Assembly: GCA_028277515.1 (NCBI GenBank) | Contig: JANQGC010000280.1 | Span: 1-64,000 of the forward strand | DNA from: Anaerolineae bacterium | Lineage (GTDB): Bacteria; Chloroflexota; Anaerolineae; Promineifilales; Promineifilaceae | DNA length: 64,000 nt | Reading direction: 5' to 3' | Shown here: one piece after another, positions 1 through 64,000 of the stretch | Layout of the letters: each line of letters opens with the position of its first letter | Numbering within the stretch: position 1 is the first letter of the stretch | Position numbers and translations under genes: made by a program | The notes under the pieces: generated by a model | Databases searched by the model: none | What the model saw: the letters and a program-made list of their open reading frames with translations, nothing else | Told to the model about the DNA's origin: nothing

Positions 1-698
1 CCTTTTTGGCATCAGTGATCCTTGCGTTACTGGCTACCTATCGCCATCAGCCTATTATTGATGGCATTGTCCGTGCGATTTCATCCATTGGATTAGGCAC
101 GCCTCCCTTCTGGTTTGCCATATTAATGCTGATAATTTTCTTTGAGTGGTTAGAATGGCTTCCTGGCCCAACAGGTCGCCTGAGCACAGCAGCCATACCC
201 CCACCGCCCGTCACCAACTTTTATACAATTGATGCGTTACTAGCCGGCGATCTTCATACCTTCTGGGATGCATTGCGTCATCTCATTCTTCCGGCCATAT
301 CACTAGGCATCGTTTCGTTCGGCTTCCTGGTACGATTGCTCAGGGCGAATCTCCTGGAATTTTCCCATGAGCCATTTATCATTGTCGCCCGTAGCAAAGG
401 GATAAGTCGCTGGAAAGCCCATGTGCGACATGCGGCTCCTAATGCATTTTTACCAACATTAACTGCCAGTGGTTTAATTTTAGCCGAGCTTTTGACGGGT
501 AGTGTCCTAATCGAGAAAATATTTACCTGGCCAGGCGTTGGCTCCCTGGTAGTTGACTCAATATTACGTCAGGATTATGCTGTTGTTCAAGCTTTCATCC
601 TCCTGAGTGCCTTGATTTATGTCACTGTCAGCGTAGTGGTTGATATTCTATATGGCGTCATTGATCCCAGAACGCGATTGGCGAAGGAAGCAGCATAA
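1..698 (+). CDS. dppB: Dipeptide/oligopeptide ABC permease, DppB type (5' end outside window)
   Basis: This is the C-terminal part of an inner-membrane permease of a peptide or nickel ABC importer. The frame is open to the left edge, so the true start lies upstream. Several hydrophobic helices surround the cytoplasmic EAA loop (visible as ARSKGISRWKAHVRHA), which contacts the ATPases, and the protein ends in DILYGVIDPRTRL, the form usual for DppB/OppB rather than DppC. The ATPase genes follow after 2 nt. No DppC-type permease lies between it and the ATPases, so the partner permease, if there is one, should be upstream. The family is clear; the substrate is not. Confidence 0.88.
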   Translation, partial: FLASVILALLATYRHQPIIDGIVRAISSIGLGTPPFWFAILMLIIFFEWLEWLPGPTGRLSTAAIPPPPVTNFYTIDALLAGDLHTFWDALRHLILPAISLGIVSFGFLVRLLRANLLEFSHEPFIIVARSKGISRWKAHVRHAAPNAFLPTLTASGLILAELLTGSVLIEKIFTWPGVGSLVVDSILRQDYAVVQAFILLSALIYVTVSVVVDILYGVIDPRTRLAKEAA

Positions 699-700
699 AA

Positions 701-1756
701 TTGATTAATGAAGAGTATACAAAATCATTGGATAATGTCCTTCTGAGCGTGCGGGGCTTGCGTACGGATTTTCTCACCTCAAAAGGCGCGGTCAAAGCGG
801 TACGCGGGGTTAGTTTTGATGTAAAACGGGGATCGAAGGTTGGCATCGTAGGCGAATCAGGTTCAGGGAAAACTGCACTTGCCCTATCCATACTAGGTTT
901 GCTCACGCCACCCGGTCAGGTTGTTGATGGGGAGATTTGGTTCGATGGACAAGAACTTACAGGATTAGTTGAGGCGAAAATGGGGAAAGTCAGAGGGAAG
1001 CAAATCTCACTGATCTTTCAAGATCCAATGACCTCGCTCAATCCAATCATGCGAATTGGAAAACAAATTGTCGAGAGCATTAAGAAACACCAACCACGTA
1101 TTGGACGTAAGGAAGCGCAAGATCGCGCGATAAAACTTCTCCAGGATGTGGAGGTGCCGCATGCTGACCAGCGCATAAATGACTACCCACACCAATTATC
1201 TGGGGGAATGCGGCAGCGTGTAATGATAGCAATTGCATTGGCAAATGATCCGGAATTGCTTATCGCTGATGAACCAACGACGGCCCTGGATGTTACTACC
1301 CAAGCCCAGGTATTAGATGTATTGGAACGCCTGGTTGAAAGTCGAGGAGCAGCGGTAATTCTCATTTCGCACAATTTGGGAATTGTTGCTGATTTTTGTG
1401 ATGAAATCAAGGTAATGTATGCGGGTCGTATCATCGAAGAATCCTCAACAAATCTTATTTTTTCAGCCCCAAATCATCCTTACACGGAATCATTACTCAG
1501 ATCTGTACCTAACCCGAGACACCTTGAGAAAGGACTTCTTCCAACAATTCCTGGCAGTCCTCCGGATTTAATTTCGCCCCCACCAGGCTGCGCATTTGAA
1601 CCCCGATGCCAGGTGGGGAATGGAGTTGAGATTTGTCGCAACAAGCCGCCTGTTCCTGTTGAACTACAATCTGAAGATGGACTTGTAATCTCTGAATGTT
1701 TCTTTGCCGAAGAACGATGGCAAAAACGTGATAAGACTTCCGGGAGAATAAGCTAG
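701..1756 (+). CDS. dppD: Peptide ABC transporter ATP-binding protein DppD/OppD
   Basis: Cytoplasmic ATPase subunit of the peptide importer. It has a Walker A motif (GESGSGKT, about residues 51-58), the ABC signature LSGGMRQR, a Walker B segment LLIADEPTTALD and the H-loop histidine in LISHNLG. The C-terminus carries the oligopeptide/dipeptide extension with spaced cysteines (PGCAFEPRC and a later C), typical of OppD/DppD. The start is a TTG just after the permease stop, so translation is probably coupled. Its length of 351 residues is slightly above the usual 320-340. It pairs with the next gene as the heterodimeric motor. Confidence 0.92.
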   Translation: MINEEYTKSLDNVLLSVRGLRTDFLTSKGAVKAVRGVSFDVKRGSKVGIVGESGSGKTALALSILGLLTPPGQVVDGEIWFDGQELTGLVEAKMGKVRGKQISLIFQDPMTSLNPIMRIGKQIVESIKKHQPRIGRKEAQDRAIKLLQDVEVPHADQRINDYPHQLSGGMRQRVMIAIALANDPELLIADEPTTALDVTTQAQVLDVLERLVESRGAAVILISHNLGIVADFCDEIKVMYAGRIIEESSTNLIFSAPNHPYTESLLRSVPNPRHLEKGLLPTIPGSPPDLISPPPGCAFEPRCQVGNGVEICRNKPPVPVELQSEDGLVISECFFAEERWQKRDKTSGRIS

Positions 1757-1757
1757 A

Positions 1758-2816
1758 ATGGCTGAGGCTCCAAAAACACCTATAGGGATCGATCCAGGAT
1801 TACGCGAGGGATCGAATCAATCGCTGCTCCTGGTCAAATCTCTCGTCAAGGAATTTGTATTAAGTAAGTCTGGTTTGTTTAACCGTAATAAAGAGATGTT
1901 CAGAGCGGTTGACGGGGTATCCTTCGATATTCGCCGGGGAGAGACATTTGGACTTGTTGGTGAGTCCGGTTGCGGAAAGTCAACTACGGCACGGTGTATT
2001 CTGCAATTATTGAAGCCGACAAGTGGAGAGATTTGGTTCGATGGGATTGACCTTAACAATCTAAACGGTGAAGAAATGCGCCAATTCCGACAACGTATGC
2101 AGGTGGTTTTTCAAGATCCCCATGCCTCGCTCGATTCGCGCATGTCAATCCTTGATCTCGTTGCAGAGCCACTTTTAGTTCATGGCATAAAAGACCCAGC
2201 CCAACGCAAAAAAAGGGCGGAAGATATGTTGATGCGAGTGGGGATTAAACCAGAATTGGCAGATCGCAAACCCTTTGCATTTTCTGGCGGACAAAAACAG
2301 CGTGTTGGCATTGCGCGGGCCCTCATCCTTAACCCGGAATTCGTTGTGCTTGATGAACCTGTCTCGGCGCTTGATGTGTCCATTCAAGCACAAGTGCTCA
2401 ACTTGCTGCGGACCATGCAGCAGCAGTTAGATTTGACATACCTATTTATTGTTCATGATCTCATTGTCGCTGAATACTTTTGTGATCGACTTGCAGTACT
2501 GTATTTGGGATCTGTAATGGAAATGGCAAGCAGGGAACAGCTATTTAAAAAACCGCTGCACCCATATACTGTTGTATTGCTTTCGGCCGTTCCCGTTCCT
2601 GATCCTGCCGGTAAGGGCCGGGTAAAGCGAATTATTCTTGAAGGGGAAGTCAATGCTAATGTCATAAAGGAAGGTGGCTGCCGCTTTCGTTCTCGCTGCC
2701 CGGTTGGCAAAGACCGCGATATTTGCAGAGAACATGAACCCCCACTTATTGAGATGGCGCCCGATCATTGGGTGGCCTGTCACTTTGCCGGGGAACTAAA
2801 TATCAACGATATGTGA
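1758..2816 (+). CDS. dppF: Peptide ABC transporter ATP-binding protein DppF/OppF
   Basis: Second ATPase of the peptide importer. It has a Walker A motif GESGCGKST, a signature FSGGQKQR with Phe in place of the usual Leu, Walker B FVVLDEPVSALD and the H-loop in FIVHDL. The C-terminal cysteine-containing peptide-transporter extension is present (GGCRFRSRCPVG). The ATG begins 1 nt after the dppD stop, so the two are translationally coupled. This is the last gene of the operon: the next gene is about 190 bp away and belongs to iron regulation. Confidence 0.93.
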   Translation: MAEAPKTPIGIDPGLREGSNQSLLLVKSLVKEFVLSKSGLFNRNKEMFRAVDGVSFDIRRGETFGLVGESGCGKSTTARCILQLLKPTSGEIWFDGIDLNNLNGEEMRQFRQRMQVVFQDPHASLDSRMSILDLVAEPLLVHGIKDPAQRKKRAEDMLMRVGIKPELADRKPFAFSGGQKQRVGIARALILNPEFVVLDEPVSALDVSIQAQVLNLLRTMQQQLDLTYLFIVHDLIVAEYFCDRLAVLYLGSVMEMASREQLFKKPLHPYTVVLLSAVPVPDPAGKGRVKRIILEGEVNANVIKEGGCRFRSRCPVGKDRDICREHEPPLIEMAPDHWVACHFAGELNINDM

Positions 2817-2827
2817 CAGCAGCTGTC
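2815..2827 (+). terminator. Weak hairpin at end of the dpp operon
   Basis: GACAG and CTGTC pair around a CAG loop, overlapping the dppF stop codon, and a pyrimidine/T-rich run follows (TTATTCTCTCTTT). The stem is only 5 bp and the T run is interrupted, so it is a weak candidate for intrinsic termination. Confidence 0.3.
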
Positions 2828-2954
2828 TTATTCTCTCTTTGCAACAGCCATTTTTGAATGGATTGTTTTGTCTCTGCGGAGCGTTTTCCCAGCAGTAACC
2901 CTATGACATTCCTCATGGCCAGAGCATGACGAATGTCACTTATCTCATCACCCA

Positions 2955-2984
2955 TATAATTTATAATAAGGGCAACCTTATAAT
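2955..2984 (+). promoter_or_regulatory. Candidate DtxR-type operator overlapping promoter of the feo operon
   Basis: An inverted repeat ATAAGG-GCAA-CCTTAT (2966-2981) lies 27-42 bp upstream of the DtxR-family gene. Three overlapping TATAAT hexamers (2955, 2962, 2979) sit in and beside it, so a bound repressor would cover the -10 region. No good TTGACA box is visible. The dyad resembles the general form of DtxR/MntR operators. Assignment to autoregulation by the next gene is inference from position. Confidence 0.5.
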
Positions 2985-3007
2985 TTAGGATTTGGATTGC
3001 CCGAAAT

Positions 3008-3676
3008 ATGCGCACCCATTCGACCAGTAACGAAACCATCGAGATGTATCTCAAGACCATCGCCGAATTAAGCGGCAATGGCCGGCCGGTGATCATCGCC
3101 CGTGTGGCTGAGCGGTTGGGCGTGACGGCCGTCTCCGCCAATGAGATGATGAAACGGTTGGTGGAGCAGGAATTGATCGTCCATGAACGGTATAAGGGGG
3201 TGTATTTGACCCCGGACGGCCGCTATATGGCCAATAACGTCATCCGCCGCCAACGATTATGGGAATGTTTCCTGGTGGATCACCTTAATTTCAACTGGTC
3301 CGGCGTTTATGAAGCTGCCTGCCGCCTGGAACATGCTACCTCTAACGTTTTGGCCGAAGCCTTATCCGCTTATCTAGGCCACCCGGAATTGTGCCCGCAT
3401 GGCAATCCTATTCCTAAGGCTGACGGCTCCGTCGCCAAGACAGGGGGCTGCCCGCTTTCAGATTTGAAAGTTGGCGAATCAGCGACAGTGACCAGCATTG
3501 CGCCTATGGATACGGAGGTGTTCGCTTATTTGAGCCAGCATGGAATTGTGCCCAATCAAGAGATCAGGGTCACGGAGCGAGCGCCGATGAATGGGCCGAT
3601 TACGGTGCGTCTTGACTCACAACAGGTCTCCCTGGGCCAGGCCCTTGCGGCCATGGTCATGGTGGAGCGATTATAG
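3008..3676 (+). CDS. DtxR/MntR-family metal-dependent repressor
   Basis: Cytoplasmic metalloregulator of 222 residues. It has an N-terminal winged helix (about 8-75), a helical dimerisation/metal domain (76-145) and a C-terminal SH3-like FeoA domain (150-222). Aligned to DtxR from memory with a constant offset of +3, the primary metal site is kept (M13, C105, E108, H109). In the ancillary site E86 is kept, but the two histidines are replaced by Q82 and Y101. It heads an operon with feoA, feoA, feoB and a FeoC-like gene, so it most likely represses Fe(II) uptake when iron is sufficient. Manganese sensing cannot be excluded. A dyad operator lies just upstream. Confidence 0.9.
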   Translation: MRTHSTSNETIEMYLKTIAELSGNGRPVIIARVAERLGVTAVSANEMMKRLVEQELIVHERYKGVYLTPDGRYMANNVIRRQRLWECFLVDHLNFNWSGVYEAACRLEHATSNVLAEALSAYLGHPELCPHGNPIPKADGSVAKTGGCPLSDLKVGESATVTSIAPMDTEVFAYLSQHGIVPNQEIRVTERAPMNGPITVRLDSQQVSLGQALAAMVMVERL

Positions 3677-3687
3677 AGGAATTTTCA

Positions 3688-3924
3688 ATGAGCGAATCAG
3701 TCATAACTTTAGATGATTTACAACCTGGACAAACGGCAAAAATTAAAAAGATACAGGGCAAAGGGCCGGTTCGCCGGCGGTTGATGGATATGGGTATTAC
3801 CAAGGGGGAGGAAATTACAACCGTAAAACGTTCGCCATTTGGAGATCCCATTGAATTTCGTGTGCGCGGTTACAGCTTATCCCTGCGCAGCAATGAAGCG
3901 AAAATGATTGAAATTGATAGATAA
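3688..3924 (+). CDS. feoA: FeoA-domain protein
   Basis: A 78-residue cytoplasmic SH3-like protein of the FeoA family, thought to assist or regulate the Fe(II) transporter FeoB. The signature RRRLMDMGIT followed by a beta-rich segment (GDPIEFRVRGYSLSLR) is typical. It starts 11 nt after the regulator with an AGGAA ribosome site. Together with the next gene it makes a tandem pair of FeoA paralogues, a common arrangement in Gram-positive and related phyla. Confidence 0.9.
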   Translation: MSESVITLDDLQPGQTAKIKKIQGKGPVRRRLMDMGITKGEEITTVKRSPFGDPIEFRVRGYSLSLRSNEAKMIEIDR

Positions 3925-3988
3925 AGGTGCCAAATTTCTTAAATAATTTAGCATCTTTTCTAAGGCAATGGAGGATAGAAAAAACGTT

Positions 3989-4213
3989 ATGCCACTCAGC
4001 CTAGTTTCTTCAGGACAAACTGTCACCATTCAAGATGTTCGCGGCGGGCGCAAGCTGCGCCGCCGCTTATTAGATCTGGGTTTAAACCACGGTGCCCAGG
4101 TCCGCGTTGTTAAAAATCAGATGACCGGGCCGATGATTGTTGCGGTTAAAGAAGACGGCCGTCTGGCCCTGGGCCGTAGTATGAGCCACTATATCATGGT
4201 GTCTGAAGCGTAA
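3989..4213 (+). CDS. feoA: Second FeoA-domain protein
   Basis: FeoA paralogue of about 74 residues (MPLSLVSSGQ start) with the family core RRRLLDLGLNHG. An in-frame ATG at 3968 would add seven residues, but the only good ribosome site (GGAGG, 3970-3974) lies inside that extension and 14 nt before the ATG at 3989, and FeoA proteins usually begin close to the MPLSL motif, so 3989 is preferred. It sits 45 nt upstream of feoB and probably binds or regulates FeoB. Confidence 0.85.
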   Translation: MPLSLVSSGQTVTIQDVRGGRKLRRRLLDLGLNHGAQVRVVKNQMTGPMIVAVKEDGRLALGRSMSHYIMVSEA

Positions 4214-4218
4214 TATTG

Positions 4219-4233
4219 AAAAACCGGGTTTTT
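4219..4233. repeat. Perfect 15-bp palindrome AAAAACCGGGTTTTT
   Basis: An odd palindrome (seven-base arms around a G) between feoA and feoB. Related sequences occur at 40678-40691 and 40743-40756, so it belongs to a dispersed repeat type rather than being specific to feo. Because it ends in T5 it could also act as a weak terminator or attenuator before feoB. Confidence 0.6.
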
Positions 4234-4258
4234 AGCTATTGTTGAGGAATAAAAAGAG

Positions 4259-6520
4259 ATGACCCCAACCATCGCCCTCGCCGGCAATCCCAATGTTGGT
4301 AAAAGCACAATATTTAACACCTTGACCGGCTCCCGGCAGCATGTCGGCAACTGGCCAGGTAAAACGGTAGAAAAGAAAGAAGGGCGGATGCTCGTTGATG
4401 GGCGAGAAGTCCTGATCGTCGATCTGCCGGGGACTTACAGCCTGACAGCCTACTCCATTGAGGAGATTATCGCCAGGGATTTTATCGTCAATGAACATCC
4501 GACGGCCGTCGCCGTCGTCATTGACGCCTCGAATTTAGAGCGCAACCTTTACCTGGTCGCCCAAATCCTGGAACTAGGCGTGCCGGTCATTGTTAACCTG
4601 AACATGACCGATGTTGCCACCAGCCGCGGGCTAAAGATTGACGCCAAAAAACTGTCGGAACGTCTGGGCGGCATTCCCGTCGTGGAGACGGTGGGCAACC
4701 GCAGCATGGGCCTGGACCAGCTCAAGAGAACCATTGCCCAAATCAGTGAAAACCCACCGCAAGCATTGCCGCAAGCACACTATGAAGGGGTGCTTGGGCA
4801 GGAACTGGCGGCAATAGAAGCAAAAATTCATGAAAACGAACTGCTGACTACCAGGTATTCCCCACACTGGTTGGCCACCAAGCTACTTGAGGACGATCCG
4901 GGAATCATTGAAGAAATGAAAGCGATTGGTGCCGGTGAAATTTTATCGGCTGTGCAAACAGCCCAATTACGTATCGAAGAAGCCACCGGTGAAGATGCAG
5001 AAACGCTGATTGCCGACCGGCGCTACGCATTTATTGGGTCGATCTCTACGCATGTCCTGGAACGGCCGTCCGAAGCTGTGGAAACCGCCTCCGATAAAAT
5101 CGACAAAATTATCACCCATCGCATTTGGGGCCTGCCTATCTTTCTGCTGATCATGTGGGTCGTTTTTCAATTCACAGCCAATGTCAGCGCCCCTTACCTG
5201 GATTGGGTAGACACCTTTATCAACGAGACCGTTTACGGTTGGGTAGGCGCCTTTATGGCTGCCCTGGGTCTTGGAGCATCCTGGCTCTCTGACCTGGCTA
5301 CGGACGGCATCGTCGCCGGGGTTGGCGGCGTGCTGGTTTTCGTCCCTGTTTTGCTTTTTCTTTATATGGCCCTGGCCGTGCTCGAAGATTCCGGCTACAT
5401 GGCTCGCGCCGCCTTTGTTATGGATCGGGTGATGCGCTGGATGGGGCTGCATGGTAAAAGTTTTCTGCCGATGATCGTTGGATTTGGCTGCACGGTTCCG
5501 GCCGTATATGCGACACGCACCCTGGAAAATGAAAAAGATCGCCGGCTGACCGGATTTTTGGCCACGTTTATGAGCTGTGGCGCCCGCCTACCGGTTTACG
5601 TAGTATTTGGCGCCGCTTTTTTTGGCGCATTGTCCGGCAACTTAATATTTTCCATGTACTTGATCGGCATTGCTATCGCCCTGCTAGTAGGTTTCGCCTT
5701 CAAACACACGGTTTACAAAGGCCAACCACCGGCGCCATTTGTCATGGAACTGCCCCCGTATCGCGCGCCACGCGTGCGTGATGTGCTGCGCCAGACCTGG
5801 GAACGGACCAAAGGATTCATTATCAAAGCCGGCACAGTGATCATGCTTGTCTCTATTGCCATCTGGCTGCTGATGGCCATTCCTGTTGGCGCAGATGCCG
5901 GTGCGTTTAACAATGTTGAACCGCAAGACAGCGTATTCGGCCGGACGAGCGAGATCATCGCCCCGGTATTTGCGCCCGCTGGTTTCGGTAGTTGGGAAGC
6001 ATCCGGATCGCTGATTACCGGATTCCTGGCCAAAGAGGTCGTGATCAGCACCATGAATGTCATTTATGTCGGAACCAGTGGTGAGGGAGAAGAAGCGGAG
6101 CCGGCCAGCACGTTCCTGGAGGATGTGGGTAGTTCCATTGGATCCTTCATCGAAGCCGGTGTGCTCACGGTTCAGGAAATCTTGAACATCATCCCGCGCA
6201 CGATCAATCTTCTCCCCCTGGTAGAACTGCCTGAATTCAATTTCTATGGGTTGGAGGAAGAATCGGAAGATACGACCAGTTTGCAGTCGGCACTGGTAGC
6301 CTCATTTACGCGGTCGGCCGGGTCACCGGAGGCCGGAGCAATTGCTGCTATTGCTTTCTGTATATTCATTTTACTTTATGTACCTTGTATGGTGGCCATC
6401 TCAGCTATGCGCCAGGAGTTTGGCTGGCGTTTTGTATGGGCACAAATTGGTTTTACATTGGCGTTGGCCTGGGTTGCGGCCGTCCTCGTCTTTCAAGTCG
6501 GCAAGGCGTTATTTATTTAA
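4259..6520 (+). CDS. feoB: Ferrous iron transporter FeoB
   Basis: GTP-dependent Fe(II) importer of the inner membrane, 753 residues. The N-terminal G-protein domain shows G1 GNPNVGKS (9-16), G3 DLPG and G4 NMTD. A cytoplasmic helical spacer follows (to about 285), then a polytopic membrane domain with the two gate segments GFGCTVPA and SCGARLPVY. Between later helices there is a longer than usual hydrophilic insertion (about residues 600-665, including EGEEAEPAS). It has an ATG start behind a purine-rich leader. It lies in an operon with the regulator, two feoA genes and feoC, and is the transport core of the cluster. Confidence 0.96.
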
Positions 6521-6529
6521 GAGGCTCTG

Positions 6530-6838
6530 ATGAGTAAAAGCACACTTGGACAGGTTTTAGACGCTTTTAAAAACAACCGGGGTCCTCTCACCTTGGGGCA
6601 GGTGGCCCGTGATTTGAATATATCGCCGCCCCAGTTGGAGGGGATGATCCAATACTGGGTTCGTAAAGGCAAGCTGCGGCAAAGTGCATCTTATACTAAC
6701 TGCGGCACCTGTGGCCACAGCGACGATGGCTGTGCATTCGTAATGGAGATGCCGCGGAGTTATGAGTTGGCCACCGGCCAGGGGGGGCAATCCATCCCCA
6801 TTGAAATGATCGGCGTTACCTGCCAACACAAATCCTGA
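6530..6838 (+). CDS. feoC: FeoC-like winged-helix protein with cysteine cluster
   Basis: A 102-residue protein encoded 9 nt after feoB. The N-terminal half is a small winged helix (LTLGQVARDLNISPPQLEGM). It is followed by a cysteine set C58-x2-C61-x6-C68 and a distant C98, consistent with the iron-sulfur or oxygen-sensing wing of FeoC proteins. FeoC is thought to protect or regulate FeoB. The position at the end of the feo operon supports the call; the metal cofactor is inferred. Confidence 0.82.
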   Translation: MSKSTLGQVLDAFKNNRGPLTLGQVARDLNISPPQLEGMIQYWVRKGKLRQSASYTNCGTCGHSDDGCAFVMEMPRSYELATGQGGQSIPIEMIGVTCQHKS

Positions 6839-6850
6839 GCTTAACCAGAC

Positions 6851-6871
6851 GCCAACTTTTATAGAGTTGGC
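6851..6871 (+). terminator. Hairpin after the feo operon
   Basis: GCCAACT (6851-6857) pairs with AGTTGGC (6865-6871) around a 7-nt loop, 13 nt after the feoC stop. The T-rich tract that follows is interrupted (ATCTGTTCT), so termination is plausible but not certain. The rest of the gap up to 7047 holds no gene I can see. Confidence 0.45.
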
Positions 6872-7047
6872 ATCTGTTCTATTCCTGGAGTTTTATAGCT
6901 TTTTTATTGTCTGTTAACTTCATTCTAACGGACTTCCATGAGAATAATAGTTGGACCAAAGGCGTTGGCCAGTTGGCCGGCGTCTTTTCATTGAAAAGGT
7001 CTGAGCAAACGGGAAATTAGGAAGTAAGCAACAAATCTGAGGCGTTC

Positions 7048-8025
7048 ATGGAATATAAAGATTACTATGCCATCTTGGGTGTCAGTAAAGATGCCAGCGA
7101 GAAAGACATCAAGAAGGCATACCGTAAATTAGCCCGCAAGTATCACCCTGATGTCAATCCGGGAGATGCCACGGCCGAAAATAAATTTAAGGATATTAAC
7201 GAGGCGCAAGAAGTCCTGCTCGATCCTGAAAAACGGCAGATGTACGATCGCTTTGGTTCGCAGTGGGAACAGTACCAGCGCGCCGGTGGCCAGGCACAGG
7301 ATTTTGATTGGTCGCAGTGGCAAAGCCAACCGGGTGGCGGGCGAACCACCTATCGTACGGTTAACCCGGAAGAGTTTGAAGAATTGTTCGGCTCTCAAGG
7401 TGGCTTTTCAGATTTTTTTGAAAGTTTGTTTGGTGGAGGAATGGCCGGCCGGCGGAATACTGGCGGTTTTGAGGGATTTGCCCAAACCCAGATGCCTCCA
7501 CGCCGCGGCCGTGACCAGGAATATACGGTGGAGATCACCCTGGAAGAAGCTTTCCACGGCACAACACGCATGTTGGAATGGGAAGGCGGCCGCAAAATTG
7601 AAGCCAAAATCCCACCGGGTGTCAAGACCGGCTCACGGGTTCGTCTAGGCGGGCAGGGTGGTTCCGGCCTCAGTGGTGGGAAAGCGGGCGATCTCTTTCT
7701 TAATGTGAAAGTTCGGCCGAACGATTCCTTTCAGCGGGAAGGGGATAATTTAAAAACAACCATCCCAGTAGACTTATATACGGCCATTTTGGGTGGCAAG
7801 GCTGAGGTCAGCACCATCGACCGCACGGTAAAATTGACTATTCCCCCGGAGACGGACAACGGTAAGCAGTTTCGTCTACGCGGCTTGGGGATGCCTAAAC
7901 TGCGGGAGCCGGGCGAACGGGGTGATTTATATGCTGTCGTTTCTGTTCAACTGCCAGGCAATTTAAGTGACGAGGAGAAGGATTTATTTCGGCAGCTTCA
8001 AGCAGCCAGACATTCATCCTCATAA
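7048..8025 (+). CDS. cbpA: DnaJ-type co-chaperone (CbpA-like, no zinc finger)
   Basis: An Hsp40 of 325 residues that stimulates the ATPase of DnaK. The J domain (about 1-70) contains the essential HPD motif (YHPDVNPGD). A Gly/Phe-rich linker follows (70-150), then two beta-sandwich substrate-binding domains (about 165-315). The cysteine zinc-finger repeats of classical DnaJ are absent, which makes it a type II/CbpA-like protein. The next gene, 12 nt downstream, encodes a CbpM/MerR-like modulator, the usual partner of CbpA. Confidence 0.92.
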
Positions 8026-8037
8026 CCAGGAGATTTA

Positions 8038-8421
8038 ATGGCTTATCAAATTAGAATTTATTCTGAGGAAGAAGAACCATTTTACACGCGACAGGTCGCG
8101 GCGCAGCTGGCGCGCATCTCGCTGGACTTTTTGCGACGTTGTGAACTTGAGCAGTTTGTCCAGCCACGGCCGATGTCCGGTGGTGAGGTGGGATTCACGG
8201 CGGCCGATATTCGCCGTCTGGCCCGCGTGCGCCGCCTGCGTCAATCGCTAGGCTTAGATTTACCCGCCGTCGATGTCGTGCTTCATTTAAGGCGCCAGGT
8301 CGTCGGCTTGCAACGCGAGATGATGCGTATGGAAGAGCGAATGACCCTGCGCGAGCAGGCGTTATTGGAAGAGATTGCCGAACTGCGCCGCCAGTTGGCA
8401 CAGGAGACGAAATGGGAATGA
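8038..8421 (+). CDS. cbpM: CbpM/MerR-like chaperone modulator
   Basis: A 127-residue protein with an N-terminal MerR-like helix-turn-helix region (YTRQVAAQLARISLDFLRRC, then GGEVGFTAADIRRL) and a C-terminal coiled coil (about 80-120, MMRMEERMTLREQALLEEI). CbpM proteins bind the J domain of CbpA and inhibit it; the related HspR proteins are heat-shock repressors. Close coupling to cbpA (12 nt, AGGAG site) supports the modulator role, but a DNA-binding role cannot be excluded. Confidence 0.78.
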   Translation: MAYQIRIYSEEEEPFYTRQVAAQLARISLDFLRRCELEQFVQPRPMSGGEVGFTAADIRRLARVRRLRQSLGLDLPAVDVVLHLRRQVVGLQREMMRMEERMTLREQALLEEIAELRRQLAQETKWE

Positions 8422-8445
8422 GCAAGTGGGCCTGGGTTTCTCACG

Positions 8446-8473
8446 GTTACATTGTGTTTAGGTCTGCTATAAT
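8446..8473 (+). promoter_or_regulatory. Candidate sigma-70 promoter before the small TAG-interrupted gene
   Basis: TATAAT at 8468-8473 is preceded at 16 bp by GTTACA (8446-8451, 4 of 6 matches to TTGACA). It would start a transcript about 20-25 nt before the ATG at 8504. Confidence 0.45.
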
Positions 8474-8578
8474 AACATCACCATTACGTGTAGAAGAATC
8501 CATATGCAAATGCCAATTATAATTGAACCTTTCGTCCGGCACGGTATGTTTGCTGATTCGGATGCGGCAATCGCCTAG

Positions 8579-8830
8579 ATGGCTCGTGATTACATCACTC
8601 GCCACGTTGAGGAAAATCGAACGACTATTGAACACTTGCAGAGCAAATACGGCATGACCTATGAGCAATTTTCCATATACTTGCAAGCGCGAGCCGATAT
8701 CCTGGCCCAGAAACCAAACCCTGTCTTGAACGAGGTAGTGATGCAAGAAGAGGAAGATGCTCTAGTGTGGAAAATCGCGCGGGATATGCTTAAAAATTGG
8801 CTCATCATTCAGGCCGAGGCAAATTTATAA
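8579..8830 (+). CDS. Small helical protein of unknown function, N-terminus cut by an in-frame TAG
   Basis: An 83-residue acidic, helix-rich protein (ARDYITRHVEENRTTIEHL, KYGMTYEQFSIYLQARA, EEEDALVWKIARDMLKNW). The same frame is open upstream from an ATG at 8504 for 24 codons (starting MQMPIIIEP) and is broken only by TAG at 8576-8578, directly before the ATG used here. From memory, related proteins in filamentous bacteria continue through this point without a break, so the gene is either a nonsense-mutated pseudogene, a restart, or read through. No function is recognised. Confidence 0.55.
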   Translation: MARDYITRHVEENRTTIEHLQSKYGMTYEQFSIYLQARADILAQKPNPVLNEVVMQEEEDALVWKIARDMLKNWLIIQAEANL

Positions 8831-8863
8831 GGATAACATTCGTCAAAAAATTGAGGTACTGTA

Positions 8864-9751
8864 ATGAAATCCACTTTAGGTGATTTGATAGCAGCGGGCA
8901 AACCGGTGATTGCAGATGGGGCGATGGGATCTAATTTGATGGCGGCGGGCTTGATGATGGGTAAGGCCGCCGAATTGTTGAACGTCACCCAACCAGAAAT
9001 TGTGCAGCAAGTGCACCGGGATTATATTGCTGCCGGCTCCCAAATTGTGCTCACCAATACATTTGGCGGCAGTCGCCTTAGCCTTGAACGGCAAGATGTT
9101 GGTGATCGCACGGTTGAACTGAATACCGCCGGTGCGCTTAATGGACGCGCGGCGGCCGATGCTGTTCCGCAGCCGGTCGTCGTCGCCGGCTCGATTGGCC
9201 CTTCTGGCGAATTGATGGAGCCTTTCGGTGCGTTAACACTAGAAAGTGGAGCTGAAATGTTTGCGGAGCAGGCGGAAGGGTTAGCGGCAGGTGGGGTGGA
9301 TGTTTTTTGGATTGAGACGATGTCCGATGTGAATGAAGTCCTGGCGGCAATAGAGGGTTGCAAGCGGGCTGCCCCGGAATTGCCTATCGTAACCACGATG
9401 AGCTTTGAGCGTTTAGGGCGAACGATGATGGGGGTCAAACCGGAGCAGGCGCTGCAAGCCTTTAAAGAACAAGGTGTTTTGGCGCTGGGTGCCAATTGTG
9501 GCAATGGGTTAGATGAAGTGATTGGCGTTATTGAAAAGATGCACGCTCTTGATCCCAACGTTGTTTTGGTCGCTAAAGCGAATGCCGGCATGCCCCAAAT
9601 TGTGGATGGTCAGACGATTTATGATGCATCACCGGCTGAAATGGGAGTGTATGCGCGCGCTGTTCATGCGGCCGGCGCACAAATCATCGGGGCTTGCTGC
9701 GGCAGCACGGCCGAGCATATCAAGGCCATTCATGCGGCGTTATCAAATTAA
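8864..9751 (+). CDS. Homocysteine S-methyltransferase (BHMT/MetH N-domain family)
   Basis: A cytoplasmic zinc enzyme of 295 residues that transfers a methyl group to homocysteine or a related thiol. It has the TIM-barrel start GxxVIADGAMGSNL, the zinc-ligand region GANCGNG and the terminal GACCGS motif that supplies two more zinc cysteines. It stands alone rather than being fused to the folate and cobalamin domains of MetH. The methyl donor (betaine, S-methylmethionine or a corrinoid partner) cannot be told from sequence. It is convergent with the fbp operon, 53 nt away. Confidence 0.88.
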   Translation: MKSTLGDLIAAGKPVIADGAMGSNLMAAGLMMGKAAELLNVTQPEIVQQVHRDYIAAGSQIVLTNTFGGSRLSLERQDVGDRTVELNTAGALNGRAAADAVPQPVVVAGSIGPSGELMEPFGALTLESGAEMFAEQAEGLAAGGVDVFWIETMSDVNEVLAAIEGCKRAAPELPIVTTMSFERLGRTMMGVKPEQALQAFKEQGVLALGANCGNGLDEVIGVIEKMHALDPNVVLVAKANAGMPQIVDGQTIYDASPAEMGVYARAVHAAGAQIIGACCGSTAEHIKAIHAALSN

Positions 9752-9804
9752 ACTTCCAAATAGGTTGCCGGCACAATCTCCTCCAAATGTTTTGATGGTT
9801 TTGC

Positions 9805-10833
9805 TTATTTTCTTGCAAATGCTACAACTGGTGTATCTATTGTGACTCGAACTCTATCTCCAACTGAAATGTTGGCATGAGACCATGTCCGTGCTTGCAG
9901 CGTTTTACCATTTTCGAGTTTCAGGATCACTAATTGATGGAAACCGAAATAGCTTACACGGTCAACAATTATTGCGCTCTGGGAGTCAGGAGTAAGTGAA
10001 ATTGTCTCTGGGAACACAACGACCTCAACTTCTCCAATAATATCAGGATTTTGCAGCGGCGAACTGCCCAGGACTGTTTCTACAACACCATGTTCGGCCT
10101 CCCCAGGAAGCACATTGACTTCGGCCAGAAATTGGGCGATCTGTAGACTGGCCGGATAGCGGTAAACATCTTCCGGCGTGCCACATTGAAGCACACGGCC
10201 GTTATCCATGATGATTAGTTCATCTGCCAGCCGCAATGCTTCTTCTTGATCATGCGTAACGAAGACGGTGGTTACTTCCGCTTCATTTAAAATATTGCGC
10301 ACTTCTTCACGCATACTTTGGCGCAGAGAAGCATCTAAGTTGGAGAACGGCTCATCGAGCAAGATCACATTAGGTGCGGGAGCCAGGGCACGAGCCAGCG
10401 CAACCCGTTGCTGCTGCCCCCCACTTAGCTGATGCGGATAGCGAGCCTCCATGCCTATTAGTCCCACTAAATCAAGCATGTTGGCGATGCGCTCGTTGCG
10501 CTCTGCGGCCGTCAGGTCAAAGAGGCCAAATCCAATATTTTGAGCGACAGTTAGATGTGGGAATAAGGCGTAATCCTGGAATACCATCCCAATTTGGCGC
10601 TGCGTTGCCGACACCCAAACCTGGCTACCACTGACCTGCTGGTCCCCGATCCAGATAGCACCCGAATCAGGCCTTTCTAATCCGGCAATAAGCCTCAGTG
10701 TGGTTGATTTTCCACAACCGCTTCGCCCCAATAATACCGTAATCGCGCTTTTGGAAATGGTCAAATCCAAATCGGTGACAGCCATAGTTCGATCATAGCT
10801 TTTGCTAACATTTAGAAACCGAATAAATGTCAT
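9805..10833 (-). CDS. fbpC: Ferric iron ABC transporter ATPase FbpC
   Basis: ATPase of a Fe(III)-type ABC importer, 342 residues. It has Walker A GRSGCGKST, signature LSGGQQQR, Walker B VILLDEPFSNLD and H-loop FVTHDQ, followed by a C-terminal TOBE-like regulatory region (about 240-342). It overlaps the permease gene by 4 nt (ATGA), so the two are coupled. FbpC and thiamine/sulfate-type ATPases look alike; the iron call rests mainly on the binding protein at the head of the operon. Confidence 0.9.
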   Translation of the reverse strand: MTFIRFLNVSKSYDRTMAVTDLDLTISKSAITVLLGRSGCGKSTTLRLIAGLERPDSGAIWIGDQQVSGSQVWVSATQRQIGMVFQDYALFPHLTVAQNIGFGLFDLTAAERNERIANMLDLVGLIGMEARYPHQLSGGQQQRVALARALAPAPNVILLDEPFSNLDASLRQSMREEVRNILNEAEVTTVFVTHDQEEALRLADELIIMDNGRVLQCGTPEDVYRYPASLQIAQFLAEVNVLPGEAEHGVVETVLGSSPLQNPDIIGEVEVVVFPETISLTPDSQSAIIVDRVSYFGFHQLVILKLENGKTLQARTWSHANISVGDRVRVTIDTPVVAFARK

Positions 10834-12554
10834 GATTCTTGCTCTTCGTTTTCACCAATTTTCAGCAATAAAAATACAGGGATTAACCCAACAGCCAGAA
10901 TCATTAGCGACGGGATGGCCGCGGACTCATGAAACCCCTCAATACTTAGGAAATGGGCACGCACGGCCAACGTATCCATGCCAAATGGGCGGAGAAGGAG
11001 TGTGATTGGCAGTTCCTTCATAATGTCTACGAAGACGAGGATAGCACCGGCGCCAATACCTGTCCTCACCAGGGGTACATGGATATGACGAAATATCCGG
11101 CCACTACCAGCACCCATCGTTTGGGCCGCAGCTTCCATAGTTGGTCTCACTTTGTCAACACTAGCAGAAATACTGTTAAACCCCAAGGCCATAAACCGGA
11201 CAGTGTAACCATAAAGAAGAGCGATAACGGTTCCCGTCAATAAATACCCAAACCCACTATAACCAAGATGCACAGCAAAATCTGTTACTGCACCGTCAAT
11301 TGGGTTAATCACCGTTAAGACACCGACAGCGATAACTGCTCCCGGCATTGCATAGCCAATGGTCACAAGACGCGACAGCCAGCGTGGGCGGTTCTGGGTG
11401 GCAATGGAATCACGCCGGTTGCTGTAAGCGACAACAAGAGCAATCAATACAGTGATGAAAGCGCCCAAAGTACCGATAACCAGAGTGTCCCGTGTATAAA
11501 TGAAAAAGGGTTCGCTTAGCACATTAACCGTCGGTTCACGGATCTCAAGTATCGTCCAAACAGCCAACTGGGTGACTGGCAGAATAAAGGCAGCCCCCAA
11601 GATCAAAAAGCAGGTCAGGCTCGCGAGCCATCGTTGGCCGCCAACCAGTCTCTGACGAGACATACGGCGACCATAACTGCCTTGTTGGTAGAAGCGGGCT
11701 TGTTTACGAAGCAACCGCTCGCCGATCAACAAGAAGAGCGCTAACATAACCATTAAGCTGGCCAATTGTGTCGCAGCAGCATTGTCGAAGGAGGTATTCC
11801 ACAGCACAACTATGCGCTCACTCAATGTCGGATAGCTGAAAAAACTGACTGTGCCATAATCGGTCAATGTTTCCATCACCACAAGCAGAACTCCCACGGC
11901 AATCTGGGGGCGTGCTAGAGGTAAGGCAATACGTCTAAAGGCCTGCCGGCCTTCATATCCCAACATACCGGCGGCCTCAAGCGTATTAGCGGCTTGCTCG
12001 CGAAACGCGGATCGCGCAAGGATGTATACGTAGGGGTACAGGACAAGCGTCAAGACCAGTATGAGGCCACCGGAGGATGCGATATTTGGGAACCAATAAT
12101 CATTACGCGACCAGTCGAATTGCTCCCGCAAAAGAGTTTGAAAGGGACCGGCAAATTCAAATATCGTGACGTAAACAAACCCCATAATGAAGCCAGGAAT
12201 CGCCAAGGGCAACAAAAGAAACCAGTCAAACCATCGCCGGCCGGGAAAATCATAAGCGGTCACCAACCAGGCGCAGCCAACGCCGATTACCAGGGTGCCC
12301 AGCGAAACACCTACCACGAGGCGCAGGGTATTCCAAAGCGTTCTTGGCAGAATGGTCCGCCACATACGCTCCCACAGGTCAATATCTGGAGTCAGAAGTT
12401 CGATGGTTAAAACAGCAATCGGGAGCAGTAGAATAATCGTCAGAATCAAAACCGGCAGCCGACCTAGCCAAGAACGAAGCCTTAGGCGGAGACCCTGATT
12501 TTTCTGTTGGACGGTTACTTGTGTGGCTTGTTGGGGTTTGAAATCAAAATTCAA
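10830..12554 (-). CDS. fbpB: Ferric iron ABC transporter permease FbpB
   Basis: An inner-membrane permease of 574 residues made of two fused permease halves with about twelve membrane helices in total. Each half carries an EAA-type loop (EAAGMLGYEGRQAFRRIALP in the first, EAAAQTMGAGSGRIFRHIHVP, split here by the helix, in the second). This duplicated form is typical of FbpB/ThiP permeases. It lies in the operon fbpA-fbpB-fbpC on the minus strand. A 111-nt gap containing a strong hairpin separates it from fbpA. Confidence 0.9.
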   Translation of the reverse strand: MNFDFKPQQATQVTVQQKNQGLRLRLRSWLGRLPVLILTIILLLPIAVLTIELLTPDIDLWERMWRTILPRTLWNTLRLVVGVSLGTLVIGVGCAWLVTAYDFPGRRWFDWFLLLPLAIPGFIMGFVYVTIFEFAGPFQTLLREQFDWSRNDYWFPNIASSGGLILVLTLVLYPYVYILARSAFREQAANTLEAAGMLGYEGRQAFRRIALPLARPQIAVGVLLVVMETLTDYGTVSFFSYPTLSERIVVLWNTSFDNAAATQLASLMVMLALFLLIGERLLRKQARFYQQGSYGRRMSRQRLVGGQRWLASLTCFLILGAAFILPVTQLAVWTILEIREPTVNVLSEPFFIYTRDTLVIGTLGAFITVLIALVVAYSNRRDSIATQNRPRWLSRLVTIGYAMPGAVIAVGVLTVINPIDGAVTDFAVHLGYSGFGYLLTGTVIALLYGYTVRFMALGFNSISASVDKVRPTMEAAAQTMGAGSGRIFRHIHVPLVRTGIGAGAILVFVDIMKELPITLLLRPFGMDTLAVRAHFLSIEGFHESAAIPSLMILAVGLIPVFLLLKIGENEEQES

Positions 12555-12591
12555 TGAAATAGCTTATTACCTGTTTGAGACTGAAAGGCAG

Positions 12592-12617
12592 TGGCGAGTG
12601 ACCGGAGTCACTCGCCA
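12592..12617 (-). terminator. Intercistronic hairpin between fbpA and fbpB
   Basis: A perfect 11-bp inverted repeat (TGGCGAGTGAC, loop of 4, GTCACTCGCCA) lies between fbpA and fbpB. On the minus strand it is followed by CTGCCTTTC rather than a clean T run. It probably acts as a partial terminator or as a 3' stabiliser of fbpA mRNA, giving more binding protein than permease. Confidence 0.6.
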
Positions 12618-12665
12618 AAACGACATCTATTGGTCGGTTTGAGCGCGCCAACGTTCAACTACCCA

Positions 12666-13904
12666 TTAATTCTCGCTAAAACCATAGCCTGCTTCCTCAA
12701 GCATGCCTACGGATTGTTCCTGGAGAGAACCATACTCCCACAGAGGATAATTCAAATCATACTCGAACTCACCAAAGCCGGCGATCGTTTCATTTGGTTC
12801 TGCTTCAGGGTTGGTGGGGAATTCAAAGTTGCTGCCGGGGAAGCATTCAGGTGCCCCACACTGATTTTCAGTTGCCGCCAGGAATTCAATGAACTGCACT
12901 GCATTATCATAGTTTGCCGCATTGGTTATAACGCCTGCCCCATTAACATTGAAGAACACGCCTGTGGTATCCTGGTTCATCCACTTCAACGCAACCGACT
13001 CGAAGGTTTCAACGTCGGCAGCATCGCCATTTGCCAGGCGACCCATATAATAATGGTTAACGACTGCAACATCACATTCACCGGCGGCGACAGCCCGGAT
13101 CTGGCCGGTATCACTATTGATGTAACGGGTCACGTTATCAGCGATACCACGCGTAACTTCAGTGGCTTCCTCCAGACCGAGATGATTAATCAAGCTGCTA
13201 AAGAGAGAGACGGTGTAGATATGGCTGGCCGGGCGCATGCATAAGCGGCCGCTCCACATGGGATCGGCAAGATCACTATATGTGTTAACGGAAGCGATTT
13301 CCTCCTCTGTTACATTCTCCGGATTGTAAACCACGGTGCGTGCACGGATACTGAGTCCATTCCAATGACCATCAGGGTCCCTAAACTCTTCTGCGATGCT
13401 GGAACTCAGTGCTTCAGACTCGACGGGTTGGAGCAATCCTTCCTCAGCAGCCAATGACAGCACACCGGCATCAATCGCCAGGAAAACATCGGCAACACTA
13501 CGGTCACCGCGCTCGACGTCGGCACGTAAGCGGTCTAACAATTCACGTGGGGATCCGGCAGAGACACGAACTTCAATACCGGTGGCGTCGGTAAAGGCAA
13601 CAAAGGGGGCTTCTAAATCGCCGTAGTGACGGGATGAGTAAACATTGACGAAATTGTTTTCCGCAGGCACCTCGACTTCAACGACACGGGTAACTTCTAC
13701 CTCGGTCTCTTCCGAAACGACACGGGTAACTTCTACTTCGGTCTCTTCCGAAACAACACGGGTTACCTCAACCTGCACTTCTTCCGTCACGGTTTCGGTG
13801 ACAATACGCGTTACCTCAATAGTCTCGGCCTCCGGCGTGCATCCGACCATTATAACGACAATTACGATAGCTATCATCAAGATAGCCTTTCGATTTAAAG
13901 ACAT
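12666..13904 (-). CDS. fbpA: Ferric iron-binding lipoprotein FbpA
   Basis: Extracytoplasmic Fe(III)-binding component, 412 residues. It has a lipoprotein signal with lipobox ending at C22 (MVGC), then a low-complexity Glu/Val/Thr/Arg linker (about 27-75) holding tandem 12-residue repeats (EVTRVVSEETEV). The transferrin-like binding domain follows, starting NVYSSRHYGD. The consecutive tyrosines in NHYYMGRL match the Tyr-Tyr iron ligands of FbpA proteins. A ribosome site AAGGAG precedes the ATG. It is the first gene of the operon. Divergent from the ROK gene across a 371-bp gap. Confidence 0.92.
   Translation of the reverse strand: MSLNRKAILMIAIVIVVIMVGCTPEAETIEVTRIVTETVTEEVQVEVTRVVSEETEVEVTRVVSEETEVEVTRVVEVEVPAENNFVNVYSSRHYGDLEAPFVAFTDATGIEVRVSAGSPRELLDRLRADVERGDRSVADVFLAIDAGVLSLAAEEGLLQPVESEALSSSIAEEFRDPDGHWNGLSIRARTVVYNPENVTEEEIASVNTYSDLADPMWSGRLCMRPASHIYTVSLFSSLINHLGLEEATEVTRGIADNVTRYINSDTGQIRAVAAGECDVAVVNHYYMGRLANGDAADVETFESVALKWMNQDTTGVFFNVNGAGVITNAANYDNAVQFIEFLAATENQCGAPECFPGSNFEFPTNPEAEPNETIAGFGEFEYDLNYPLWEYGSLQEQSVGMLEEAGYGFSEN
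13681..13770. repeat. 36-bp tandem repeat inside fbpA linker
   Basis: Two near-identical 36-bp units (13681-13716 and 13717-13752) and a partial third encode the 12-residue linker repeats of FbpA. Because the unit is a multiple of three, copy-number changes would lengthen or shorten the surface linker without a frameshift. Confidence 0.8.
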
Positions 13905-14237
13905 TGAATCATCTCCTTAATTTTTTTGCTCAACTTGTAGAATATTTATCAATTTGGAATGTCATGGTTTTCCATTGCTTTGCGAACGTTAAGACACCTG
14001 AACTATTCCAATGCGCAGTAATTATTACAATGCTAGCAAAGAGCAAAATCGAATACAACGACATTGGTTCATCTAGAATTTAAGTAAATAATAATTAACA
14101 GTGAACATTGATTCAGATTGGAATTAACAACATTTCAATTTCTGGGCTAATAGTAATGAAAAAAACCGTTAATGCAGTTAAACGAATAAGCGATGGGAAT
14201 AGATCTTTCTTGACAGGAGCCACAATTATCATTAGAA

Positions 14238-14268
14238 TAACTTTATTCAATGAATAAAGTTACTTTAT
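14238..14268. promoter_or_regulatory. Palindromic operator before the ROK gene
   Basis: A perfect 25-bp palindrome (11-bp arms TAACTTTATTC/GAATAAAGTTA around AAT, 14238-14262) is followed by a third half-site CTTTAT (14263-14268), directly before the ribosome site and GTG start of the ROK gene. The position fits autoregulation. The remainder of the 371-bp divergent gap (13905-14237) is AT-rich and I see no gene in it; it should also hold the fbpA promoter, which I cannot place. Confidence 0.65.
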
Positions 14269-14275
14269 AAGGATC

Positions 14276-15496
14276 GTGGTGCGCAAAGGGAATCGGGAAC
14301 TGATCAAAGAGATTAATCGTAATCTGGTGTTGAATTTAATTAAACGCCAGGGACCGATTTCGCGCACGGACCTGGCCCGGCAGTCGGGGTTAAGTCCCGC
14401 CTCAGTGTCCGGGATCACGGCCGATTTGATAAACATCAACCTGGTGCAGGAAACGGGGGAAGGAAAGTCCAGCGGGGGGCGCCGGCCGGTTCTGCTGCGC
14501 TTAAACAGGAAAGCGGGCTACGTCGTTGGCCTTAAATTGATGGAAAAAGCGATTACTATCGCTTTAACTGATCTGGATGCTCATGTCGTGCAGCATGAAG
14601 TCTATCATTTTGCCGGAAGTGAAGATGATTCTCCCTCAGTTGGCAAGGTGATCGAGCACATTATCTCTGCCGTGCAAGACATCATTAATAAGTCCCAAAT
14701 TGAGCAAGAACAAGTGCTGGGCGTTGGCATCGGCATGGCCGGGTCGATTGATGGTGAGAATGGTATCTGCCGTTATTCCCCCTTTTTTAACTGGCGCAAT
14801 GTCCAAATTGCCCAGCCAATCGCCCAACGTTTTAGCCTGCCGGTCTACGTTGAAAATGACGTCAATACCCTGACGATTGCCGAAAAATGGTTTGGATTCG
14901 GAGCGGATGCCGACCATTTTATTGTTGTAACCGTGGGACGAGGCATCGGGGCAGGGATAACAACCAATGGACAGTTTTATCGAGGAGCGTTCGGCAGCGC
15001 CGGAGAATTTGGCCATATTCCAATTTGTAGCCAGGATGGCCATGTGGTCACGTTGGAAAGCCTGGCCTCTGATCCGGCCGTCTTGAGACGAGCACACCAG
15101 TTAATTGATCAAGGGAGAGTAACCCGTTTAAGCAAGGCTGATTCCCTTACTATAGAAGCTGTAATTGAGGCGGCTGACAATGGAGACGAACTGGCACAGC
15201 AAGTTTTGACGGAAGCCGGTCGTTGGCTGGGCATCGGCATCGCCGGCTTGATTAACATCCTCAGCCCTGAACGAATTATCGTAGGTGGGGAAGGCGTGCA
15301 GGCCGGTAAATGGCGTCTCAACTCCATGCGCCGTGCGATTAAAGAACATGCTTTCGACGGGCTGGCCGATCACCTGGAAATTATCGTCGAACCTTCAGGA
15401 GACGAAACCTGGGCTAGAGGAGCAGCGACGCTCGTTTTAGGAGAGATATTTAAATCACCCGTATACAAAAAGGACGGCCGCAAGGCTTTTGTTTAG
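14276..15496 (+). CDS. ROK-family transcriptional repressor of the alpha-glucoside operon
   Basis: A 406-residue XylR/NagC-type regulator. The N-terminal winged helix (about 20-75, TDLARQSGLSPASVSG) is joined to a ROK sugar-kinase-like domain with phosphate motifs and GIGAGI near 225. The usual zinc-binding cysteine cluster after GHIPI is degenerate: one Cys remains in CSQDGHVVTLES where ROK proteins carry three. It has a GTG start preceded by AAGGAT. The genes downstream (two permeases, binding protein, GH15, GH31) suggest it senses an alpha-glucoside or glucose. Palindromes lie before it and between it and the permease gene. Confidence 0.9.
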   Translation: MVRKGNRELIKEINRNLVLNLIKRQGPISRTDLARQSGLSPASVSGITADLININLVQETGEGKSSGGRRPVLLRLNRKAGYVVGLKLMEKAITIALTDLDAHVVQHEVYHFAGSEDDSPSVGKVIEHIISAVQDIINKSQIEQEQVLGVGIGMAGSIDGENGICRYSPFFNWRNVQIAQPIAQRFSLPVYVENDVNTLTIAEKWFGFGADADHFIVVTVGRGIGAGITTNGQFYRGAFGSAGEFGHIPICSQDGHVVTLESLASDPAVLRRAHQLIDQGRVTRLSKADSLTIEAVIEAADNGDELAQQVLTEAGRWLGIGIAGLINILSPERIIVGGEGVQAGKWRLNSMRRAIKEHAFDGLADHLEIIVEPSGDETWARGAATLVLGEIFKSPVYKKDGRKAFV

Positions 15497-15512
15497 GATT
15501 CGGTTTTTTTTG

Positions 15513-15545
15513 CCAAACTTTTTTCACTCATTGTATAAAGTTTGG
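15513..15545. promoter_or_regulatory. Second candidate ROK operator before the sugar permease gene
   Basis: CCAAACTTT (15513-15521) and AAAGTTTGG (15537-15545) form a perfect 9-bp inverted repeat with 15 nt between the arms. The core (AACTTT...AAAGTT) matches the arms of the palindrome before the ROK gene, so both may be bound by the same repressor. It overlaps the TTG at 15542, which argues for a later start of the permease. Confidence 0.5.
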
Positions 15546-15568
15546 AGAAGTTGAAAATCAAAGTAACG

Positions 15569-16450
15569 ATGGCTGGTGACAAAGGGTTAAAAAAATTTTT
15601 CTGGGTAGTGGTGTTTCTTGGGCCAAGCCTCATAGGATTACTGCTGTTCACCGTGTCGCCCATATTAGCATCATTAGGTCTAACCCTTTTTGAGTGGGAT
15701 TTACTCACTCCGCCGCAATTTGTCGGCTTCAATAATTTTCAACGGCTGCTGGCTGATGAGGATTTCTGGCAAGCTCTGTTCAATACTCTGCGTTTCATAA
15801 TTGCCTATATTCCCCTGGTCATGGTGTTTTCATTGGGCATTGCCCTGGTTCTCAACCAGAAGCTAAGGGGATTGATATTTTTCCGCACGGCTTTTTTCAT
15901 TCCTGTTGTGTCTGCCTGGGTGGCCATCGCGCTGTTGTGGAAGTGGATATTCAACCCTCGTTTTGGCCTGATTAACTTTTTATTGGGCTTGGTCGGCATC
16001 GAAGGTCCGGCCTGGTTGTTCGATCCCCAATGGGCGATGTTTGCTGTGGTGATCACCAGTGTTTGGAAAGATATCGGCTTCTTAATGGTTATGTTTTTGG
16101 CCGGCCTACAGGGCATACCTGAGGTTTATTATGAGGCTTCATCCATTGACGGCGCTACCAGAAGTCAGAAGCTGCATTATATCACATTGCCTTTGCTTTC
16201 CCCTACCGCCTTTTTTGCCTTGATCATTTCCTTAATCAACTCGTTCCAGGTATTTGAGCAAGTTTGGATCATGACTGAGGGAGGTCCGGCAGGATCAACC
16301 AGCGTCCTGGTGGAGTTAATTGTCAAAAATGCCTTCAGTTATGGGCGGATGGGTTATGCTTCTGCGCTTTCCTGGGTATTGTTCGTGCTTGTCTTCGCGG
16401 TCACCGTTGTTCAGATGAGACTACAAAGGAGTTGGGTGACCTATGACTGA
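15569..16450 (+). CDS. Sugar ABC transporter permease (MalF/UgpA type)
   Basis: An inner-membrane permease of about 293 residues with six predicted helices and an EAA loop (YEASSIDGATRSQKLHYITL). The first of the two permeases of a CUT1 importer. The start is uncertain: TTG at 15542, TTG at 15551 and ATG at 15569 are all in frame. The first overlaps the inverted repeat, so ATG 15569 is preferred although its ribosome site is poor. The 3' end overlaps the next gene by 8 nt. Confidence 0.9.
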   Translation: MAGDKGLKKFFWVVVFLGPSLIGLLLFTVSPILASLGLTLFEWDLLTPPQFVGFNNFQRLLADEDFWQALFNTLRFIIAYIPLVMVFSLGIALVLNQKLRGLIFFRTAFFIPVVSAWVAIALLWKWIFNPRFGLINFLLGLVGIEGPAWLFDPQWAMFAVVITSVWKDIGFLMVMFLAGLQGIPEVYYEASSIDGATRSQKLHYITLPLLSPTAFFALIISLINSFQVFEQVWIMTEGGPAGSTSVLVELIVKNAFSYGRMGYASALSWVLFVLVFAVTVVQMRLQRSWVTYD

Positions 16451-17333
16451 AATGACAAATCAATCGTCAACTCAGCATAGGATAAAAACCCTATGGATGC
16501 CCGCTCAAGGGGAGGGTATCAGCCTTTCTCGTATTCTGTTTTATATCGTCTTAATCCTGGCAGCCCTTATGATGCTGGTGCCCTTTTTGTGGATGATTTC
16601 AACGTCGCTCAAAGCGGATGAATATGTGCTGACAATTCCGCCGCAGTTAATCCCTCGTCCACTGACATCGGGAAGTTACAGCCAATTGCTCGATCTTTTC
16701 CCGATCGGCCGCATGTTCTTTAACAGCTTGCTGGTTGCTGTGGTCACCACCATCGGCCAACTATTTATCAGCGCCATGGCCGCTTATGCCTTTTCCCGCA
16801 TCGAATTTCGCGGCCGTGATGTTTTATTTCTTCTTTATTTAGCCACATTAATGATCCCTTCGCAGGTGACCATTATTCCCTTATTTATCTTGATGCGTTA
16901 TCTTGGATGGATCAATACATACCCAGGTTTGATTGTTCCCGGGATTTTCAGCGCGTTCGGAACTTTTTTGCTGCGGCAATTCTTTCTCACCCTGCCCAAA
17001 GATTTAGAAGAAGCCGCGTTCATTGATGGAGCCAACCGCTGGACCATTTTTTGGCGCATCATTTTACCCCTTTCACGACCTGCATTGGCCACCCTGGCAG
17101 TTTTCGCTTTTATGGGAGCCTGGAATGCCTATTTATGGCCGTTGTTTATTTTACGTGATGAGCTGTTGATGACCCTGCCGGTTGGCCTGGCAACCTTACA
17201 TGGTCGTTGGCTGACGCAGTGGAATTTAGTCATGGCCGGTTCTGTTATTACAGTGATTCCCATGGTCATTATTTATTTATTGGCACAGCGTTACTTTGTA
17301 CGCGGCGTGGTGCTCAGCGGCTTAAAAGGATAG
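16443..17333 (+). CDS. Sugar ABC transporter permease (MalG/UgpE type)
   Basis: The second CUT1 permease, 296 residues, six helices, with EAA loop EEAAFIDGANRWTIFWRIIL. Starts 8 nt inside the upstream permease gene, implying coupled translation and a 1:1 heterodimer. The ATPase of the importer is not encoded here; CUT1 systems often share a single MsmK/MalK-type ATPase located elsewhere. Confidence 0.92.
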   Translation: MTEMTNQSSTQHRIKTLWMPAQGEGISLSRILFYIVLILAALMMLVPFLWMISTSLKADEYVLTIPPQLIPRPLTSGSYSQLLDLFPIGRMFFNSLLVAVVTTIGQLFISAMAAYAFSRIEFRGRDVLFLLYLATLMIPSQVTIIPLFILMRYLGWINTYPGLIVPGIFSAFGTFLLRQFFLTLPKDLEEAAFIDGANRWTIFWRIILPLSRPALATLAVFAFMGAWNAYLWPLFILRDELLMTLPVGLATLHGRWLTQWNLVMAGSVITVIPMVIIYLLAQRYFVRGVVLSGLKG

Positions 17334-17481
17334 AAATTTTTAGTTGCTAAAGAAAAGGAGGTAGTGATTATTGATTGAAAGCAATGCCTGGTCAATTTGT
17401 TTGACCGGAAATTTTAATTCATTGTTGGCTATTTTGAACAGTTGATTTGTTGTGGTTTGTTTTCTAAAAAATTTATGGAAT

Positions 17482-17541
17482 GTGACAGTCACTTTGGTCA
17501 ATATTTGAGTGGTAATAAAGGTAATAAAAGTGACTGTCACT
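17482..17541. repeat. Pair of GTGAC-centred palindromes forming a long inverted repeat
   Basis: GTGACAGTCAC (17482-17492) and AGTGACTGTCACT (17529-17541) are each palindromic and also pair with one another (TGACAGTCACTTT with AAAGTGACTGTCA, 31 nt apart). They lie between the permease and binding-protein genes and could attenuate or stabilise the transcript. Closely similar dyads occur at 27974 and 28023, so this is a dispersed motif. Confidence 0.6.
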
Positions 17542-17586
17542 CAAGCCATTTAGTAATTTGAGTTGCTTCCCAAAAAGGAGGAAGAA

Positions 17587-18978
17587 ATGTTTAAGAAAAA
17601 CCAAACGAAAGTTGTTTTAGGTATTGCCTTACTGTTTCTTATGATCCTGGCAGTGTCCTGTGCGCCGGCTCAGCCGGCAACTATTGTCGAGACGGTTGTA
17701 GTGCGTGAGACCGTTGAGGTTGAGAATATTGTCAAAGAGACCGTCGAAGTGGAAACGATAGTTGAGCAAGTGGTCGAAGTTGAGGTGACGCCTGTGCCTG
17801 AACCGGAGGAACCGGTTACGATTTCCTACTTCACATTTTCAGCCGCGCCCGATCATTTGCAAGAGTTGGATCAAATGATCGCGTTGTTTGAGGAGAGCCA
17901 TCCAAATGTTCAAGTGGAAGTTGAGACCGCGCCCTTTGATGAATATTTCACCAAGCTGCAAGCGTTAATTGCCGGCGGTGAAGCACCAGATGTCTTTGAA
18001 CTGAACTATGAAAATTTTGTCACTTTTGCCTCTAAAGGGGTGCTGGCTGATTTGTCGGCTGAAGCAGAGGCGGATCCGGAATTTTCGGCCGATGTTTTCT
18101 ATCCGCGTTCCTATGATGCCTTTAACTACAACGGCCGTCAATTAGGTTTACCGGCAACGTTTTCCACCGTTGTTCTATTCTATAACAAAGACCTTTTCGA
18201 CCAGGCAGGCGTAGAATATCCTGCGGAAGATTGGACCTGGGGTGATGCAGTTACCGCTGCCCAAGCCATGAACGATCCGGACTCCGGTGTTTGGGGCTTG
18301 CACTCAGGAATTCAGTTCTGGGAGTTTTATAAGAAAGCGGCTCAAAATGGCTGTGAATTCTTCAATGAAGATATGACCGAGGTGACCATTGACTCACCGG
18401 CCTGTGTCGAAACTCTGCAGACCATGATTGACTTCATCGAGACCGATGGGGTGATGCCCAGCGACGCCGATATGGCCGGTCTGTCCGATGGGGATATGTT
18501 TAGTGCCGGCCAGCTTGGCATGAATGTTACCGGTATTTGGATGTTCGCCGCTTTCGAGGAAGCGCCATTTGCATGGGATATTCAGGTCGAACCCGGCATG
18601 GAAGAGAAGGCAACACACTTTTTTGCCAATGGCGTGTCTGTATTTGCGGCATCGGAAAACCGCGATGCAGCCTGGGAATGGGCCAAGTTTTTCACGTCAA
18701 GTCCGGAAATGGCCGGCATCCGCGTCGATTCTGGCTGGGAATTGCCGACACTTAGCAATTCCGAATATGTCGAAGGCTACCTGGCTCAGGAAGTTCCGGA
18801 AAATCGTGAAGCGGTTTTCAATTCATTGGAATATTCCATTGTTCCCCCGGTGATCGAACGGCAAAATGAAATGCAGGATGCGGTAAACCAACTGCTGGAC
18901 CTCGTCAAGTTAGGGGAATTAACTCCTGAAGAAGCGTTGGGACAGGCAAAGGTACAAATCGAAGAATTGATCCAATAA
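17587..18978 (+). CDS. Sugar-binding lipoprotein of the CUT1 importer
   Basis: An extracytoplasmic solute-binding protein, 463 residues from the ATG chosen because of the ideal AAGGAGG site 5 nt upstream. It has a lipoprotein signal with lipobox ending at C25 (AVSC), an acidic Val/Glu/Thr linker (about 35-75) and a family 1 binding fold (YFTFSAAPDHLQELDQ, then VFELNYENF). Context with GH15 and GH31 alpha-glucosidases suggests malto- or isomalto-oligosaccharides as ligand. Confidence 0.92.
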   Translation: MFKKNQTKVVLGIALLFLMILAVSCAPAQPATIVETVVVRETVEVENIVKETVEVETIVEQVVEVEVTPVPEPEEPVTISYFTFSAAPDHLQELDQMIALFEESHPNVQVEVETAPFDEYFTKLQALIAGGEAPDVFELNYENFVTFASKGVLADLSAEAEADPEFSADVFYPRSYDAFNYNGRQLGLPATFSTVVLFYNKDLFDQAGVEYPAEDWTWGDAVTAAQAMNDPDSGVWGLHSGIQFWEFYKKAAQNGCEFFNEDMTEVTIDSPACVETLQTMIDFIETDGVMPSDADMAGLSDGDMFSAGQLGMNVTGIWMFAAFEEAPFAWDIQVEPGMEEKATHFFANGVSVFAASENRDAAWEWAKFFTSSPEMAGIRVDSGWELPTLSNSEYVEGYLAQEVPENREAVFNSLEYSIVPPVIERQNEMQDAVNQLLDLVKLGELTPEEALGQAKVQIEELIQ

Positions 18979-18992
18979 AGCGGATCGTTATG

Positions 18993-19021
18993 AGTTGCCG
19001 GCATTTTTCACGCCGGCAACT
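18993..19021. terminator. Hairpin after the binding-protein gene
   Basis: AGTTGCCGGC and GCCGGCAACT form a perfect 10-bp stem with a 9-nt loop, 15 nt after the binding-protein stop. No T run follows on the plus strand, so it more likely limits read-through or protects the 3' end of the binding-protein mRNA than ends transcription. Confidence 0.5.
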
Positions 19022-19030
19022 CTAATAAGA

Positions 19031-20203
19031 ATGCGGTTACCAATGGATTTGTACCGACGCAGCATACAAATAATTCGCCAGTGTCAAACGACATCCGGCG
19101 CCTATCTGGCCTCCCGGACATTTCCACAATATCGTTTCTCCTGGTTAAGAGACGGCAGCTTCATTGCCCACGCGATGGACCGTACGGGCAACCGTGATAG
19201 TGCAGAAGCATTTCACCGTTGGGTATCAAGAACGATAAGAAAATATGAATGGAAAGTGGATCGGGCGATCAGTCAGATAAAAGAAAATCGGCCGCTCAGC
19301 CAGGATGATTACCTCCATACCCGCTTTGCCTCTCAAGGCGAAGAGGTTGACGGAAATTGGTGGGACTTTCAGTTAGATGGATATGGAGCCTGGTTGTGGT
19401 CTTGTGGGGAACATATCAAAAACAAGCAAACCGAAGGCTTAACCCAGGTGCTATCAAGCAGCATCTCGACAACGGTGCGCTACTTACTTCATGTCTGGCA
19501 CTTGCCTAACTATGATTGTTGGGAGGAGCATGCTCAATATGTACATCCCTATACCCTTGGAGCGATTTACGCCGGATTAAAATCAGTTCAAACCCTACAA
19601 CCAAATCTGGCTCAAGAGATTGAAATTACGACGGTTAAGATTAAAAATTTTTTGCTGGAACACGGCTTAATAGCTGGCCGATTCGTAAAATCATTTTCGT
19701 TAAACGATCACCCACAATCTGTTTTAAGCGATACCCAATCCATATTTCATGATCCTGGAACTGGCGAGCCGTATATTGACGCTGCAGATGCCAGTCTTAT
19801 TGGGCTGATAACGCCGTTCCAATTTTTAGCAGAGGACGATCAGCGCATCGTAAATACCACGAGCCGTATTGAGACCGAACTGCACCGGCCAGGGGGTGGG
19901 GTCTATCGGTATTGCAGCGATAGTTACTATGGTGGTGGAGAATGGATCCTTCTGGCTGCATGGCTAGGCTGGCATTATGCCAGGACGGGGAAAATAGCCG
20001 CTGCAAGAGAATTAAAAACATGGGTTGAGGCCCAGGCTAATGAAAATGGCCTATTGCCTGAACAGGTTTCAGACCATATGTTAGCACCCGACCGTTTATC
20101 TGAATGGGAATCTCGTTGGGGGCCGTCTGCCAGGCAGTTAACCTGGTCTCATGCGATGTATCTACTGCTTTGCCAGGAGATGAATGATAATGACCAACTC
20201 TAG
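19031..20203 (+). CDS. GH15 glucoamylase-like enzyme (intracellular)
   Basis: A glycoside hydrolase of family 15, about 390 residues and without a signal peptide, so cytoplasmic. The (alpha/alpha)6-barrel motifs are visible: YRFSWLRDGSF near the N-terminus, DCWEEH with the likely general acid Glu, and YGGGEWILLAAWLG with the likely catalytic base Glu. Such enzymes release glucose from the non-reducing ends of malto- or isomalto-oligosaccharides. An upstream TTG (18995) lies inside the preceding hairpin, so ATG 19031 is preferred. It lacks the N-terminal beta-sandwich domain found in many bacterial GH15 enzymes and is correspondingly short. Confidence 0.85.
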   Translation: MRLPMDLYRRSIQIIRQCQTTSGAYLASRTFPQYRFSWLRDGSFIAHAMDRTGNRDSAEAFHRWVSRTIRKYEWKVDRAISQIKENRPLSQDDYLHTRFASQGEEVDGNWWDFQLDGYGAWLWSCGEHIKNKQTEGLTQVLSSSISTTVRYLLHVWHLPNYDCWEEHAQYVHPYTLGAIYAGLKSVQTLQPNLAQEIEITTVKIKNFLLEHGLIAGRFVKSFSLNDHPQSVLSDTQSIFHDPGTGEPYIDAADASLIGLITPFQFLAEDDQRIVNTTSRIETELHRPGGGVYRYCSDSYYGGGEWILLAAWLGWHYARTGKIAAARELKTWVEAQANENGLLPEQVSDHMLAPDRLSEWESRWGPSARQLTWSHAMYLLLCQEMNDNDQL

Positions 20204-20232
20204 AATGCGCCGGCAGGATGTTGGAGGAGCAA

Positions 20233-22926
20233 ATGAGCGAAAAACTACACACATTAATCCATCAACCACGGGGCAATGAGCACCCATATAAAAGAAAACC
20301 CTTTGAAAGGTCGCCACGTGATCCGGTCGCGGGAGATGAGATTTTGCTGGGAGCGATTACCAGGCCACCCGGAGCGGCGCAGCAAGTTTGGGTTGAGTGG
20401 AAAGCCGGTCAACAAGAGTGGCAAAAGTTACCTGCCATTAACCTGAAAACCAATGACCAGGAAACTACCTGGCAAGCCAGGTTTCCGGCATTTGCAGCGG
20501 ATCAATGTTTATTATACCGTTTCTGCGCCCAGCAGGATGAGCAGCGCCTCTGTTCTCCTGAGTTTGAATTGTTCATTCCTGGTTGGCGGCAACCAGATCG
20601 TGTCACCTCTGTTGCAATGCGTGGTCGCCAGGTCAATTTATCGTTAGGTGGTTTAGATGGGGAGGCGCAGGCAGCCCTTACGCTTTCGCAAATAGATGCC
20701 AATCACCTACAAATACAATGGTGCTGGGGATCAATTATCCCGGAGACAACTGGTACAGGGGTTGACCATCCCAAGTTTGAGCTTGTACAAAATGAGGGGA
20801 CCATTGAGCTTCTTGGCCAGGGTTTGCATATTGTGATTAATCGTGAGCCATTTCGTCTGAACATTATTACAGCTAATGGCCGGTCTCTTTTAGAACAAGT
20901 GGAGAGTCCGCGCTGGCTCGTCGGCCGAAACAATAACTCTTCTCAAGTGGCAATGCACTTTAACAGCCCGGAGGATGAAGCTTTTTATGGTTTTGGCGAA
21001 CGATTTAACCAGCTTAATCAACGAGGCCAGGTGTTGGATGTGCGTGTTTACGAGGCGTATAAAAATCAGGGGAGATTGACCTATATTCCCATGCCGCTTC
21101 ATGTCTCATCAAAGGGGTACGGGCTGGTGGTTAATACAAATCGCTATGTCAGCTATGATTTGGCGGCGGCCGATCCGCGCATATGGTCAATGACGGCCGA
21201 ATTAAATGATGGCGCATTGTCTTATGATATAATCACCGCCGATCATCCCTGGAAAATCGTCAGCCAGATGACCCGCTTCACCGCACAACCTTCCTTGCCA
21301 CCGGCCTGGGCATTTGGACCCTGGATGAGCGGCAATGATTGGAACAACCAGGATCTTGTTATGGAACAGGTCCGCCTGACGATGGAACATGGCATTCCGG
21401 CAACAGTATTAGTGATTGAAGCCTGGAGTGATGAGGCGACTTTTTATATCTGGAACGAAGCACGTTATGAGCCACGCTCAGACAGCACGCCCTTTGGCCT
21501 TACTGACTTTGACTTTCCGGAAGATGGTTTATGGCCTGATCCTAAAAAAATGATTGATGAACTACATGATTCAGGCTTGAAAGTGATACTTTGGCAAATT
21601 CCGGCCTTGAAGACGCCTGAGTGGATCCATGACCAAAGTGCGCACGATAAAGCACATATGATCGACAAGGGCTATTGTGTTCATGAAGCTGATGGTTCGC
21701 CATACAAAATACGGCCGTTCTGGTTCCATGATGATTTGCTGCTGGATGTTACCAATGAAGAAGCCCTGGAATGGTGGCTGGACAAACGCGCTTACCTGCT
21801 GGATGAAATGGGTGTTGACGGCTTCAAAACTGACGGTGGAGAACATATGTGGGGACGCGATCTGCAATTCTCCGATGGGCGAAGCGGAGCTGAATTGTGG
21901 AATCTTTACCCCAATCTATATGTTGGCGCCTATTATCAATTTGCCAATGAAAAACGAGCGGAAGGGGCTATTATTTTCAGCCGGGCAGGATATACAGGGG
22001 CGCAAGCTTTTCCTTGCCATTGGGCAGGGGATGAGAATTCAACATGGCCGGCATTTCGTGCTTCGATCACGGCCGGACTGAACGCCGGCATTTCCGGCAT
22101 CCCTTTTTGGGGTTGGGATATTGGGGGATTTAGTGGCGAAATTCCCTCGGCCGAACTTTACTTACGAAGCACGGCAATGGCCACATTTTGTCCCATCATG
22201 CAGTATCATTCGGAATATAACGGGCGCCAACAGCCCAGCCGCGATCGCACGCCGTGGAATATTCAGGAACGCACAGGTGATGACGATGTCATCCCTATTT
22301 TCCGCCGCTACGCCAATCTACGCATGAATTTACTACCGTACATCCTGAGCGAAGCTCATTATAGCAGTATATTAGGCTTGCCGATGATGCGTGCCTTACC
22401 CCTGGAATATCCGGATGACCCGCGCTGCCGGGAATATCCATATCAATATATGTTCGGCCGTTCTCTATTAGTCGCCCCCGTGGTCGAACCTGGCCAAGAT
22501 TCCTGGCAAGTGTATTTGCCGCAAGGACGCTGGTTTGATTTCTGGACCGGCCAGGGATTTGATGGCCGGCAGACAATTGATGTCGTAACAGGGAAAGGGC
22601 ATATTCCCGTTTTTGTTATGCAAGGATCGATTCTACCCTTAAACCTGGATGCGACATTTGCTATTCCCAGTTCGGTCGGTAATAGAATTGATGGATATAA
22701 AAATCTTTGCTTCAAGGTGTTTGGAGAGGAAGGGGCTTACGATTGGTTTGACTCGCTGAGTGAGAATTTAATTGAACTTCAGATCAAATATGATGCCCCA
22801 AGGGGGCAATGGACATGCATTGCTCCCAAAAACAGCAGTTTGATTGGTCCAATCTTGGAGATTGGACCAATCTCGATATTTAGGCTTCAAATGTATTCTC
22901 AGCAAGCACAGGAACAGGACAGTTGA
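20233..22926 (+). CDS. GH31 alpha-glucosidase
   Basis: A large family 31 glycosidase of 897 residues, cytoplasmic. It has an N-terminal beta-sandwich, a TIM barrel with catalytic nucleophile Asp in GFKTDGGEHMWG, an acid/base Asp in HWAGDENSTW, then C-terminal beta domains. ATG 20233 is chosen because GGAGGAG lies 3-9 nt upstream and would be internal to the longer frame from 20218. It probably hydrolyses imported alpha-glucosides to glucose or is an alpha-xylosidase-like relative. Its 3' end overlaps the convergent Tat lipoprotein gene by 47 nt. Confidence 0.93.
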   Translation: MSEKLHTLIHQPRGNEHPYKRKPFERSPRDPVAGDEILLGAITRPPGAAQQVWVEWKAGQQEWQKLPAINLKTNDQETTWQARFPAFAADQCLLYRFCAQQDEQRLCSPEFELFIPGWRQPDRVTSVAMRGRQVNLSLGGLDGEAQAALTLSQIDANHLQIQWCWGSIIPETTGTGVDHPKFELVQNEGTIELLGQGLHIVINREPFRLNIITANGRSLLEQVESPRWLVGRNNNSSQVAMHFNSPEDEAFYGFGERFNQLNQRGQVLDVRVYEAYKNQGRLTYIPMPLHVSSKGYGLVVNTNRYVSYDLAAADPRIWSMTAELNDGALSYDIITADHPWKIVSQMTRFTAQPSLPPAWAFGPWMSGNDWNNQDLVMEQVRLTMEHGIPATVLVIEAWSDEATFYIWNEARYEPRSDSTPFGLTDFDFPEDGLWPDPKKMIDELHDSGLKVILWQIPALKTPEWIHDQSAHDKAHMIDKGYCVHEADGSPYKIRPFWFHDDLLLDVTNEEALEWWLDKRAYLLDEMGVDGFKTDGGEHMWGRDLQFSDGRSGAELWNLYPNLYVGAYYQFANEKRAEGAIIFSRAGYTGAQAFPCHWAGDENSTWPAFRASITAGLNAGISGIPFWGWDIGGFSGEIPSAELYLRSTAMATFCPIMQYHSEYNGRQQPSRDRTPWNIQERTGDDDVIPIFRRYANLRMNLLPYILSEAHYSSILGLPMMRALPLEYPDDPRCREYPYQYMFGRSLLVAPVVEPGQDSWQVYLPQGRWFDFWTGQGFDGRQTIDVVTGKGHIPVFVMQGSILPLNLDATFAIPSSVGNRIDGYKNLCFKVFGEEGAYDWFDSLSENLIELQIKYDAPRGQWTCIAPKNSSLIGPILEIGPISIFRLQMYSQQAQEQDS
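22842..22872. repeat. Nested dyad in the 3' end of the GH31 gene
   Basis: GATTGGTCCAATC (22842-22854) and GATTGGACCAATC (22860-22872) are each near-perfect palindromes and pair fully with each other across 5 nt. They sit within the coding sequence about 55 bp before the GH31 stop and just outside the stop of the convergent gene. A bidirectional terminator for the two overlapping transcripts is possible. Confidence 0.6.
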
Positions 22927-24004
22927 CCACGAAGCCGGTGGGGTGACTGTCCGGTACGCCGTTGAAAAGCTCCAGGTCGCCGCTGTCAATTAGTTCCCGA
23001 ATTTCGGCCGAACTTTTGAGCACTCTTGGCTCAACGCCTTCAGCCCAGGTGACGGTGAAGTGATCCCAGAAGGGACTCCAGGCAGGCTCGCCCGCTTTGT
23101 TATCAAAGATAGCCGGTTGGAAACCCATAACCCCGCTGCCCTCAATGCCGTTGCCGAAGACCCAGATCTCGTCCAAGGCTCCGGAACCCATCAACCCTTC
23201 GTTGGGCACCGATGCCGGAATACTCATCATGGGCGCCATAGCGGCAATAGAGGTGTCGGTAATAATGTAACGGCTGCCAGGGTAACATTCATGCAGCTTA
23301 AATGTAACCGTCATATCGCCGGTATTGACCGCTTCAATGAGCTGGCCTGTACCCAGGTAGCTGTCCTTCTCCGTGTCCACGGCCAGTTCGCCGCCCGGCC
23401 ATTTGACAACCGGGTAATTGACAAATATGTTGCTTTCTTCAATAGTCGCGCCGCCATTGGCCGCGGCCTCTTCGACGGCCGCGGCCGAATCGAGGGCCAT
23501 ACTACTGTCGCTGACACTGACATTTTTAATCTGGAAAAGGGAGGTGAAGCTTTCTTCATTCCCTGGCGAAGTGGATAAAACCGGCGGCCGATCATCATCG
23601 AAAATATAAAGAGAAGCCGCCACTTCACGCCCGGCGTTTAAGAGGGGCACAAAGACCAGTTGATTTTCTTCAGCGAAGGCTGACTCTGATGCGTCGGTGC
23701 GAATGAAATAGATCGGCTCACTCTCATAAAGCCCTTCATGTAATCTAAAGGTGACGAAACCAAAAGACCCCGCCCATTCATCGCTGGTCAGAGCGTGATC
23801 GAGAACATCACCGACGATGACTTCTCCCTGAGCAGGGGCAGCGGCCGGTTCAGGCGGTGTCGTTGGCTCAGGGGGTGTTGTGGGGGGAACTGCGGTCGCG
23901 GTTGGCGTGGGCGAGTTTCCGCTGCACGCGGCTAATATTAGCCCCCCACTGCTTAAAGCTCCTAAACGCAAAAATTGACGTCGATTTAGAGTTTTATTGG
24001 ACAT
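22880..24004 (-). CDS. Tat-type lipoprotein of unknown function
   Basis: A 374-residue exported protein. It has a twin-arginine signal (R8-R9, NRRQFLRLG) running into a lipobox at C27 (LAAC), then a Pro/Thr-rich spacer (about 30-60). The mature part seems to contain two related beta-rich halves: one around residues 70-200, the second with YPGSRYIITDT and SPFWDHFTVTWAEG near 240-330. I do not recognise a catalytic motif. It lies downstream of the ALDH7 gene, on the same strand, but a hairpin terminator and a structured region lie between, so it may be transcribed separately. Confidence 0.7.
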   Translation of the reverse strand: MSNKTLNRRQFLRLGALSSGGLILAACSGNSPTPTATAVPPTTPPEPTTPPEPAAAPAQGEVIVGDVLDHALTSDEWAGSFGFVTFRLHEGLYESEPIYFIRTDASESAFAEENQLVFVPLLNAGREVAASLYIFDDDRPPVLSTSPGNEESFTSLFQIKNVSVSDSSMALDSAAAVEEAAANGGATIEESNIFVNYPVVKWPGGELAVDTEKDSYLGTGQLIEAVNTGDMTVTFKLHECYPGSRYIITDTSIAAMAPMMSIPASVPNEGLMGSGALDEIWVFGNGIEGSGVMGFQPAIFDNKAGEPAWSPFWDHFTVTWAEGVEPRVLKSSAEIRELIDSGDLELFNGVPDSHPTGFVVNCPVPVLAENTFEA

Positions 24005-24065
24005 AACTGCTTCCTCCGATTAAGGTTTGCGGTGAATTGTTTAACTCACCAATTGATAAAAAGCA

Positions 24066-24145
24066 GTTTACAGTCCAGGCTTGACGCAGCGGCCGTTATC
24101 TGTGATGATAGGCGGGTCGCAGGCGCCCGCCTGGGCGCTGTAAAC
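24066..24145 (-). ncRNA. Candidate structured leader RNA upstream of the Tat lipoprotein gene
   Basis: An outer stem GTTTACAG/CTGTAAAC (24066-24073 with 24138-24145) encloses a GC-rich core that can fold into mutually exclusive hairpins: GGCGGG (24111-24116) with CCCGCC (24126-24131), or GCGCCC (24123-24128) with GGGCGC (24133-24138). On the minus strand the element is followed by CTGCTTTTTAT and then the ribosome site and ATG of the lipoprotein gene about 60 nt on. It matches no riboswitch class I know. It could be a leader, a small RNA or an attenuator. Confidence 0.35.
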
Positions 24146-24148
24146 GGC

Positions 24149-24195
24149 AAACAAGTGCTCGCCACACCTTGACCGGGGAATGCGAGCACTTGTTT
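24149..24195 (-). terminator. Intrinsic terminator after the ALDH7 gene
   Basis: A 14-bp perfect stem (AAACAAGTGCTCGC, 24149-24162, with GCGAGCACTTGTTT, 24182-24195) with a 19-nt loop, located 70 bp beyond the aldehyde dehydrogenase stop on the minus strand. A-tracts and T-tracts flank it on both sides, so it can work in both directions. It separates the dehydrogenase transcript from the lipoprotein gene. Confidence 0.7.
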
Positions 24196-24264
24196 TATTA
24201 TATCGTTGCTTGTTTTATTGTTTTGTAAGAGACGTTACTGTGTAAGAATGGTCCAATCTCAAAA

Positions 24265-25785
24265 TCAACCAAATTCAATTCCTTGCGCCAGTGGCAGGTC
24301 GCTGGACCAGTTAATGGTGTTGGTTTGGCGGCGCATATACGCTTTCCAGGCGTCGGACCCGGATTCACGGCCGCCTCCCGTATCTTTCTCTCCACCAAAT
24401 GCGCCCCCGATTTCCGCGCCGCTGGTGCCGATGTTGATATTGGCAATACCACAATCTGAACCTTCAGCAGAAAGGAAGCGTTCGGCCGTACGCAGGCTGT
24501 CGGTGAACATGGCGCTGGATAAACCCTGTGACACATCGTTTTGCAAGGCGATGGCTTCATCCAAATCGTGATAAGTGAGCAGATAAAGGATGGGTGCAAA
24601 CGTTTCTTCTTTGACGATTTCGGTCTGTGCAGGCATTTTGATGATCGCCGGCTCCACGAATTGCGGGCCGATATCCGGGCGCGGGGAGCCACCGATTAGC
24701 AGTTGGCCGCCATCGGAGATGGCCCTATCCAGGGCGTCCTTCATTTGCTGAAGGGCTGTTTCTGTAACAAGAGGGCCGAGGAGCGTTGCTTCATCTAACG
24801 GATCGCCGATTGGGATGGTTTGGTAAGCTCTGGTCAGCCGCTCAGCCAGGGCATCGACGACCGATTCATGGGCGATGATACGCCGCGTGCTGGTGCAGCG
24901 TTGCCCGGCGGTGCCCACAGCGCCAAACAAGATGCCGCGTGTGGCCAGTTCCAGGTCTACCGCTTCGGTCACAATGATCGCGTTGTTACCACCAAGTTCC
25001 AATATCGTGTGCCCCAGACGGCCGGCGACGGCCGCGGCCACCTGGCGACCCGTGGGAATAGAACCGGTGAAGGAAATCAGGGGTAGGCGGGTATCATGGG
25101 TCATCCAACTGCCGACCTCGCCGGCGCCGATGGTTAAATTGAAAATACCGCTCAAACCATGATCGGCCATGACCTTGTTGGCCAGCTTCTGGGCAGCCAC
25201 CGAAACGAGGGGAACCAGTTCACTCGGTTTCCAGATCATCGTATCGCCACAGACGGCGGCAATGGCCGCATTCCAGGAGTAGACGGCAACAGGGAAGTTG
25301 AAGGCGGTGATGATGCCGATCGGACCTAAGGGATGCCACTGTTCAAACATGCGATGCTGCGGCCGTTCGCTGCCCATCGTCAACCCATAAAGCTGGCGCG
25401 ATAGACCGACGGCGAAATCCATGATGTCGATCATTTCCTGTACTTCGCCCCAGCCTTCAACGCAGATTTTGCCCATTTCCAGGGTGACCAGATCACCCAA
25501 TGGTTCTTTGTATTCGCGGATGATATTACCTAAATCGCGAATCAGTTCACCCCGTTTAGGTGCGGGAACCATGCGCCAGGTCTTGAATGCGGCCTGCGCT
25601 TTCTCAACGACCCGGTTATAGGCCGCGGCATCGGCCGCCTGGACCTTGCCCAAAAGTTCGCCCGTTGTGGGATTGTAAGAGGCGATCACCGGCCCGCTAC
25701 TTTCCAACCATTCGCCAGGGCCGGTACTGACGCCGAGGTTTTCAGTGGCTAACTCGAATTTGCCAAGTATGGATTTCGCTTTCAT
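24265..25785 (-). CDS. amaB: Aldehyde dehydrogenase, ALDH7/antiquitin type (aminoadipate semialdehyde dehydrogenase)
   Basis: An NAD-dependent aldehyde dehydrogenase of 506 residues. The catalytic Cys is in GTAGQRCTSTRR and the catalytic Glu in LELGGNN; the QRCTSTRR form is characteristic of the ALDH7 branch, whose best known members oxidise alpha-aminoadipate semialdehyde in lysine and pipecolate breakdown. It lies directly downstream of a DAO-type flavoprotein gene (72 nt), whose product could supply that semialdehyde. Substrate is inferred from subfamily and context. Confidence 0.87.
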   Translation of the reverse strand: MKAKSILGKFELATENLGVSTGPGEWLESSGPVIASYNPTTGELLGKVQAADAAAYNRVVEKAQAAFKTWRMVPAPKRGELIRDLGNIIREYKEPLGDLVTLEMGKICVEGWGEVQEMIDIMDFAVGLSRQLYGLTMGSERPQHRMFEQWHPLGPIGIITAFNFPVAVYSWNAAIAAVCGDTMIWKPSELVPLVSVAAQKLANKVMADHGLSGIFNLTIGAGEVGSWMTHDTRLPLISFTGSIPTGRQVAAAVAGRLGHTILELGGNNAIIVTEAVDLELATRGILFGAVGTAGQRCTSTRRIIAHESVVDALAERLTRAYQTIPIGDPLDEATLLGPLVTETALQQMKDALDRAISDGGQLLIGGSPRPDIGPQFVEPAIIKMPAQTEIVKEETFAPILYLLTYHDLDEAIALQNDVSQGLSSAMFTDSLRTAERFLSAEGSDCGIANINIGTSGAEIGGAFGGEKDTGGGRESGSDAWKAYMRRQTNTINWSSDLPLAQGIEFG

Positions 25786-25857
25786 AGTTTTTCCTTGTTC
25801 TCGTTTGTAATAACCGCTTCAGCGGGAACATAGCTAAAGCCATTGCTACAAACCAGG

Positions 25858-27045
25858 TTAGACCAGTTTGTGTTGATTTTCAAATACGGGCCGGTTATCC
25901 AGGATGCGCTGGGGAGAAAAAATGGATAGGTCCAAGGTTGGCTCCTGGCCCACGATTAATTCGGCGATGTAGCGGCCGTTGGCATGGCATTGTTGAAAGC
26001 CGTGTCCGGAAAAGCCGCCCATGACATAGAAGCCTTTCAACTCCGGCCACTCTCCTAAGATGGCATTGCCATCAAAGGTATTGACGGCGTATAAACCGGC
26101 CCAGCCGCTGACTACTCTTAATCGATCAAAGGTGGGTAAATAGTATACAAGGTCCGGCCACAACCGCTCCGCAAATTTTTCCCGCTGCCAGCTAAAGTCA
26201 CTGGTAGTGACGGGATCGTCAGCCAGCGATTTGCCGCACAAAAGAGTGGATGCATGCTCATGAATAAGATAAAGCCCGCTGGGAAAGACAATCAATGGCC
26301 AGGTTGTTTGCGGGGTAACGACCGTCTCCAGGACAAAAACCTGGCGCATCACCGGTTCTATGGGTAATTCAATGCCGGCCATTCGGCCGATTTTTGTGGC
26401 CCAGGCCCCGGCGCTGTTGACGATGCTGCCGGTAATGACTTGATCTCCCGAAGATGTGATAATCTTTTCGACCTGGCCACCCCGGCTAACCAGGCCGGTT
26501 ACCTCCCCTTCGATAAATTCGGCTCCTAAGTCAATGGCTTTATTTTTATAGGCGTGGAGCACAGCATGGGGATCCATTGTGCCTTCGCCCTGGCCAAATG
26601 TGCCGCCGACACAGTTTTGCAGGTTTAGTTGTGGATAACGATCATTGATTTCATCTGGTGAGAGCCATTGTACCGGGCAGCCCAGGCTTTGTTGCAATTT
26701 CAAACCTTCGAGGGCAGCGGATCGGCCGTTATCGCCGGTTAAGAACAGATTCCCCTGCATGCGGAAAGCAATATCCGGTTTGTCGTCGCCGACAGCCATC
26801 TCCTCGGCGAAATTTTTCAGAAACGCCAATCCAAATTGGGAAATCTGGATATTTTCCTTGATGTTGAATTGCATACGAATATTGCCGTCGCTGAGGATGG
26901 TCGAATTTTTCTCGTAGGTGGCATCCTTTTCAAAAATAGCGATTTTCAGGGTAGGGTCGGCGTTCAGCAAAAAATAGGCTGTGGCGCAGCCCATGACCCC
27001 ACCGCCGATAATGACGATATCGTAGATATTGTTATGCATTCTCAA
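25858..27045 (-). CDS. FAD-dependent amine/amino-acid oxidase (DAO family)
   Basis: A flavoprotein of 395 residues with an N-terminal Rossmann FAD motif (IVIGGGVMGCATAYF, shown here in part), a FAD-contact segment NSAGAWATKIG and a C-terminal GGFSGHGFQ motif. This is the sarcosine oxidase/glycine oxidase/pipecolate oxidase fold. Upstream of an ALDH7 gene on the same strand, it may oxidise L-pipecolate or a related imino acid, but sarcosine or another N-methyl amino acid is also possible. Cytoplasmic. Confidence 0.85.
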   Translation of the reverse strand: MRMHNNIYDIVIIGGGVMGCATAYFLLNADPTLKIAIFEKDATYEKNSTILSDGNIRMQFNIKENIQISQFGLAFLKNFAEEMAVGDDKPDIAFRMQGNLFLTGDNGRSAALEGLKLQQSLGCPVQWLSPDEINDRYPQLNLQNCVGGTFGQGEGTMDPHAVLHAYKNKAIDLGAEFIEGEVTGLVSRGGQVEKIITSSGDQVITGSIVNSAGAWATKIGRMAGIELPIEPVMRQVFVLETVVTPQTTWPLIVFPSGLYLIHEHASTLLCGKSLADDPVTTSDFSWQREKFAERLWPDLVYYLPTFDRLRVVSGWAGLYAVNTFDGNAILGEWPELKGFYVMGGFSGHGFQQCHANGRYIAELIVGQEPTLDLSIFSPQRILDNRPVFENQHKLV

Positions 27046-27090
27046 TCTCTATCCCTATCCCTTTCGCCACATCGTAAAAAAACTGCCTAA

Positions 27091-27226
27091 CTTGCTAGGC
27101 GCAAGCTGGAAAGCTCACGCTACAATGTAGAGCAAATTGCCTAATTTGCTGTAGAACAAACTTTCCAGTTTGTTTCTGCGCAAGCAGATATGCCGACAGT
27201 TTATGCGCAAACAAGAATGTTCACGC
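27091..27226. repeat. Cluster of short hairpins with four-base loops
   Basis: Five hairpins stand in a row between the SDR and the flavoprotein gene: 27099-27120 (GCGCAAGCT/AGCTCACGC, loop GGAA), 27131-27150 (AGCAAATT/AATTTGCT, loop GCCT), 27155-27174 (AACAAACT/AGTTTGTT, loop TTCC), 27175-27188 (TCTGC/GCAGA, loop GCAA) and 27205-27226 (GCGCAAACA/TGTTCACGC, loop AGAA). Stem sequences differ but pairing is kept. Two of them end in the same ACGCTACA. The last overlaps the SDR stop codon. Confidence 0.6.
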
Positions 27227-27930
27227 TACACGGACCGGGTCAGGCCACCATCAACACGAATATTTTGCCCGGTGATATATGCGCCGCCAGGGGAAAGCAG
27301 GAAATGAACTGTTTGGGCCAGTTCCCGGACACGGCCGTAGCGCCCCATGGGAATCCGCTCCAGATTTTCGGCCGTTTCCGGATAATTATCCATAAAACCG
27401 GGCTGGACATTGTTCATGCGGATACCATCTGCTGCATACCGGTCGGCATACATCTTGACGAAGCCGGCCAATGCGGCGCGCAGGCTGCTAGAGACAGGAA
27501 AGGCCGGGCTTGGTTCAAAGGCGGAAAAGGTAGAGATATTGACGATTGCCCCGTCCCCTTGCTCCTGCATGATAGGTGTGACCAGACGGGCCATGCGCAC
27601 GACATTGAGCAGCAGTAAATCCAGCCCCTCATGCCATGACTCATCACTTATTTCCAGCAATTCCCCTTTGGGGGGATGGCCGGTGTTGTTGACGACGGTG
27701 TCGATGTGACCGTATTCGTGCATGGCCAGATCAACCAGGCGCTGCAAATCATCCGGCTCAGTCACAGAGCCGGTCACTGCCCGGCCGCCAAGCTCTTGAG
27801 CCAGTTTTTCAGCCCCGCCAGATGCGGATAATAGGGCCAATTGATAATCGTTTGCAGCCAGCTCCCTGGCAATGGCTGCGCCAATGCCCTGGCCGGCGGC
27901 CGTGACTATAGCTACTTTTTTTCCAGGCAT
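27226..27930 (-). CDS. Short-chain dehydrogenase/reductase with altered active site
   Basis: A 234-residue Rossmann-fold protein. The cofactor motif is TAAGQGIG (about 11-18), NNTGHPP takes the place of NNAG, and the C-terminal IRVDGGLT is typical of classical SDRs. Where the catalytic Tyr-x3-Lys normally stands the sequence reads FPVSSSLRAAL, so both Tyr and Lys appear to be replaced (Ser and Arg). Either the activity is lost or the chemistry differs. It is the first gene of the minus-strand group leading to the flavoprotein and ALDH7. Confidence 0.82.
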   Translation of the reverse strand: MPGKKVAIVTAAGQGIGAAIARELAANDYQLALLSASGGAEKLAQELGGRAVTGSVTEPDDLQRLVDLAMHEYGHIDTVVNNTGHPPKGELLEISDESWHEGLDLLLLNVVRMARLVTPIMQEQGDGAIVNISTFSAFEPSPAFPVSSSLRAALAGFVKMYADRYAADGIRMNNVQPGFMDNYPETAENLERIPMGRYGRVRELAQTVHFLLSPGGAYITGQNIRVDGGLTRSV

Positions 27931-27973
27931 GACTTTCTTACCTATTCCTTATCCGTTTCCTATAGTTCCTTAA

Positions 27974-28034
27974 CAAGTGACACTCACTTGAATCGCCGCG
28001 ATCTCTCTGATTTGAAAAATTAAGTGACTGTCAC
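27974..28034. repeat. Two GTGA-type palindromes at the patatin/SDR boundary
   Basis: CAAGTGA-CAC-TCACTTG (27974-27990) and AGTGACTGTCAC (28023-28034) belong to the same motif as the pair at 17482-17541. The second includes the last codons of the patatin gene. Confidence 0.5.
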
Positions 28035-30296
28035 ATTTTGACCGGTGAACCATTCTTCAATCAAAGGTTTGGCCGTTTCATAACCCAGGTCGATCATTTC
28101 CTGGTAAGCTTCCCACTCTAAAATATTGGTTCCACTGGTATCAAGCTGGATGAGCAGGTCGGCCTCCACCCGTGCTTGCTGCATGCGATAGGTGCTGTTG
28201 ACGGACAGGGTATGCATTAAAATGCCGCTAATGCTGGGTACGCGCAAATTCTTAGCAAATGGATTTAGCCTGCGAGCCATGACCTGCCAGCCGGAAATGC
28301 TGGTGTCAAAATCCCAATCTTCTCGTTTTTCCCTGACCGGACTGACATCAACAGCGATTACCGGGCCATTCTCACAGAATCCACGCATCAAGTCGACGGG
28401 CATGTTGTTCATCACACCGCCATCAACCAGGATATCTCCCTGATAGTTGACGGGCGCGAACACCCCGGGAATTGCGATGCTGGCGCGGACCGCTTTCCAC
28501 AGGGGGCCATTTTGATGAATGAAAGGACGCATTTCAGTTAAGTTGCTGGACACACAAAAGAACGGCCGTCCCAAATCCTCAATACGTTTGTCACCAAACA
28601 AATCTTGCAATACCCGTGTAATCTTCTTGGTTTCAAACAGGGCGGATGCGGGATAGGTGTAATCAGCCAGTGCTTTCTTTGAAGCGAATCTGCCGGCCAA
28701 TTGGATAATGTCGTCATAGGGCGTGTCGCAGGCAAATACAGCGCCCAATAAAGCGCCCATGCTGGTTCCCCCAATAATGTCAATTTCCAAACCGGCTTCG
28801 ATTAACGCGCGGTAAACGCCGATGTGCGCGAAGCCACGCGCCCCTCCGCCGGCAAGTGTTAAGCCCACCGGCCGGCCGGTCAATCGACGAATGAAACGAC
28901 GATAATCTGATTGATTTCCTTCCTGTAAATGATGGTAACGGATGCTTTCCCGCCTGGCCAACCAGGCTGATGTCCCGGTTGGTGAATCTTGTCCTTTCCT
29001 AAGCAGGACCAGTTCTTTTTGGGTTAAAGAATTATGCTCCGCGATGGTTTCCTCGATATGCCTGATCTGAGCGTCATCTTTTGGATCGGCCAGGAGCAAA
29101 ATTCTATCGGCCTGTCTTAAGCAACGCTCGGTCCAGGGAGTAAACGAATCGTCTGCTTGATAGATGATGGTACGGTGCAGTTCTTCCTGCTCAGTCAACC
29201 AGCCTAAAATGGGAATATTGATCGCCTCGTTTGACCTGGATTGGGCGGCTCCTTCCTTGCCGAACCTGCGATCAAATTCCTCAGCAGTCAGTAATAAAGC
29301 GGGACCTAAACTTTCCATTTCAGCAACCAGTTGTTGGCAAAAATGAGTCGGGTCAATGCTTTCGGATAAGATGAGAATGGCTACACTAAAGCTGGAAAGC
29401 GGATCGTTAACTGCGTTACGACTTTGTTTGGATACACGTAAGGCGATATTTCGTGCCATCTGCATTCCAATTTGGGGATGGACAGTTGTGATTTCATCAA
29501 AGGCTTTTTTGTCTAGAATGAGCAGGTCACTGTCCCGAATGGCGTAGACGGCCGCGCTGCGTGGTTCTCCGGTGAGTAATGAGAATTCGCCCGTTGTTTG
29601 GCCGCGGCCAATCTCTGATGTCACTTCAACTTCTCCATCAGGCCCAGTGACAACAATGCGCAATCGGCCGTTGACTACAATAACCATGCTCTCCCCAGGA
29701 TCTCCTTTCTCGAACAGAGTTTCACCACCAGTGATGTGCTGCCAGGTCATGCTTTCCTGCAAATTCTGCAAAGTTTCCGTATCCATTTTGCCGAAGAAGG
29801 CGGATAATACCCCTGAAAGTTGGGTGCGCCGGAAGCGGGGGATGGCCAGGTCGATGATCGCGTTTTCAATTTCCGGGTAGGCGGCCGCCAGGCCATCAAA
29901 ACCACTTTTTGACAGGCAAATGAGGCGGCAATCCTGATCAGCCTGGACACCGGCGGCACGGGGACGGCCGCTGAGTAAGGCCATTTCTCCCAAAACTGCA
30001 CCGGACGTTAATGTGTCGATGCAGGTAGGTTCACCAGATCCGGTTTCCAAAAAGACGAGCAGTCGCCCGTTTTGTAAAAAATAAACGCTATCGCCGGGAT
30101 CTCCCTGGTGAAAAAGCCATTCACCCTTGGGAAGTGAGATCCCCTGCAGTTCCTCGGACAGGGCGGTTAGGCTGCTTTGGGATAATTTATTGAAAAGACC
30201 GTGGGTTTGTAGATCCTGAATCAGAGGGGTGTTGGCTGAATGATTGATCTTTCCACCTCCTGAACCTTTTGGTCTGCCATAAAGGCAATTATACAA
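28020..30296 (-). CDS. Patatin-like phospholipase with two cyclic-nucleotide-binding domains
   Basis: A 758-residue NTE/RssA-type serine hydrolase. Two CAP-type cNMP-binding domains (about 25-140 and 155-275, with PGDSVYFLQ and PGESMVIVV) precede a linker and a patatin domain (about 475-700). The oxyanion motif is GGGARG, the nucleophile elbow GTSMG, and the dyad Asp is in VDGGVMNN. It probably deacylates phospholipids or lysophospholipids under nucleotide control. The start is unclear: a TTG at 30296 gives the longest frame but has no good ribosome site, while a perfect AGGAGG (30256-30261) lies 7 nt before an in-frame ATC at 30248. Confidence 0.9.
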   Translation of the reverse strand: MYNCLYGRPKGSGGGKINHSANTPLIQDLQTHGLFNKLSQSSLTALSEELQGISLPKGEWLFHQGDPGDSVYFLQNGRLLVFLETGSGEPTCIDTLTSGAVLGEMALLSGRPRAAGVQADQDCRLICLSKSGFDGLAAAYPEIENAIIDLAIPRFRRTQLSGVLSAFFGKMDTETLQNLQESMTWQHITGGETLFEKGDPGESMVIVVNGRLRIVVTGPDGEVEVTSEIGRGQTTGEFSLLTGEPRSAAVYAIRDSDLLILDKKAFDEITTVHPQIGMQMARNIALRVSKQSRNAVNDPLSSFSVAILILSESIDPTHFCQQLVAEMESLGPALLLTAEEFDRRFGKEGAAQSRSNEAINIPILGWLTEQEELHRTIIYQADDSFTPWTERCLRQADRILLLADPKDDAQIRHIEETIAEHNSLTQKELVLLRKGQDSPTGTSAWLARRESIRYHHLQEGNQSDYRRFIRRLTGRPVGLTLAGGGARGFAHIGVYRALIEAGLEIDIIGGTSMGALLGAVFACDTPYDDIIQLAGRFASKKALADYTYPASALFETKKITRVLQDLFGDKRIEDLGRPFFCVSSNLTEMRPFIHQNGPLWKAVRASIAIPGVFAPVNYQGDILVDGGVMNNMPVDLMRGFCENGPVIAVDVSPVREKREDWDFDTSISGWQVMARRLNPFAKNLRVPSISGILMHTLSVNSTYRMQQARVEADLLIQLDTSGTNILEWEAYQEMIDLGYETAKPLIEEWFTGQNVTVT

Positions 30297-30369
30297 ATTC
30301 CTGATGTTTCAGCACCATTAATTTTCTCCTGTTTCGGTTTGATAATGAGAATAAGTTATGCTAACATAA

Positions 30370-30383
30370 TTATACATGTATAA
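30370..30383. promoter_or_regulatory. Palindromic operator before the VapBC pair
   Basis: TTATACATGTATAA is a perfect 14-bp palindrome 13 nt upstream of the antitoxin ATG and is itself -10-like. Ribbon-helix-helix antitoxins typically bind such sites to repress their own operon. Confidence 0.55.
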
Positions 30384-30395
30384 CACGGAGGCGGC

Positions 30396-30665
30396 ATGAA
30401 ACGGACGACTATCATGGCTGAAGAGGAACTACTTTACAAAATTGAGCGAATCGCGCGTCGTCAGGGTAAGTCAAAAGCGGCCGTCATCAGAGAAGCTTTA
30501 AATGAATATGTCATTGAAATGGAAAAAGCCCATCCTCTGCAAAATCCGCTGCTGGATCTTGTTGGTCTGGCCGGTGAGGAGGGCCCAGAAAGTGATCTTT
30601 CTGATGGCAAAGATGAAGACATTTTATCTAAAGAGTGGGTAGATTATCTTGAAGGTCATCGCTGA
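30396..30665 (+). CDS. vapB: Ribbon-helix-helix antitoxin (VapB/CopG type)
   Basis: An 89-residue DNA-binding antitoxin. The N-terminal ribbon-helix-helix (MKRTTIMAEEELLYKIERIA, then SKAAVIREALNEYV) is followed by an acidic tail that should bind the toxin. ATG with a GGAGG site. The stop overlaps the start of the PIN toxin gene by 17 nt. A palindromic operator lies upstream. Confidence 0.85.
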   Translation: MKRTTIMAEEELLYKIERIARRQGKSKAAVIREALNEYVIEMEKAHPLQNPLLDLVGLAGEEGPESDLSDGKDEDILSKEWVDYLEGHR

Positions 30666-31062
30666 TACCAGCTTTCTGGTTGCTTTGACCAGTTCCAAGG
30701 AACACTATCACCAACAATGCATTGAAGCTGCCCAACGAGTGCGAGGCAGAACTATCATTCCGGTAACTGTTCTTCCCGAAATAGCCTATTTGTTGGCCGG
30801 CCGGCGAGGCCACAGGATCATGCGCTCCTTTGTCCAAAAACTGTCGCAGCCAAGTTGGGAATTAGTTAATCTTCAACCGGGCGATTGGGACCGGGTATCA
30901 TTGTTGTTGGAAACCTACCAAGACGCCCATTTAGATTTTGTCGATGCGACAATCGTAGCCATAGCTGAACGGTTGGAAATTGATGTTGTTCTCACCCTGG
31001 ATCGAAGAGGTTTTCAAATGATCCGGCCGCTTCATGCTGAATACTTTACTATTCTGCCCTAA
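30649..31062 (+). CDS. vapC: PIN-domain ribonuclease toxin (VapC type)
   Basis: A 137-residue PIN-domain protein, predicted Mg-dependent RNase. Conserved acidic residues are seen in IADTSFL, LPEIAYL, DFVDATIVA and TLDRRGF. The start is a TTG at 30649 inside the antitoxin gene, so toxin translation is coupled to and probably weaker than that of the antitoxin. The 200-bp gap after it (31063-31265) contains nothing I recognise. Confidence 0.87.
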   Translation: MKVIADTSFLVALTSSKEHYHQQCIEAAQRVRGRTIIPVTVLPEIAYLLAGRRGHRIMRSFVQKLSQPSWELVNLQPGDWDRVSLLLETYQDAHLDFVDATIVAIAERLEIDVVLTLDRRGFQMIRPLHAEYFTILP

Positions 31063-31265
31063 CAATGTTAACTGAATTGACAAATTATGAATGGGGAGAA
31101 AAGGAATTTGAATTAAGCTCAACTAACCAATTTGTGCACGTACCATAATTGCCCCCATGATTACACATAAAGGATTATTCTCTATAAAATTTTACAACAT
31201 AGGTTTCCGAGCGAGGATTACTCGTTTGACTATGGGTGTTACTTATCAATGTATAGGTTAAGGTT

Positions 31266-33731
31266 CTAGGAAACCTGAACCGGCCGCACTTGCCAGATTT
31301 CATCACAGTATTGTTGAATGGTGCGGTCAGATGAAAAGAAACCACAACGTGCGGTGTTGAGGATGGACATGCGTGTCCATTTTTCCTGGTCCTGGTATTG
31401 AGCCGCGGCTCTTTCTGAACATTCAATATATGCCTGGTAATCGGCCAGGAGCAGATATTGATCATCATAAAGCAGGGCATCGACGATAGGTTTGAACAGG
31501 CCAGGATTGCCGTGCGAGAAACGGCCGCCCCCAATGGCATCAATGACCCGTTTCAGTTCCGGATTGTTGGCATAGATGCTATACGGATCATAACCGCCGG
31601 CTTTTGTGGCCATCACTTCATCGGCCGTTAAGCCAAACAGGAAGAAATTCTCCGGCCCGACCGCTTCCCGGATTTCAATATTAGCACCATCCAGCGTGCC
31701 CACAGTGAGCGCACCGTTTAGAGCAAACTTCATATTGCCTGTGCCGGAGGCTTCCTTGCCGGCCATAGAAATCTGCTCAGAAATGTCGGCCGCAGGATAG
31801 ATTTTTTCAGCCAGGGAGACATTGAAATTGGCGGGAAACAGGACGGTGAGACGGCCGTTGATCTCCGGATCATAATTAATGACCGTGCCGATAGAGTTGA
31901 TCAGCTTGATAATCAACTTGGCCATGAAATAACCCGGCGCTGCTTTAGCCCCAAATATAAAGGTGCGCGGTATAAAATCTTGATGGGGATCATCTTTCAA
32001 GCGATGGTAAAGTGTAACGATATGCAACGCTTTAAGCAGTTGGCGTTTATATTCATGCAGCCGTTTAACCATGATATCAAAAATTGAATCGGGGTTGATG
32101 GGCACGGTGGTGGTTTTTTTAATATAGGTGATCAAATCATTTTTGTTCTGTTGTTTGATCTGGCGCCAGGCCTCTCGGAAACCCGCATCCTCCGTATATG
32201 GCTCTAAATCGCGTAACTTTGGCAAGTCGTTTAGCCAGCCTTCGCCAATTTTGGAAGTAATCAGATTGCTCAAACGGGGGTTGGCCAATTTCATAAAGCG
32301 GCGTGGGGTGACCCCATTGGTTTTATTCTGGAATTTGCGCGGATAAAACTCTGCGAAATCACGTAAGGTTTGTTCTTGTAATAGTCTGGAATGTAATTCT
32401 GCCACACCATTGACCGCGAAACTACCCACACAGGCCAGGTTAGCCATCCGTATCTGGCGCTCCGGTCCTTCCTCAATAAGAGACATACGGCCGGCGCGTG
32501 CCTCATCTCCCGGGTAGCGGTCTCGGACTTCCAATAAGAAGCGGTGGTTAATTTCGTATATGATCTCCAGGTGGCGGGGTAGCAAATGTTCAAAGAGGGC
32601 TACCGGCCACTTTTCCAGCGCCTCAGGTAGCAAGGTATGACACGTATAGGCAAAACTGCGCCGCGTGATGTCCCAGGCCCGGTCCCATTCTAAATAGTTT
32701 TCATCAACCAAAATGCGCATCAACTCGGCGATAGCGATAGAGGGATGGGTGTCATTTAGTTGGATGACCACCTTTTCAGGGAAAGTGGACCAATCACTGT
32801 TACGAAGATGGAAGCGACGAATGATGTCTCTTAAAGAACAGGCAACGAAGAAGTATTGTTGTTTCAAGCGTAGCTTTTTCCCTTGTGGCGTGCTGTCATT
32901 CGGATATAAAACTTTACTGATGGTTTCTGAATTAACTTTCATTTCCACGGCATCCTGATAATCACCCTCATCAAATAATTGAAAATCGAAGCTGTGTGAT
33001 GCTCTGGCACGCCAAAGACGGAGGATGTTGACCCGTTTTGTTTGGTAGCCGGGCACAAGCATGGAACAAGGCTCTCCCAAAACGGTATATTCGGGCACCC
33101 AGCGCACGCGCATATGTCCTTCATCATCCTTGTATTGTTCGGTATAGCCGTTTTGGCCGACTTCTACCATATTGTCTGATTGAGGAAACTCCCAGGGATT
33201 GCCGTGCAACAGCCAATTATCAGGCTGCTCTACCTGCCAGCCATCGACAAAGGTTTGGGTGAATATGCCATGTTCATAACGAATGCCATAACCGACAGCG
33301 GGAATATTTAAAGTGGCCAGAGAATCGAGAAAACAGGCGGCCAGGCGGCCCAAGCCACCGTTTCCCAGGCCAGGTTCGATGTCCTCCTGTAGGAATTGGG
33401 ATAATTTGAGCTCGGTATCGGCAACGGCCTGGCGAGAAATTTCCATTGTGTCCGTATATAGTAAATTTTGGGCAAGCTGTTTGCCCGGCAAATATTCGGC
33501 CGATAAATAATAAACAAACCGGGGATTCAATTCATAATCAGCCTCGGTGGTCTTGCGCCAATCTTCAATGAGATGATCGCGCACAGTAGTGGCTAAGGCC
33601 ATGTAAGCATCATGAAGGCTGGCCGATTGTACGGCCGTGCCCCGTGAGAAATATAAATTATCGAGCATCCCTTTTTTAAAGGCTTCCACAGTGCGACCGG
33701 TGCGACTATTCATGCTATTGTTATCTGTCAT
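31266..33731 (-). CDS. glgP: Glycogen/maltodextrin phosphorylase
   Basis: A cytoplasmic PLP enzyme of 821 residues that releases glucose 1-phosphate from alpha-1,4-glucans. The family signature with the PLP lysine, [17 protein letters not shown], is intact. Other conserved blocks are [17 protein letters not shown] near 120 and [13 protein letters not shown] [11 protein letters not shown] near 345. The length is that of classic GT35 phosphorylases. It has an ATG start with AAGGAAA. It stands alone; it fits with the alpha-glucoside operon in supplying sugar phosphates from stored or imported glucans. Confidence 0.96.
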
Positions 33732-34018
33732 TTGATTTCCTTATATGAGCTCTTCGTAAGAGTAGCCCATTTTAAAAATATGATAAGTGCCAAGTCACTT
33801 CTTGAACCCGTCAATAATTTCTTAACAATCCAGCAATGAGTAAGTTTTAACTTAGTTTTTGAAAAACGCCAGTGTTACGATAAATGATCCATTCACACAT
33901 ATGAAGCACGCAGCATTTCTGTCCACCTTTGCCATGCTTTAAGCCATTGGTTACGAGCTAAACCACTCAACTATAGGTGCATTTTAATATCACTTTCTTA
34001 ATGAATTGAAAGCGAAAT

Positions 34019-34051
34019 GTTAATCAAAAGTCAACAGAAGGTTAACAGATT
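34019..34051 (+). promoter_or_regulatory. Three 11-bp-spaced direct repeats (OmpR/PhoP-type box)
   Basis: GTTAATC, GTCAACA and GTTAACA start at 34019, 34030 and 34041, exactly 11 bp apart, as in binding sites of PhoP/OmpR-class response regulators. They lie about 40 bp upstream of the candidate promoter. The rest of the 435-bp gap 33732-34166 shows no gene or RNA that I can identify. Confidence 0.4.
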
Positions 34052-34090
34052 CCTCGATTTAAATTCTCCTTGTTGTAGAATTCATTCTCT

Positions 34091-34118
34091 TTGAAAAGCA
34101 AAGTTTAACATTTATAAA
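34091..34118 (+). promoter_or_regulatory. Candidate sigma-70 promoter of the zinc-ribbon/O-methyltransferase genes
   Basis: TTGAAA (34091-34096) and TATAAA (34113-34118) are separated by 16 bp, about 50 bp before the first ATG. Confidence 0.45.
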
Positions 34119-34166
34119 ATGAACAGCTTTTGGTTAAAGCGAAGGATCAATAAGGAGAATGATTAG

Positions 34167-34358
34167 ATGGATGATCAAGTAAATTGTAAATTGTGCGGCA
34201 GTTCGGAGATGGATGTTCCCATGCTGCCGGTTCGCTACGCCAATCAGGGTTTTTGGGTGTGTTCCCGCTGCATGCCGGTTCTCATCCACCGGCCGGAAAA
34301 ATTGGAAGGCATTTTAGAGAATGCGGAAAAGATCCCCGCGGCCGATCACGAGCATTAA
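34167..34358 (+). CDS. Small zinc-ribbon protein
   Basis: A 63-residue protein with two CxxC knuckles (NCKLCGSS and VCSRCMPV), predicted to bind one Zn(II). Function is unknown. It has an ATG start preceded by AAGGAG. It ends 2 nt before the O-methyltransferase gene, so the two should be co-expressed. Confidence 0.7.
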
Positions 34359-34360
34359 TC

Positions 34361-34951
34361 ATGTTTCACAATATATCCCCAGCTATACAAGAACGCATGA
34401 CCTATTTAGAAGGCATTGACGCCCGCGACCGCCAGGATGGCACGCCACGATTGAAACGCCTGCGCCAAATCCCTTCGGAAACAGGTAAGTTTCTGGCTAT
34501 GATGGCTGCCGGAGCACCTGAAGGAGAAATGATCGAGGTAGGGACCAGCGCCGGTTATTCTACGCTCTGGCTTTCATTAGCCTGCCGGGCAAACGGCCGA
34601 AAACTGACCACTTTTGAACTGCTGCCGGAGAAAGTGAAACTAGCCGAGGAGACATTTGCCGTGACGGACTCGGCCGATTGGATTAATCTCGTCGCTGCCG
34701 ATGCGCGAGAAATCATCCCCGACCTTGATGCCATCGCCTTCTGTTTTTTAGATGCTGAAAAAGAAGTCTACAATGATTGTTACGAAATGGTTGTGCCCAA
34801 ACTGGTTCCTGGGGGGCTGCTTATTGCCGATAACGCCATTAACCATCGCGAAACATTACAGCCTATGCTCGATCGCGCGTTGAGCGATGTACGTGTAGAC
34901 GCCATTATTTTACCTGTTGGAAAAGGGGAACTGGTTTGCCGAAAGATATAA
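34361..34951 (+). CDS. SAM-dependent O-methyltransferase (family 3-like)
   Basis: A 196-residue class I methyltransferase. Motif I is [10 protein letters not shown], followed by [10 protein letters not shown], and the core strand [10 protein letters not shown] replaces the usual D-D of metal-dependent catechol O-methyltransferases. The ATG at 34361 starts just after the zinc-ribbon gene; longer frames upstream run through that gene in another frame and are not credible. The substrate is unknown. Confidence 0.82.
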
Positions 34952-35104
34952 GAAATATGCGCGGAAACTTCATGAATTTCCCAGGGACCAAACGAGAAGC
35001 GGTATCCAAATTTCTTAATTTTCTCTCCTTTGTGGTTCAATAGCTGATTGATCATTTGGATGAGGTCAACCGCGAAAGAGATTGGGATAGAGATAGAGAG
35101 GTAA

Positions 35105-35740
35105 ATGATGTTGATATCGGAACAGGTTGAGAATTATTTAGAATATTTAGTCCCGCAAAGACCAGAGGAAATGCTAGCAATGGAGGCCTATGCACGGGAG
35201 AACAATTTCCCGGCGATTGGACCGGTCGTTGGTTATTTCTGTTACCAGGTGGCGCGGATGATAGGCGCCAGGCAAATTTTCGAGTTGGGTTCGGGTTATG
35301 GCTATTCCACGGCCTGGTTCGCGCAGGCGATTCGGGAAAACGGGGGTGGTACTGTCCATCATGTGGTTTGGGATGATGAACTGTCACATCAGGCCAGGAG
35401 ACATTTAGAACGCTTGGGCATGAGTGGGCTGGTACAATATCACATTGGTGAGGCCGTGCAAACGCTCAGCCAAAATGAGGGACCGTTCGACCTCATTTTT
35501 AATGACATTGACAAGGATGGCTACCCGGCGTCTGTTCCGGTGGTCCATGAAAAGCTGCGTCCAGGGGGTGTGATGATAATTGACAATATGCTCTGGTACG
35601 GCCGAATCTTTGATGATAATGATCAGGAGGCCAGCACCAAGGGTGTTAGAGAGGTTACACGCCTGCTGATAAAGGATGACAGATGGATTTCGACATTGAT
35701 GCCCATTCGCGATGGGGTGATTGTGGCTTATAAACGTTGA
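35105..35740 (+). CDS. SAM-dependent O-methyltransferase (caffeoyl-CoA OMT-like)
   Basis: A 211-residue O-methyltransferase. Motif I is ELGSGYGYST, an acidic metal-site segment appears in FNDIDKDGY, and VMIIDNMLWYG is the usual downstream motif of the family. It is related to the gene before it, from which it is separated by about 150 bp with no evident terminator. It has an ATG with GAGAGG upstream. It probably methylates a phenolic or hydroxylated small molecule. Confidence 0.88.
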   Translation: MMLISEQVENYLEYLVPQRPEEMLAMEAYARENNFPAIGPVVGYFCYQVARMIGARQIFELGSGYGYSTAWFAQAIRENGGGTVHHVVWDDELSHQARRHLERLGMSGLVQYHIGEAVQTLSQNEGPFDLIFNDIDKDGYPASVPVVHEKLRPGGVMIIDNMLWYGRIFDDNDQEASTKGVREVTRLLIKDDRWISTLMPIRDGVIVAYKR

Positions 35741-36302
35741 GTGACGCCAGTTCCGTGAAACTTAACAACCAGTTATCTTTACAAAGACATTTTAGAAAAT
35801 CGTCCGCATCGGCAATGCCCTCGCCCGTGCTACCCCCTGGCGATCGAGCACCGGCAATCCGCCAAATGTTTTCAAGGGATGCGTATGACTTCCAGGACAT
35901 CGGGTCACCGACAAAGCCGCCCTGTTCCGGTTCCAGGGCGATTGTCCAGCCACTTGACGGCAATGTCTCTTCAAAAAAGGCAATCACTTCCTCCGCTGAT
36001 TGGTTGCTGTCCAGGACAATTCGCACCTCTTGCGGAGGATTGACCATGCTGCCGATGAGGGTTGTATCTTCAGGCAGCGGCAGATCAATGTCGGCCGGTA
36101 ATTGGCCGGGTAGAAGTTGGCCATCGGCCGGATCTGACTCCATATAGCGGGATATGAGTAGGCGCAGCGCCAACGCTTCAAGTGCACTGTTTGAATTATT
36201 TTCCGTATCTTGAGGGTCGGTTGGGGCCTGTGATTCTATCGTTGGTGTGCAGGCAGTGACAACCGATACCTGCTCATCCGGCAGCGGAATAGAAGATTGC
36301 AA
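35655..36302 (-). pseudogene. Remnant of a lipoprotein-like gene joined to an ECF sigma fragment
   Basis: An open frame of 215 codons without a credible start or signal. Its first dozen residues (IPLPDEQV) look like the linker between the two domains of an ECF sigma factor. These run into VVTACTPTIES, which resembles a lipobox and the start of a mature lipoprotein, followed by a soluble domain (EVRIVLDSNQSAEEVIAFFE). Its end runs into the convergent O-methyltransferase gene. It reads as two genes joined by a deletion; the C-terminal boundary is uncertain. Confidence 0.5.
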
Positions 36303-36609
36303 CAGGTCGCATAATGGTGTTTGGCCATTGCCGGATGGGGTATCGAAGGATATTTGGCGGCTGTTTTTATGGCATCGTTGGAGACGATGCGCATGAACCG
36401 GGGGGTAAACGGCCGTTGGCGATCAAACTGGTCGATGCGCTCATAGACGCACAGAAACGCATTCTGCACGACTTCTTGAGCCAACCCTTTGTCGCGGGTG
36501 ATCAAATATAGGCGACATGCAATGCTTTATGCTGATACCGTTTTACCAACACTTCCAGGCCATCAATGTCACCCTCTACGAGGGCGTTTATCGCCTTATG
36601 CTCCATCAT
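36236..36609 (-). pseudogene. Frameshifted, truncated ECF sigma factor
   Basis: From ATG 36609 the frame reads MMEHKAINALVEGDIDGLEV and ends in a stop near 36506. A second frame beginning just there continues ITRDKGLAQEVVQNAFLCVY and then RPFTPRFMRIVSNDA. Together these are region 2 of an ECF sigma factor (core binding and -10 recognition), broken by a frameshift. Region 4 is missing. The gene is therefore not functional as a sigma factor. Confidence 0.7.
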
Positions 36610-36669
36610 TTAGCGACTCCATCTACTCCTATATATCTTTGTGAGTGGATAAAGGTTGGGGGCATGGGA

Positions 36670-36741
36670 TTATGGGTAAGAGATAGGTGAAAGCAGCAGC
36701 ATCAAACCGGCAATGAGAAAGATAATCCTTTTTGATTTCAT
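36670..36741 (-). CDS. Possible 23-residue hydrophobic peptide or signal-peptide remnant
   Basis: ATG 36741 opens a 23-codon frame (MKSKRIIFLIAGLML, then LLSPISYP) with a positively charged start and hydrophobic core, preceded by GATAGG. It may be a small membrane peptide, or what is left of the signal peptide of a lost exported protein in this decayed stretch. The remainder of 36610-36901 shows a short inverted repeat (GCCGGTG/CACCGGC) and no gene. Confidence 0.25.
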   Translation of the reverse strand: MKSKRIIFLIAGLMLLLSPISYP

Positions 36742-36901
36742 CCTATCAGCAATTGTCGAGGCTTCTATGCGGGCCCGGCCGGTGGCCGTTTAGAGTCACC
36801 TGAGGCACCGGCTGAACCAATCCGCTCTTGAGTACCTGGCGAACCAGCGTTGATTGACGGGGTCTGTTAACTCTGACAAGGTCGAACTTGGCTGTTGCGC
36901 A

Positions 36902-37171
36902 TTACTTATAAGCATCTTTTCTTTGCTTTGAATCAATAACAAATACAATCACTTTCTGATCATCAATAAGATAAAACAATCTGTAATTTCCGATTCTATA
37001 GCGGTAAACGCCTTCAAATTCGCCCTTCAACTTTTTAATGTTTGCCCCAAAATACGGGTTATTTCGTAATTGCGGGTAAACAACATCGTTGATTTTTTGA
37101 TATAGCTTCTGATTTATTTTCTTCTTGGCCTTTACAAACGTTTTTGTCTCGGCAATCTTAAAATCAAACAA
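36902..37171 (-). CDS. relE: RelE/ParE-family toxin
   Basis: An 89-residue basic protein of the RelE fold, predicted to cleave mRNA on the ribosome or poison gyrase. Characteristic segments are KKLKGEFEGVYRYRIGNYRL and a C-terminal VFVIDSKQRKDAY. It has a TTG start overlapping the antitoxin gene by 8 nt. Toxin and antitoxin are in the order antitoxin-toxin on the minus strand. Confidence 0.85.
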   Translation of the reverse strand: MFDFKIAETKTFVKAKKKINQKLYQKINDVVYPQLRNNPYFGANIKKLKGEFEGVYRYRIGNYRLFYLIDDQKVIVFVIDSKQRKDAYK

Positions 37172-37403
37172 TGGTATAGTTACCCTTTTTTATATCCTCA
37201 AGACCTTGTCTTAAGTTAGCAACTAACTCTGCGTCATTAAGGATCAGCTCCATTTCTGCATCATCGATATACGTTGCTGAAGTTAAATATTGCAGGGTGG
37301 CAAACTCAATAAAATTGGACAGGTTACGCCGTTGTCCATCTGCGGCCGTTTTTATCATTTGGTATACATCGTCATCTACCCTGATGGTTATTGTTTTAGT
37401 CAT
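37164..37403 (-). CDS. relB: Ribbon-helix-helix antitoxin of the RelE-type toxin
   Basis: A 79-residue antitoxin with an N-terminal ribbon-helix-helix motif (TKTITIRVDDDVYQMIKTAA) and an acidic, toxin-binding C-terminus (LRQGLEDIKKGNYTIV). ATG with a GGAG site. Likely represses its own operon. Confidence 0.8.
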   Translation of the reverse strand: MTKTITIRVDDDVYQMIKTAADGQRRNLSNFIEFATLQYLTSATYIDDAEMELILNDAELVANLRQGLEDIKKGNYTIV

Positions 37404-37519
37404 AACACATACTCCGTTGAATAAATTTTCAACTTATTGTATTCAAAAATATTCACAAAACAAGTGTTTTATAACGGAAATATCAGCTCTCAGGGGCCAG
37501 GCCGGTGTGAATTCGGCAA

Positions 37520-38101
37520 TCAGCGGGCCCGTCTACGACGGTAGAAAATAATCAATGCAATCGCAATCCCGGTTGCCACCAGTAGCAGTAACCCGTATAT
37601 AACCCAGGATGGGATATTAAGCCCATAAGCAATCTGGCCACCTGCTGCTTCTACCGGTGCGGCTCCCGGACCCAGCGCATCTAAATCTTCCAGGTCGGGC
37701 GCAAGCTCGGCCGTGCGGCTGCATAGGTTGGTAGACAGGCCATCTCCATCATCCCAAGCATAGACAATATATTCGCGCCCGACCTCAAAGTTAAACCCGC
37801 AGCTGGCACTTTCGCGAGGCGTCGTTAAGGTCACGCTTTTTGTTATGTCGCCCTTCCATACCTGGGAGACATCAAAGGTCGCCTGCACCGGATCGGCGCT
37901 GCTGTTCACCGGGCCTTCACTTACTTCAACAGCCATCACCTGGCCGGCGAAGACGGCCGTGGCTTCGGCCAGGGCTTCCTGTGGTGGCGCGGGCGGCATG
38001 CAGGAACAGGCATAAACGGCCGGTGGCGCTTTGATCAGCCAGTTTATGGAAATAATAATCACGATAAGCCATACTATAAGCCATTTTTTTATCATCTTCA
38101 T
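37520..38101 (-). CDS. Membrane-anchored NTR/TIMP-like domain protein
   Basis: About 193 residues from ATG 38101, which is preceded by AAGGAG; a longer frame to 38149 has no such site. After a signal peptide the mature protein begins with ACSCMPP, the Cys-x-Cys start of netrin/TIMP-like (OB-fold) domains, followed by ALAEATAVFAGQV and paired cysteines (SCGFNF, NLCSRTA). A single membrane helix and RRRRAR tail anchor it to the membrane (sortase-independent). The role of bacterial members is unknown. Confidence 0.72.
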   Translation of the reverse strand: MKMIKKWLIVWLIVIIISINWLIKAPPAVYACSCMPPAPPQEALAEATAVFAGQVMAVEVSEGPVNSSADPVQATFDVSQVWKGDITKSVTLTTPRESASCGFNFEVGREYIVYAWDDGDGLSTNLCSRTAELAPDLEDLDALGPGAAPVEAAGGQIAYGLNIPSWVIYGLLLLVATGIAIALIIFYRRRRAR

Positions 38102-38128
38102 GATAACTCCTTGTGCGGCTATTTTGAA

Positions 38129-38243
38129 ACATGTAACCGCGAAATCCATTTCGCGCAGAGCGGCGAAAACTGGAATTTTCGGCTACGATGACATGTAACT
38201 GCAAAATCGCTTTCGCGTCGCTCTGGCGAGGATGTGCATCCTC
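38129..38243. repeat. Hairpin repeats with ACATGTAAC direct repeat
   Basis: Two ACATGTAAC copies (38129-38137, 38191-38199) each precede a GC-containing hairpin region. Hairpins are CGCGAAAT-CC-ATTTCGCG (38138-38155), CGAAAA-CTGGAA-TTTTCG (38164-38181) and GAGGATG-TG-CATCCTC (38228-38243). They resemble in style the hairpins at 27.1 kb and at 55.7 and 60.7 kb. They fill the space between the lipoprotein and TIMP-like genes. Confidence 0.55.
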
Positions 38244-38259
38244 TGCTGATGTTCACTCT

Positions 38260-40095
38260 TTATGACGAAGTTATAGAGCCTAAGACAGCCTCGAAGATAG
38301 GCTTAATTGTTGCCAATTCCGCCTCCTTGACCCATGAAACGAGACCAATAACCGGCTGAGGGCTGTCAGGAAGTGGATGAGCAACAGCTCCCACCAGCAG
38401 GATCGAACCATCATCAAAATTTGCGAAGCGATAGGTACCTATGGCCGCGTCCGGCCGGGAGGCCAGAGGGGCGGCCGGTTCAATGGCTTCTAATTTTTCA
38501 TCATATCCTTGTATGATGTTTTCCACTTCGGCCGACGGCGTGTCAGCCATCTGGCGATTGAGGTTATAGAGCAAATCCAAATAGGGGCCATCATCAGGCT
38601 GATCAGGGTCGGCAATAGAAGACCATATCGGCCGGCTGTTAGGGGTGATTTGCAAGGCTTTCATGCTCTCATAGATATTCCAACCGGGTGGATAAGCGAA
38701 AGATATATTCATGTCGGAAATTGTATGAATCAGCCACTCATCGGCCGCTGGGGATGAAGAGGGTAGGTCATTGGTCACATTGGGAATAAGCTCTTCCGGC
38801 AGGAATTCTCCCATCCGCCAGTAAGGGCCGCCGCACGATTCCGGAACCGGCATTTGCAGTTCGGCGTCATTTAGCGCACGCTGCGCTCCTCCACCCATGT
38901 ACACCGCTTCACCAACCTGGGCCACGACTGCGCCTGTCTCGTCTAAAATCTGAATACGGCCGTCATTATCGGTCAGGTAATAATCAGCCTGCCAGATAAT
39001 CAGGTAGCTTTCATTTTCGCTGTGGATACGCAGACAGTTGTCTTCGATCACCAATTCGCCAATGAGCAACGCCTCCATGAAGGCAACGTCGCGCTGTTTA
39101 AGCTGGGCCATATGCAATTCAGGAACGGGTGTAACCGGGAAGGGCGGAGGATCATCCAATGGCTCGTAAGTGCTGATCACGGCGACACTCGGCGGCAGTT
39201 CGCTCCCGGTCTCAGCCAGGACCGAATCAAATGCTTCCTGATCGGTCACATTAATTTCCACCTGGTTTTCCTGGACATTGATGCTAGAAGCGAAGGAAAA
39301 GCCGTGTATTTGCAGAAGGCTATTGGCCGTCTCCTGGTCAGCCAGCAGTTGGGCATAGGAATAGGTGACTGCTCGGGCTTTAATAACCGAAGCCAGCGGA
39401 TGGTTTTCCGAAACATATGGCTCCAAGATTTGCTGCGCATCACCGGTAAAGGCAGCAACAACCCGGTAAACAGGTTCATGCTCGATCCAGAGACCGGCAA
39501 ACGAATCCTCTTCCCCTGCCTGCAAGCGTGCTTGTAGCTCGGTAATGGCATCCTCATATTCCAGACGACGCAGGGCTTCTTCGACACTGATGCCCAGATT
39601 GGCGGCCATCATTTCCACATCTTGCATGATGGCTTCATCATTCGCTGATTCCGGTGTATCAACACCGGTTTCCAACCATTCGTCCCCGCCATAGATGATA
39701 TAGCGGCAGGCAACGCTGTTCGGGAGGAGCAGGCGAATGTTCCAGCGCATATAGTCATAAGCAGGCAAGGTAACAATCTCTTGAAAAGTGCCCTCACCGC
39801 TTATTTCCGGCTGGAGTTCAATAAGATCATCACTCCCGTCACCTGCTGCGCTGATGTGCAGGATCGGCCGATCGTCAGGCCGTAAGCCACCGGCCTGGAT
39901 ACGCAGATCAAGGCTATCAAGGGGAAAAATATCAAAAGAGAGATCAGAAGGCCAGGTCGTGCAAGCAGGTATCGAGCTGCTTTCCTGGTTGGTGGCAGTG
40001 GAAACGGCCTCCGGTTCGACTCCATTCCCAGATACACAACCAGCCAATACCATTAGCAAAACAAGGCAGACCAGAATCAGAATATTTGAACGCAT
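38260..40095 (-). CDS. Lipoprotein of unknown function
   Basis: A 611-residue exported protein with a lipoprotein signal (lipobox at C20, VLAGC). The mature part is rich in acidic and beta-forming residues. One C-terminal part (about 460-605, INISFAYPPGW-like NISFAYPPGWNIYESMK) resembles the PsbP/DUF1795 type of small exported domains. I recognise no active site. ATG with AAGGAG-like leader (AGGAGACTTTTTATC). It is followed after 110 bp of repeats by the TIMP-like gene. Confidence 0.72.
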   Translation of the reverse strand: MRSNILILVCLVLLMVLAGCVSGNGVEPEAVSTATNQESSSIPACTTWPSDLSFDIFPLDSLDLRIQAGGLRPDDRPILHISAAGDGSDDLIELQPEISGEGTFQEIVTLPAYDYMRWNIRLLLPNSVACRYIIYGGDEWLETGVDTPESANDEAIMQDVEMMAANLGISVEEALRRLEYEDAITELQARLQAGEEDSFAGLWIEHEPVYRVVAAFTGDAQQILEPYVSENHPLASVIKARAVTYSYAQLLADQETANSLLQIHGFSFASSINVQENQVEINVTDQEAFDSVLAETGSELPPSVAVISTYEPLDDPPPFPVTPVPELHMAQLKQRDVAFMEALLIGELVIEDNCLRIHSENESYLIIWQADYYLTDNDGRIQILDETGAVVAQVGEAVYMGGGAQRALNDAELQMPVPESCGGPYWRMGEFLPEELIPNVTNDLPSSSPAADEWLIHTISDMNISFAYPPGWNIYESMKALQITPNSRPIWSSIADPDQPDDGPYLDLLYNLNRQMADTPSAEVENIIQGYDEKLEAIEPAAPLASRPDAAIGTYRFANFDDGSILLVGAVAHPLPDSPQPVIGLVSWVKEAELATIKPIFEAVLGSITSS

Positions 40096-40264
40096 GATAA
40101 AAAGTCTCCTTTTACATCCTTCAATTAAGCTGGCAGCCGGCTGCCAACTTATCAGATAATCACAACCTTATAGACGTTCAATTGATTATATTTGTTCCAT
40201 TTTGTGGACGAGTACCTGGGGGTGCGGCCCGAAGTCCCGGATAACGGCAGTCCAAACGATCTAG

Positions 40265-40759
40265 CTACGGCCGCAAGGCGTCACTGACGGAGATTAATTC
40301 GCCTTCAATTCTGAGAGGGTATTGGTCGAGGTCACGATTGCTCCATAATTCTGTGGAATGGTCAAGATTTAACTGACCATTCAATTCCCATTCGTCACCG
40401 GAGCAAGGATCGATGAAACGTCGCTGAGGCGCGCTCCAGGTGTAACGACATTCGTTGACAATGATATGATCGGCGTACTCCGGTGAAAGCGGCGCAAATG
40501 CCATGAGTCGACCCTCTGGCGTATGAACCAGCCAGAAATCTCTATCGGTGATCCAATAAGGTTCGGTGCTCGGTGGATAATCGGCCGGGGACAGCAGTAT
40601 AGATTGGAATTGAGCAGGTTGATATTTGCGGTTTGTACAGGCACCGGTCATGAAGATCAGTAGAATCGATGCCATAAGAAACCCGGTTTTTAGATTGAGC
40701 ATTGCAGCCAGGTGAACAAGGAGGTTGCCGCATTTTATTTTAAAAAACCGGGTTTCCAT
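40265..40759 (-). CDS. Lipoprotein with Rieske-like domain lacking cluster ligands
   Basis: A 164-residue protein with a signal and lipobox at C41 (MTGAC). The mature domain has the layout of a Rieske protein: C104-R-Y106, then FIDPC119-S-G-D122 and W, followed by a Gly and a proline-containing end. Rieske proteins have Cys-x-His and Cys-x-x-His at these places, so both histidine ligands are absent while the cysteines remain. No [2Fe-2S] cluster is expected; the cysteines could form a disulfide. ATG behind AAGGAGG. Confidence 0.68.
   Translation of the reverse strand: METRFFKIKCGNLLVHLAAMLNLKTGFLMASILLIFMTGACTNRKYQPAQFQSILLSPADYPPSTEPYWITDRDFWLVHTPEGRLMAFAPLSPEYADHIIVNECRYTWSAPQRRFIDPCSGDEWELNGQLNLDHSTELWSNRDLDQYPLRIEGELISVSDALRP
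40678..40756. repeat. Inverted copies of GAAACCCGGTTTTT
   Basis: GAAACCCGGTTTTT (40678-40691) and AAAAACCGGGTTTC (40743-40756) are reverse complements 51 nt apart, within the signal-peptide coding part of the Rieske-like gene. They match the palindrome at 4219-4233, so this is a dispersed repeat that has become part of a reading frame. Confidence 0.6.
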
Positions 40760-40787
40760 TCCTTCCTCCTTACTCGTTGGTTATAGG

Positions 40788-40871
40788 TCACACCTTAATC
40801 GTGCCATCGGAGCCCAAAGAAGCCAACCAACGGTCGTCCGGTGACCAACCGATTTGGATGGTGTCGCTGCC
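40788..40871 (-). pseudogene. Remnant of a WD40-repeat protein
   Basis: On the minus strand, 27 codons before a TGA read GSDTIQIGWSPDDRW and then LASLGSDGTIKV, a clear WD40/beta-propeller blade ending one residue before the usual Trp. No start or further blades are found upstream. It is the 3' end of a deleted gene. Confidence 0.65.
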
Positions 40872-41006
40872 AGTATATGAGAGAAATAATCGGCTTCAAT
40901 ATTTTTTAAATATCTCTCATGATGACGCTCCTTTGTTCCGGGTGCGGTTACAAATTGTGTAAAACCGGAGGGTTCGACTGGGTCGGCCGTTCACTGGTAG
41001 GGGTGG

Positions 41007-41174
41007 GCCGGCGCGGCATGATGGTGACCGTACCCATGACCTGCCCACCGCGCCGGCTCGCCCTTAACAACCAGGCGGTGTCGAGTCGGGCGAGCCGGGC
41101 GGGATGGCTCGTTCAGGGTTTCCGGTAAGGCTTTGCCCCGCCGGCTTGTGCTGAGCCGGCCGAAGCATCCCGCC
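41007..41174. repeat. GC-rich block of nested inverted repeats (REP-like)
   Basis: Four perfect inverted pairs overlap: GCCGGCGCGG (41007) with CCGCGCCGGC (41048), GGCTCGCCC (41055) with GGGCGAGCC (41088), GGCGGGATG (41098) with CATCCCGCC (41166), and GCCGGCT (41140) with AGCCGGC (41154). The block is much richer in GC than its flanks and has no credible gene. It could fold as a cruciform. The rest of 40872-41304 contains nothing I recognise. Confidence 0.65.
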
Positions 41175-41304
41175 ACTACGACAGTGATCGAAGGTTTTAG
41201 AGATCGAATTTCATGCCAACTCAAATCATACACAAAAAGCAACCAAACCCCTTTGTTCCTGGTGATTGCAAGAAGGTTAGCAATATGCGAAACTTTAAGG
41301 GGTA

Positions 41305-41553
41305 ATGCATATTATATCCAATGAAACTTTAGTTATTTTCTGGCGAAAATACCCAAATGCTGAAAATCATCTAAAAGGATGGTTTACAAAGGTCAAACAG
41401 GCAAATTGGCAAAATTTTGCCGAATTGAAACAAATGTACCCAACAGCCGGTTTAGTAGGACGTTTTAGGTCTCTATTCGCGTTGCGGCGAGAACCTCCGG
41501 CTCGCGATTGGCCAGCAGATCGCCGGAGAGGCGGCAGCCCAGCCAGAAGATGA
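41305..41553 (+). pseudogene. Truncated HigB-like toxin
   Basis: The frame begins MHIISNETLVIFWRKYPNAE and continues GWFTKVKQANWQNFAELKQ and AGLVGRF, which match the N-terminal half of HigB/DUF-type mRNA interferases. After about residue 55 the reading runs into the end of the convergent ABC permease gene and no longer resembles the family, so the catalytic C-terminal half is missing. No antitoxin gene follows. Probably inactive. Confidence 0.62.
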
Positions 41554-43147
41554 GCGCGGCGTAGGCCGCGGACAGGGGCAGGGCAGCAAAAACGATCCAG
41601 GGTTGATCGAGGAAGACGGCTAAGGCTAAAGGGATTGCGGCGGGAGCAGACAACAGGATGATCAGTGGAATCAGGGCAAACAAATTGGCCAGTGCGGGCA
41701 GGCAACCGCCACGCATGGAGAAGGAGCCACGCTTTTTACGGGATTCCTGGTCCACGGGGGAGGGAAAGAGGGTGGCGAAGACGGCCGTTACGCCGATGGT
41801 CGTCAACCCGGCCATAAGCCCGGTCAACATTCCTCCCACACTGATCCAATCTCTCAGGATAAAGAAAACAACGACGCCAACCAGCAAATAGGGCAATGAG
41901 CCAATGGCAAAGAGGGCCAGGCTCTTGCCATAAAAAATGCGCCGCCGCCCAACAGGTGTCAAGAATAAAACCGGAAGCCCCTTCCCCTCCCAGCCCAACA
42001 TATTAAAGGATGTCACCCAATAGAAAAATAGGGCAAAAACGGGCAAACCTAGACCAATAAAGCCGGAACCGAGAATATCACTAAAATCGGCATCGTTGCC
42101 AAACAAAACGAAGCCACTCATGAAAACTGGAGCTAAAAGACCTTGAATTAAGCCAACCCGTCGTTGAGGCGTGCGCCAGACGGTTATTAGCTCCTTTTGA
42201 AAAACCTGGGCGATGTCGTTGGGAAAATAGCGCAGCCAAATCGGTTGTCCCGTTGGGCGACCGGTTCCGATCTCCTTTTTTTGCGGGCGGGGAGGCAATC
42301 CTATCAGGTAACCATCCCCCGTGGTCAAACGGATCACCAATTTCCACCAGGCCCAGATGACCAATAAGAGTAGAACCGTCGAGTAAAGCAGCCAGCCAAC
42401 AGCGCCCATCCACTGACCGGTCGTAGCCTGGACGATAGCCTGGGCTGCCGCACCGGTGGGAAACCATTGCAGAACAGGCAAAACCCGAATTTCTAAAAGT
42501 TCCTCCGTACTCATCGTTTGGGTTAGATTTTCAATGACGCGTCCAAATCCGACCTGTAAAAAGTAGCAAGAGGAGCCTAATAAAGCGGTGAGGATAATAG
42601 CAACGTCGCGGAAGCGGCGGCTTTGCAATACCCCGCCCAGGGCTGTGCCCACCAGCAGACCGATGAACACCATGTGGGCGAAACTCAGGATAATGGCCAG
42701 GAGGACGATCGGTAAGGCCAGGCTGGCTCCCCAACCGATAAGTACCGCCAATAACAACGGTAAGGCCAGGTAGGTCGGGTAATCAAACAAAGTGCCTAAT
42801 AGCACCCCAGCGATTAAATCCCGCTTGCGCAGCGGATAAACCAGTAAATGCGTCAGATCAGCCGCCTCGTTGAGCGATGAAAAGAAGATGGGAAAAATCA
42901 GCCAGATCAGCCACAGCAGCACCAGGATAAAACCCAACAATTGGCCTGGCCAGGGCTGGGGCAATCGCAAATAGCCAATCCCCGTGCCGATAGCAGCAGC
43001 TATGACCAGCGGACCCAGGATTAATAAGGCGATGATCGCCCCAACCATGCGCCCCTTTTCTCGCGTGTAGCTGCGCAGCATCAACTTGCCCTTTAACCAC
43101 CACAGGCTGTTGACGCGCCGGGAGTCAAGCCCGATTATTCCAGCCAT
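41465..43147 (-). CDS. ABC exporter membrane subunit
   Basis: A 560-residue polytopic membrane protein with about twelve hydrophobic segments. It overlaps the ATPase gene by 13 nt, so the pair forms an ABC-2-type exporter. An amphipathic segment precedes the first helix (VNSLWWLKGKLMLRSYTREK). The substrate is unknown; similar pairs export antibiotics, lipids or peptides. Its 3' end overlaps the truncated HigB-like gene on the other strand. Confidence 0.84.
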   Translation of the reverse strand: MAGIIGLDSRRVNSLWWLKGKLMLRSYTREKGRMVGAIIALLILGPLVIAAAIGTGIGYLRLPQPWPGQLLGFILVLLWLIWLIFPIFFSSLNEAADLTHLLVYPLRKRDLIAGVLLGTLFDYPTYLALPLLLAVLIGWGASLALPIVLLAIILSFAHMVFIGLLVGTALGGVLQSRRFRDVAIILTALLGSSCYFLQVGFGRVIENLTQTMSTEELLEIRVLPVLQWFPTGAAAQAIVQATTGQWMGAVGWLLYSTVLLLLVIWAWWKLVIRLTTGDGYLIGLPPRPQKKEIGTGRPTGQPIWLRYFPNDIAQVFQKELITVWRTPQRRVGLIQGLLAPVFMSGFVLFGNDADFSDILGSGFIGLGLPVFALFFYWVTSFNMLGWEGKGLPVLFLTPVGRRRIFYGKSLALFAIGSLPYLLVGVVVFFILRDWISVGGMLTGLMAGLTTIGVTAVFATLFPSPVDQESRKKRGSFSMRGGCLPALANLFALIPLIILLSAPAAIPLALAVFLDQPWIVFAALPLSAAYAALIFWLGCRLSGDLLANREPEVLAATRIET

Positions 43148-43914
43148 GATAGTTTCCCGCTGCTTTGAATATCGTCCGTGGCTCCTACCGCCTTGATGAA
43201 CAAATCCTCCAGCGTGGTTTCTGCGCCTGTTTCCGCCTGTTCACGCAGTTCGTTGATGGTTCCCTCGGCAACTAATTGGCCGCCGGAAATGACACCGACA
43301 CGGGTACACAAGCGTTCAACAACTTCTAAAATATGAGAGGAAAAGAAGATAGTGGTCCCTTGTTCGCGCAGACGCCGCAAGACATCGCGAATGATACGCC
43401 CGGTGATGGCGTCAATCCCTTCAAATGGCTCGTCGAGAAACAAAATTCGCGGGCCATGAATTAAGGCCGCGGCCAAAGCGGTCTTTTTGCGCATGCCGTG
43501 CGAGTAATCAATGATTAGTTTGTCGGCGTCAGGAGCTAGGTCCAGCAGATCGATCAATTCGGCTGCGCGCCGGTCAATCTCTTGCGCCGGGACATCATAC
43601 ATATTGCCCACGAAACGCACAAACTCATTGGCTGACAGACGCTGGTAAAGATTCAGCCCTTCCGGTAGTACACCTATCTGTCGTTTGGCGGGTAAGGGAT
43701 CTTGCCAGATATCAATGCCTCTGATGCGTACCTGGCCCGCGCTGGGACGCAGTAAACCGACAAGCATGTTAATCGTCGTCGATTTGCCAGCCCCATTGGG
43801 TCCTAAAAAACCGAAAAATTCACCTTCATCGACTCTCAGGTCAAGGTTGGCTACGGCCGTTTTTTGTCCAAAATGGCGGGTCAAACCCACCGTCTCGATA
43901 GCTGGGATATTCAT
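43135..43914 (-). CDS. ABC exporter ATP-binding subunit
   Basis: A 259-residue ABC ATPase. Walker A GPNGAGKST, Q-loop LPEGLNLYQRL, signature-like YSHGMRKK in place of LSGGQ, Walker B ILFLDEPFEGID and H-loop FFSSHI are all seen. The SHGMRKK form is common in ABC-2-type exporters (Na/antibiotic efflux). It has an ATG with GGAGAAAG. It works with the membrane subunit encoded immediately downstream. Confidence 0.93.
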   Translation of the reverse strand: MNIPAIETVGLTRHFGQKTAVANLDLRVDEGEFFGFLGPNGAGKSTTINMLVGLLRPSAGQVRIRGIDIWQDPLPAKRQIGVLPEGLNLYQRLSANEFVRFVGNMYDVPAQEIDRRAAELIDLLDLAPDADKLIIDYSHGMRKKTALAAALIHGPRILFLDEPFEGIDAITGRIIRDVLRRLREQGTTIFFSSHILEVVERLCTRVGVISGGQLVAEGTINELREQAETGAETTLEDLFIKAVGATDDIQSSGKLSWLE

Positions 43915-44103
43915 TCACTTTCTCCAATAATAAATACGAATATTACCATAAGAAGGTTTTAGCGCCCGGCTTATCGATAATATATGAGGGGGCCAGGGAT
44001 ATTGAATTAGACGAATGGGGAAATGGTACCTGGTCAGATAATCAGTGTTTCGGCTTGAATAGCAAAAGCGGGGTGTGGGCTTTTACTGGTACGGCAAAAT
44101 GAT

Positions 44104-44949
44104 TCAAAACCTTGCTCGGGGAGCGCGCCTAATAATCTCTATTGCTTCAATTTCATTGGGAATGATCCGAGTCCAACCTTGAGGGCCAACGGCTGGAACC
44201 CGCCGCACGTCAATCTCAGGAACTTCTTGCCAGGTCCCTCCTGGTTTCTGCACGAGATAGGGGTAGTCAACGGCCGCCAGCAAAGGACCATCGTTGGCGC
44301 TGTCTCCCAAACCAATAGAGATAACTTCGCCAAACTTGCGGCGGTAGAGCGAAATTAAAAGCTCAACAGCCATTCCTTTATTACTTTTCGCGCTCATCAC
44401 TGTGTATAATTTTCCACCGGAAATGATAGCCAACCTGTATCTTTCCAAAAATGAACGCATGGTAGATACTTCATCTTTGGTCAATGGCGTCACAATCGTT
44501 TCACTGTACTCACGCTCCAGAGCGCGCTCAGCAGAGTCGATATCAAGACCCGTTACCTTTGCGATTTGGTCAACCGATAAATCATTGTAGCCCTGGAAAT
44601 ATAAACCATGCCAATTTCTAGCTATCCTTAATACATGGCGGATAAAACTGACATTCACTCCCAATTCAATCACTTGCCAGCCGGCCAAGCGACGCTGTTG
44701 GGGCAGTGGAAAAGAAAAATAGCCTTCCGGCACAAAAATGGCGCTGCCGTTTTCTACGATAAAGGGATCCTTAATTTTCAGTTCGTCCCGTAAAGCTATC
44801 TGCTCTGCACGCGTTTTGGAAGAACAAAGAATGAGAGGGATGTTGCGCGCCAATAAGTCGGAAACGGCCGGACGTGCTTCAGCGAATGAATACGTTTTGA
44901 AGTCAATCAAGGTACCGTCAATATCAGTGAAAACGAGTGTTTGGGTCAT
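44104..44949 (-). CDS. mpgP: Mannosyl-3-phosphoglycerate phosphatase
   Basis: A HAD-superfamily (Cof-type cap) phosphatase of 281 residues that dephosphorylates mannosyl-3-phosphoglycerate to mannosylglycerate. Motif I is FTDIDGTLID, motif II appears as LCSSKTRAEQ, and the C-terminal motif is GLGDSANDGPLL. VENGSAIFVPEGYF is typical of this subfamily. The ATG overlaps the stop of the GH38 gene by 4 nt. With mpgS at the head of the operon the compatible-solute pathway is complete. Confidence 0.92.
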   Translation of the reverse strand: MTQTLVFTDIDGTLIDFKTYSFAEARPAVSDLLARNIPLILCSSKTRAEQIALRDELKIKDPFIVENGSAIFVPEGYFSFPLPQQRRLAGWQVIELGVNVSFIRHVLRIARNWHGLYFQGYNDLSVDQIAKVTGLDIDSAERALEREYSETIVTPLTKDEVSTMRSFLERYRLAIISGGKLYTVMSAKSNKGMAVELLISLYRRKFGEVISIGLGDSANDGPLLAAVDYPYLVQKPGGTWQEVPEIDVRRVPAVGPQGWTRIIPNEIEAIEIIRRAPRARF

Positions 44950-46724
44950 GATTCTTTCTCCAATAACCCTTCATAATAATGGATCAGGAATTCCCCAACC
45001 CGTTTGCGGATCCTGGCCCAGTTTAATGATTCGCCAATTTCGTTCAGGCTGTTTTCCATCTGACGGGTGACTAAAAGCTGCTGGTTGAGGAGAGCTGAAA
45101 TCTGCGCTTCATAATACTGTCGCGCCAGGGTAGCCTCGCGTCCTTTCATGCGCTGTAAGAGAGCCAGTTGGGCGGTTGTAGGGTCGGAACGACTCTCAAT
45201 ATCTGACTGTAAAATATAGGCTTCACTTCGTACGGCCTGCAAAGCCGATCCTAACTGCTGTGCTCGCTCCTGCTCGGCCGCCACTTCCTTGGTAGTCACC
45301 AGACGCGGCAATTTTTCGCTGTTTATTTCGGCCGTTGGGGTAATTGAGGGCAGTACTCGAGCCGGGTCGCGCTTGAAATCTTCTATCACCGGGGCCGGCT
45401 GTAAGCGAACCCGAACGGTCATGATTTCACGGCCGCGCACCGATATGGGGACGAGGCCATCTTCAAGGGGCATTTCTTCCTGATTTTCTTCGTTCAAATT
45501 GGTGCGCCAGGCAGCGAGAACTGTCCCCCCGATTTTTAAGGTGCTGCTCACCGTTTTGTTTAAGGCATTGTAGAAGCGGATGATTAAATCTCGGCCGTCT
45601 TCTGATTGTTTGAGGGCAGTCAATTTCAATGCTCCAAACACCTCGTCATGCTGCCAGGAGAAAAAAGAAAACTGATTGGGCAGCCGCCCTGGGTGGGCAT
45701 TGGTTTGCAGAGCGCGGAACTTCAAGACGTGACGGTCGGATTCAAAATGCGGATTAGCCTCTGTGAGATTGCTGCCATGTGGATAGATGGCATATCCAAA
45801 CACATGTTTGCCCAGGCATTGCGCTTCAGGGGTAAAAATATGGGGACCAACATCTCCTTCGCGCGTTTGAAGGTCTGGCCTGGCCAACCAGCCAACACCG
45901 CGCAGCAAGGTTAGGGCGATGCTGTTTTGGCCAGGAATGATTTCATATTCGCTCAAACCACGACTGAATATACTTAAACTACGCTGATCATTAGCCAGGG
46001 AAATGAAATTTTGGAACGGCCGTGTGCGCATGGGCACCGTATAGCGACCGGCCAGCATTAAATCCTGCATATCATCGGGCAAATCAACATCATTGGCTTC
46101 TTCGATGGGGAATTGTGCTATGTCAAAGGGCATCCCGGCGAAGGAGTGATCGGTGTCAATGCAGGAAGGGAATATGACACGCAGCCGGTGATCCTTGACG
46201 GCGTTGTTGACGACGGTCGTCACTTCGACATGCCCGGCATTTGCTGCCAGCTCCACAAAAGAAATGATGTCAATTTTGCGTGTTTTAGAGCTACGCGATT
46301 GGCGGTCACTGGTCAGCCGCCGGGGCAATTTCATCTTTACAACAATGCGGAAACGGGCTAATAATGGACCCGCCTCCTCTAAGGTGATCTTCGCTTTTTT
46401 CCCCAGACTGGTAATTATTTTATCGGTGGGTGGAGGGGAGTAATCATAGGTATCGCCGGCATCTGCACCATCTTCAAAATAGGCCAGGTTTTCGTAAATG
46501 TCATGATGGTTCTTCTCGTGAATGGTCAATGTGCCATTATCATTAATTTGGATCCAGAGAAATTCATTTTCCATGCAGCGCTCCTCGGCTGAAGCATGGA
46601 CCGTTGGATGATCCTCATCGGTCGCTGATCCGGGCATTAAATAGTACGTGCGGTAGCCTACTGGTGGAATAACCTCTTTGGTCCAGATATAAAGATCCGC
46701 TTTGTCACCGACACGATTCACCAA
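44946..46724 (-). CDS. GH38 alpha-mannosidase, C-terminal part (split by frameshift)
   Basis: 592 codons forming the C-terminal beta-rich domains of a family 38 glycosidase (LVNRVGDKADLYIWTKE at its start, DNGTLTIHEK and later SFVELAANAGHVEVT). It joins the preceding reading frame exactly: a one-base shift at the run of four G (46743-46746) turns TERGSIFHTNW-stop into TERGQYIPYQLVNRV. It has no ribosome site of its own that I trust. The 3' end contains a long helical segment (about residues 495-560) unusual for GH38. Overlaps mpgP by 4 nt. Confidence 0.75.
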   Translation of the reverse strand: MVNRVGDKADLYIWTKEVIPPVGYRTYYLMPGSATDEDHPTVHASAEERCMENEFLWIQINDNGTLTIHEKNHHDIYENLAYFEDGADAGDTYDYSPPPTDKIITSLGKKAKITLEEAGPLLARFRIVVKMKLPRRLTSDRQSRSSKTRKIDIISFVELAANAGHVEVTTVVNNAVKDHRLRVIFPSCIDTDHSFAGMPFDIAQFPIEEANDVDLPDDMQDLMLAGRYTVPMRTRPFQNFISLANDQRSLSIFSRGLSEYEIIPGQNSIALTLLRGVGWLARPDLQTREGDVGPHIFTPEAQCLGKHVFGYAIYPHGSNLTEANPHFESDRHVLKFRALQTNAHPGRLPNQFSFFSWQHDEVFGALKLTALKQSEDGRDLIIRFYNALNKTVSSTLKIGGTVLAAWRTNLNEENQEEMPLEDGLVPISVRGREIMTVRVRLQPAPVIEDFKRDPARVLPSITPTAEINSEKLPRLVTTKEVAAEQERAQQLGSALQAVRSEAYILQSDIESRSDPTTAQLALLQRMKGREATLARQYYEAQISALLNQQLLVTRQMENSLNEIGESLNWARIRKRVGEFLIHYYEGLLEKES

Positions 46725-48025
46725 TTGGTATGGAATATACTGCCCCTCTCGGTCTTGAAATGGAAGCTGTCGATACTTTCCGGCAGATCGATGGAAAGGC
46801 CGACCACCTCTCGGCGCGGGCGTGAGGAGGGATTAAAAATGAGCACGACCGTGTCTGCCACTCCGGTTGTGTCAACTGCTTTGGTGATAGCCCGCAAACT
46901 TTCTGAAGATAAAATCTTGGCCATGCGGTTGACCTCGTCAAAGCGCGTTTGCATGTCGCGGGCAATCGGATCAATACAGCAGCCGCATAAATCATCATGG
47001 GTATGATTGAGCAGCAGCGTTTTCCAGGCCATTTCAAAACGCTCTTCCGGGTAATCAAAACCATATGTCCAGGCGAAGGTGTTAAACTTTTCCGCCCATC
47101 GTTCCAATTCACGCTGGCATTCGTTATTTTGCTGGTTGAGGTGGCTGCGGCTGGAATAAACACCTTTGAGGATGGGCGCAAAACGGCCGCTGTAAAAATA
47201 GCCTTTAAGGGTCGGCAGATCGGTTGCCGCTTCCCTGACAGAGCATAAATAATCTGGCGGCGTACTTTGTACAGCTTTCATCTCAGGGTTGAACTCCTGG
47301 TTGACCTCTTTGATAATTCCCAACACATCATCCGGGACCGGGACCTGTTCATAACCATTCATAAGCAGCACATTAGGCGTGGAGGCGTAGCGCCGGAGCA
47401 TTTTTGTATGGGATAGAATTCGTTCTGTGGCAATCTCGCGGGTCATGTTCAACACCATGGCGTTACGATAACTGTCTAGCAAATAAACACCTAGAATGCG
47501 CGTGCCATCGGGCGCTTCCCACCAAAATTCGGTTTTCAAATCATCCGGCTCAAAGGGAATACCACGCCAGACAAAAGCACCTTCGATGCCAAAGCCAGCA
47601 AAGATTTGAGGGGCTTGAGCGATCTGGCCAAAATTGTCTAGCAGCCAACCCGCTTTCATCACCTGGCCATATTCGCGAGCCATTTTTTCTCCAATGAGCA
47701 TATTGCGCACCAGCGCTTCACCACTGGCTAAACTCCAATCGGGCTGCAAATAAGCAGGACCAATTTGTAGCTGCCCCTTTTTCACGTAGCGGCGAATATC
47801 CCTCGCTCGTGAAGCCGCTTCTCCCGGAGGTAACTGCTGTAAATAATCTTCAATAATCAGCATTTGCCCATCTAAAACAAAGCGATACCCTGGTTCAGCC
47901 TCTAACCGGATAAAAAGATTGTCGAAAAATGTGGGCAGCCAACGATTGGCATAACGGGCTGTGAAAATCCATTCGCGGTCCCAATGATTGTGGGTAATGA
48001 GGTGAATGATGGTTGGATCGCTCAT
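46718..48025 (-). CDS. GH38 alpha-mannosidase, catalytic N-terminal part (split by frameshift)
   Basis: 435 codons with the zinc site HNHWDREW near the N-terminus and the nucleophile Asp in GWLLDNFGQIAQ, plus HTHDDLCGCC, all characteristic of family 38. The family includes mannosylglycerate hydrolase (MngB). It lies between mpgS and mpgP, so hydrolysis of mannosylglycerate or its phosphate is plausible, though a general alpha-mannosidase is possible. The frame closes early, at 46718, because of a probable one-base deletion; an intact enzyme of about 1025 residues would result from correcting it. Confidence 0.8.
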   Translation of the reverse strand: MSDPTIIHLITHNHWDREWIFTARYANRWLPTFFDNLFIRLEAEPGYRFVLDGQMLIIEDYLQQLPPGEAASRARDIRRYVKKGQLQIGPAYLQPDWSLASGEALVRNMLIGEKMAREYGQVMKAGWLLDNFGQIAQAPQIFAGFGIEGAFVWRGIPFEPDDLKTEFWWEAPDGTRILGVYLLDSYRNAMVLNMTREIATERILSHTKMLRRYASTPNVLLMNGYEQVPVPDDVLGIIKEVNQEFNPEMKAVQSTPPDYLCSVREAATDLPTLKGYFYSGRFAPILKGVYSSRSHLNQQNNECQRELERWAEKFNTFAWTYGFDYPEERFEMAWKTLLLNHTHDDLCGCCIDPIARDMQTRFDEVNRMAKILSSESLRAITKAVDTTGVADTVVLIFNPSSRPRREVVGLSIDLPESIDSFHFKTERGSIFHTNW

Positions 48026-48118
48026 TCAATATTCCTTTATGGCGTTACACCTGTCCATAGATGAAGGGATTGCAATAAAACAACCAGGAATATTTATATG
48101 GTAAATATTCATGCATGA

Positions 48119-49414
48119 TCAGTTAATAGATATTTCGGAAGCAAGTTGTGGGTAGGAGGGATTGTCTTTGTCATGATTACTCAGTTCAATGTTCGGTAAT
48201 TCCTCACTACCTGGCGGAATCAATACTAGATTATAAATACGGCCGTCAATGGCTTCAGCGAAGCAGTCGAGTTCGAGTTTGTTTAAGGGTGGATAGTAAC
48301 GCACCTTCAGCGGCTTCTCTTTTTTATCCAACAGTTTTAAGGCACGCATTTCCTTGAGCAGCCGCTTTTTTAGCTTTTTGGGGCAAATCGGTGAATGATA
48401 CATGACTTGCATCGCTGCATGTGTCATTTCGTCGATATGATCCTCCCCTTTGTCCGTATCATGCATATGAGGGTTTAATGATGTGATTTGAAAGATCTCA
48501 ATATGTTCTCTGATCAAATCCTCATCCAGGTAAGTTCCCTTCAACCCACCAAACTGCTCAAATAAGTTAATGAAATGATAGGGTTCAATCGAATAGCCGG
48601 AAGAATAAGACATCTGCATTGCCAGGTCCATGGTTAGAGCATGTTCACCGGCATTTCCGGTCTTGATGATTTCCGTTTCAAATCCAGTATATTCAGCAAG
48701 CAAGGCATTCATAAATTGATTGGTATTACGTGAGGTGCGACCCCATTTAGCAAAGAAGAGGCTGTCCTCAATGATTTTTGGTTTACTGTGCCAGGAAATA
48801 CGGACCATGGCATAACGGGATCTAGCCATAACAAATCCCGCGGCATACTCATGGACATATTCTAAAACTGCGCCGGGAAAATAATTGTCCGCATCGACAA
48901 AGCCCACATATTTTCGTCCAGCCAACCGGGCCAGAAGGGTAGCCATGATCATGCCCTCCGCCTTGCCGCCGCGGACTAAACCCGTGTCAGAATCTAAGAT
49001 TTCGTCATAGCCTGCCTTGCGAAATGCTTCAGCGATGACCGGATCTTTTTGATGCACAACGACGACATTTTTGTGTGTAAAGCGGGAAAAACGCTCAAAC
49101 GCCTCTTGTTCAAGCGCGAAACGATCGACAGGCTGTCGCTTGCTGTTCGAGGCGACGATCACCAAACAATGATTGGGGATACCTCGCATGACCCCTTCAA
49201 CCAGCTTGATTCGTTCACCACGCATGGGTACGACGATGGCCATTTGCTTTTCAATATCGTGCAGTTCTTCATAAGAAATACGGCGGATGACATCCGATTC
49301 AGGAGGGCGATTTTTTTTGGACATGAGAGAGGCATCTAATTCAAACACATTTTGGGCACCATGAATGAGTACGGCGCCGAATCTTTCGGATTCTTGAGGA
49401 ATTTCGATACGCAT
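48119..49414 (-). CDS. mpgS: Mannosyl-3-phosphoglycerate synthase
   Basis: A GT55 glycosyltransferase of 431 residues that makes mannosyl-3-phosphoglycerate from GDP-mannose and 3-phosphoglycerate. The nucleotide/metal motif is in VGFVDADNYFPG; the upstream RGGKAEGM and later GNAGEHALTMDLAM segments fit the family. ATG behind GGAGG. First gene of the minus-strand operon mpgS-GH38-mpgP. Mannosylglycerate is a compatible solute common in thermophilic or salt-stressed bacteria. Confidence 0.94.
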   Translation of the reverse strand: MRIEIPQESERFGAVLIHGAQNVFELDASLMSKKNRPPESDVIRRISYEELHDIEKQMAIVVPMRGERIKLVEGVMRGIPNHCLVIVASNSKRQPVDRFALEQEAFERFSRFTHKNVVVVHQKDPVIAEAFRKAGYDEILDSDTGLVRGGKAEGMIMATLLARLAGRKYVGFVDADNYFPGAVLEYVHEYAAGFVMARSRYAMVRISWHSKPKIIEDSLFFAKWGRTSRNTNQFMNALLAEYTGFETEIIKTGNAGEHALTMDLAMQMSYSSGYSIEPYHFINLFEQFGGLKGTYLDEDLIREHIEIFQITSLNPHMHDTDKGEDHIDEMTHAAMQVMYHSPICPKKLKKRLLKEMRALKLLDKKEKPLKVRYYPPLNKLELDCFAEAIDGRIYNLVLIPPGSEELPNIELSNHDKDNPSYPQLASEISIN

Positions 49415-49534
49415 AAATTTGCTTCCTCCATATCAATAAGCGTCACTTTATCCGTCAGGTGGTTCAGTCAGGAGTTTTAGCAGCAGTTACCATAAAATTT
49501 TAACATACAAACGAGGACAAAAAGGACCGATCAT

Positions 49535-49574
49535 TTTAAGATATTGTTAACAGATCCGGTCAAGAACCGGTTTT
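49535..49574. promoter_or_regulatory. Two 11-bp-spaced repeats and a small hairpin in the divergent mpgS/binding-protein gap
   Basis: TTTAAGA (49535) and GTTAACA (49546) are 11 bp apart; GTTAACAGAT also occurs in the box at 34041. Next to it CCGGT-CAAGA-ACCGG (49556-49570) is followed by TTTT. The 271-bp gap between mpgS and the binding-protein gene should hold both promoters; I cannot place them with confidence. Confidence 0.3.
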
Positions 49575-49685
49575 GGTTCCATACTACACGTCATATACGA
49601 GGAAAAGGGATTTCATTTTTCTTATTTTTTGTCCGCTTCGGCATATCCACTAATAAATTTTCCATGTCCAGGTAATCAATATAAA

Positions 49686-51131
49686 ATGAAAGGTATGACA
49701 GATAGATCAAGTAAAACTTTTATTGCTATTGCACTTATTATCATGATCTGCATTTCCGCGGTGGCTTGTGGTCGCTCGACACTTTCAGATTTGGGTCTAA
49801 ATGACAATTCGGCCGCTTCACCTGAACAGCAAACAGACCTGGGGGAAGGAACGACTTTTGCTGTTGAGACAACGGCAGCCGGTCGGCCGCAAACAGCACC
49901 GGCTGAACCAAATGGCCAATTGCTGATTTGGGTTCCGGAGGCCGATCAGGATGTCTGGGAAAACAGTGTTTTAGCTGCATTTCAAGAAAAATATCCTCAG
50001 GTTGATATTAAAATCGAAAATTATCCGCCTGAAGATGTGGCTTCAGAGATAGGTATAGCCAGGCTCACGGGTAGGGCAATACCCGATTTAGCCGTCACCA
50101 GGTATCGCGACATCCAATCTCTTATCGCCCGCGACGATCTTTTAGATATGACGCCCTGGATGGAACCCCATGCGGCTAAAATTAGCCCTCAAATCCTTGA
50201 TTATTGTATGGATGGAGACGCCTTTTATTGCGTGCCCTGGCATATAGGGCCAACGGTCTTGTTTTATCGTCGCGATATTTTTGAAGCAGCGGAACTGCCT
50301 TCTGACCCGGAATCGGTGAGTGAAATGGTCGCTACCTGGGACGACTTTTTAGTAACCTGTATTGAGATTAGAAGAAGGACGGGATTGCTCTGTATGCCCT
50401 ATATTTACCAATCCTTGCTGCTGGACATGATGTGGCAGCAAGGGGTTGGCCTTCTTGATCAGGAGGGGGAGATCAATATTGATGATCCGGCCGTTGTTTC
50501 AATTTTAGAAAAATTTGAAGAATTCAGAGCTGCGCGGGTGATCAGGAAAAATGAGCCTGGGGGTGAAGAATGGGAAAGTGACTTATCTGCGGACTTAGAT
50601 GCGGTGGATGCCCCTGCTGTGGCTACCATCATTCATCCTTCCTGGTTAGGTCACCGCTTAAAAAACCAATTTGAAACAAAGCAGGAAGGAAATTGGGGCA
50701 TCACCTTTCTTCCCGCCTGGGAAGAGGGAGGGCAGCGGTCAGCAATGGGTGGCGGTTCGGCATACGTCATCCCTCAAGAAAGCGCGAATCCGGATGCTGC
50801 ATGGGCTTTTATTGAATTCATGGCCCTCAATGAGGAAAACCAACTGGCACAATTTGCATACAGCGATTACTTCCCTGCTCTCAATACGACTTATGATGAT
50901 CCGCTATTTGCGCAGGAAGATACTTTTTATGGCAACCAAAAAACGCGCCAACTGTTTGCCGATGTCATGAATAATGTCCCGGAAGCACTGATATTTGGCA
51001 TAAATGATTACTCGGTCATCATTACTGAATTAAATAGTGCGGTCAATAATTTTTTTGCTGGGCGGATGGATGCGCAGCAAGCGCTGCAAGAAGCGGTCCA
51101 AGCCGTGCGCTTGAAGCTAGGAGTCAGTTGA
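49686..51131 (+). CDS. Sugar-binding lipoprotein (ABC family 1)
   Basis: An extracytoplasmic solute-binding protein. ATG 49686 gives 481 residues with a proper lipoprotein signal (lipobox at C28, SAVAC); the frame from 49629 would add an unlikely N-terminus. A Pro/Ala-rich linker precedes LLIWVPEADQDVWENSVLA. Segments VLFYRRDIFEAA and SAMGGGSAYVIP are typical of the MalE-like family. No permease or ATPase gene is adjacent; the next gene is a small membrane protein, coupled by a 1-nt overlap. Ligand unknown. Confidence 0.88.
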   Translation: MKGMTDRSSKTFIAIALIIMICISAVACGRSTLSDLGLNDNSAASPEQQTDLGEGTTFAVETTAAGRPQTAPAEPNGQLLIWVPEADQDVWENSVLAAFQEKYPQVDIKIENYPPEDVASEIGIARLTGRAIPDLAVTRYRDIQSLIARDDLLDMTPWMEPHAAKISPQILDYCMDGDAFYCVPWHIGPTVLFYRRDIFEAAELPSDPESVSEMVATWDDFLVTCIEIRRRTGLLCMPYIYQSLLLDMMWQQGVGLLDQEGEINIDDPAVVSILEKFEEFRAARVIRKNEPGGEEWESDLSADLDAVDAPAVATIIHPSWLGHRLKNQFETKQEGNWGITFLPAWEEGGQRSAMGGGSAYVIPQESANPDAAWAFIEFMALNEENQLAQFAYSDYFPALNTTYDDPLFAQEDTFYGNQKTRQLFADVMNNVPEALIFGINDYSVIITELNSAVNNFFAGRMDAQQALQEAVQAVRLKLGVS

Positions 51132-51625
51132 TGCGAGAAATCCCTGGAACCCATTGGGTTTTGATCTGGCTTCCGGTGCAGATCGTCAGCCTGGTGATGA
51201 CTACTTTTTTATTTACCTTTGGCTTGATCCTGGTTCCGTTTGTGGTCTATTTGTTGGCGTTGGGTGTCACCGCCATATTTGTGAGCTTGACTGCGGTATT
51301 GGCCGGCAATCTGTTGATAAAGGATGATCTGCGTTCCTCAATGGGAGGGGTGCTGCTGCATACAGAGATTGCGGCCCTGATCCTGGCCATGATATTAATC
51401 GTGATGTATTATGCCGGCATAAACCTGACACCGGCCATATGGAGCAGCATCTTACCGGCCGTGATCCTGGCTGTTATCGCCACCTACGCGGCAATCACCT
51501 TGCGGGTTCCCAGCGAACAGCAACCCCATCAAATCCGACGCGCCTTGCTCTGGACAGTAGTAGCTCTCGTTTCTGTTCCTGTGACCATCGCTATCGCCTC
51601 GCTGTTTGGCTGGGCAGGCGCTTAA
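51131..51625 (+). CDS. Small membrane protein of unknown function
   Basis: 164 residues with about five hydrophobic segments (ending in VPVTIAIASLFGW). Start ATG overlaps the preceding TGA (TGATG), so translation is coupled to the binding-protein gene. It lacks an EAA loop and is too short for an ABC permease. No family recognised. Confidence 0.68.
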   Translation: MREIPGTHWVLIWLPVQIVSLVMTTFLFTFGLILVPFVVYLLALGVTAIFVSLTAVLAGNLLIKDDLRSSMGGVLLHTEIAALILAMILIVMYYAGINLTPAIWSSILPAVILAVIATYAAITLRVPSEQQPHQIRRALLWTVVALVSVPVTIAIASLFGWAGA

Positions 51626-51667
51626 CAGGTCAGGTTCCAATTCCTGAACGATACATATACATTTCAT

Positions 51668-51685
51668 ATGGTATACTTTTACCAT
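51668..51685 (+). promoter_or_regulatory. Palindrome overlapping a -10-like element before the methyltransferase gene
   Basis: ATGGTA (51668-51673) and TACCAT (51680-51685) flank six bases; TATACT (51672-51677) within it resembles a -10 box. It lies about 55 bp before the ATG of the next gene. A regulatory role is only suggested by position. Confidence 0.35.
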
Positions 51686-51738
51686 TATCAGGCATTAACC
51701 CGCCCCGGAGGTAGTTCGGGAAACTCATCGGAGCACAT

Positions 51739-52539
51739 ATGGACGAACATGAACGCGGTCAAGTGGCGGCCAGCGCGGCCGAAATTTACGAGAATTTTTT
51801 TGTTCCTGCCCTATTTGCCGATTGGCCGGAACATGTGTTGAATGCCGCCGAGGTACAGCCTGGAGACAAGGTATTGGATGTCGCTTGCGGAACCGGCGTG
51901 CTGGCCCGCGCGGCCGCTAACCGTTTAGGCAGTGGAGAATTGGTCACAGGCATTGATGTTAATGATGGCATGTTGGCTGTAGCCCGCGGTAAAAGTCCAG
52001 GGATCAACTGGCAAGAGGGACAGGCTGAAAACTTGCCTTTTGAAGATAACACCTTTGATGGCGTCGTCAGCCAATTCAGCCTGATGTTTTTTATGGACCA
52101 GAAGCAGGCCATCCGCGAGATGATTCGCGTGCTTAAGCCTGGTGGAAGGTTAGCCGTAGCTGTTTGGGGTCCTTTAGAAAAAACGCCAGGCTATGCGGCC
52201 GTTGCCAACATTTTAGATACATTATTCGGTCCGGAAGCAGCCAGGTCCATTGAAGCGCCATATGCATTGGGTGATGCAGAACAGCTACGCTCCTTGTTTG
52301 TTGATGCCGGTGTTGAAGCACCATCTATCGAAACAATCACCGGCAAGGCGCGCTTTGATTCCATTGAATCATGGATATACATAGATGTCAAAGGTTGGAC
52401 GTTAGCCGATAAGATTGACGATGCCGGTTATGAACGGCTGAAGGCATATGCCCCGGAAAAATTAGCCCAATTTGTCATTAACGATGATGGCGCTGTCGAG
52501 TTTGATGCTCCGGCCCATATTGTATCTGTTAAAAATTGA
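51739..52539 (+). CDS. SAM-dependent methyltransferase (UbiE/MenG-like)
   Basis: A class I methyltransferase of 266 residues. Motif I is VLDVACGTGVLA, motif II EGQAENLPFEDNTFDGVVSQ in part, and the post-motif region has LKPGGRLAVAVWG. Family 11 members methylate quinones, small phenolics and other metabolites; the substrate here is not clear. ATG with a GGAG site. The following gap 52540-52790 is AT-rich and without a recognisable feature. Confidence 0.87.
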   Translation: MDEHERGQVAASAAEIYENFFVPALFADWPEHVLNAAEVQPGDKVLDVACGTGVLARAAANRLGSGELVTGIDVNDGMLAVARGKSPGINWQEGQAENLPFEDNTFDGVVSQFSLMFFMDQKQAIREMIRVLKPGGRLAVAVWGPLEKTPGYAAVANILDTLFGPEAARSIEAPYALGDAEQLRSLFVDAGVEAPSIETITGKARFDSIESWIYIDVKGWTLADKIDDAGYERLKAYAPEKLAQFVINDDGAVEFDAPAHIVSVKN

Positions 52540-52790
52540 GGGATATTTTTGCGTAGTTCTCATCCGTACAAGAGTTGAACATACTGGCCCTAATTTTACA
52601 AGCAGAACAGGCAAGCGCAACAAGTCAAAACTGGTCCAATCGAACATCGTTGTAGTTAGGACTCAACTAGTTTCACCTAAATCAATGTTGCAAAATGGCA
52701 TTGATTCATGGTATTTTACTATAGTCTTTCCCATTGTTTCATTTCCACCGACATTGGATGTTTATTAAAAAAGAATAAAGAGAAAATGAC

Positions 52791-54470
52791 ATGGAATCAC
52801 ACAGCAATGATAATCAACAGCACGATTTTGAGGCGATGACTATTTCGCGGCGGAAACTGTTAAAATTATTGTCCGCTTCGGGAGTCGTGCTGGCCTTGGA
52901 GCGCCTCCTACCGGCTCAATGGACAGCGCCCAGCGTTAAGGCCATCTCATCCCCACTTGCACTGCCTGAACTTTATGGCCTGGAGGTATTTTGGCGGCCG
53001 CATAACAATGATAACACTTTTAACGGCAGTGTCCGCTCAAAGTATGCCGATCCCTTAGGTGAGATCCTGCCAAATTCCTCGATTTACGCCCGAGGTACTT
53101 TTCAAGGCACCATCGCCAATGGCCTGCCGGCAGCAGCCATAGGTGGTGATTTCATTCCATACAATGCTACCCATGGAACGATTCGTTTTCCGCTCACGCA
53201 ACCCCTGGCGACCAACACGGCCGAAACAATCGGAGTGCAGGTGGAAAGCGCATTGACACCGGGTCGGTTAAGCAACGCAATAGAGAACGATTTCTTTGCT
53301 GGCAATTATGGGCTGCTTAACATTTCCAATCTGCAAATTCTATCCATGAAGCCAATGAACGGAGAGATAGGCTGTTTGGCTGCTGCCTATTTCCATTATA
53401 ACGGTTCCGAATTGAATATGGTTAAGCCAGGTACAAATATTTATGCCTGGCAAAATACGGCCGGTTGGATCGGTCCAGGAGGGACTCTTAACCGTTCAGG
53501 GGCGGAGATCATGCCCCGTGATTCTCAGAGCGGGGAGGTCCTTGTGGGATTGCCGGGGATCTATAATAACAGTTCTTCCTTCCAACTTCGTGTTTTCCTG
53601 GAGGATGACAGCTATCCTTATCAAAGCAATGAATTACTGGGGCTGTTCACCGGCTGCGGTACACCCCTGATTTTGGATATGGACTACCTTGAGTGCGGAC
53701 CCGGCGTGGGGGAAGGTGTGATTGGCTGCCGGATTACCCAGCGTATCCATTATTATGATGCCTTTGGCGCCATTTCCGGCGCAGCGCGCTTAAGCATTGC
53801 CTATGGTGATCAGGTGCTTATTGACGATCTAACACTTGATGAACTAGGCGTGAGTGTTCCCAATCCGGTTCAAGGTTACTTGTTCGTGCCCTTGATTATT
53901 CCAAGCATTGGGAATGCGACCGAACTAAACTCCGATCTGCTTGTGCGGATAACGAATGAAGATGGGGTTTCCAGCGACGAAGCAAGTATGCCCCTGCATG
54001 TTTCCTGTCAACCGGATTTTCCACTGGTATTGAACACGACATCGGCTTTGTTAATCAACCAGGCAGAGAGCTTGTGGAGAATTGACGCCACTTACAATGA
54101 TTCTGCTGGTTTGCTATCCAACGCATCTTTGTTAACCGCTGTTCTCAATAAAAGCGGTGCATTGAGGACGGTCTATAACGCGCTGCCAATCAGTGAAGCA
54201 GGTGGTGTGATACCAAATTCCTCTTACCTGACCTATCCCTCTGTTGGAGCGAACTGTACAGTTGTGCCCGTTAATGGTTCTGCGGGTGACCTGTACTTCG
54301 CTGTCAATGCTAACGGTAACCTGGCTAAAACTATCATCAATGAAGATGTGCAGTTGAGTTGGTTTTTAACCGAACCGGCGACTCGTGACAGTAAGGTGCA
54401 GCAGATCTCCCTCCTAACAAATGGTGACACGACCTACAGCATATTTACCCCGATAGTTATGCGGCCGTGA
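52791..54470 (+). CDS. Tat-exported protein of unknown function
   Basis: A 559-residue protein with a twin-arginine signal (SRRKLLKLLSASGVVLALE). The mature protein is beta-rich, with many Asn, Ser and Thr and short repeated patterns (two GCGTPLILDMDYLECGPG-like cysteine segments). I cannot assign a family. The ATG has a weak AAGAGA leader. It is the last gene before the CGGCCG-poor island; codon use looks like that of its left neighbours (CGGCCG sites at 53217 and 53458). Confidence 0.65.
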   Translation: MESHSNDNQQHDFEAMTISRRKLLKLLSASGVVLALERLLPAQWTAPSVKAISSPLALPELYGLEVFWRPHNNDNTFNGSVRSKYADPLGEILPNSSIYARGTFQGTIANGLPAAAIGGDFIPYNATHGTIRFPLTQPLATNTAETIGVQVESALTPGRLSNAIENDFFAGNYGLLNISNLQILSMKPMNGEIGCLAAAYFHYNGSELNMVKPGTNIYAWQNTAGWIGPGGTLNRSGAEIMPRDSQSGEVLVGLPGIYNNSSSFQLRVFLEDDSYPYQSNELLGLFTGCGTPLILDMDYLECGPGVGEGVIGCRITQRIHYYDAFGAISGAARLSIAYGDQVLIDDLTLDELGVSVPNPVQGYLFVPLIIPSIGNATELNSDLLVRITNEDGVSSDEASMPLHVSCQPDFPLVLNTTSALLINQAESLWRIDATYNDSAGLLSNASLLTAVLNKSGALRTVYNALPISEAGGVIPNSSYLTYPSVGANCTVVPVNGSAGDLYFAVNANGNLAKTIINEDVQLSWFLTEPATRDSKVQQISLLTNGDTTYSIFTPIVMRP

Positions 54471-54584
54471 GTTAACTGTGGGGATGGTGATGCCTCATCA
54501 ATGAGATCGTGCATGGAAAACGGAGTATTACGGCAGATACAGCGATTAGACTAAGCTTTTTTTGGTACATCGGCCGAGTTGTGG

Positions 54585-54698
54585 ATGAATCTGCAAGCAT
54601 TATATGATCTCGAAAAGACACGCGATGAAATTGAGGAGCAAATAGCTAAAGAAATATCACCTCTGGTCCATGAAAACCTCAATGTTGCTCTAGTGTAA
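54585..54698 (+). CDS. Possible small protein or gene fragment (37 aa)
   Basis: ATG 54585 opens a 37-codon frame (MNLQALYDLEKTRDEIEEQ...) of amphipathic helical character, ending in a TAA. No good ribosome site. It could be the N-terminal fragment of a lost protein. The rest of 54471-54790 holds no other gene that I see. Confidence 0.25.
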   Translation: MNLQALYDLEKTRDEIEEQIAKEISPLVHENLNVALV

Positions 54699-54790
54699 GT
54701 GAACACAAGGAATATCATATTGGCAATGTCAGTTGCGTTGCAAGCTACGGTACCTGTCTTGGACAATAGGCCGGAAAGGAAAAACAACAT

Positions 54791-55195
54791 ATGTCCTACA
54801 AAGTCTATTTTGCTGCGAGGTATAGTCGGCGTGGCGAACTCAATGAATATCGGTTGCAGCTTGAGGAACTTGGCATCGAAGTCACATCCCACTGGCTAGT
54901 AAATGATCCTCCAGCACCGATTAACGAACTTACGGAATCCCATTGGCGCGAACTGGCCGAGACAGATCGCCAGGACATTGGGTGTGCCGATGCACTTGTC
55001 GCATTCACCGAGTCACCACCTGGAGGTAATGGTGGTCGTCATGTCGAACTGGGCATCGGCATTGGAAAAGGGAAAGACATTGTAGTCGTGGGCGAGCCTG
55101 AGCACCTGTTTCACAAACTTGAATGCGTCCACGGCGCACCAGACTGGACTTCTGCTGTAGTGCTTCTCCAGAGACTTGCTAATGAACTAGATTGA
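54791..55195 (+). CDS. Nucleoside 2-deoxyribosyltransferase-like protein
   Basis: A 134-residue protein with the Rossmann-like core of the nucleoside deoxyribosyltransferase family: VYFAARYSRRGELNEYRLQL at the N-terminus, ADALVAFTES and the signature GGRHVELGIGIG with the likely nucleophile Glu. Members exchange or hydrolyse nucleobases, and are frequent in phage and mobile DNA. ATG with AAAGGA. The neighbourhood lacks CGGCCG sites, consistent with acquired DNA. Confidence 0.8.
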   Translation: MSYKVYFAARYSRRGELNEYRLQLEELGIEVTSHWLVNDPPAPINELTESHWRELAETDRQDIGCADALVAFTESPPGGNGGRHVELGIGIGKGKDIVVVGEPEHLFHKLECVHGAPDWTSAVVLLQRLANELD

Positions 55196-55284
55196 AGGCC
55201 AATAAGATTCATAGTTACGGCTTATGTGCCTGATCGAAAACGGTGGATTGCATCACAAAAGCGTAAACGAAAAGGTAAAGAAAA

Positions 55285-55584
55285 ATGAAATGTATAAAAT
55301 GCTTTGAAGGAAACCCACAAATCGGCGTGACTACGCTTACCTATGAGCGAGAAGGATCCGCTATTCAAATAAAAGTTGAGGGTATTCCCGCTGAGATTTG
55401 TCCAGTTTGTAAAGAAGTATACTTAAGTGAAGCAGTCGCTCAACAAATACATGATCTTGTGTCGCTCCTGCTAGAAATAGGCGAAGAAATGACGGAAAAA
55501 GCGATTTTGCCACCCCCTACAATCGTTATTCAATTCCCTCCACTTGAACCTGCTCAACTCAAATTAGCAGTAGCCTCTGTCTAA
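55285..55584 (+). CDS. YgiT-type zinc-finger protein (MqsA-like antitoxin half)
   Basis: A 99-residue protein with two CxxC pairs (MKCIKCFEG and EICPVCKEVYLS) as in the YgiT/MqsA zinc domain. The usual C-terminal DNA-binding helix-turn-helix of MqsA is absent, and no toxin gene (MqsR or DUF4258 type) is next to it. It may be a relic of a toxin-antitoxin module or a free-standing zinc protein. Confidence 0.72.
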   Translation: MKCIKCFEGNPQIGVTTLTYEREGSAIQIKVEGIPAEICPVCKEVYLSEAVAQQIHDLVSLLLEIGEEMTEKAILPPPTIVIQFPPLEPAQLKLAVASV

Positions 55585-55701
55585 CAAGGCATGAACCAGA
55601 CGCGGCTAGTTTATGGTAATTGAAGCGGCGCGGTTAGAGCAAAGGGTGTTCTAATCGCGTCGCGCCGGTTATGCAGGCTCTGCACTCTCACAAAATCCTT
55701 T

Positions 55702-55737
55702 AGGCGAAAATTTGCGGATGATTACCGGCAAATAATG
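55702..55737 (+). repeat. Left copy of a degenerate flanking repeat
   Basis: GCGAAAATTTGCGGATGATT and the following ACCGG resemble 60659-60694 (GCGAAAATTCGC...ATGATTGCCGG), with roughly 70 percent identity over 35 bp. The two copies bracket the restriction-modification genes. The remaining sequence of 55585-56110 holds only the small frame listed separately. Confidence 0.35.
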
Positions 55738-55768
55738 GCCTTAAGATTTGATTGACGAAGAGGTATAA

Positions 55769-55861
55769 ATGAAGATAATCACGACAGTATCTGGAAGGCG
55801 AATCCGGTTGCGGCATAAGAAGCCTGGCCCAAAACCACTGCCTGATAGCGTGATGAAATAA
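55769..55861 (+). CDS. Possible 30-residue basic peptide
   Basis: ATG 55769 with GAGG upstream starts a 30-codon frame (MKIITTVSGRRIRLRHKKPG, then PKPLPDSVMK) rich in Lys and Arg. No homology is known to me. It lies between the YgiT-like gene and the restriction endonuclease and may be chance. Confidence 0.2.
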   Translation: MKIITTVSGRRIRLRHKKPGPKPLPDSVMK

Positions 55862-56110
55862 CGAGCTAATATTTGTTTATCTCCATATTGGCATTAGGCA
55901 AGTAAAGCACGAACGGCCAGAAGAAAACTATCATTTTCTGAATAATTAGAGGTGTTGATTTATTGAGACTCAGTATACAATGAGTCAGGTTATTAAATAG
56001 TTGATCTGCTTCAAAGCTATTGGTGGAGCTTGTCATAATGAAGGTCAAAATTGCACCATACTAATTCTTGAAGAAAGTTGATATATTTTGGTCATTAAAG
56101 AGGAGCATTT

Positions 56111-57373
56111 ATGGAGCTAATCATACAGCCTTTCAGCATTCAAACATTGGGTGATATTCTAAAAGCAGCCTTGAATGGTGAGCTCGGTGAGTTTCACACA
56201 TTTCAAGCTGCTATTGCATTTGTGAAAAATTCAGGGGTGCAGCATATTCAGACCGAGTTACGCGAATTTATTCTTAACAAAAAAAATGTCAGATTCATTG
56301 TTGGTATCGATCACTATGGTACAAGTCAAGAAGCTTTGGGAGGGTTGCTACAAGCTGTTGGTGAGAAAGGAGAGATTTGGATCAATCATAGCAGCGATTT
56401 GTACATTACATTTCACCCGAAAATATACTTGTTTGAAGGAAATTCGATCGCGCTTCTTATTATTGGGTCTGGAAACTTAACCGAAGGTGGATTATATACA
56501 AATGATGAAGCTTCATCTCTTAACTGGCTTGATCTTAAAAAGGATAGCGATTTAGCAATACTAAACGAGTTGAAAGCGGATTTTGATGCTTGGTGCAATG
56601 AGGATTCAGGAAATGCAGTAAAGTTAGATCAGGAATTTCTGATCAAACTGGTAGAGGAAGGGTACATACTCTCCGAAACTGCAGTTCAGCCTGAAGGGCA
56701 GGTTGAGGCAACAAGCGAAAGGACACAACCTATACCTGCAAGCAGCAAAAAAAGCACTAAAATAGTCAATACTTTCCTATTTAGTAAAACTGCAATCAAG
56801 CGCTCTGCTCCCAAATATAAACATGCCTTTGCCCCCAAGCCTTCCAAACCGACATCCATTAAGCCAGATCAAGTTCCTATTGCTGTTACAAAGGATGAAG
56901 TTGAAGACAGTGATGAAGCTATAGGTTTTGTAATGACGTTACAACGTACGGATGTAGGAATTGGCCAAACAACACCTGGGACAAGTCGAAGATCACCAGA
57001 GATATTTGTTCCGTTAGCTGCTAGAGATTATTATCCCCCATTTTGGGGGTGGCCAGATAAATTCACCGAGGACTCAACACGACCTGGTAAATTTGACCGG
57101 TTAAATGTAAAGATACGTCTTGGTGGCGAAACGGTTAACGTTAATATGATGACATGGCCTATTAAGCACGATTTTAGATTGCGGAGTGAGTCTTTACGAA
57201 GTGCTGGAAATATTGGGGATATTCTCAGGATTGAAAAAACCACCAGTGAAGATCAGGGTTTTTCTTACTATGTTGAGATTGTTCCACAGGGAACTAGCGT
57301 GTATCAAGAATATTTGAAGCTGTGTATTAATAAAACACGAAACTCTTCGAGAGTGTGGGGATACTATAGTTAA
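56111..57373 (+). CDS. BfiI-type restriction endonuclease (phospholipase D fold)
   Basis: A 420-residue DNA nuclease. The N-terminal half has a phospholipase D-like active site: H102 and K104 in FHPKIYLF, S120 and N122 in GSGNLTEGG, and E133. Spacing of His, Lys, Asn and Glu (0, 2, 20, 31) is identical to that which I remember for the metal-independent restriction enzyme BfiI (H105, K107, N125, E136). A low-complexity Lys/Pro/Ser linker (about 200-275) joins a C-terminal domain (285-420) that probably reads the DNA sequence, as the B3-like domain does in BfiI. Convergent, with a 4-nt overlap, to two methyltransferase genes. ATG with AGAGGAG. Confidence 0.85.
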   Translation: MELIIQPFSIQTLGDILKAALNGELGEFHTFQAAIAFVKNSGVQHIQTELREFILNKKNVRFIVGIDHYGTSQEALGGLLQAVGEKGEIWINHSSDLYITFHPKIYLFEGNSIALLIIGSGNLTEGGLYTNDEASSLNWLDLKKDSDLAILNELKADFDAWCNEDSGNAVKLDQEFLIKLVEEGYILSETAVQPEGQVEATSERTQPIPASSKKSTKIVNTFLFSKTAIKRSAPKYKHAFAPKPSKPTSIKPDQVPIAVTKDEVEDSDEAIGFVMTLQRTDVGIGQTTPGTSRRSPEIFVPLAARDYYPPFWGWPDKFTEDSTRPGKFDRLNVKIRLGGETVNVNMMTWPIKHDFRLRSESLRSAGNIGDILRIEKTTSEDQGFSYYVEIVPQGTSVYQEYLKLCINKTRNSSRVWGYYS

Positions 57374-58989
57374 GCGTTTCTAAAAAATAGAATTGTCTCA
57401 GCATTACTGGCATTCTTTTTGAAAATATCCCGCGATATGAGCATTTCCATTGAAATTTCATCCTCTAATTTTAAGCCAACAACTTCACCTAACTGAGCCA
57501 AGAGTTTATCAGTTTCGATATCTATTCGCTGCCCCCCTGCAATTGTGTGATTATTTCCTACAACTACGTAAGCCGGTGCTCCTGGTCGAAGCATTTTCGT
57601 AAATGTTTCAAAAACTTGCCTCATTTCCAAAAAGTAACGTGCCAAGAGTGACGGTAAATTACGTCTCCGGAAACCAACGTCAGAATTGCTGTTAAGATCA
57701 TAAATAATATCAATAACAGAAACTATGTCATCGGTTAATCTAAATCGATTGCTTTTATATTCTTCCCAATAGCGTTGACGACGGCTATTAGTAACTTCTC
57801 GATTTCCTATCATATCATAGTCAAGCTGGCGATGTTTTGGGCGTGACAATAGACCAAGATAATATAGGCTCAATCGGTCAGTATCAAGATAGGGAAGGGC
57901 AGTTGCGTATGGTGGAGAAGTGACAATTGTGTCCACTTGCCCTACTAGATCGGGAAAAAGGCGATCAGTATGTTGCGTGTTTCCTTGCACAATTGTGGCT
58001 TTTCCTACCTCAAAATCAAGATTTTGATAAAGTAAAGCCAAAATAGTCTTAACCGAACGGTTCAACTCATTCAAAAACACAGCGAACACGTCAATGTCAA
58101 TATCAGTTCGTATTTCACGACGTACTCGTAGGTCATCATTTTTTTGCAATGACACTCTTCTAAGAATATTGCTTAAAGAGACTTTAAATAAATTTCGACA
58201 TGCCAGATCATCCACTTGCTCAATTCTCATTAAAATAGGATCTAGATGCGCCAATACATCTGGCGCAAACCACTTAGACAAGTATTCTCTAGTTTTTGAT
58301 TCAAGCGACTTGACCCATAGGAGTTCACTATTTTGGTTTACGGATTGGTTAAGTAAATCTTCTTTTAATGCTTCGTAATTAGATACCAAGCATTCAGGAT
58401 TAATGGATAAAATATCACACTTAACTTGACTGACTAATACAGATAAAGGGTTTAGATCAACACCATACGCACGATATCCCAACAAAACCGCCTCTGTTGG
58501 TGTTGTGCCACTGCCGCACATCAGATCAAGAACCTTTGATTTAGATGTTGTGTTAGCAATGTTTAACAGAGAACGAACCAACTGAGGGAAGAATTTACCA
58601 CGATATTCATGTATTCCGTGTGGCCCATAGCGAAGGTTGCGCCGTTTTTCTAAGGGAACTTGACCTTGAAACGGTAAGAGGCTTTGTAGTTCTTCCGAAC
58701 TAATGCCATTTCTTACCAGATTTGTTGTTGCTTCTCGGTATACTTGTCTGGTCAATAAACTCGGTACTACTTCTGCTTCCGGTGCAATAGTCTCCCAATA
58801 AGTTAAGCGATTGGCTAAGTAATTGTAAGACCTTGAAGATACAACCGTATAGTCAACAGGTTCATTATCACGACTTGGCCGAGCCACAGGCATACTCCCT
58901 GTTAGTGCTTCTAATTCTTTAACTGCAAGAATACGTTCAAAGGGTTGAATATATGGTTTTAGATGACAAGCTAATGTATAGTTCTCCAT
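57370..58989 (-). CDS. DNA methyltransferase of the restriction system (M1)
   Basis: A 539-residue amino-methyltransferase (N4-cytosine or N6-adenine). Motif I is VLDLMCGSGTTPTEA (about 165-180) and the catalytic motif IV TSPPYATA (about 350), with GVDLNPLS as motif II. About 170 residues lie between them, probably including a recognition segment. An N-terminal region of about 150 residues is extra. The ATG overlaps the TAA of the upstream methyltransferase gene (TAATG) and has an AGGAGG site. Two methyltransferases fit an asymmetric recognition site, as in BfiI-type systems. Confidence 0.87.
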   Translation of the reverse strand: MENYTLACHLKPYIQPFERILAVKELEALTGSMPVARPSRDNEPVDYTVVSSRSYNYLANRLTYWETIAPEAEVVPSLLTRQVYREATTNLVRNGISSEELQSLLPFQGQVPLEKRRNLRYGPHGIHEYRGKFFPQLVRSLLNIANTTSKSKVLDLMCGSGTTPTEAVLLGYRAYGVDLNPLSVLVSQVKCDILSINPECLVSNYEALKEDLLNQSVNQNSELLWVKSLESKTREYLSKWFAPDVLAHLDPILMRIEQVDDLACRNLFKVSLSNILRRVSLQKNDDLRVRREIRTDIDIDVFAVFLNELNRSVKTILALLYQNLDFEVGKATIVQGNTQHTDRLFPDLVGQVDTIVTSPPYATALPYLDTDRLSLYYLGLLSRPKHRQLDYDMIGNREVTNSRRQRYWEEYKSNRFRLTDDIVSVIDIIYDLNSNSDVGFRRRNLPSLLARYFLEMRQVFETFTKMLRPGAPAYVVVGNNHTIAGGQRIDIETDKLLAQLGEVVGLKLEDEISMEMLISRDIFKKNASNAETILFFRNA

Positions 58990-60416
58990 TATAATTTCCT
59001 CCTAATCACAGTATTACGCAGAATAACAATATGTTCGTCTTTAATTTTTCCAATTGCCGGATTGAAATATTTCTTTGTACTTTGTAGATTGCGGCTGATA
59101 TTCGCCTCAATTTTGTAGCCAATGCCTTTTGCTACTTCTATCAACAACTTATCATTTTCAATCGTTTCGCCTTTTAGAGTAGAGTCGCCAATAATGAAAC
59201 AAGCGAATCTGTTAGGGCGTAAAAATTGGGATAACCAAGACAAAACAGTATATAGCTCTCCCCTAAAAGTATCTACTGTGGCCGCGTTACGGCCTTTGCT
59301 ACTGTATTTACGGTGACTGCCAATTTCTTCTTGTTTAAATTTCGGCTGATCCATATCAAGCCAAAGCATCCTAGTACGATGATATAAGTGATAGCTAAAA
59401 GCGTTGGGGTAAGGGGGAGAACACACTACTAAATCGACGGGGCCAATTTCGGGTGGTTCAAGAACGTTCGCTCCATATACTTCAACAGATAAATGGTTGC
59501 TAACTTCTTCACTAAATTCAAGGGCACGTCTGGTGGCTTTTGCTAGAGAACGGCTAAAGTATTGTAAGGTATCTCCAGGTTTTATATTTTTTTCTCGTCT
59601 CACGTAACGAGTATCTGAATCCTGACGAGACACAGAAACAATGATTGAAGAAAATGCTACTAATGCAATCTCTCGTACCTTATCTTGATCCAAAAGCATG
59701 CATCTGTTTTTAATAAATGCGAGTTCATCGATCACATGTTGGTCAAACCAATCGTTAATACCATCAAAGTCGGGTCGTTCGGTCGGAATAGGAAAAGAGG
59801 GCATATCGGGAAACAGTGGGAGCGTTCCAACATGAGTTTGTTGGCTAAATGTTGACATTTCATCGGCTAACTCAAATAAGGGTATGGCTTCCTCTTCAAT
59901 AATCCGCACTGTTTTTGCTCGGCTAATTAGACAAGCTAAAGGGTTTGCATCTATCCCTATGGCATTGCATTCTAATCTAAGTGCTTCAATCAATGTGGTT
60001 CCACTGCCACAAAACGGATCCAATATCGTATCTCCAACAGAAGCGAGTTCGCGAATAAGCGTCTTTGGAATCTGCGGGATAAATTTTGCTGGATATGGAT
60101 GAATGGAATGAGTTAGGTATCCCGTATTCGCATCTTGAAAGTCCCAATCTACTTCTTTTAGCCGTGTAATGGCTCCGGTGTAAGGCTGATAAGTTTGGTA
60201 TAGTGCTTGGGTTTCCTTTACTTGTGGTTGGGTTTCAGAATTTTTATTTGCATAGTCTACAATAATTTGAGCCTCTTCTTTAGTGAAGACTCGCCAACCA
60301 TTCCGATTACGTTTCGGTTCAGAGACCCGTCCCTGTCGTAACCACCGAAGTAAGGTATCTCTATGAATGCCTGCCATTTCAGCAACTTTTTTGGTAGTGT
60401 ATGTACTGGAAATCAT
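58989..60416 (-). CDS. DNA methyltransferase with N-terminal MerR/excisionase-type HTH (M2)
   Basis: A 475-residue DNA methyltransferase. Residues 1-60 form a helix-turn-helix of the MerR/excisionase type (YTTKKVAEMAGIHRDTLLRW, then NRNGWRVFTKEEAQ). The catalytic part shows motif I ILDPFCGSGTTLIEA and motif IV VVCSPPYPNA. It modifies, with M1, the sequence cut by the nuclease. The HTH could repress its own operon: three 10-bp tandem repeats lie 30-60 bp upstream of its ATG. The ribosome site is weak. First gene of the methyltransferase operon. Confidence 0.87.
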   Translation of the reverse strand: MISSTYTTKKVAEMAGIHRDTLLRWLRQGRVSEPKRNRNGWRVFTKEEAQIIVDYANKNSETQPQVKETQALYQTYQPYTGAITRLKEVDWDFQDANTGYLTHSIHPYPAKFIPQIPKTLIRELASVGDTILDPFCGSGTTLIEALRLECNAIGIDANPLACLISRAKTVRIIEEEAIPLFELADEMSTFSQQTHVGTLPLFPDMPSFPIPTERPDFDGINDWFDQHVIDELAFIKNRCMLLDQDKVREIALVAFSSIIVSVSRQDSDTRYVRREKNIKPGDTLQYFSRSLAKATRRALEFSEEVSNHLSVEVYGANVLEPPEIGPVDLVVCSPPYPNAFSYHLYHRTRMLWLDMDQPKFKQEEIGSHRKYSSKGRNAATVDTFRGELYTVLSWLSQFLRPNRFACFIIGDSTLKGETIENDKLLIEVAKGIGYKIEANISRNLQSTKKYFNPAIGKIKDEHIVILRNTVIRRKL

Positions 60417-60446
60417 CTTAATAATCTCATGGGCAAATACGTCGAC

Positions 60447-60476
60447 TATATGTAAGTATATGTAACTATATGCAAT
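60447..60476 (-). promoter_or_regulatory. Three 10-bp tandem repeats upstream of the methyltransferase operon
   Basis: TATATGTAAG, TATATGTAAC and TATATGCAAT stand head to tail at 60447-60476, 31 bp before the M2 start. One repeat per helical turn is the pattern of an operator read by a multimeric protein. The likely reader is the HTH of M2. The element falls where the promoter must be. The rest of the 446-bp gap to 60862 holds the right-hand flanking repeat (60659-60694) and nothing else I recognise. Confidence 0.55.
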
Positions 60477-60658
60477 AAAGGTGATTTTGTCAATAGGTAT
60501 TTTCTTCCAATGTATTTGCTGCGCAACAAATCATTGTAGCCGAATTGCTAATCTTGGAGAGTTAATTAGGCACAAAAGTTGCCGCAAAAATGTAGCATCC
60601 GTTGCCAACTCGTAATTGGCTAAAATCTAAACCTTACACTCTAACAAACGCTTGTAGC

Positions 60659-60694
60659 GAAAATTCGCCTATGATTGCCGGTGGATGATAGGAT
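60659..60694 (+). repeat. Right copy of a degenerate flanking repeat
   Basis: GCGAAAATTCGCCTATGATT and following GCCGG match 55702-55737 at about 70 percent. With its partner it brackets the restriction-modification genes. The core GCGAA-AA-TTCGC is itself a small dyad, similar to the hairpin repeats at 38.1 kb, so it may belong to that family rather than being an attachment site. Confidence 0.35.
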
Positions 60695-60862
60695 GATAGC
60701 ATTGTCTCCCCTTAGCGCCGCTCTGAGCAGCTCATGACACTTTTCTCTCCAGATGTGCCGGTGTTCTAAGGGGACGGTTTAGACTTATAGATGAAAAAGG
60801 AAGCTCAAGGACACAAATACACGTTGAATTCAACGAGTTTTGGGTGCATAAGTTAAATCTTG

Positions 60863-63571
60863 ATGGCTACAACAGACCTCCTGCTCACTAAATTATTTCG
60901 GCCCAATGTACCGCCAAGATTAGTACGACGGCCGACCCTCAACCAGCGTCTCCATGAAGGACTGCAAAACGGCCGCCAACTCACCCTCATATCTGCCCCG
61001 GCCGGATTTGGCAAAACAACCTTCATTAGCAGTTGGATTGACACTTTAGAAATGCCGGTTAGCTGGCTCTCGCTCGATGCGGCTGATGATGATCCGGGTC
61101 GCTTTTTCACCTATTTGGTGGCCGCCTTGCAAAAAATAGATGCCCAATTGGGTAGTGAAATTGCCGGTGTTTTGCGGGCCGGGCAACTGCCTCCCCATGA
61201 TGTCATCAGTACCACCCTCGTCAACGACATTGTAGAAAGCGGGCGACGATTTGTCCTGGTCCTGGATGATTTTCAGGTCATCCAAGACAAAACCATTTTA
61301 CAGATTTTGCAAACATTTGTCGCCAATTTGCCACGGCCGCTGCATCTTATAATCCTGACCCGTGAGGAACCGGCGCTGCCCCTGGCCCGGCTGCGCGCCA
61401 ACAATCAGTTGACGGAAATTCGTGCCGCTGATTTACGATTTGGGGCGGCGAACACGGCCGTTTTTCTCAATGAGATCATGCGGCTCAAACTAAGCCAGGC
61501 AGACATCAACACACTAGAAAACAAAACCGAAGGTTGGGTAGTGGGCTTACAACTGGCCGGTTTATCCATCCGAGATCGGACCGATCCCTCAAAATTTATT
61601 GCCGAATTGAGCGGCAGCCACCGCCACATTTTAAGCTACCTGATCGAAGAAGTGCTCAGCGGACAAGATCCCGATGTGCAGAACTTTTTGTTGCAGACGT
61701 CGATTTTAGACAAGCTGAGAGGGGATCTGTGTGATGCGCTGACGGGTGGCAGCAACGGCCGTCTCCTTTTAGAACAGCTTTACAACGGCAACCTTTTTCT
61801 GATTCCCTTAGACGATGCCCAGCAGTGGTATCGCTATCATCACCTCTTTGCCGATTTATTGCGCGACCGGCAACATGCACTGCATGGATCGGAAACGCCC
61901 TTGCTTCATAAGCGGGCCAGCCAATGGTTTGCTAACGCGGGACTGTTTAGAGAAGCGATTCAACACGCGCTGGATGCTCAGGATTATGAAACGGCCGTAA
62001 CGCTCATTGAAACCCACGCCATGGATTTACTGCTGGCCTGGCATGCCAAAACCATCAAAAAGTGGATGCGCCAGATTCCTGAGAAGTGGGCAGCCAAAAG
62101 CCCCAAAACAAACCTCATGTTTGCCTGGATGTATTTGATGAGCAATAACGTCAGCCAGGCCTTGCCCTATATCGACCATTTGCAAAAAATGTTTGACGCA
62201 AACCAGCTTGATGAGACAGAGCCATCCATCAAGGCGGAGTGGCTGGCACTGCAAGCCAATTTGCTCAGCGCCCAAGGGAAGTTAGAGGAGAGTCTGGCAA
62301 TCGCCCAACGAGGGTTAGCAATTGTCCCTTTGGGGAATGATTACGTGCGCAGCCTCATTTATAGCGGCCTGGCTGTTACCTATATCCAGCTAAATGATCG
62401 AGAACGAGCTATCGAAGCGTACCAAATGTTGATTCAACACGGCCGTCTGTCCGGCAACCTTGTGTCCGAATTGATGGGTATTTCCGGGTTAGGGCTGTTT
62501 GCCATGGAACGAGGTGAGCTGCGCTATGCTTTTAAGCTGGCTTCTCAAGGCATTGAAACAGTGGAGCGCTCTGGTATTACCCCGCCGATTAGCGCCGCCG
62601 TTTATGGTGAACTGGGGGCCATTTATTATCAATGGTATCAGCTGGAAAAGGCGGAAACTTTTCTGGTACGGTCAGCGCAAGTGAGCAAACTGAGCGGGTT
62701 TAGTGATGCCGAAGTATATTATCATGTTTTTTTGTCTCGCATGGTCCAGCTTAAAGGTGATTTGGACACGGGCGCCCAGGAAATTGAATTAGCTGCAAAA
62801 GCAAAAAGGGTGGAAGCACCAACAGTCGTTCAAGAAGAGTTAATAGCACAACAAGTGCGTATCGCTCTCGCCCGTAACACGCAGGAGAGTGCGGAGGCCA
62901 TTCTCAACCCTTTCGGCTTCTTGTTTCAACCCAAATTAACCATCCCCCCTCTGCCGGCAGAAAGATTATTGAATCGGTCTACAGGCTTGCTTTACAACAG
63001 CGCCTTACGCATTATTTTGCACCGGGCACAAGCGGCAAATGTGTCGGCCGGCCTCCAATTAGCCAATCAATTGCTCAGCGAAGCTCAAAAAAGTCAATTG
63101 GTACCCATTGAAATTGAAACCCTGCTCATTCGCAGCCAGCTTTTGGCTGCTCTCGGTGATAATGCCGCCAGCCGAGCGGATGTGCTGGCTGCCTTAACTT
63201 TGGCAGAACCGGAAGGAGCGATTACCCTGTTTTTAGAAGAGGGTTTTTTCATCGTTAATGTACTGGCAAACCTGGATAATCTTGAGGGGAGGCTACAGGC
63301 GTTTCGCCACACAATATTGGCCACTGCTCCGGCACATCTGCAACCATCAGCCCCAATTGCCACTAATGAGACATTGGTTGAGCCTTTGAGCAGACGCGAG
63401 TTAGAACTCCTACAATTGATTGATAAAGGCCATACCAATCAAGAAATAGCAGAAGCGCTGGTTATTTCCTTACACACTGTTAAAAAACACAGCAGTAATA
63501 TTTATGCCAAATTGGGCGTGCGCAGCCGTACCCAAGCCGTTGCCAGAGCGCGTGAATTACAATTGCTCTGA
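60863..63571 (+). CDS. MalT-like LuxR-family ATP-dependent regulator
   Basis: A 902-residue STAND-type transcription factor. The N-terminal NTPase has Walker A SAPAGFGKTT (about 45-54) and Walker B LVLDDFQ; a winged-helix and a long tetratricopeptide-like helical sensor region (about 340-800) follow. The C-terminal LuxR HTH (about 840-902, LSRRELELLQLIDKGHTNQ) binds DNA. An ATP and an inducer normally drive oligomerisation. ATG 60863 is used; a TTG one codon upstream is less likely. The target is unknown; such regulators are numerous in Chloroflexota. Its eight or so CGGCCG sites contrast with the preceding island. Confidence 0.92.
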   Translation: MATTDLLLTKLFRPNVPPRLVRRPTLNQRLHEGLQNGRQLTLISAPAGFGKTTFISSWIDTLEMPVSWLSLDAADDDPGRFFTYLVAALQKIDAQLGSEIAGVLRAGQLPPHDVISTTLVNDIVESGRRFVLVLDDFQVIQDKTILQILQTFVANLPRPLHLIILTREEPALPLARLRANNQLTEIRAADLRFGAANTAVFLNEIMRLKLSQADINTLENKTEGWVVGLQLAGLSIRDRTDPSKFIAELSGSHRHILSYLIEEVLSGQDPDVQNFLLQTSILDKLRGDLCDALTGGSNGRLLLEQLYNGNLFLIPLDDAQQWYRYHHLFADLLRDRQHALHGSETPLLHKRASQWFANAGLFREAIQHALDAQDYETAVTLIETHAMDLLLAWHAKTIKKWMRQIPEKWAAKSPKTNLMFAWMYLMSNNVSQALPYIDHLQKMFDANQLDETEPSIKAEWLALQANLLSAQGKLEESLAIAQRGLAIVPLGNDYVRSLIYSGLAVTYIQLNDRERAIEAYQMLIQHGRLSGNLVSELMGISGLGLFAMERGELRYAFKLASQGIETVERSGITPPISAAVYGELGAIYYQWYQLEKAETFLVRSAQVSKLSGFSDAEVYYHVFLSRMVQLKGDLDTGAQEIELAAKAKRVEAPTVVQEELIAQQVRIALARNTQESAEAILNPFGFLFQPKLTIPPLPAERLLNRSTGLLYNSALRIILHRAQAANVSAGLQLANQLLSEAQKSQLVPIEIETLLIRSQLLAALGDNAASRADVLAALTLAEPEGAITLFLEEGFFIVNVLANLDNLEGRLQAFRHTILATAPAHLQPSAPIATNETLVEPLSRRELELLQLIDKGHTNQEIAEALVISLHTVKKHSSNIYAKLGVRSRTQAVARARELQLL

Positions 63572-63698
63572 CCATACTACTTTCGAGTAATCTTTTTCTC
63601 CTTTTTGTTCTGCAAAAAATTACACTTTCGCCTGCTGTGGTCGCGGCCGTTTCCTCCTAAAATGAATCTATATTTAGTTACCTTTCAAGGAGAAAATC

Positions 63699-64000
63699 AT
63701 GTCTCAATTAACCGTTTCACACGTTCATTCAGTTGAAAAGACAAGTTCCGATTGGAACCGGTTGTTGAAGCTGGGCGGCATCATGACCTGGATTCAACTC
63801 GGATGTTTACTATTTACATTTATTACCCTCACGATTGTGGGGGGAGAACCAACTACAGCCGAGGAAGCTTTTGCCATGTTGCAAGGAGATCGATTCACCG
63901 GCCTGCTAAGGCTCGACCTGGCAACATTTGTCCTGCTCTCTCTGTTTCCCATTGTCACAGTTGCCCTTTACGCTGCTTTCAGAAAAAGCAGACCCGCCTA
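63699..64000 (+). CDS. Membrane protein (3' end outside window)
   Basis: ATG 63699 with AAGGAG 7 nt upstream. About 100 codons are visible, encoding a polar N-terminus and two hydrophobic segments (GGIMTWIQLGCLLFTFITLT near 30-50, LATFVLLSLFPIVTVALYAA near 75-95). No stop in the window. It resembles DUF4386-type membrane proteins in layout; this is a guess. The gap 63572-63698 holds only its leader. Confidence 0.6.
   Translation, partial: MSQLTVSHVHSVEKTSSDWNRLLKLGGIMTWIQLGCLLFTFITLTIVGGEPTTAEEAFAMLQGDRFTGLLRLDLATFVLLSLFPIVTVALYAAFRKSRPA

Follow-up and report, generated by a model that had tools for sequence, protein, structure and literature searches.

The window, the whole 64,000-nucleotide stretch of DNA that was analyzed, contains what is read here, with a probability of about 0.7, as a Type IIS-like restriction-modification (RM) cassette of BfiI architecture that was acquired horizontally and in which one methyltransferase, M2, doubles as an autorepressor. 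Three genes, located by open reading frame calls where a first-pass annotation had put them, encode a nuclease (R) and two methyltransferases (M1 and M2). The same annotation had proposed a complete RM cassette combining a BfiI-architecture nuclease with two methyltransferases, a proposal supported by profile search, predicted structure, and fold comparison and backed further by conserved gene order and the co-occurrence of R, M1, and M2 relatives. The features are as follows.

56111..57373, + strand: R, PLD-type restriction endonuclease, 420 aa (open reading frame, profile match to BfiI, AlphaFold, Foldseek)
56111..56680, + strand: PLD nuclease domain of R, residues 1-190 (profile, alignment, fold comparison)
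56414-56416, 56420-56422, 56474-56476, and 56507-56509, + strand: active-site codons of H102, K104, N122, and E133, respectively
56681..56914, + strand: disordered linker of R, residues 191-268, 78 aa by this boundary
56915..57370, + strand: B3-like DNA-binding domain of R, residues 269-420
57370..57373, no strand: convergent, overlapping stop codons of R and M1 (TTAA)
57370..58989, - strand: M1, SPPY-type DNA methyltransferase, predicted N4-cytosine, 539 aa (PF01555, PADLOC)
58989..60416, - strand: M2, SPPY-type DNA methyltransferase, predicted N4-cytosine, 475 aa, with N-terminal winged helix
60234..60401, - strand: MerR/BldC-like winged helix-turn-helix (HTH), M2 residues 6-61 (PF00376, predicted structure)
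60445..60475, no strand: proposed M2 operator, three 10-bp-phased direct repeats, ACTATATGTA/AGTATATGTA/ACTATATGCA
60465..60493, - strand: sigma-70-like promoter TTGACA-N17-TATAGT, the best in 55600-60900, agreeing with 11 of 12 consensus positions

R is read rightward and M1 and M2 leftward, with R and M1 tail to tail and a single base (58989) common to the M1 and M2 genes. The ends of R and M1 overlap by 4 nt in the window and in loci L007 and L029 and by 7 nt in L002, and are separated by a 3-nt gap instead in L003. The scan listed no intrinsic terminator near the convergent stops; given such stops without a terminator, it may be speculated that M2-M1 transcripts run into R as antisense. 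The GC content of 55500-60500 is 0.384-0.405 between flanks of approximately 0.45-0.52, as fits an insert from elsewhere, and relatives of the cassette are found in several phyla. By its composition and distribution, the cassette appears to be a horizontally acquired insert.

The nuclease and its recognition domain

The claim that R carries the four PLD active-site residues at the spacing found in BfiI is borne out. BfiI uses H105, K107, N125, and E136 (review, PMC4081073), and an ungapped HMMER alignment of R residues 100-137 with BfiI (2c1l) residues 103-140, by itself a weak match, pairs these with H102, K104, N122, and E133, respectively. Across 62 aligned family members, K104, N122, and E133 never vary, and H102 is found in 61 of them, the remaining one having D. 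The likeness to BfiI is not a matter of chance, since the R-family profile matches 2c1l over both domains (E 4.8e-9) and 1432 proteins match R at E<=1e-3, a count that takes in relatives possibly sharing the PLD domain only. The NgoFVII PLD Pfam model is reached by 23 of the 62 members at E<=0.01. Alignment to BfiI and structure prediction, which the first-pass annotation had named as checks, recovered a BfiI-like PLD and B3-like fold: the AlphaFold model of the R monomer has a mean pLDDT of 85.7, and a Foldseek search with it returned BfiI as the best match, at 18-19% identity. The fold match is also strong in a VIA-align comparison, by whose own note absences prove nothing. Profile, model, and fold comparison agree on a PLD domain followed by a B3-like DNA-binding domain of BfiI fold, and support the assignment of R as a BfiI-architecture nuclease from a distant group of a known kind.

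The linker between the two domains is long, as had been claimed. Residue 137 of R and residue 266, where the recognition domain starts, are 129 residue steps apart, compared to 54 in BfiI (140 to 194), placing 75 more residues between the PLD motif and the recognition domain. Linker size ranges from 52 to 89 aa over the 62 aligned members, and pLDDT falls below 50 at residues 195-219, 237-252, and 254-267.

The C-terminal domain had been described as diverged, which holds with respect to BfiI, given the identity above and a score below the Pfam cut-off, and fails within the family, where this domain is the most conserved part. BfiI_DBD (PF18243) scores 15.3 bits on R against a curated cut-off of 25, with nearly the whole profile aligned; just 4 of the 62 members reach this model at E<=0.01. 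Among the 61 other members, mean identity to the window R is 52% for the PLD part, 17% for the linker, and 68% for the recognition domain, and rises to 87% and 85% in the putative N-arm (residues ~281-299) and C-arm (~349-366), whose assignment is inferred from the predicted fold. Such conservation of the recognition domain and its arms suggests that family members read one site, and the R family is probably isospecific. Isospecificity within the family says nothing on identity with the BfiI site, ACTGGG, and so does not bear out the new asymmetric specificity that the first-pass annotation had considered likely; in the alignment, the arm residues of R differ from those of BfiI. At three loci, cassettes combine related methyltransferases with other arms: alignment to R covers only residues 6-196 for the PLD protein of L031 and 6-217 for that of L032, and the L003 protein aligns over residues 1-418 at 26%.

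Methyltransferases, gene linkage, and distribution

Two DNA methyltransferases had been placed beside the nuclease, and two SPPY-type genes in conserved linkage are indeed found there. M1 contains the SPPY-type motif TSPPYATALPYLDTDR and matches PF01555 (6.5e-7) and PADLOC MTase_II (7.5e-71); the corresponding values for M2 are 7.8e-19 and 3.2e-68. Some M1 relatives and some M2 relatives are named cytosine-N4-specific in their source annotation, and both enzymes, judged by their motifs and relatives, are probably SPPY-type N4-cytosine methyltransferases. The M2 model (pLDDT 80.8) retrieved AdoMet-dependent methyltransferases of other kinds in a fold search, with no DNA methyltransferase among the 50 matches listed. 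M2 and M1 form a single open frame in L030 and L031, and proteins of 929-933 aa among the M1 relatives, one from Okeania, have the size of an M2-M1 fusion.

A cassette with R facing M1-M2 recurs in Methylocystaceae (L002, where the reading frame of M2 is broken within the HTH), Ancylobacter (L003, whose M2 has no HTH), L007 (a Rhizobium plasmid), L038 (genome G1041), and two loci of a viral-contig collection, L029 and L043, the latter with M2 cut by the contig end. The same arrangement occurs in G251, where R is in pieces on two contigs, and G225 has M2-M1 on one contig and R on another. The contig of L001 stops shortly after R. The sizes of R-bearing contigs provide a broader view: 51 of 118 distinct values recur among M1 or M2 relatives, and 18 are common to the R, M1, and M2 relatives (best 120 each). 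Shifted controls gave about one coincidence per pair of lists. The coinciding contigs are far beyond chance, indicating that R, M1, and M2 relatives co-occur.

R was matched at E<=1e-10 in five of 400 sampled genomes from the phylum of G001; in two of the five, the match is confined to the PLD part or to 66 residues of the recognition domain. M2 was matched at E<=1e-40 in two of 400 genomes from that phylum, one without HTH. Five of 396 genomes from the class of G001 match M2, one over the full HTH length; around G002, the matches were 1 of 398 and 1 of 199, both being the frame-broken L002 locus; and in the order of G1041 the only match among 25 genomes was G1041 itself. M2 with the HTH (HTH-M2) is rare in the sampled genomes. 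No match to R was found in phage records, and single-sequence queries with R or M2 found none in viral contigs, in which alignment queries located two loci with R and nine with M2. Among plasmids, 17 records match R, two covering at least 80% of the query; of five plasmids opened, the Rhizobium plasmid alone carries the same cassette, and the other four have other neighbors. The names given to the listed R relatives are general where there are any, HKD family nuclease being one.

Winged helix, repeats, and promoter of M2

The first-pass annotation mentions neither the MerR-type domain of M2 nor the repeats before this gene. Residues 7-44 of M2 match Pfam MerR (PF00376) above its cut-off (E 7.7e-8), and 42 of 43 scanned M2 family members match it at E<=0.01; the L002 row of that set begins past the domain. 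The predicted N-terminus consists of two helices, a wing strand, and a third helix that ends at residue 61 and is followed by a low-confidence linker (~60-76), so the model lacks the coiled coil of classical MerR dimers. A sequence search of the PDB with residues 1-65 found MerR-family chains, including those of CarH and RacA, at E 0.002 and above, with no BldC chain among the 20 matches listed.

The repeats sit 29-59 bases upstream of the M2 start. The pattern TATATGN4TATATG lies upstream of M2 in 5/5 intact HTH-M2 loci (the window, L038, L007, L029, and L020), a partly circular count, as the pattern was formed after several of these five loci, on which the repeat evidence rests, had been viewed. 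The pattern is found in 0/11 HTH-less M2 loci with upstream sequence, about 10 of them independent since L033 and L034 share a near-identical tblastn match and the same frame. This control used 12 of 13 loci (L037 was omitted, and L041 has no upstream sequence), with HTH-less defined by an M2 match beginning after residue 68 and the lack of an HTH motif, a domain search not being part of the definition. The exact pattern is also absent in L002, the sole locus with a broken HTH reading frame (0/1). The consensus (A/C/T)(C/G)TATATG(C/T)A describes all 11 distinct locus-unit pairs but one, which is in L020. Relative to M2, the repeats are CATATA-sense in the window and L038 and TATATG-sense in L007, L029, and L020.

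Among 20000 shuffled upstream stretches per locus, the pattern arose 8 times for the window, 8 for L038, and 0 each for L007, L029, and L020. A further test assumed no pattern and took the best 9-mer repeat with a period of 9-12; this repeat had period 10 in 5/5 loci and was matched by 0-1 of 300 shuffles in four of them and 20 of 300 in L020; for the 11 HTH-less loci, the lowest shuffle count was 47 of 300 (L035). Genome-wide counts, made after the pattern was fixed, found a single copy in G1041 (9.0 Mb) and a single copy in G225 (5.8 Mb), both before M2, and none in genome G002; a backward control pattern occurs once in G1041 and could be the same repeats. Across 150 genomes from the class of G001, 8 copies in 8 genomes compare to 14 of the backward control, so the pattern at large is neither rarer nor commoner than its control, and the 8 fetched loci (2-3 kb) around those copies lack HTH, M1, or M2 motifs. 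When viral contigs were searched with TATATGCANNTATATGCA, one of 31 stretches (L055, which is the L029 contig) carried HTH-M2 motifs, and the other 30 are taken as chance in a very large collection. A stricter unit pattern gave three further copies (L057, L064, L083), in loci without HTH, M1, or M2 motifs; inspection of two of them revealed nothing related. The exact pattern occurs only before HTH-M2 in the 359,735 bases of the window and loci, and the repeat finder found no repeats before R in the window; control of R by this operator is therefore not part of the proposal. Repeats and winged helix go together in Chloroflexota, on a Rhizobium plasmid, and on a contig of the viral collection.

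In the window, the best sigma-70-like site has its -10 box inside the repeats. Promoter-like sites in 55600-60900 are not in excess (13 versus 12.4 in shuffles). A site placed likewise and scoring the same as that of the window, TTGACA-N17-TATACT, is present in L038, L020 has TTGACA with a weaker -10 box, and no sigma-70-like promoter was found at the repeats of L007 and L029 at the scan threshold. Repeats over a -10 box have the geometry of a repressor site. Both a fused N-terminal DNA-binding domain and dedicated repeats at its own promoter are thus present for M2, and two BldC-like features, a MerR-like winged helix lacking a coiled coil and AT-rich repeats about 10 bp apart, are found together.

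Proposed mechanism, alternatives, and known systems

Most likely, M2 acts in the manner of M.SsoII as a repressor of its own operon, M2-M1, but does so through its BldC-like domain. In the proposed mechanism, two R PLD domains would pair into one metal-independent active site, as in BfiI, and the C-terminal B3-like domains would read an asymmetric site, with M1 and M2 each protecting one strand, as suggested by their motifs and by BfiI. The M2 winged helix would bind the tandem AT-rich repeats over the -10 box and repress M2-M1. No M2 would be present in a naive cell that the cassette enters, so M2-M1 would be made at once; once sites were methylated, free M2 would build up and switch off M2-M1, and R, whose promoter is separate and free of repeats, would then catch up. 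A more elaborate version would have M2 act as enzyme, sensor, and repressor, with its BldC-like domain polymerizing head-to-tail on the repeats and unmethylated sites titrating M2, such that the operon would gauge unprotected DNA and time nuclease onset without a C protein, the same switch serving a cassette that moves between phyla. This version is offered tentatively, at somewhat below even odds.

A simpler model would describe a plain BfiI-type cassette in which the winged helix is a target-recognition accessory for methylation, with the repeats either serving another regulator or belonging to the promoter as an AT-rich feature. Added DNA-binding domains are common on methyltransferases, and partners of the same kind accompany the HTH-less M2 relatives of L003 and L031, as such a model would predict; however, the repeats track the winged helix (5/5 versus 0/11) and are unique in two genomes, and the simpler model is considered unlikely. 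Much lower still is the probability of an ATP-dependent, CglI/NgoAVII-like system, in which a PLD-B3 nuclease needs a separate ATPase. R.NgoAVII (4rct) has the same domain order and matches both the profile and the model of R, but there is no helicase among the Pfam-scanned window neighbors, none was recognized by reading the open reading frames beside the cassette in L002, L003, and L029, and two SPPY-type methyltransferases are present rather than one C5 enzyme. L007 has a UvrD-like helicase gene upstream of R, beside a PD-(D/E)XK nuclease gene, and other loci are without it; these two are probably a separate gene pair.

The resemblance of the PLD part to SauUSI (7clg) and to PLD proteins in other neighborhoods would agree with an anti-phage nuclease, abortive or Type IV-like, that acts without site restriction beside protective methyltransferases. 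The dedicated B3-like domain with nearly invariant arms and the linkage of R to two methyltransferases speak against such a nuclease, which is regarded as highly improbable. Under the preferred reading, of autorepression by M2, the new part would be the regulatory fusion on M2 with its repeats, a variant of methyltransferase autoregulation in which repression is proposed. The R family is widespread and little studied, and how killing of a new host is avoided is a general question for asymmetric-site systems with two methyltransferases. The built-in MerR/BldC-type domain and the proposed dedicated operator make this question directly testable. If true, the model would mean that an enzyme, and not only a stand-alone regulator, can bind direct repeats through a MerR-like domain.

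BfiI and BmrI are Type IIS RM systems that recognize ACTGGG (5/4). The window system resembles them in its N-terminal PLD and C-terminal B3-like domains, HxK-N-E site, and two methyltransferases, and differs in the M2 winged helix and upstream repeats, BfiI's own methyltransferases being outside the comparison. A 2014 review names few studied PLD-type restriction enzymes and already calls nucleases of the BfiI kind far from rare (PMC4081073). A PLD plus B3-like R protein is shared with CglI and NgoAVII, which depend on an SF2 ATPase and are paired with a single C5 methyltransferase (PMC4267653); unlike in those systems, no SF2/DEAD ATPase gene or C5 methyltransferase lies beside R in the window by Pfam. 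Direct repeats at an RM core promoter are likewise a feature of RptR, C proteins, and HsdC of Mollicutes, which belong to other regulator families studied with Type I systems. RptR represses an RM promoter through three 9-bp repeats, two over the -10 box, located 58-31 bp upstream of its start codon (PMC12255303), and several HsdC homologues are fused with modification subunits (PMC5282649). In searches of open-licence literature, no listed paper described an N4-type methyltransferase that carries a fused MerR-type winged helix and has repeats of this kind.

In M.SsoII and M.Ecl18kI, an N-terminal DNA-binding domain represses the enzyme's own gene, and M.SsoII favors R expression by competing with RNA polymerase at the promoter of that gene (PMC3978073). 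M2 shares with them a fused N-terminal DNA-binding domain, repression by M2 being proposed only. M.SsoII and M.Ecl18kI are C5 enzymes with a domain modeled on the phage 434 repressor and an inverted repeat at the promoter; M2, in contrast, is an SPPY enzyme with a MerR-like winged helix and direct repeats. M2 is therefore not a member of the M.SsoII type, being PF01555/SPPY and not C5, and is proposed to work alike. A parallel in DNA binding is BldC, whose binding sites are AT-rich direct repeats spaced by one helical turn and oriented oppositely at two promoters (PMC5859096). Binding in either orientation would accommodate the opposite repeat orientations among HTH-M2 loci. M2 has in common with BldC a short MerR-like winged helix without a coiled coil and AT-rich phased repeats, but BldC is a stand-alone 68-residue regulator, whereas the winged helix of M2 is a domain of an enzyme.

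Junctions and frames of the nuclease and methyltransferase genes

The genes for the BfiI-like nuclease R and the methyltransferase M1 converge, with stop codons that overlap by 4 nt in the window, in the Rhizobium plasmid locus L007, and in L029, a locus from the viral-contig collection. The convergent stops overlap by 7 nt in the Methylocystaceae locus L002 and are separated by a 3-nt gap in the Ancylobacter locus L003. A single open frame spans both methyltransferases, M2 and M1, in L030 (2319–5618; 1100 codons, stop to stop) and L031 (3731–6715; 995 codons, stop to stop), and three relatives of M1 are proteins of 929–933 aa (P0327, P0333, and P0344), one of them from Okeania, where the contig equals in length one bearing an R relative.

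The N-terminal winged helix of M2 is disrupted or missing in two relatives: L002 (about 7133–7283) has a frame break after the helix, and M2 of the genome G251 (L021 2172–3329) lacks it; R is likewise fragmented in G251, its pieces being spread over two contigs.

Genomic surroundings

Window genes close to the cassette, and large frames with no Pfam match at E<=1e-8
54791–55195, +, nucleoside 2-deoxyribosyltransferase-like protein (Pfam match below cut-off)
55285–55584, +, small CxxC protein (Pfam matches to YokU/MqsA-type antitoxins, below cut-off)
38260–40095, -, large ORF, 611 aa
41465–43147, -, large ORF, 560 aa

The window GC profile places the nucleoside 2-deoxyribosyltransferase-like gene immediately beyond the low-GC stretch that holds the cassette. 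No toxin partner adjoining the CxxC protein was evident among the window ORFs and their Pfam matches. In L029, an ORF that reads as serine recombinase–like (2045–3478) lies upstream of M2-M1-R, which suggests that this cassette is mobile.

PLD proteins with probable other specificities

PLD proteins also adjoin M2-like methyltransferases in L031 (6718–8307) and L032 (6711–7922). Their C-terminal parts do not align to that of R, and residues in the arm stretches differ; these proteins probably represent different specificities built on a common chassis.
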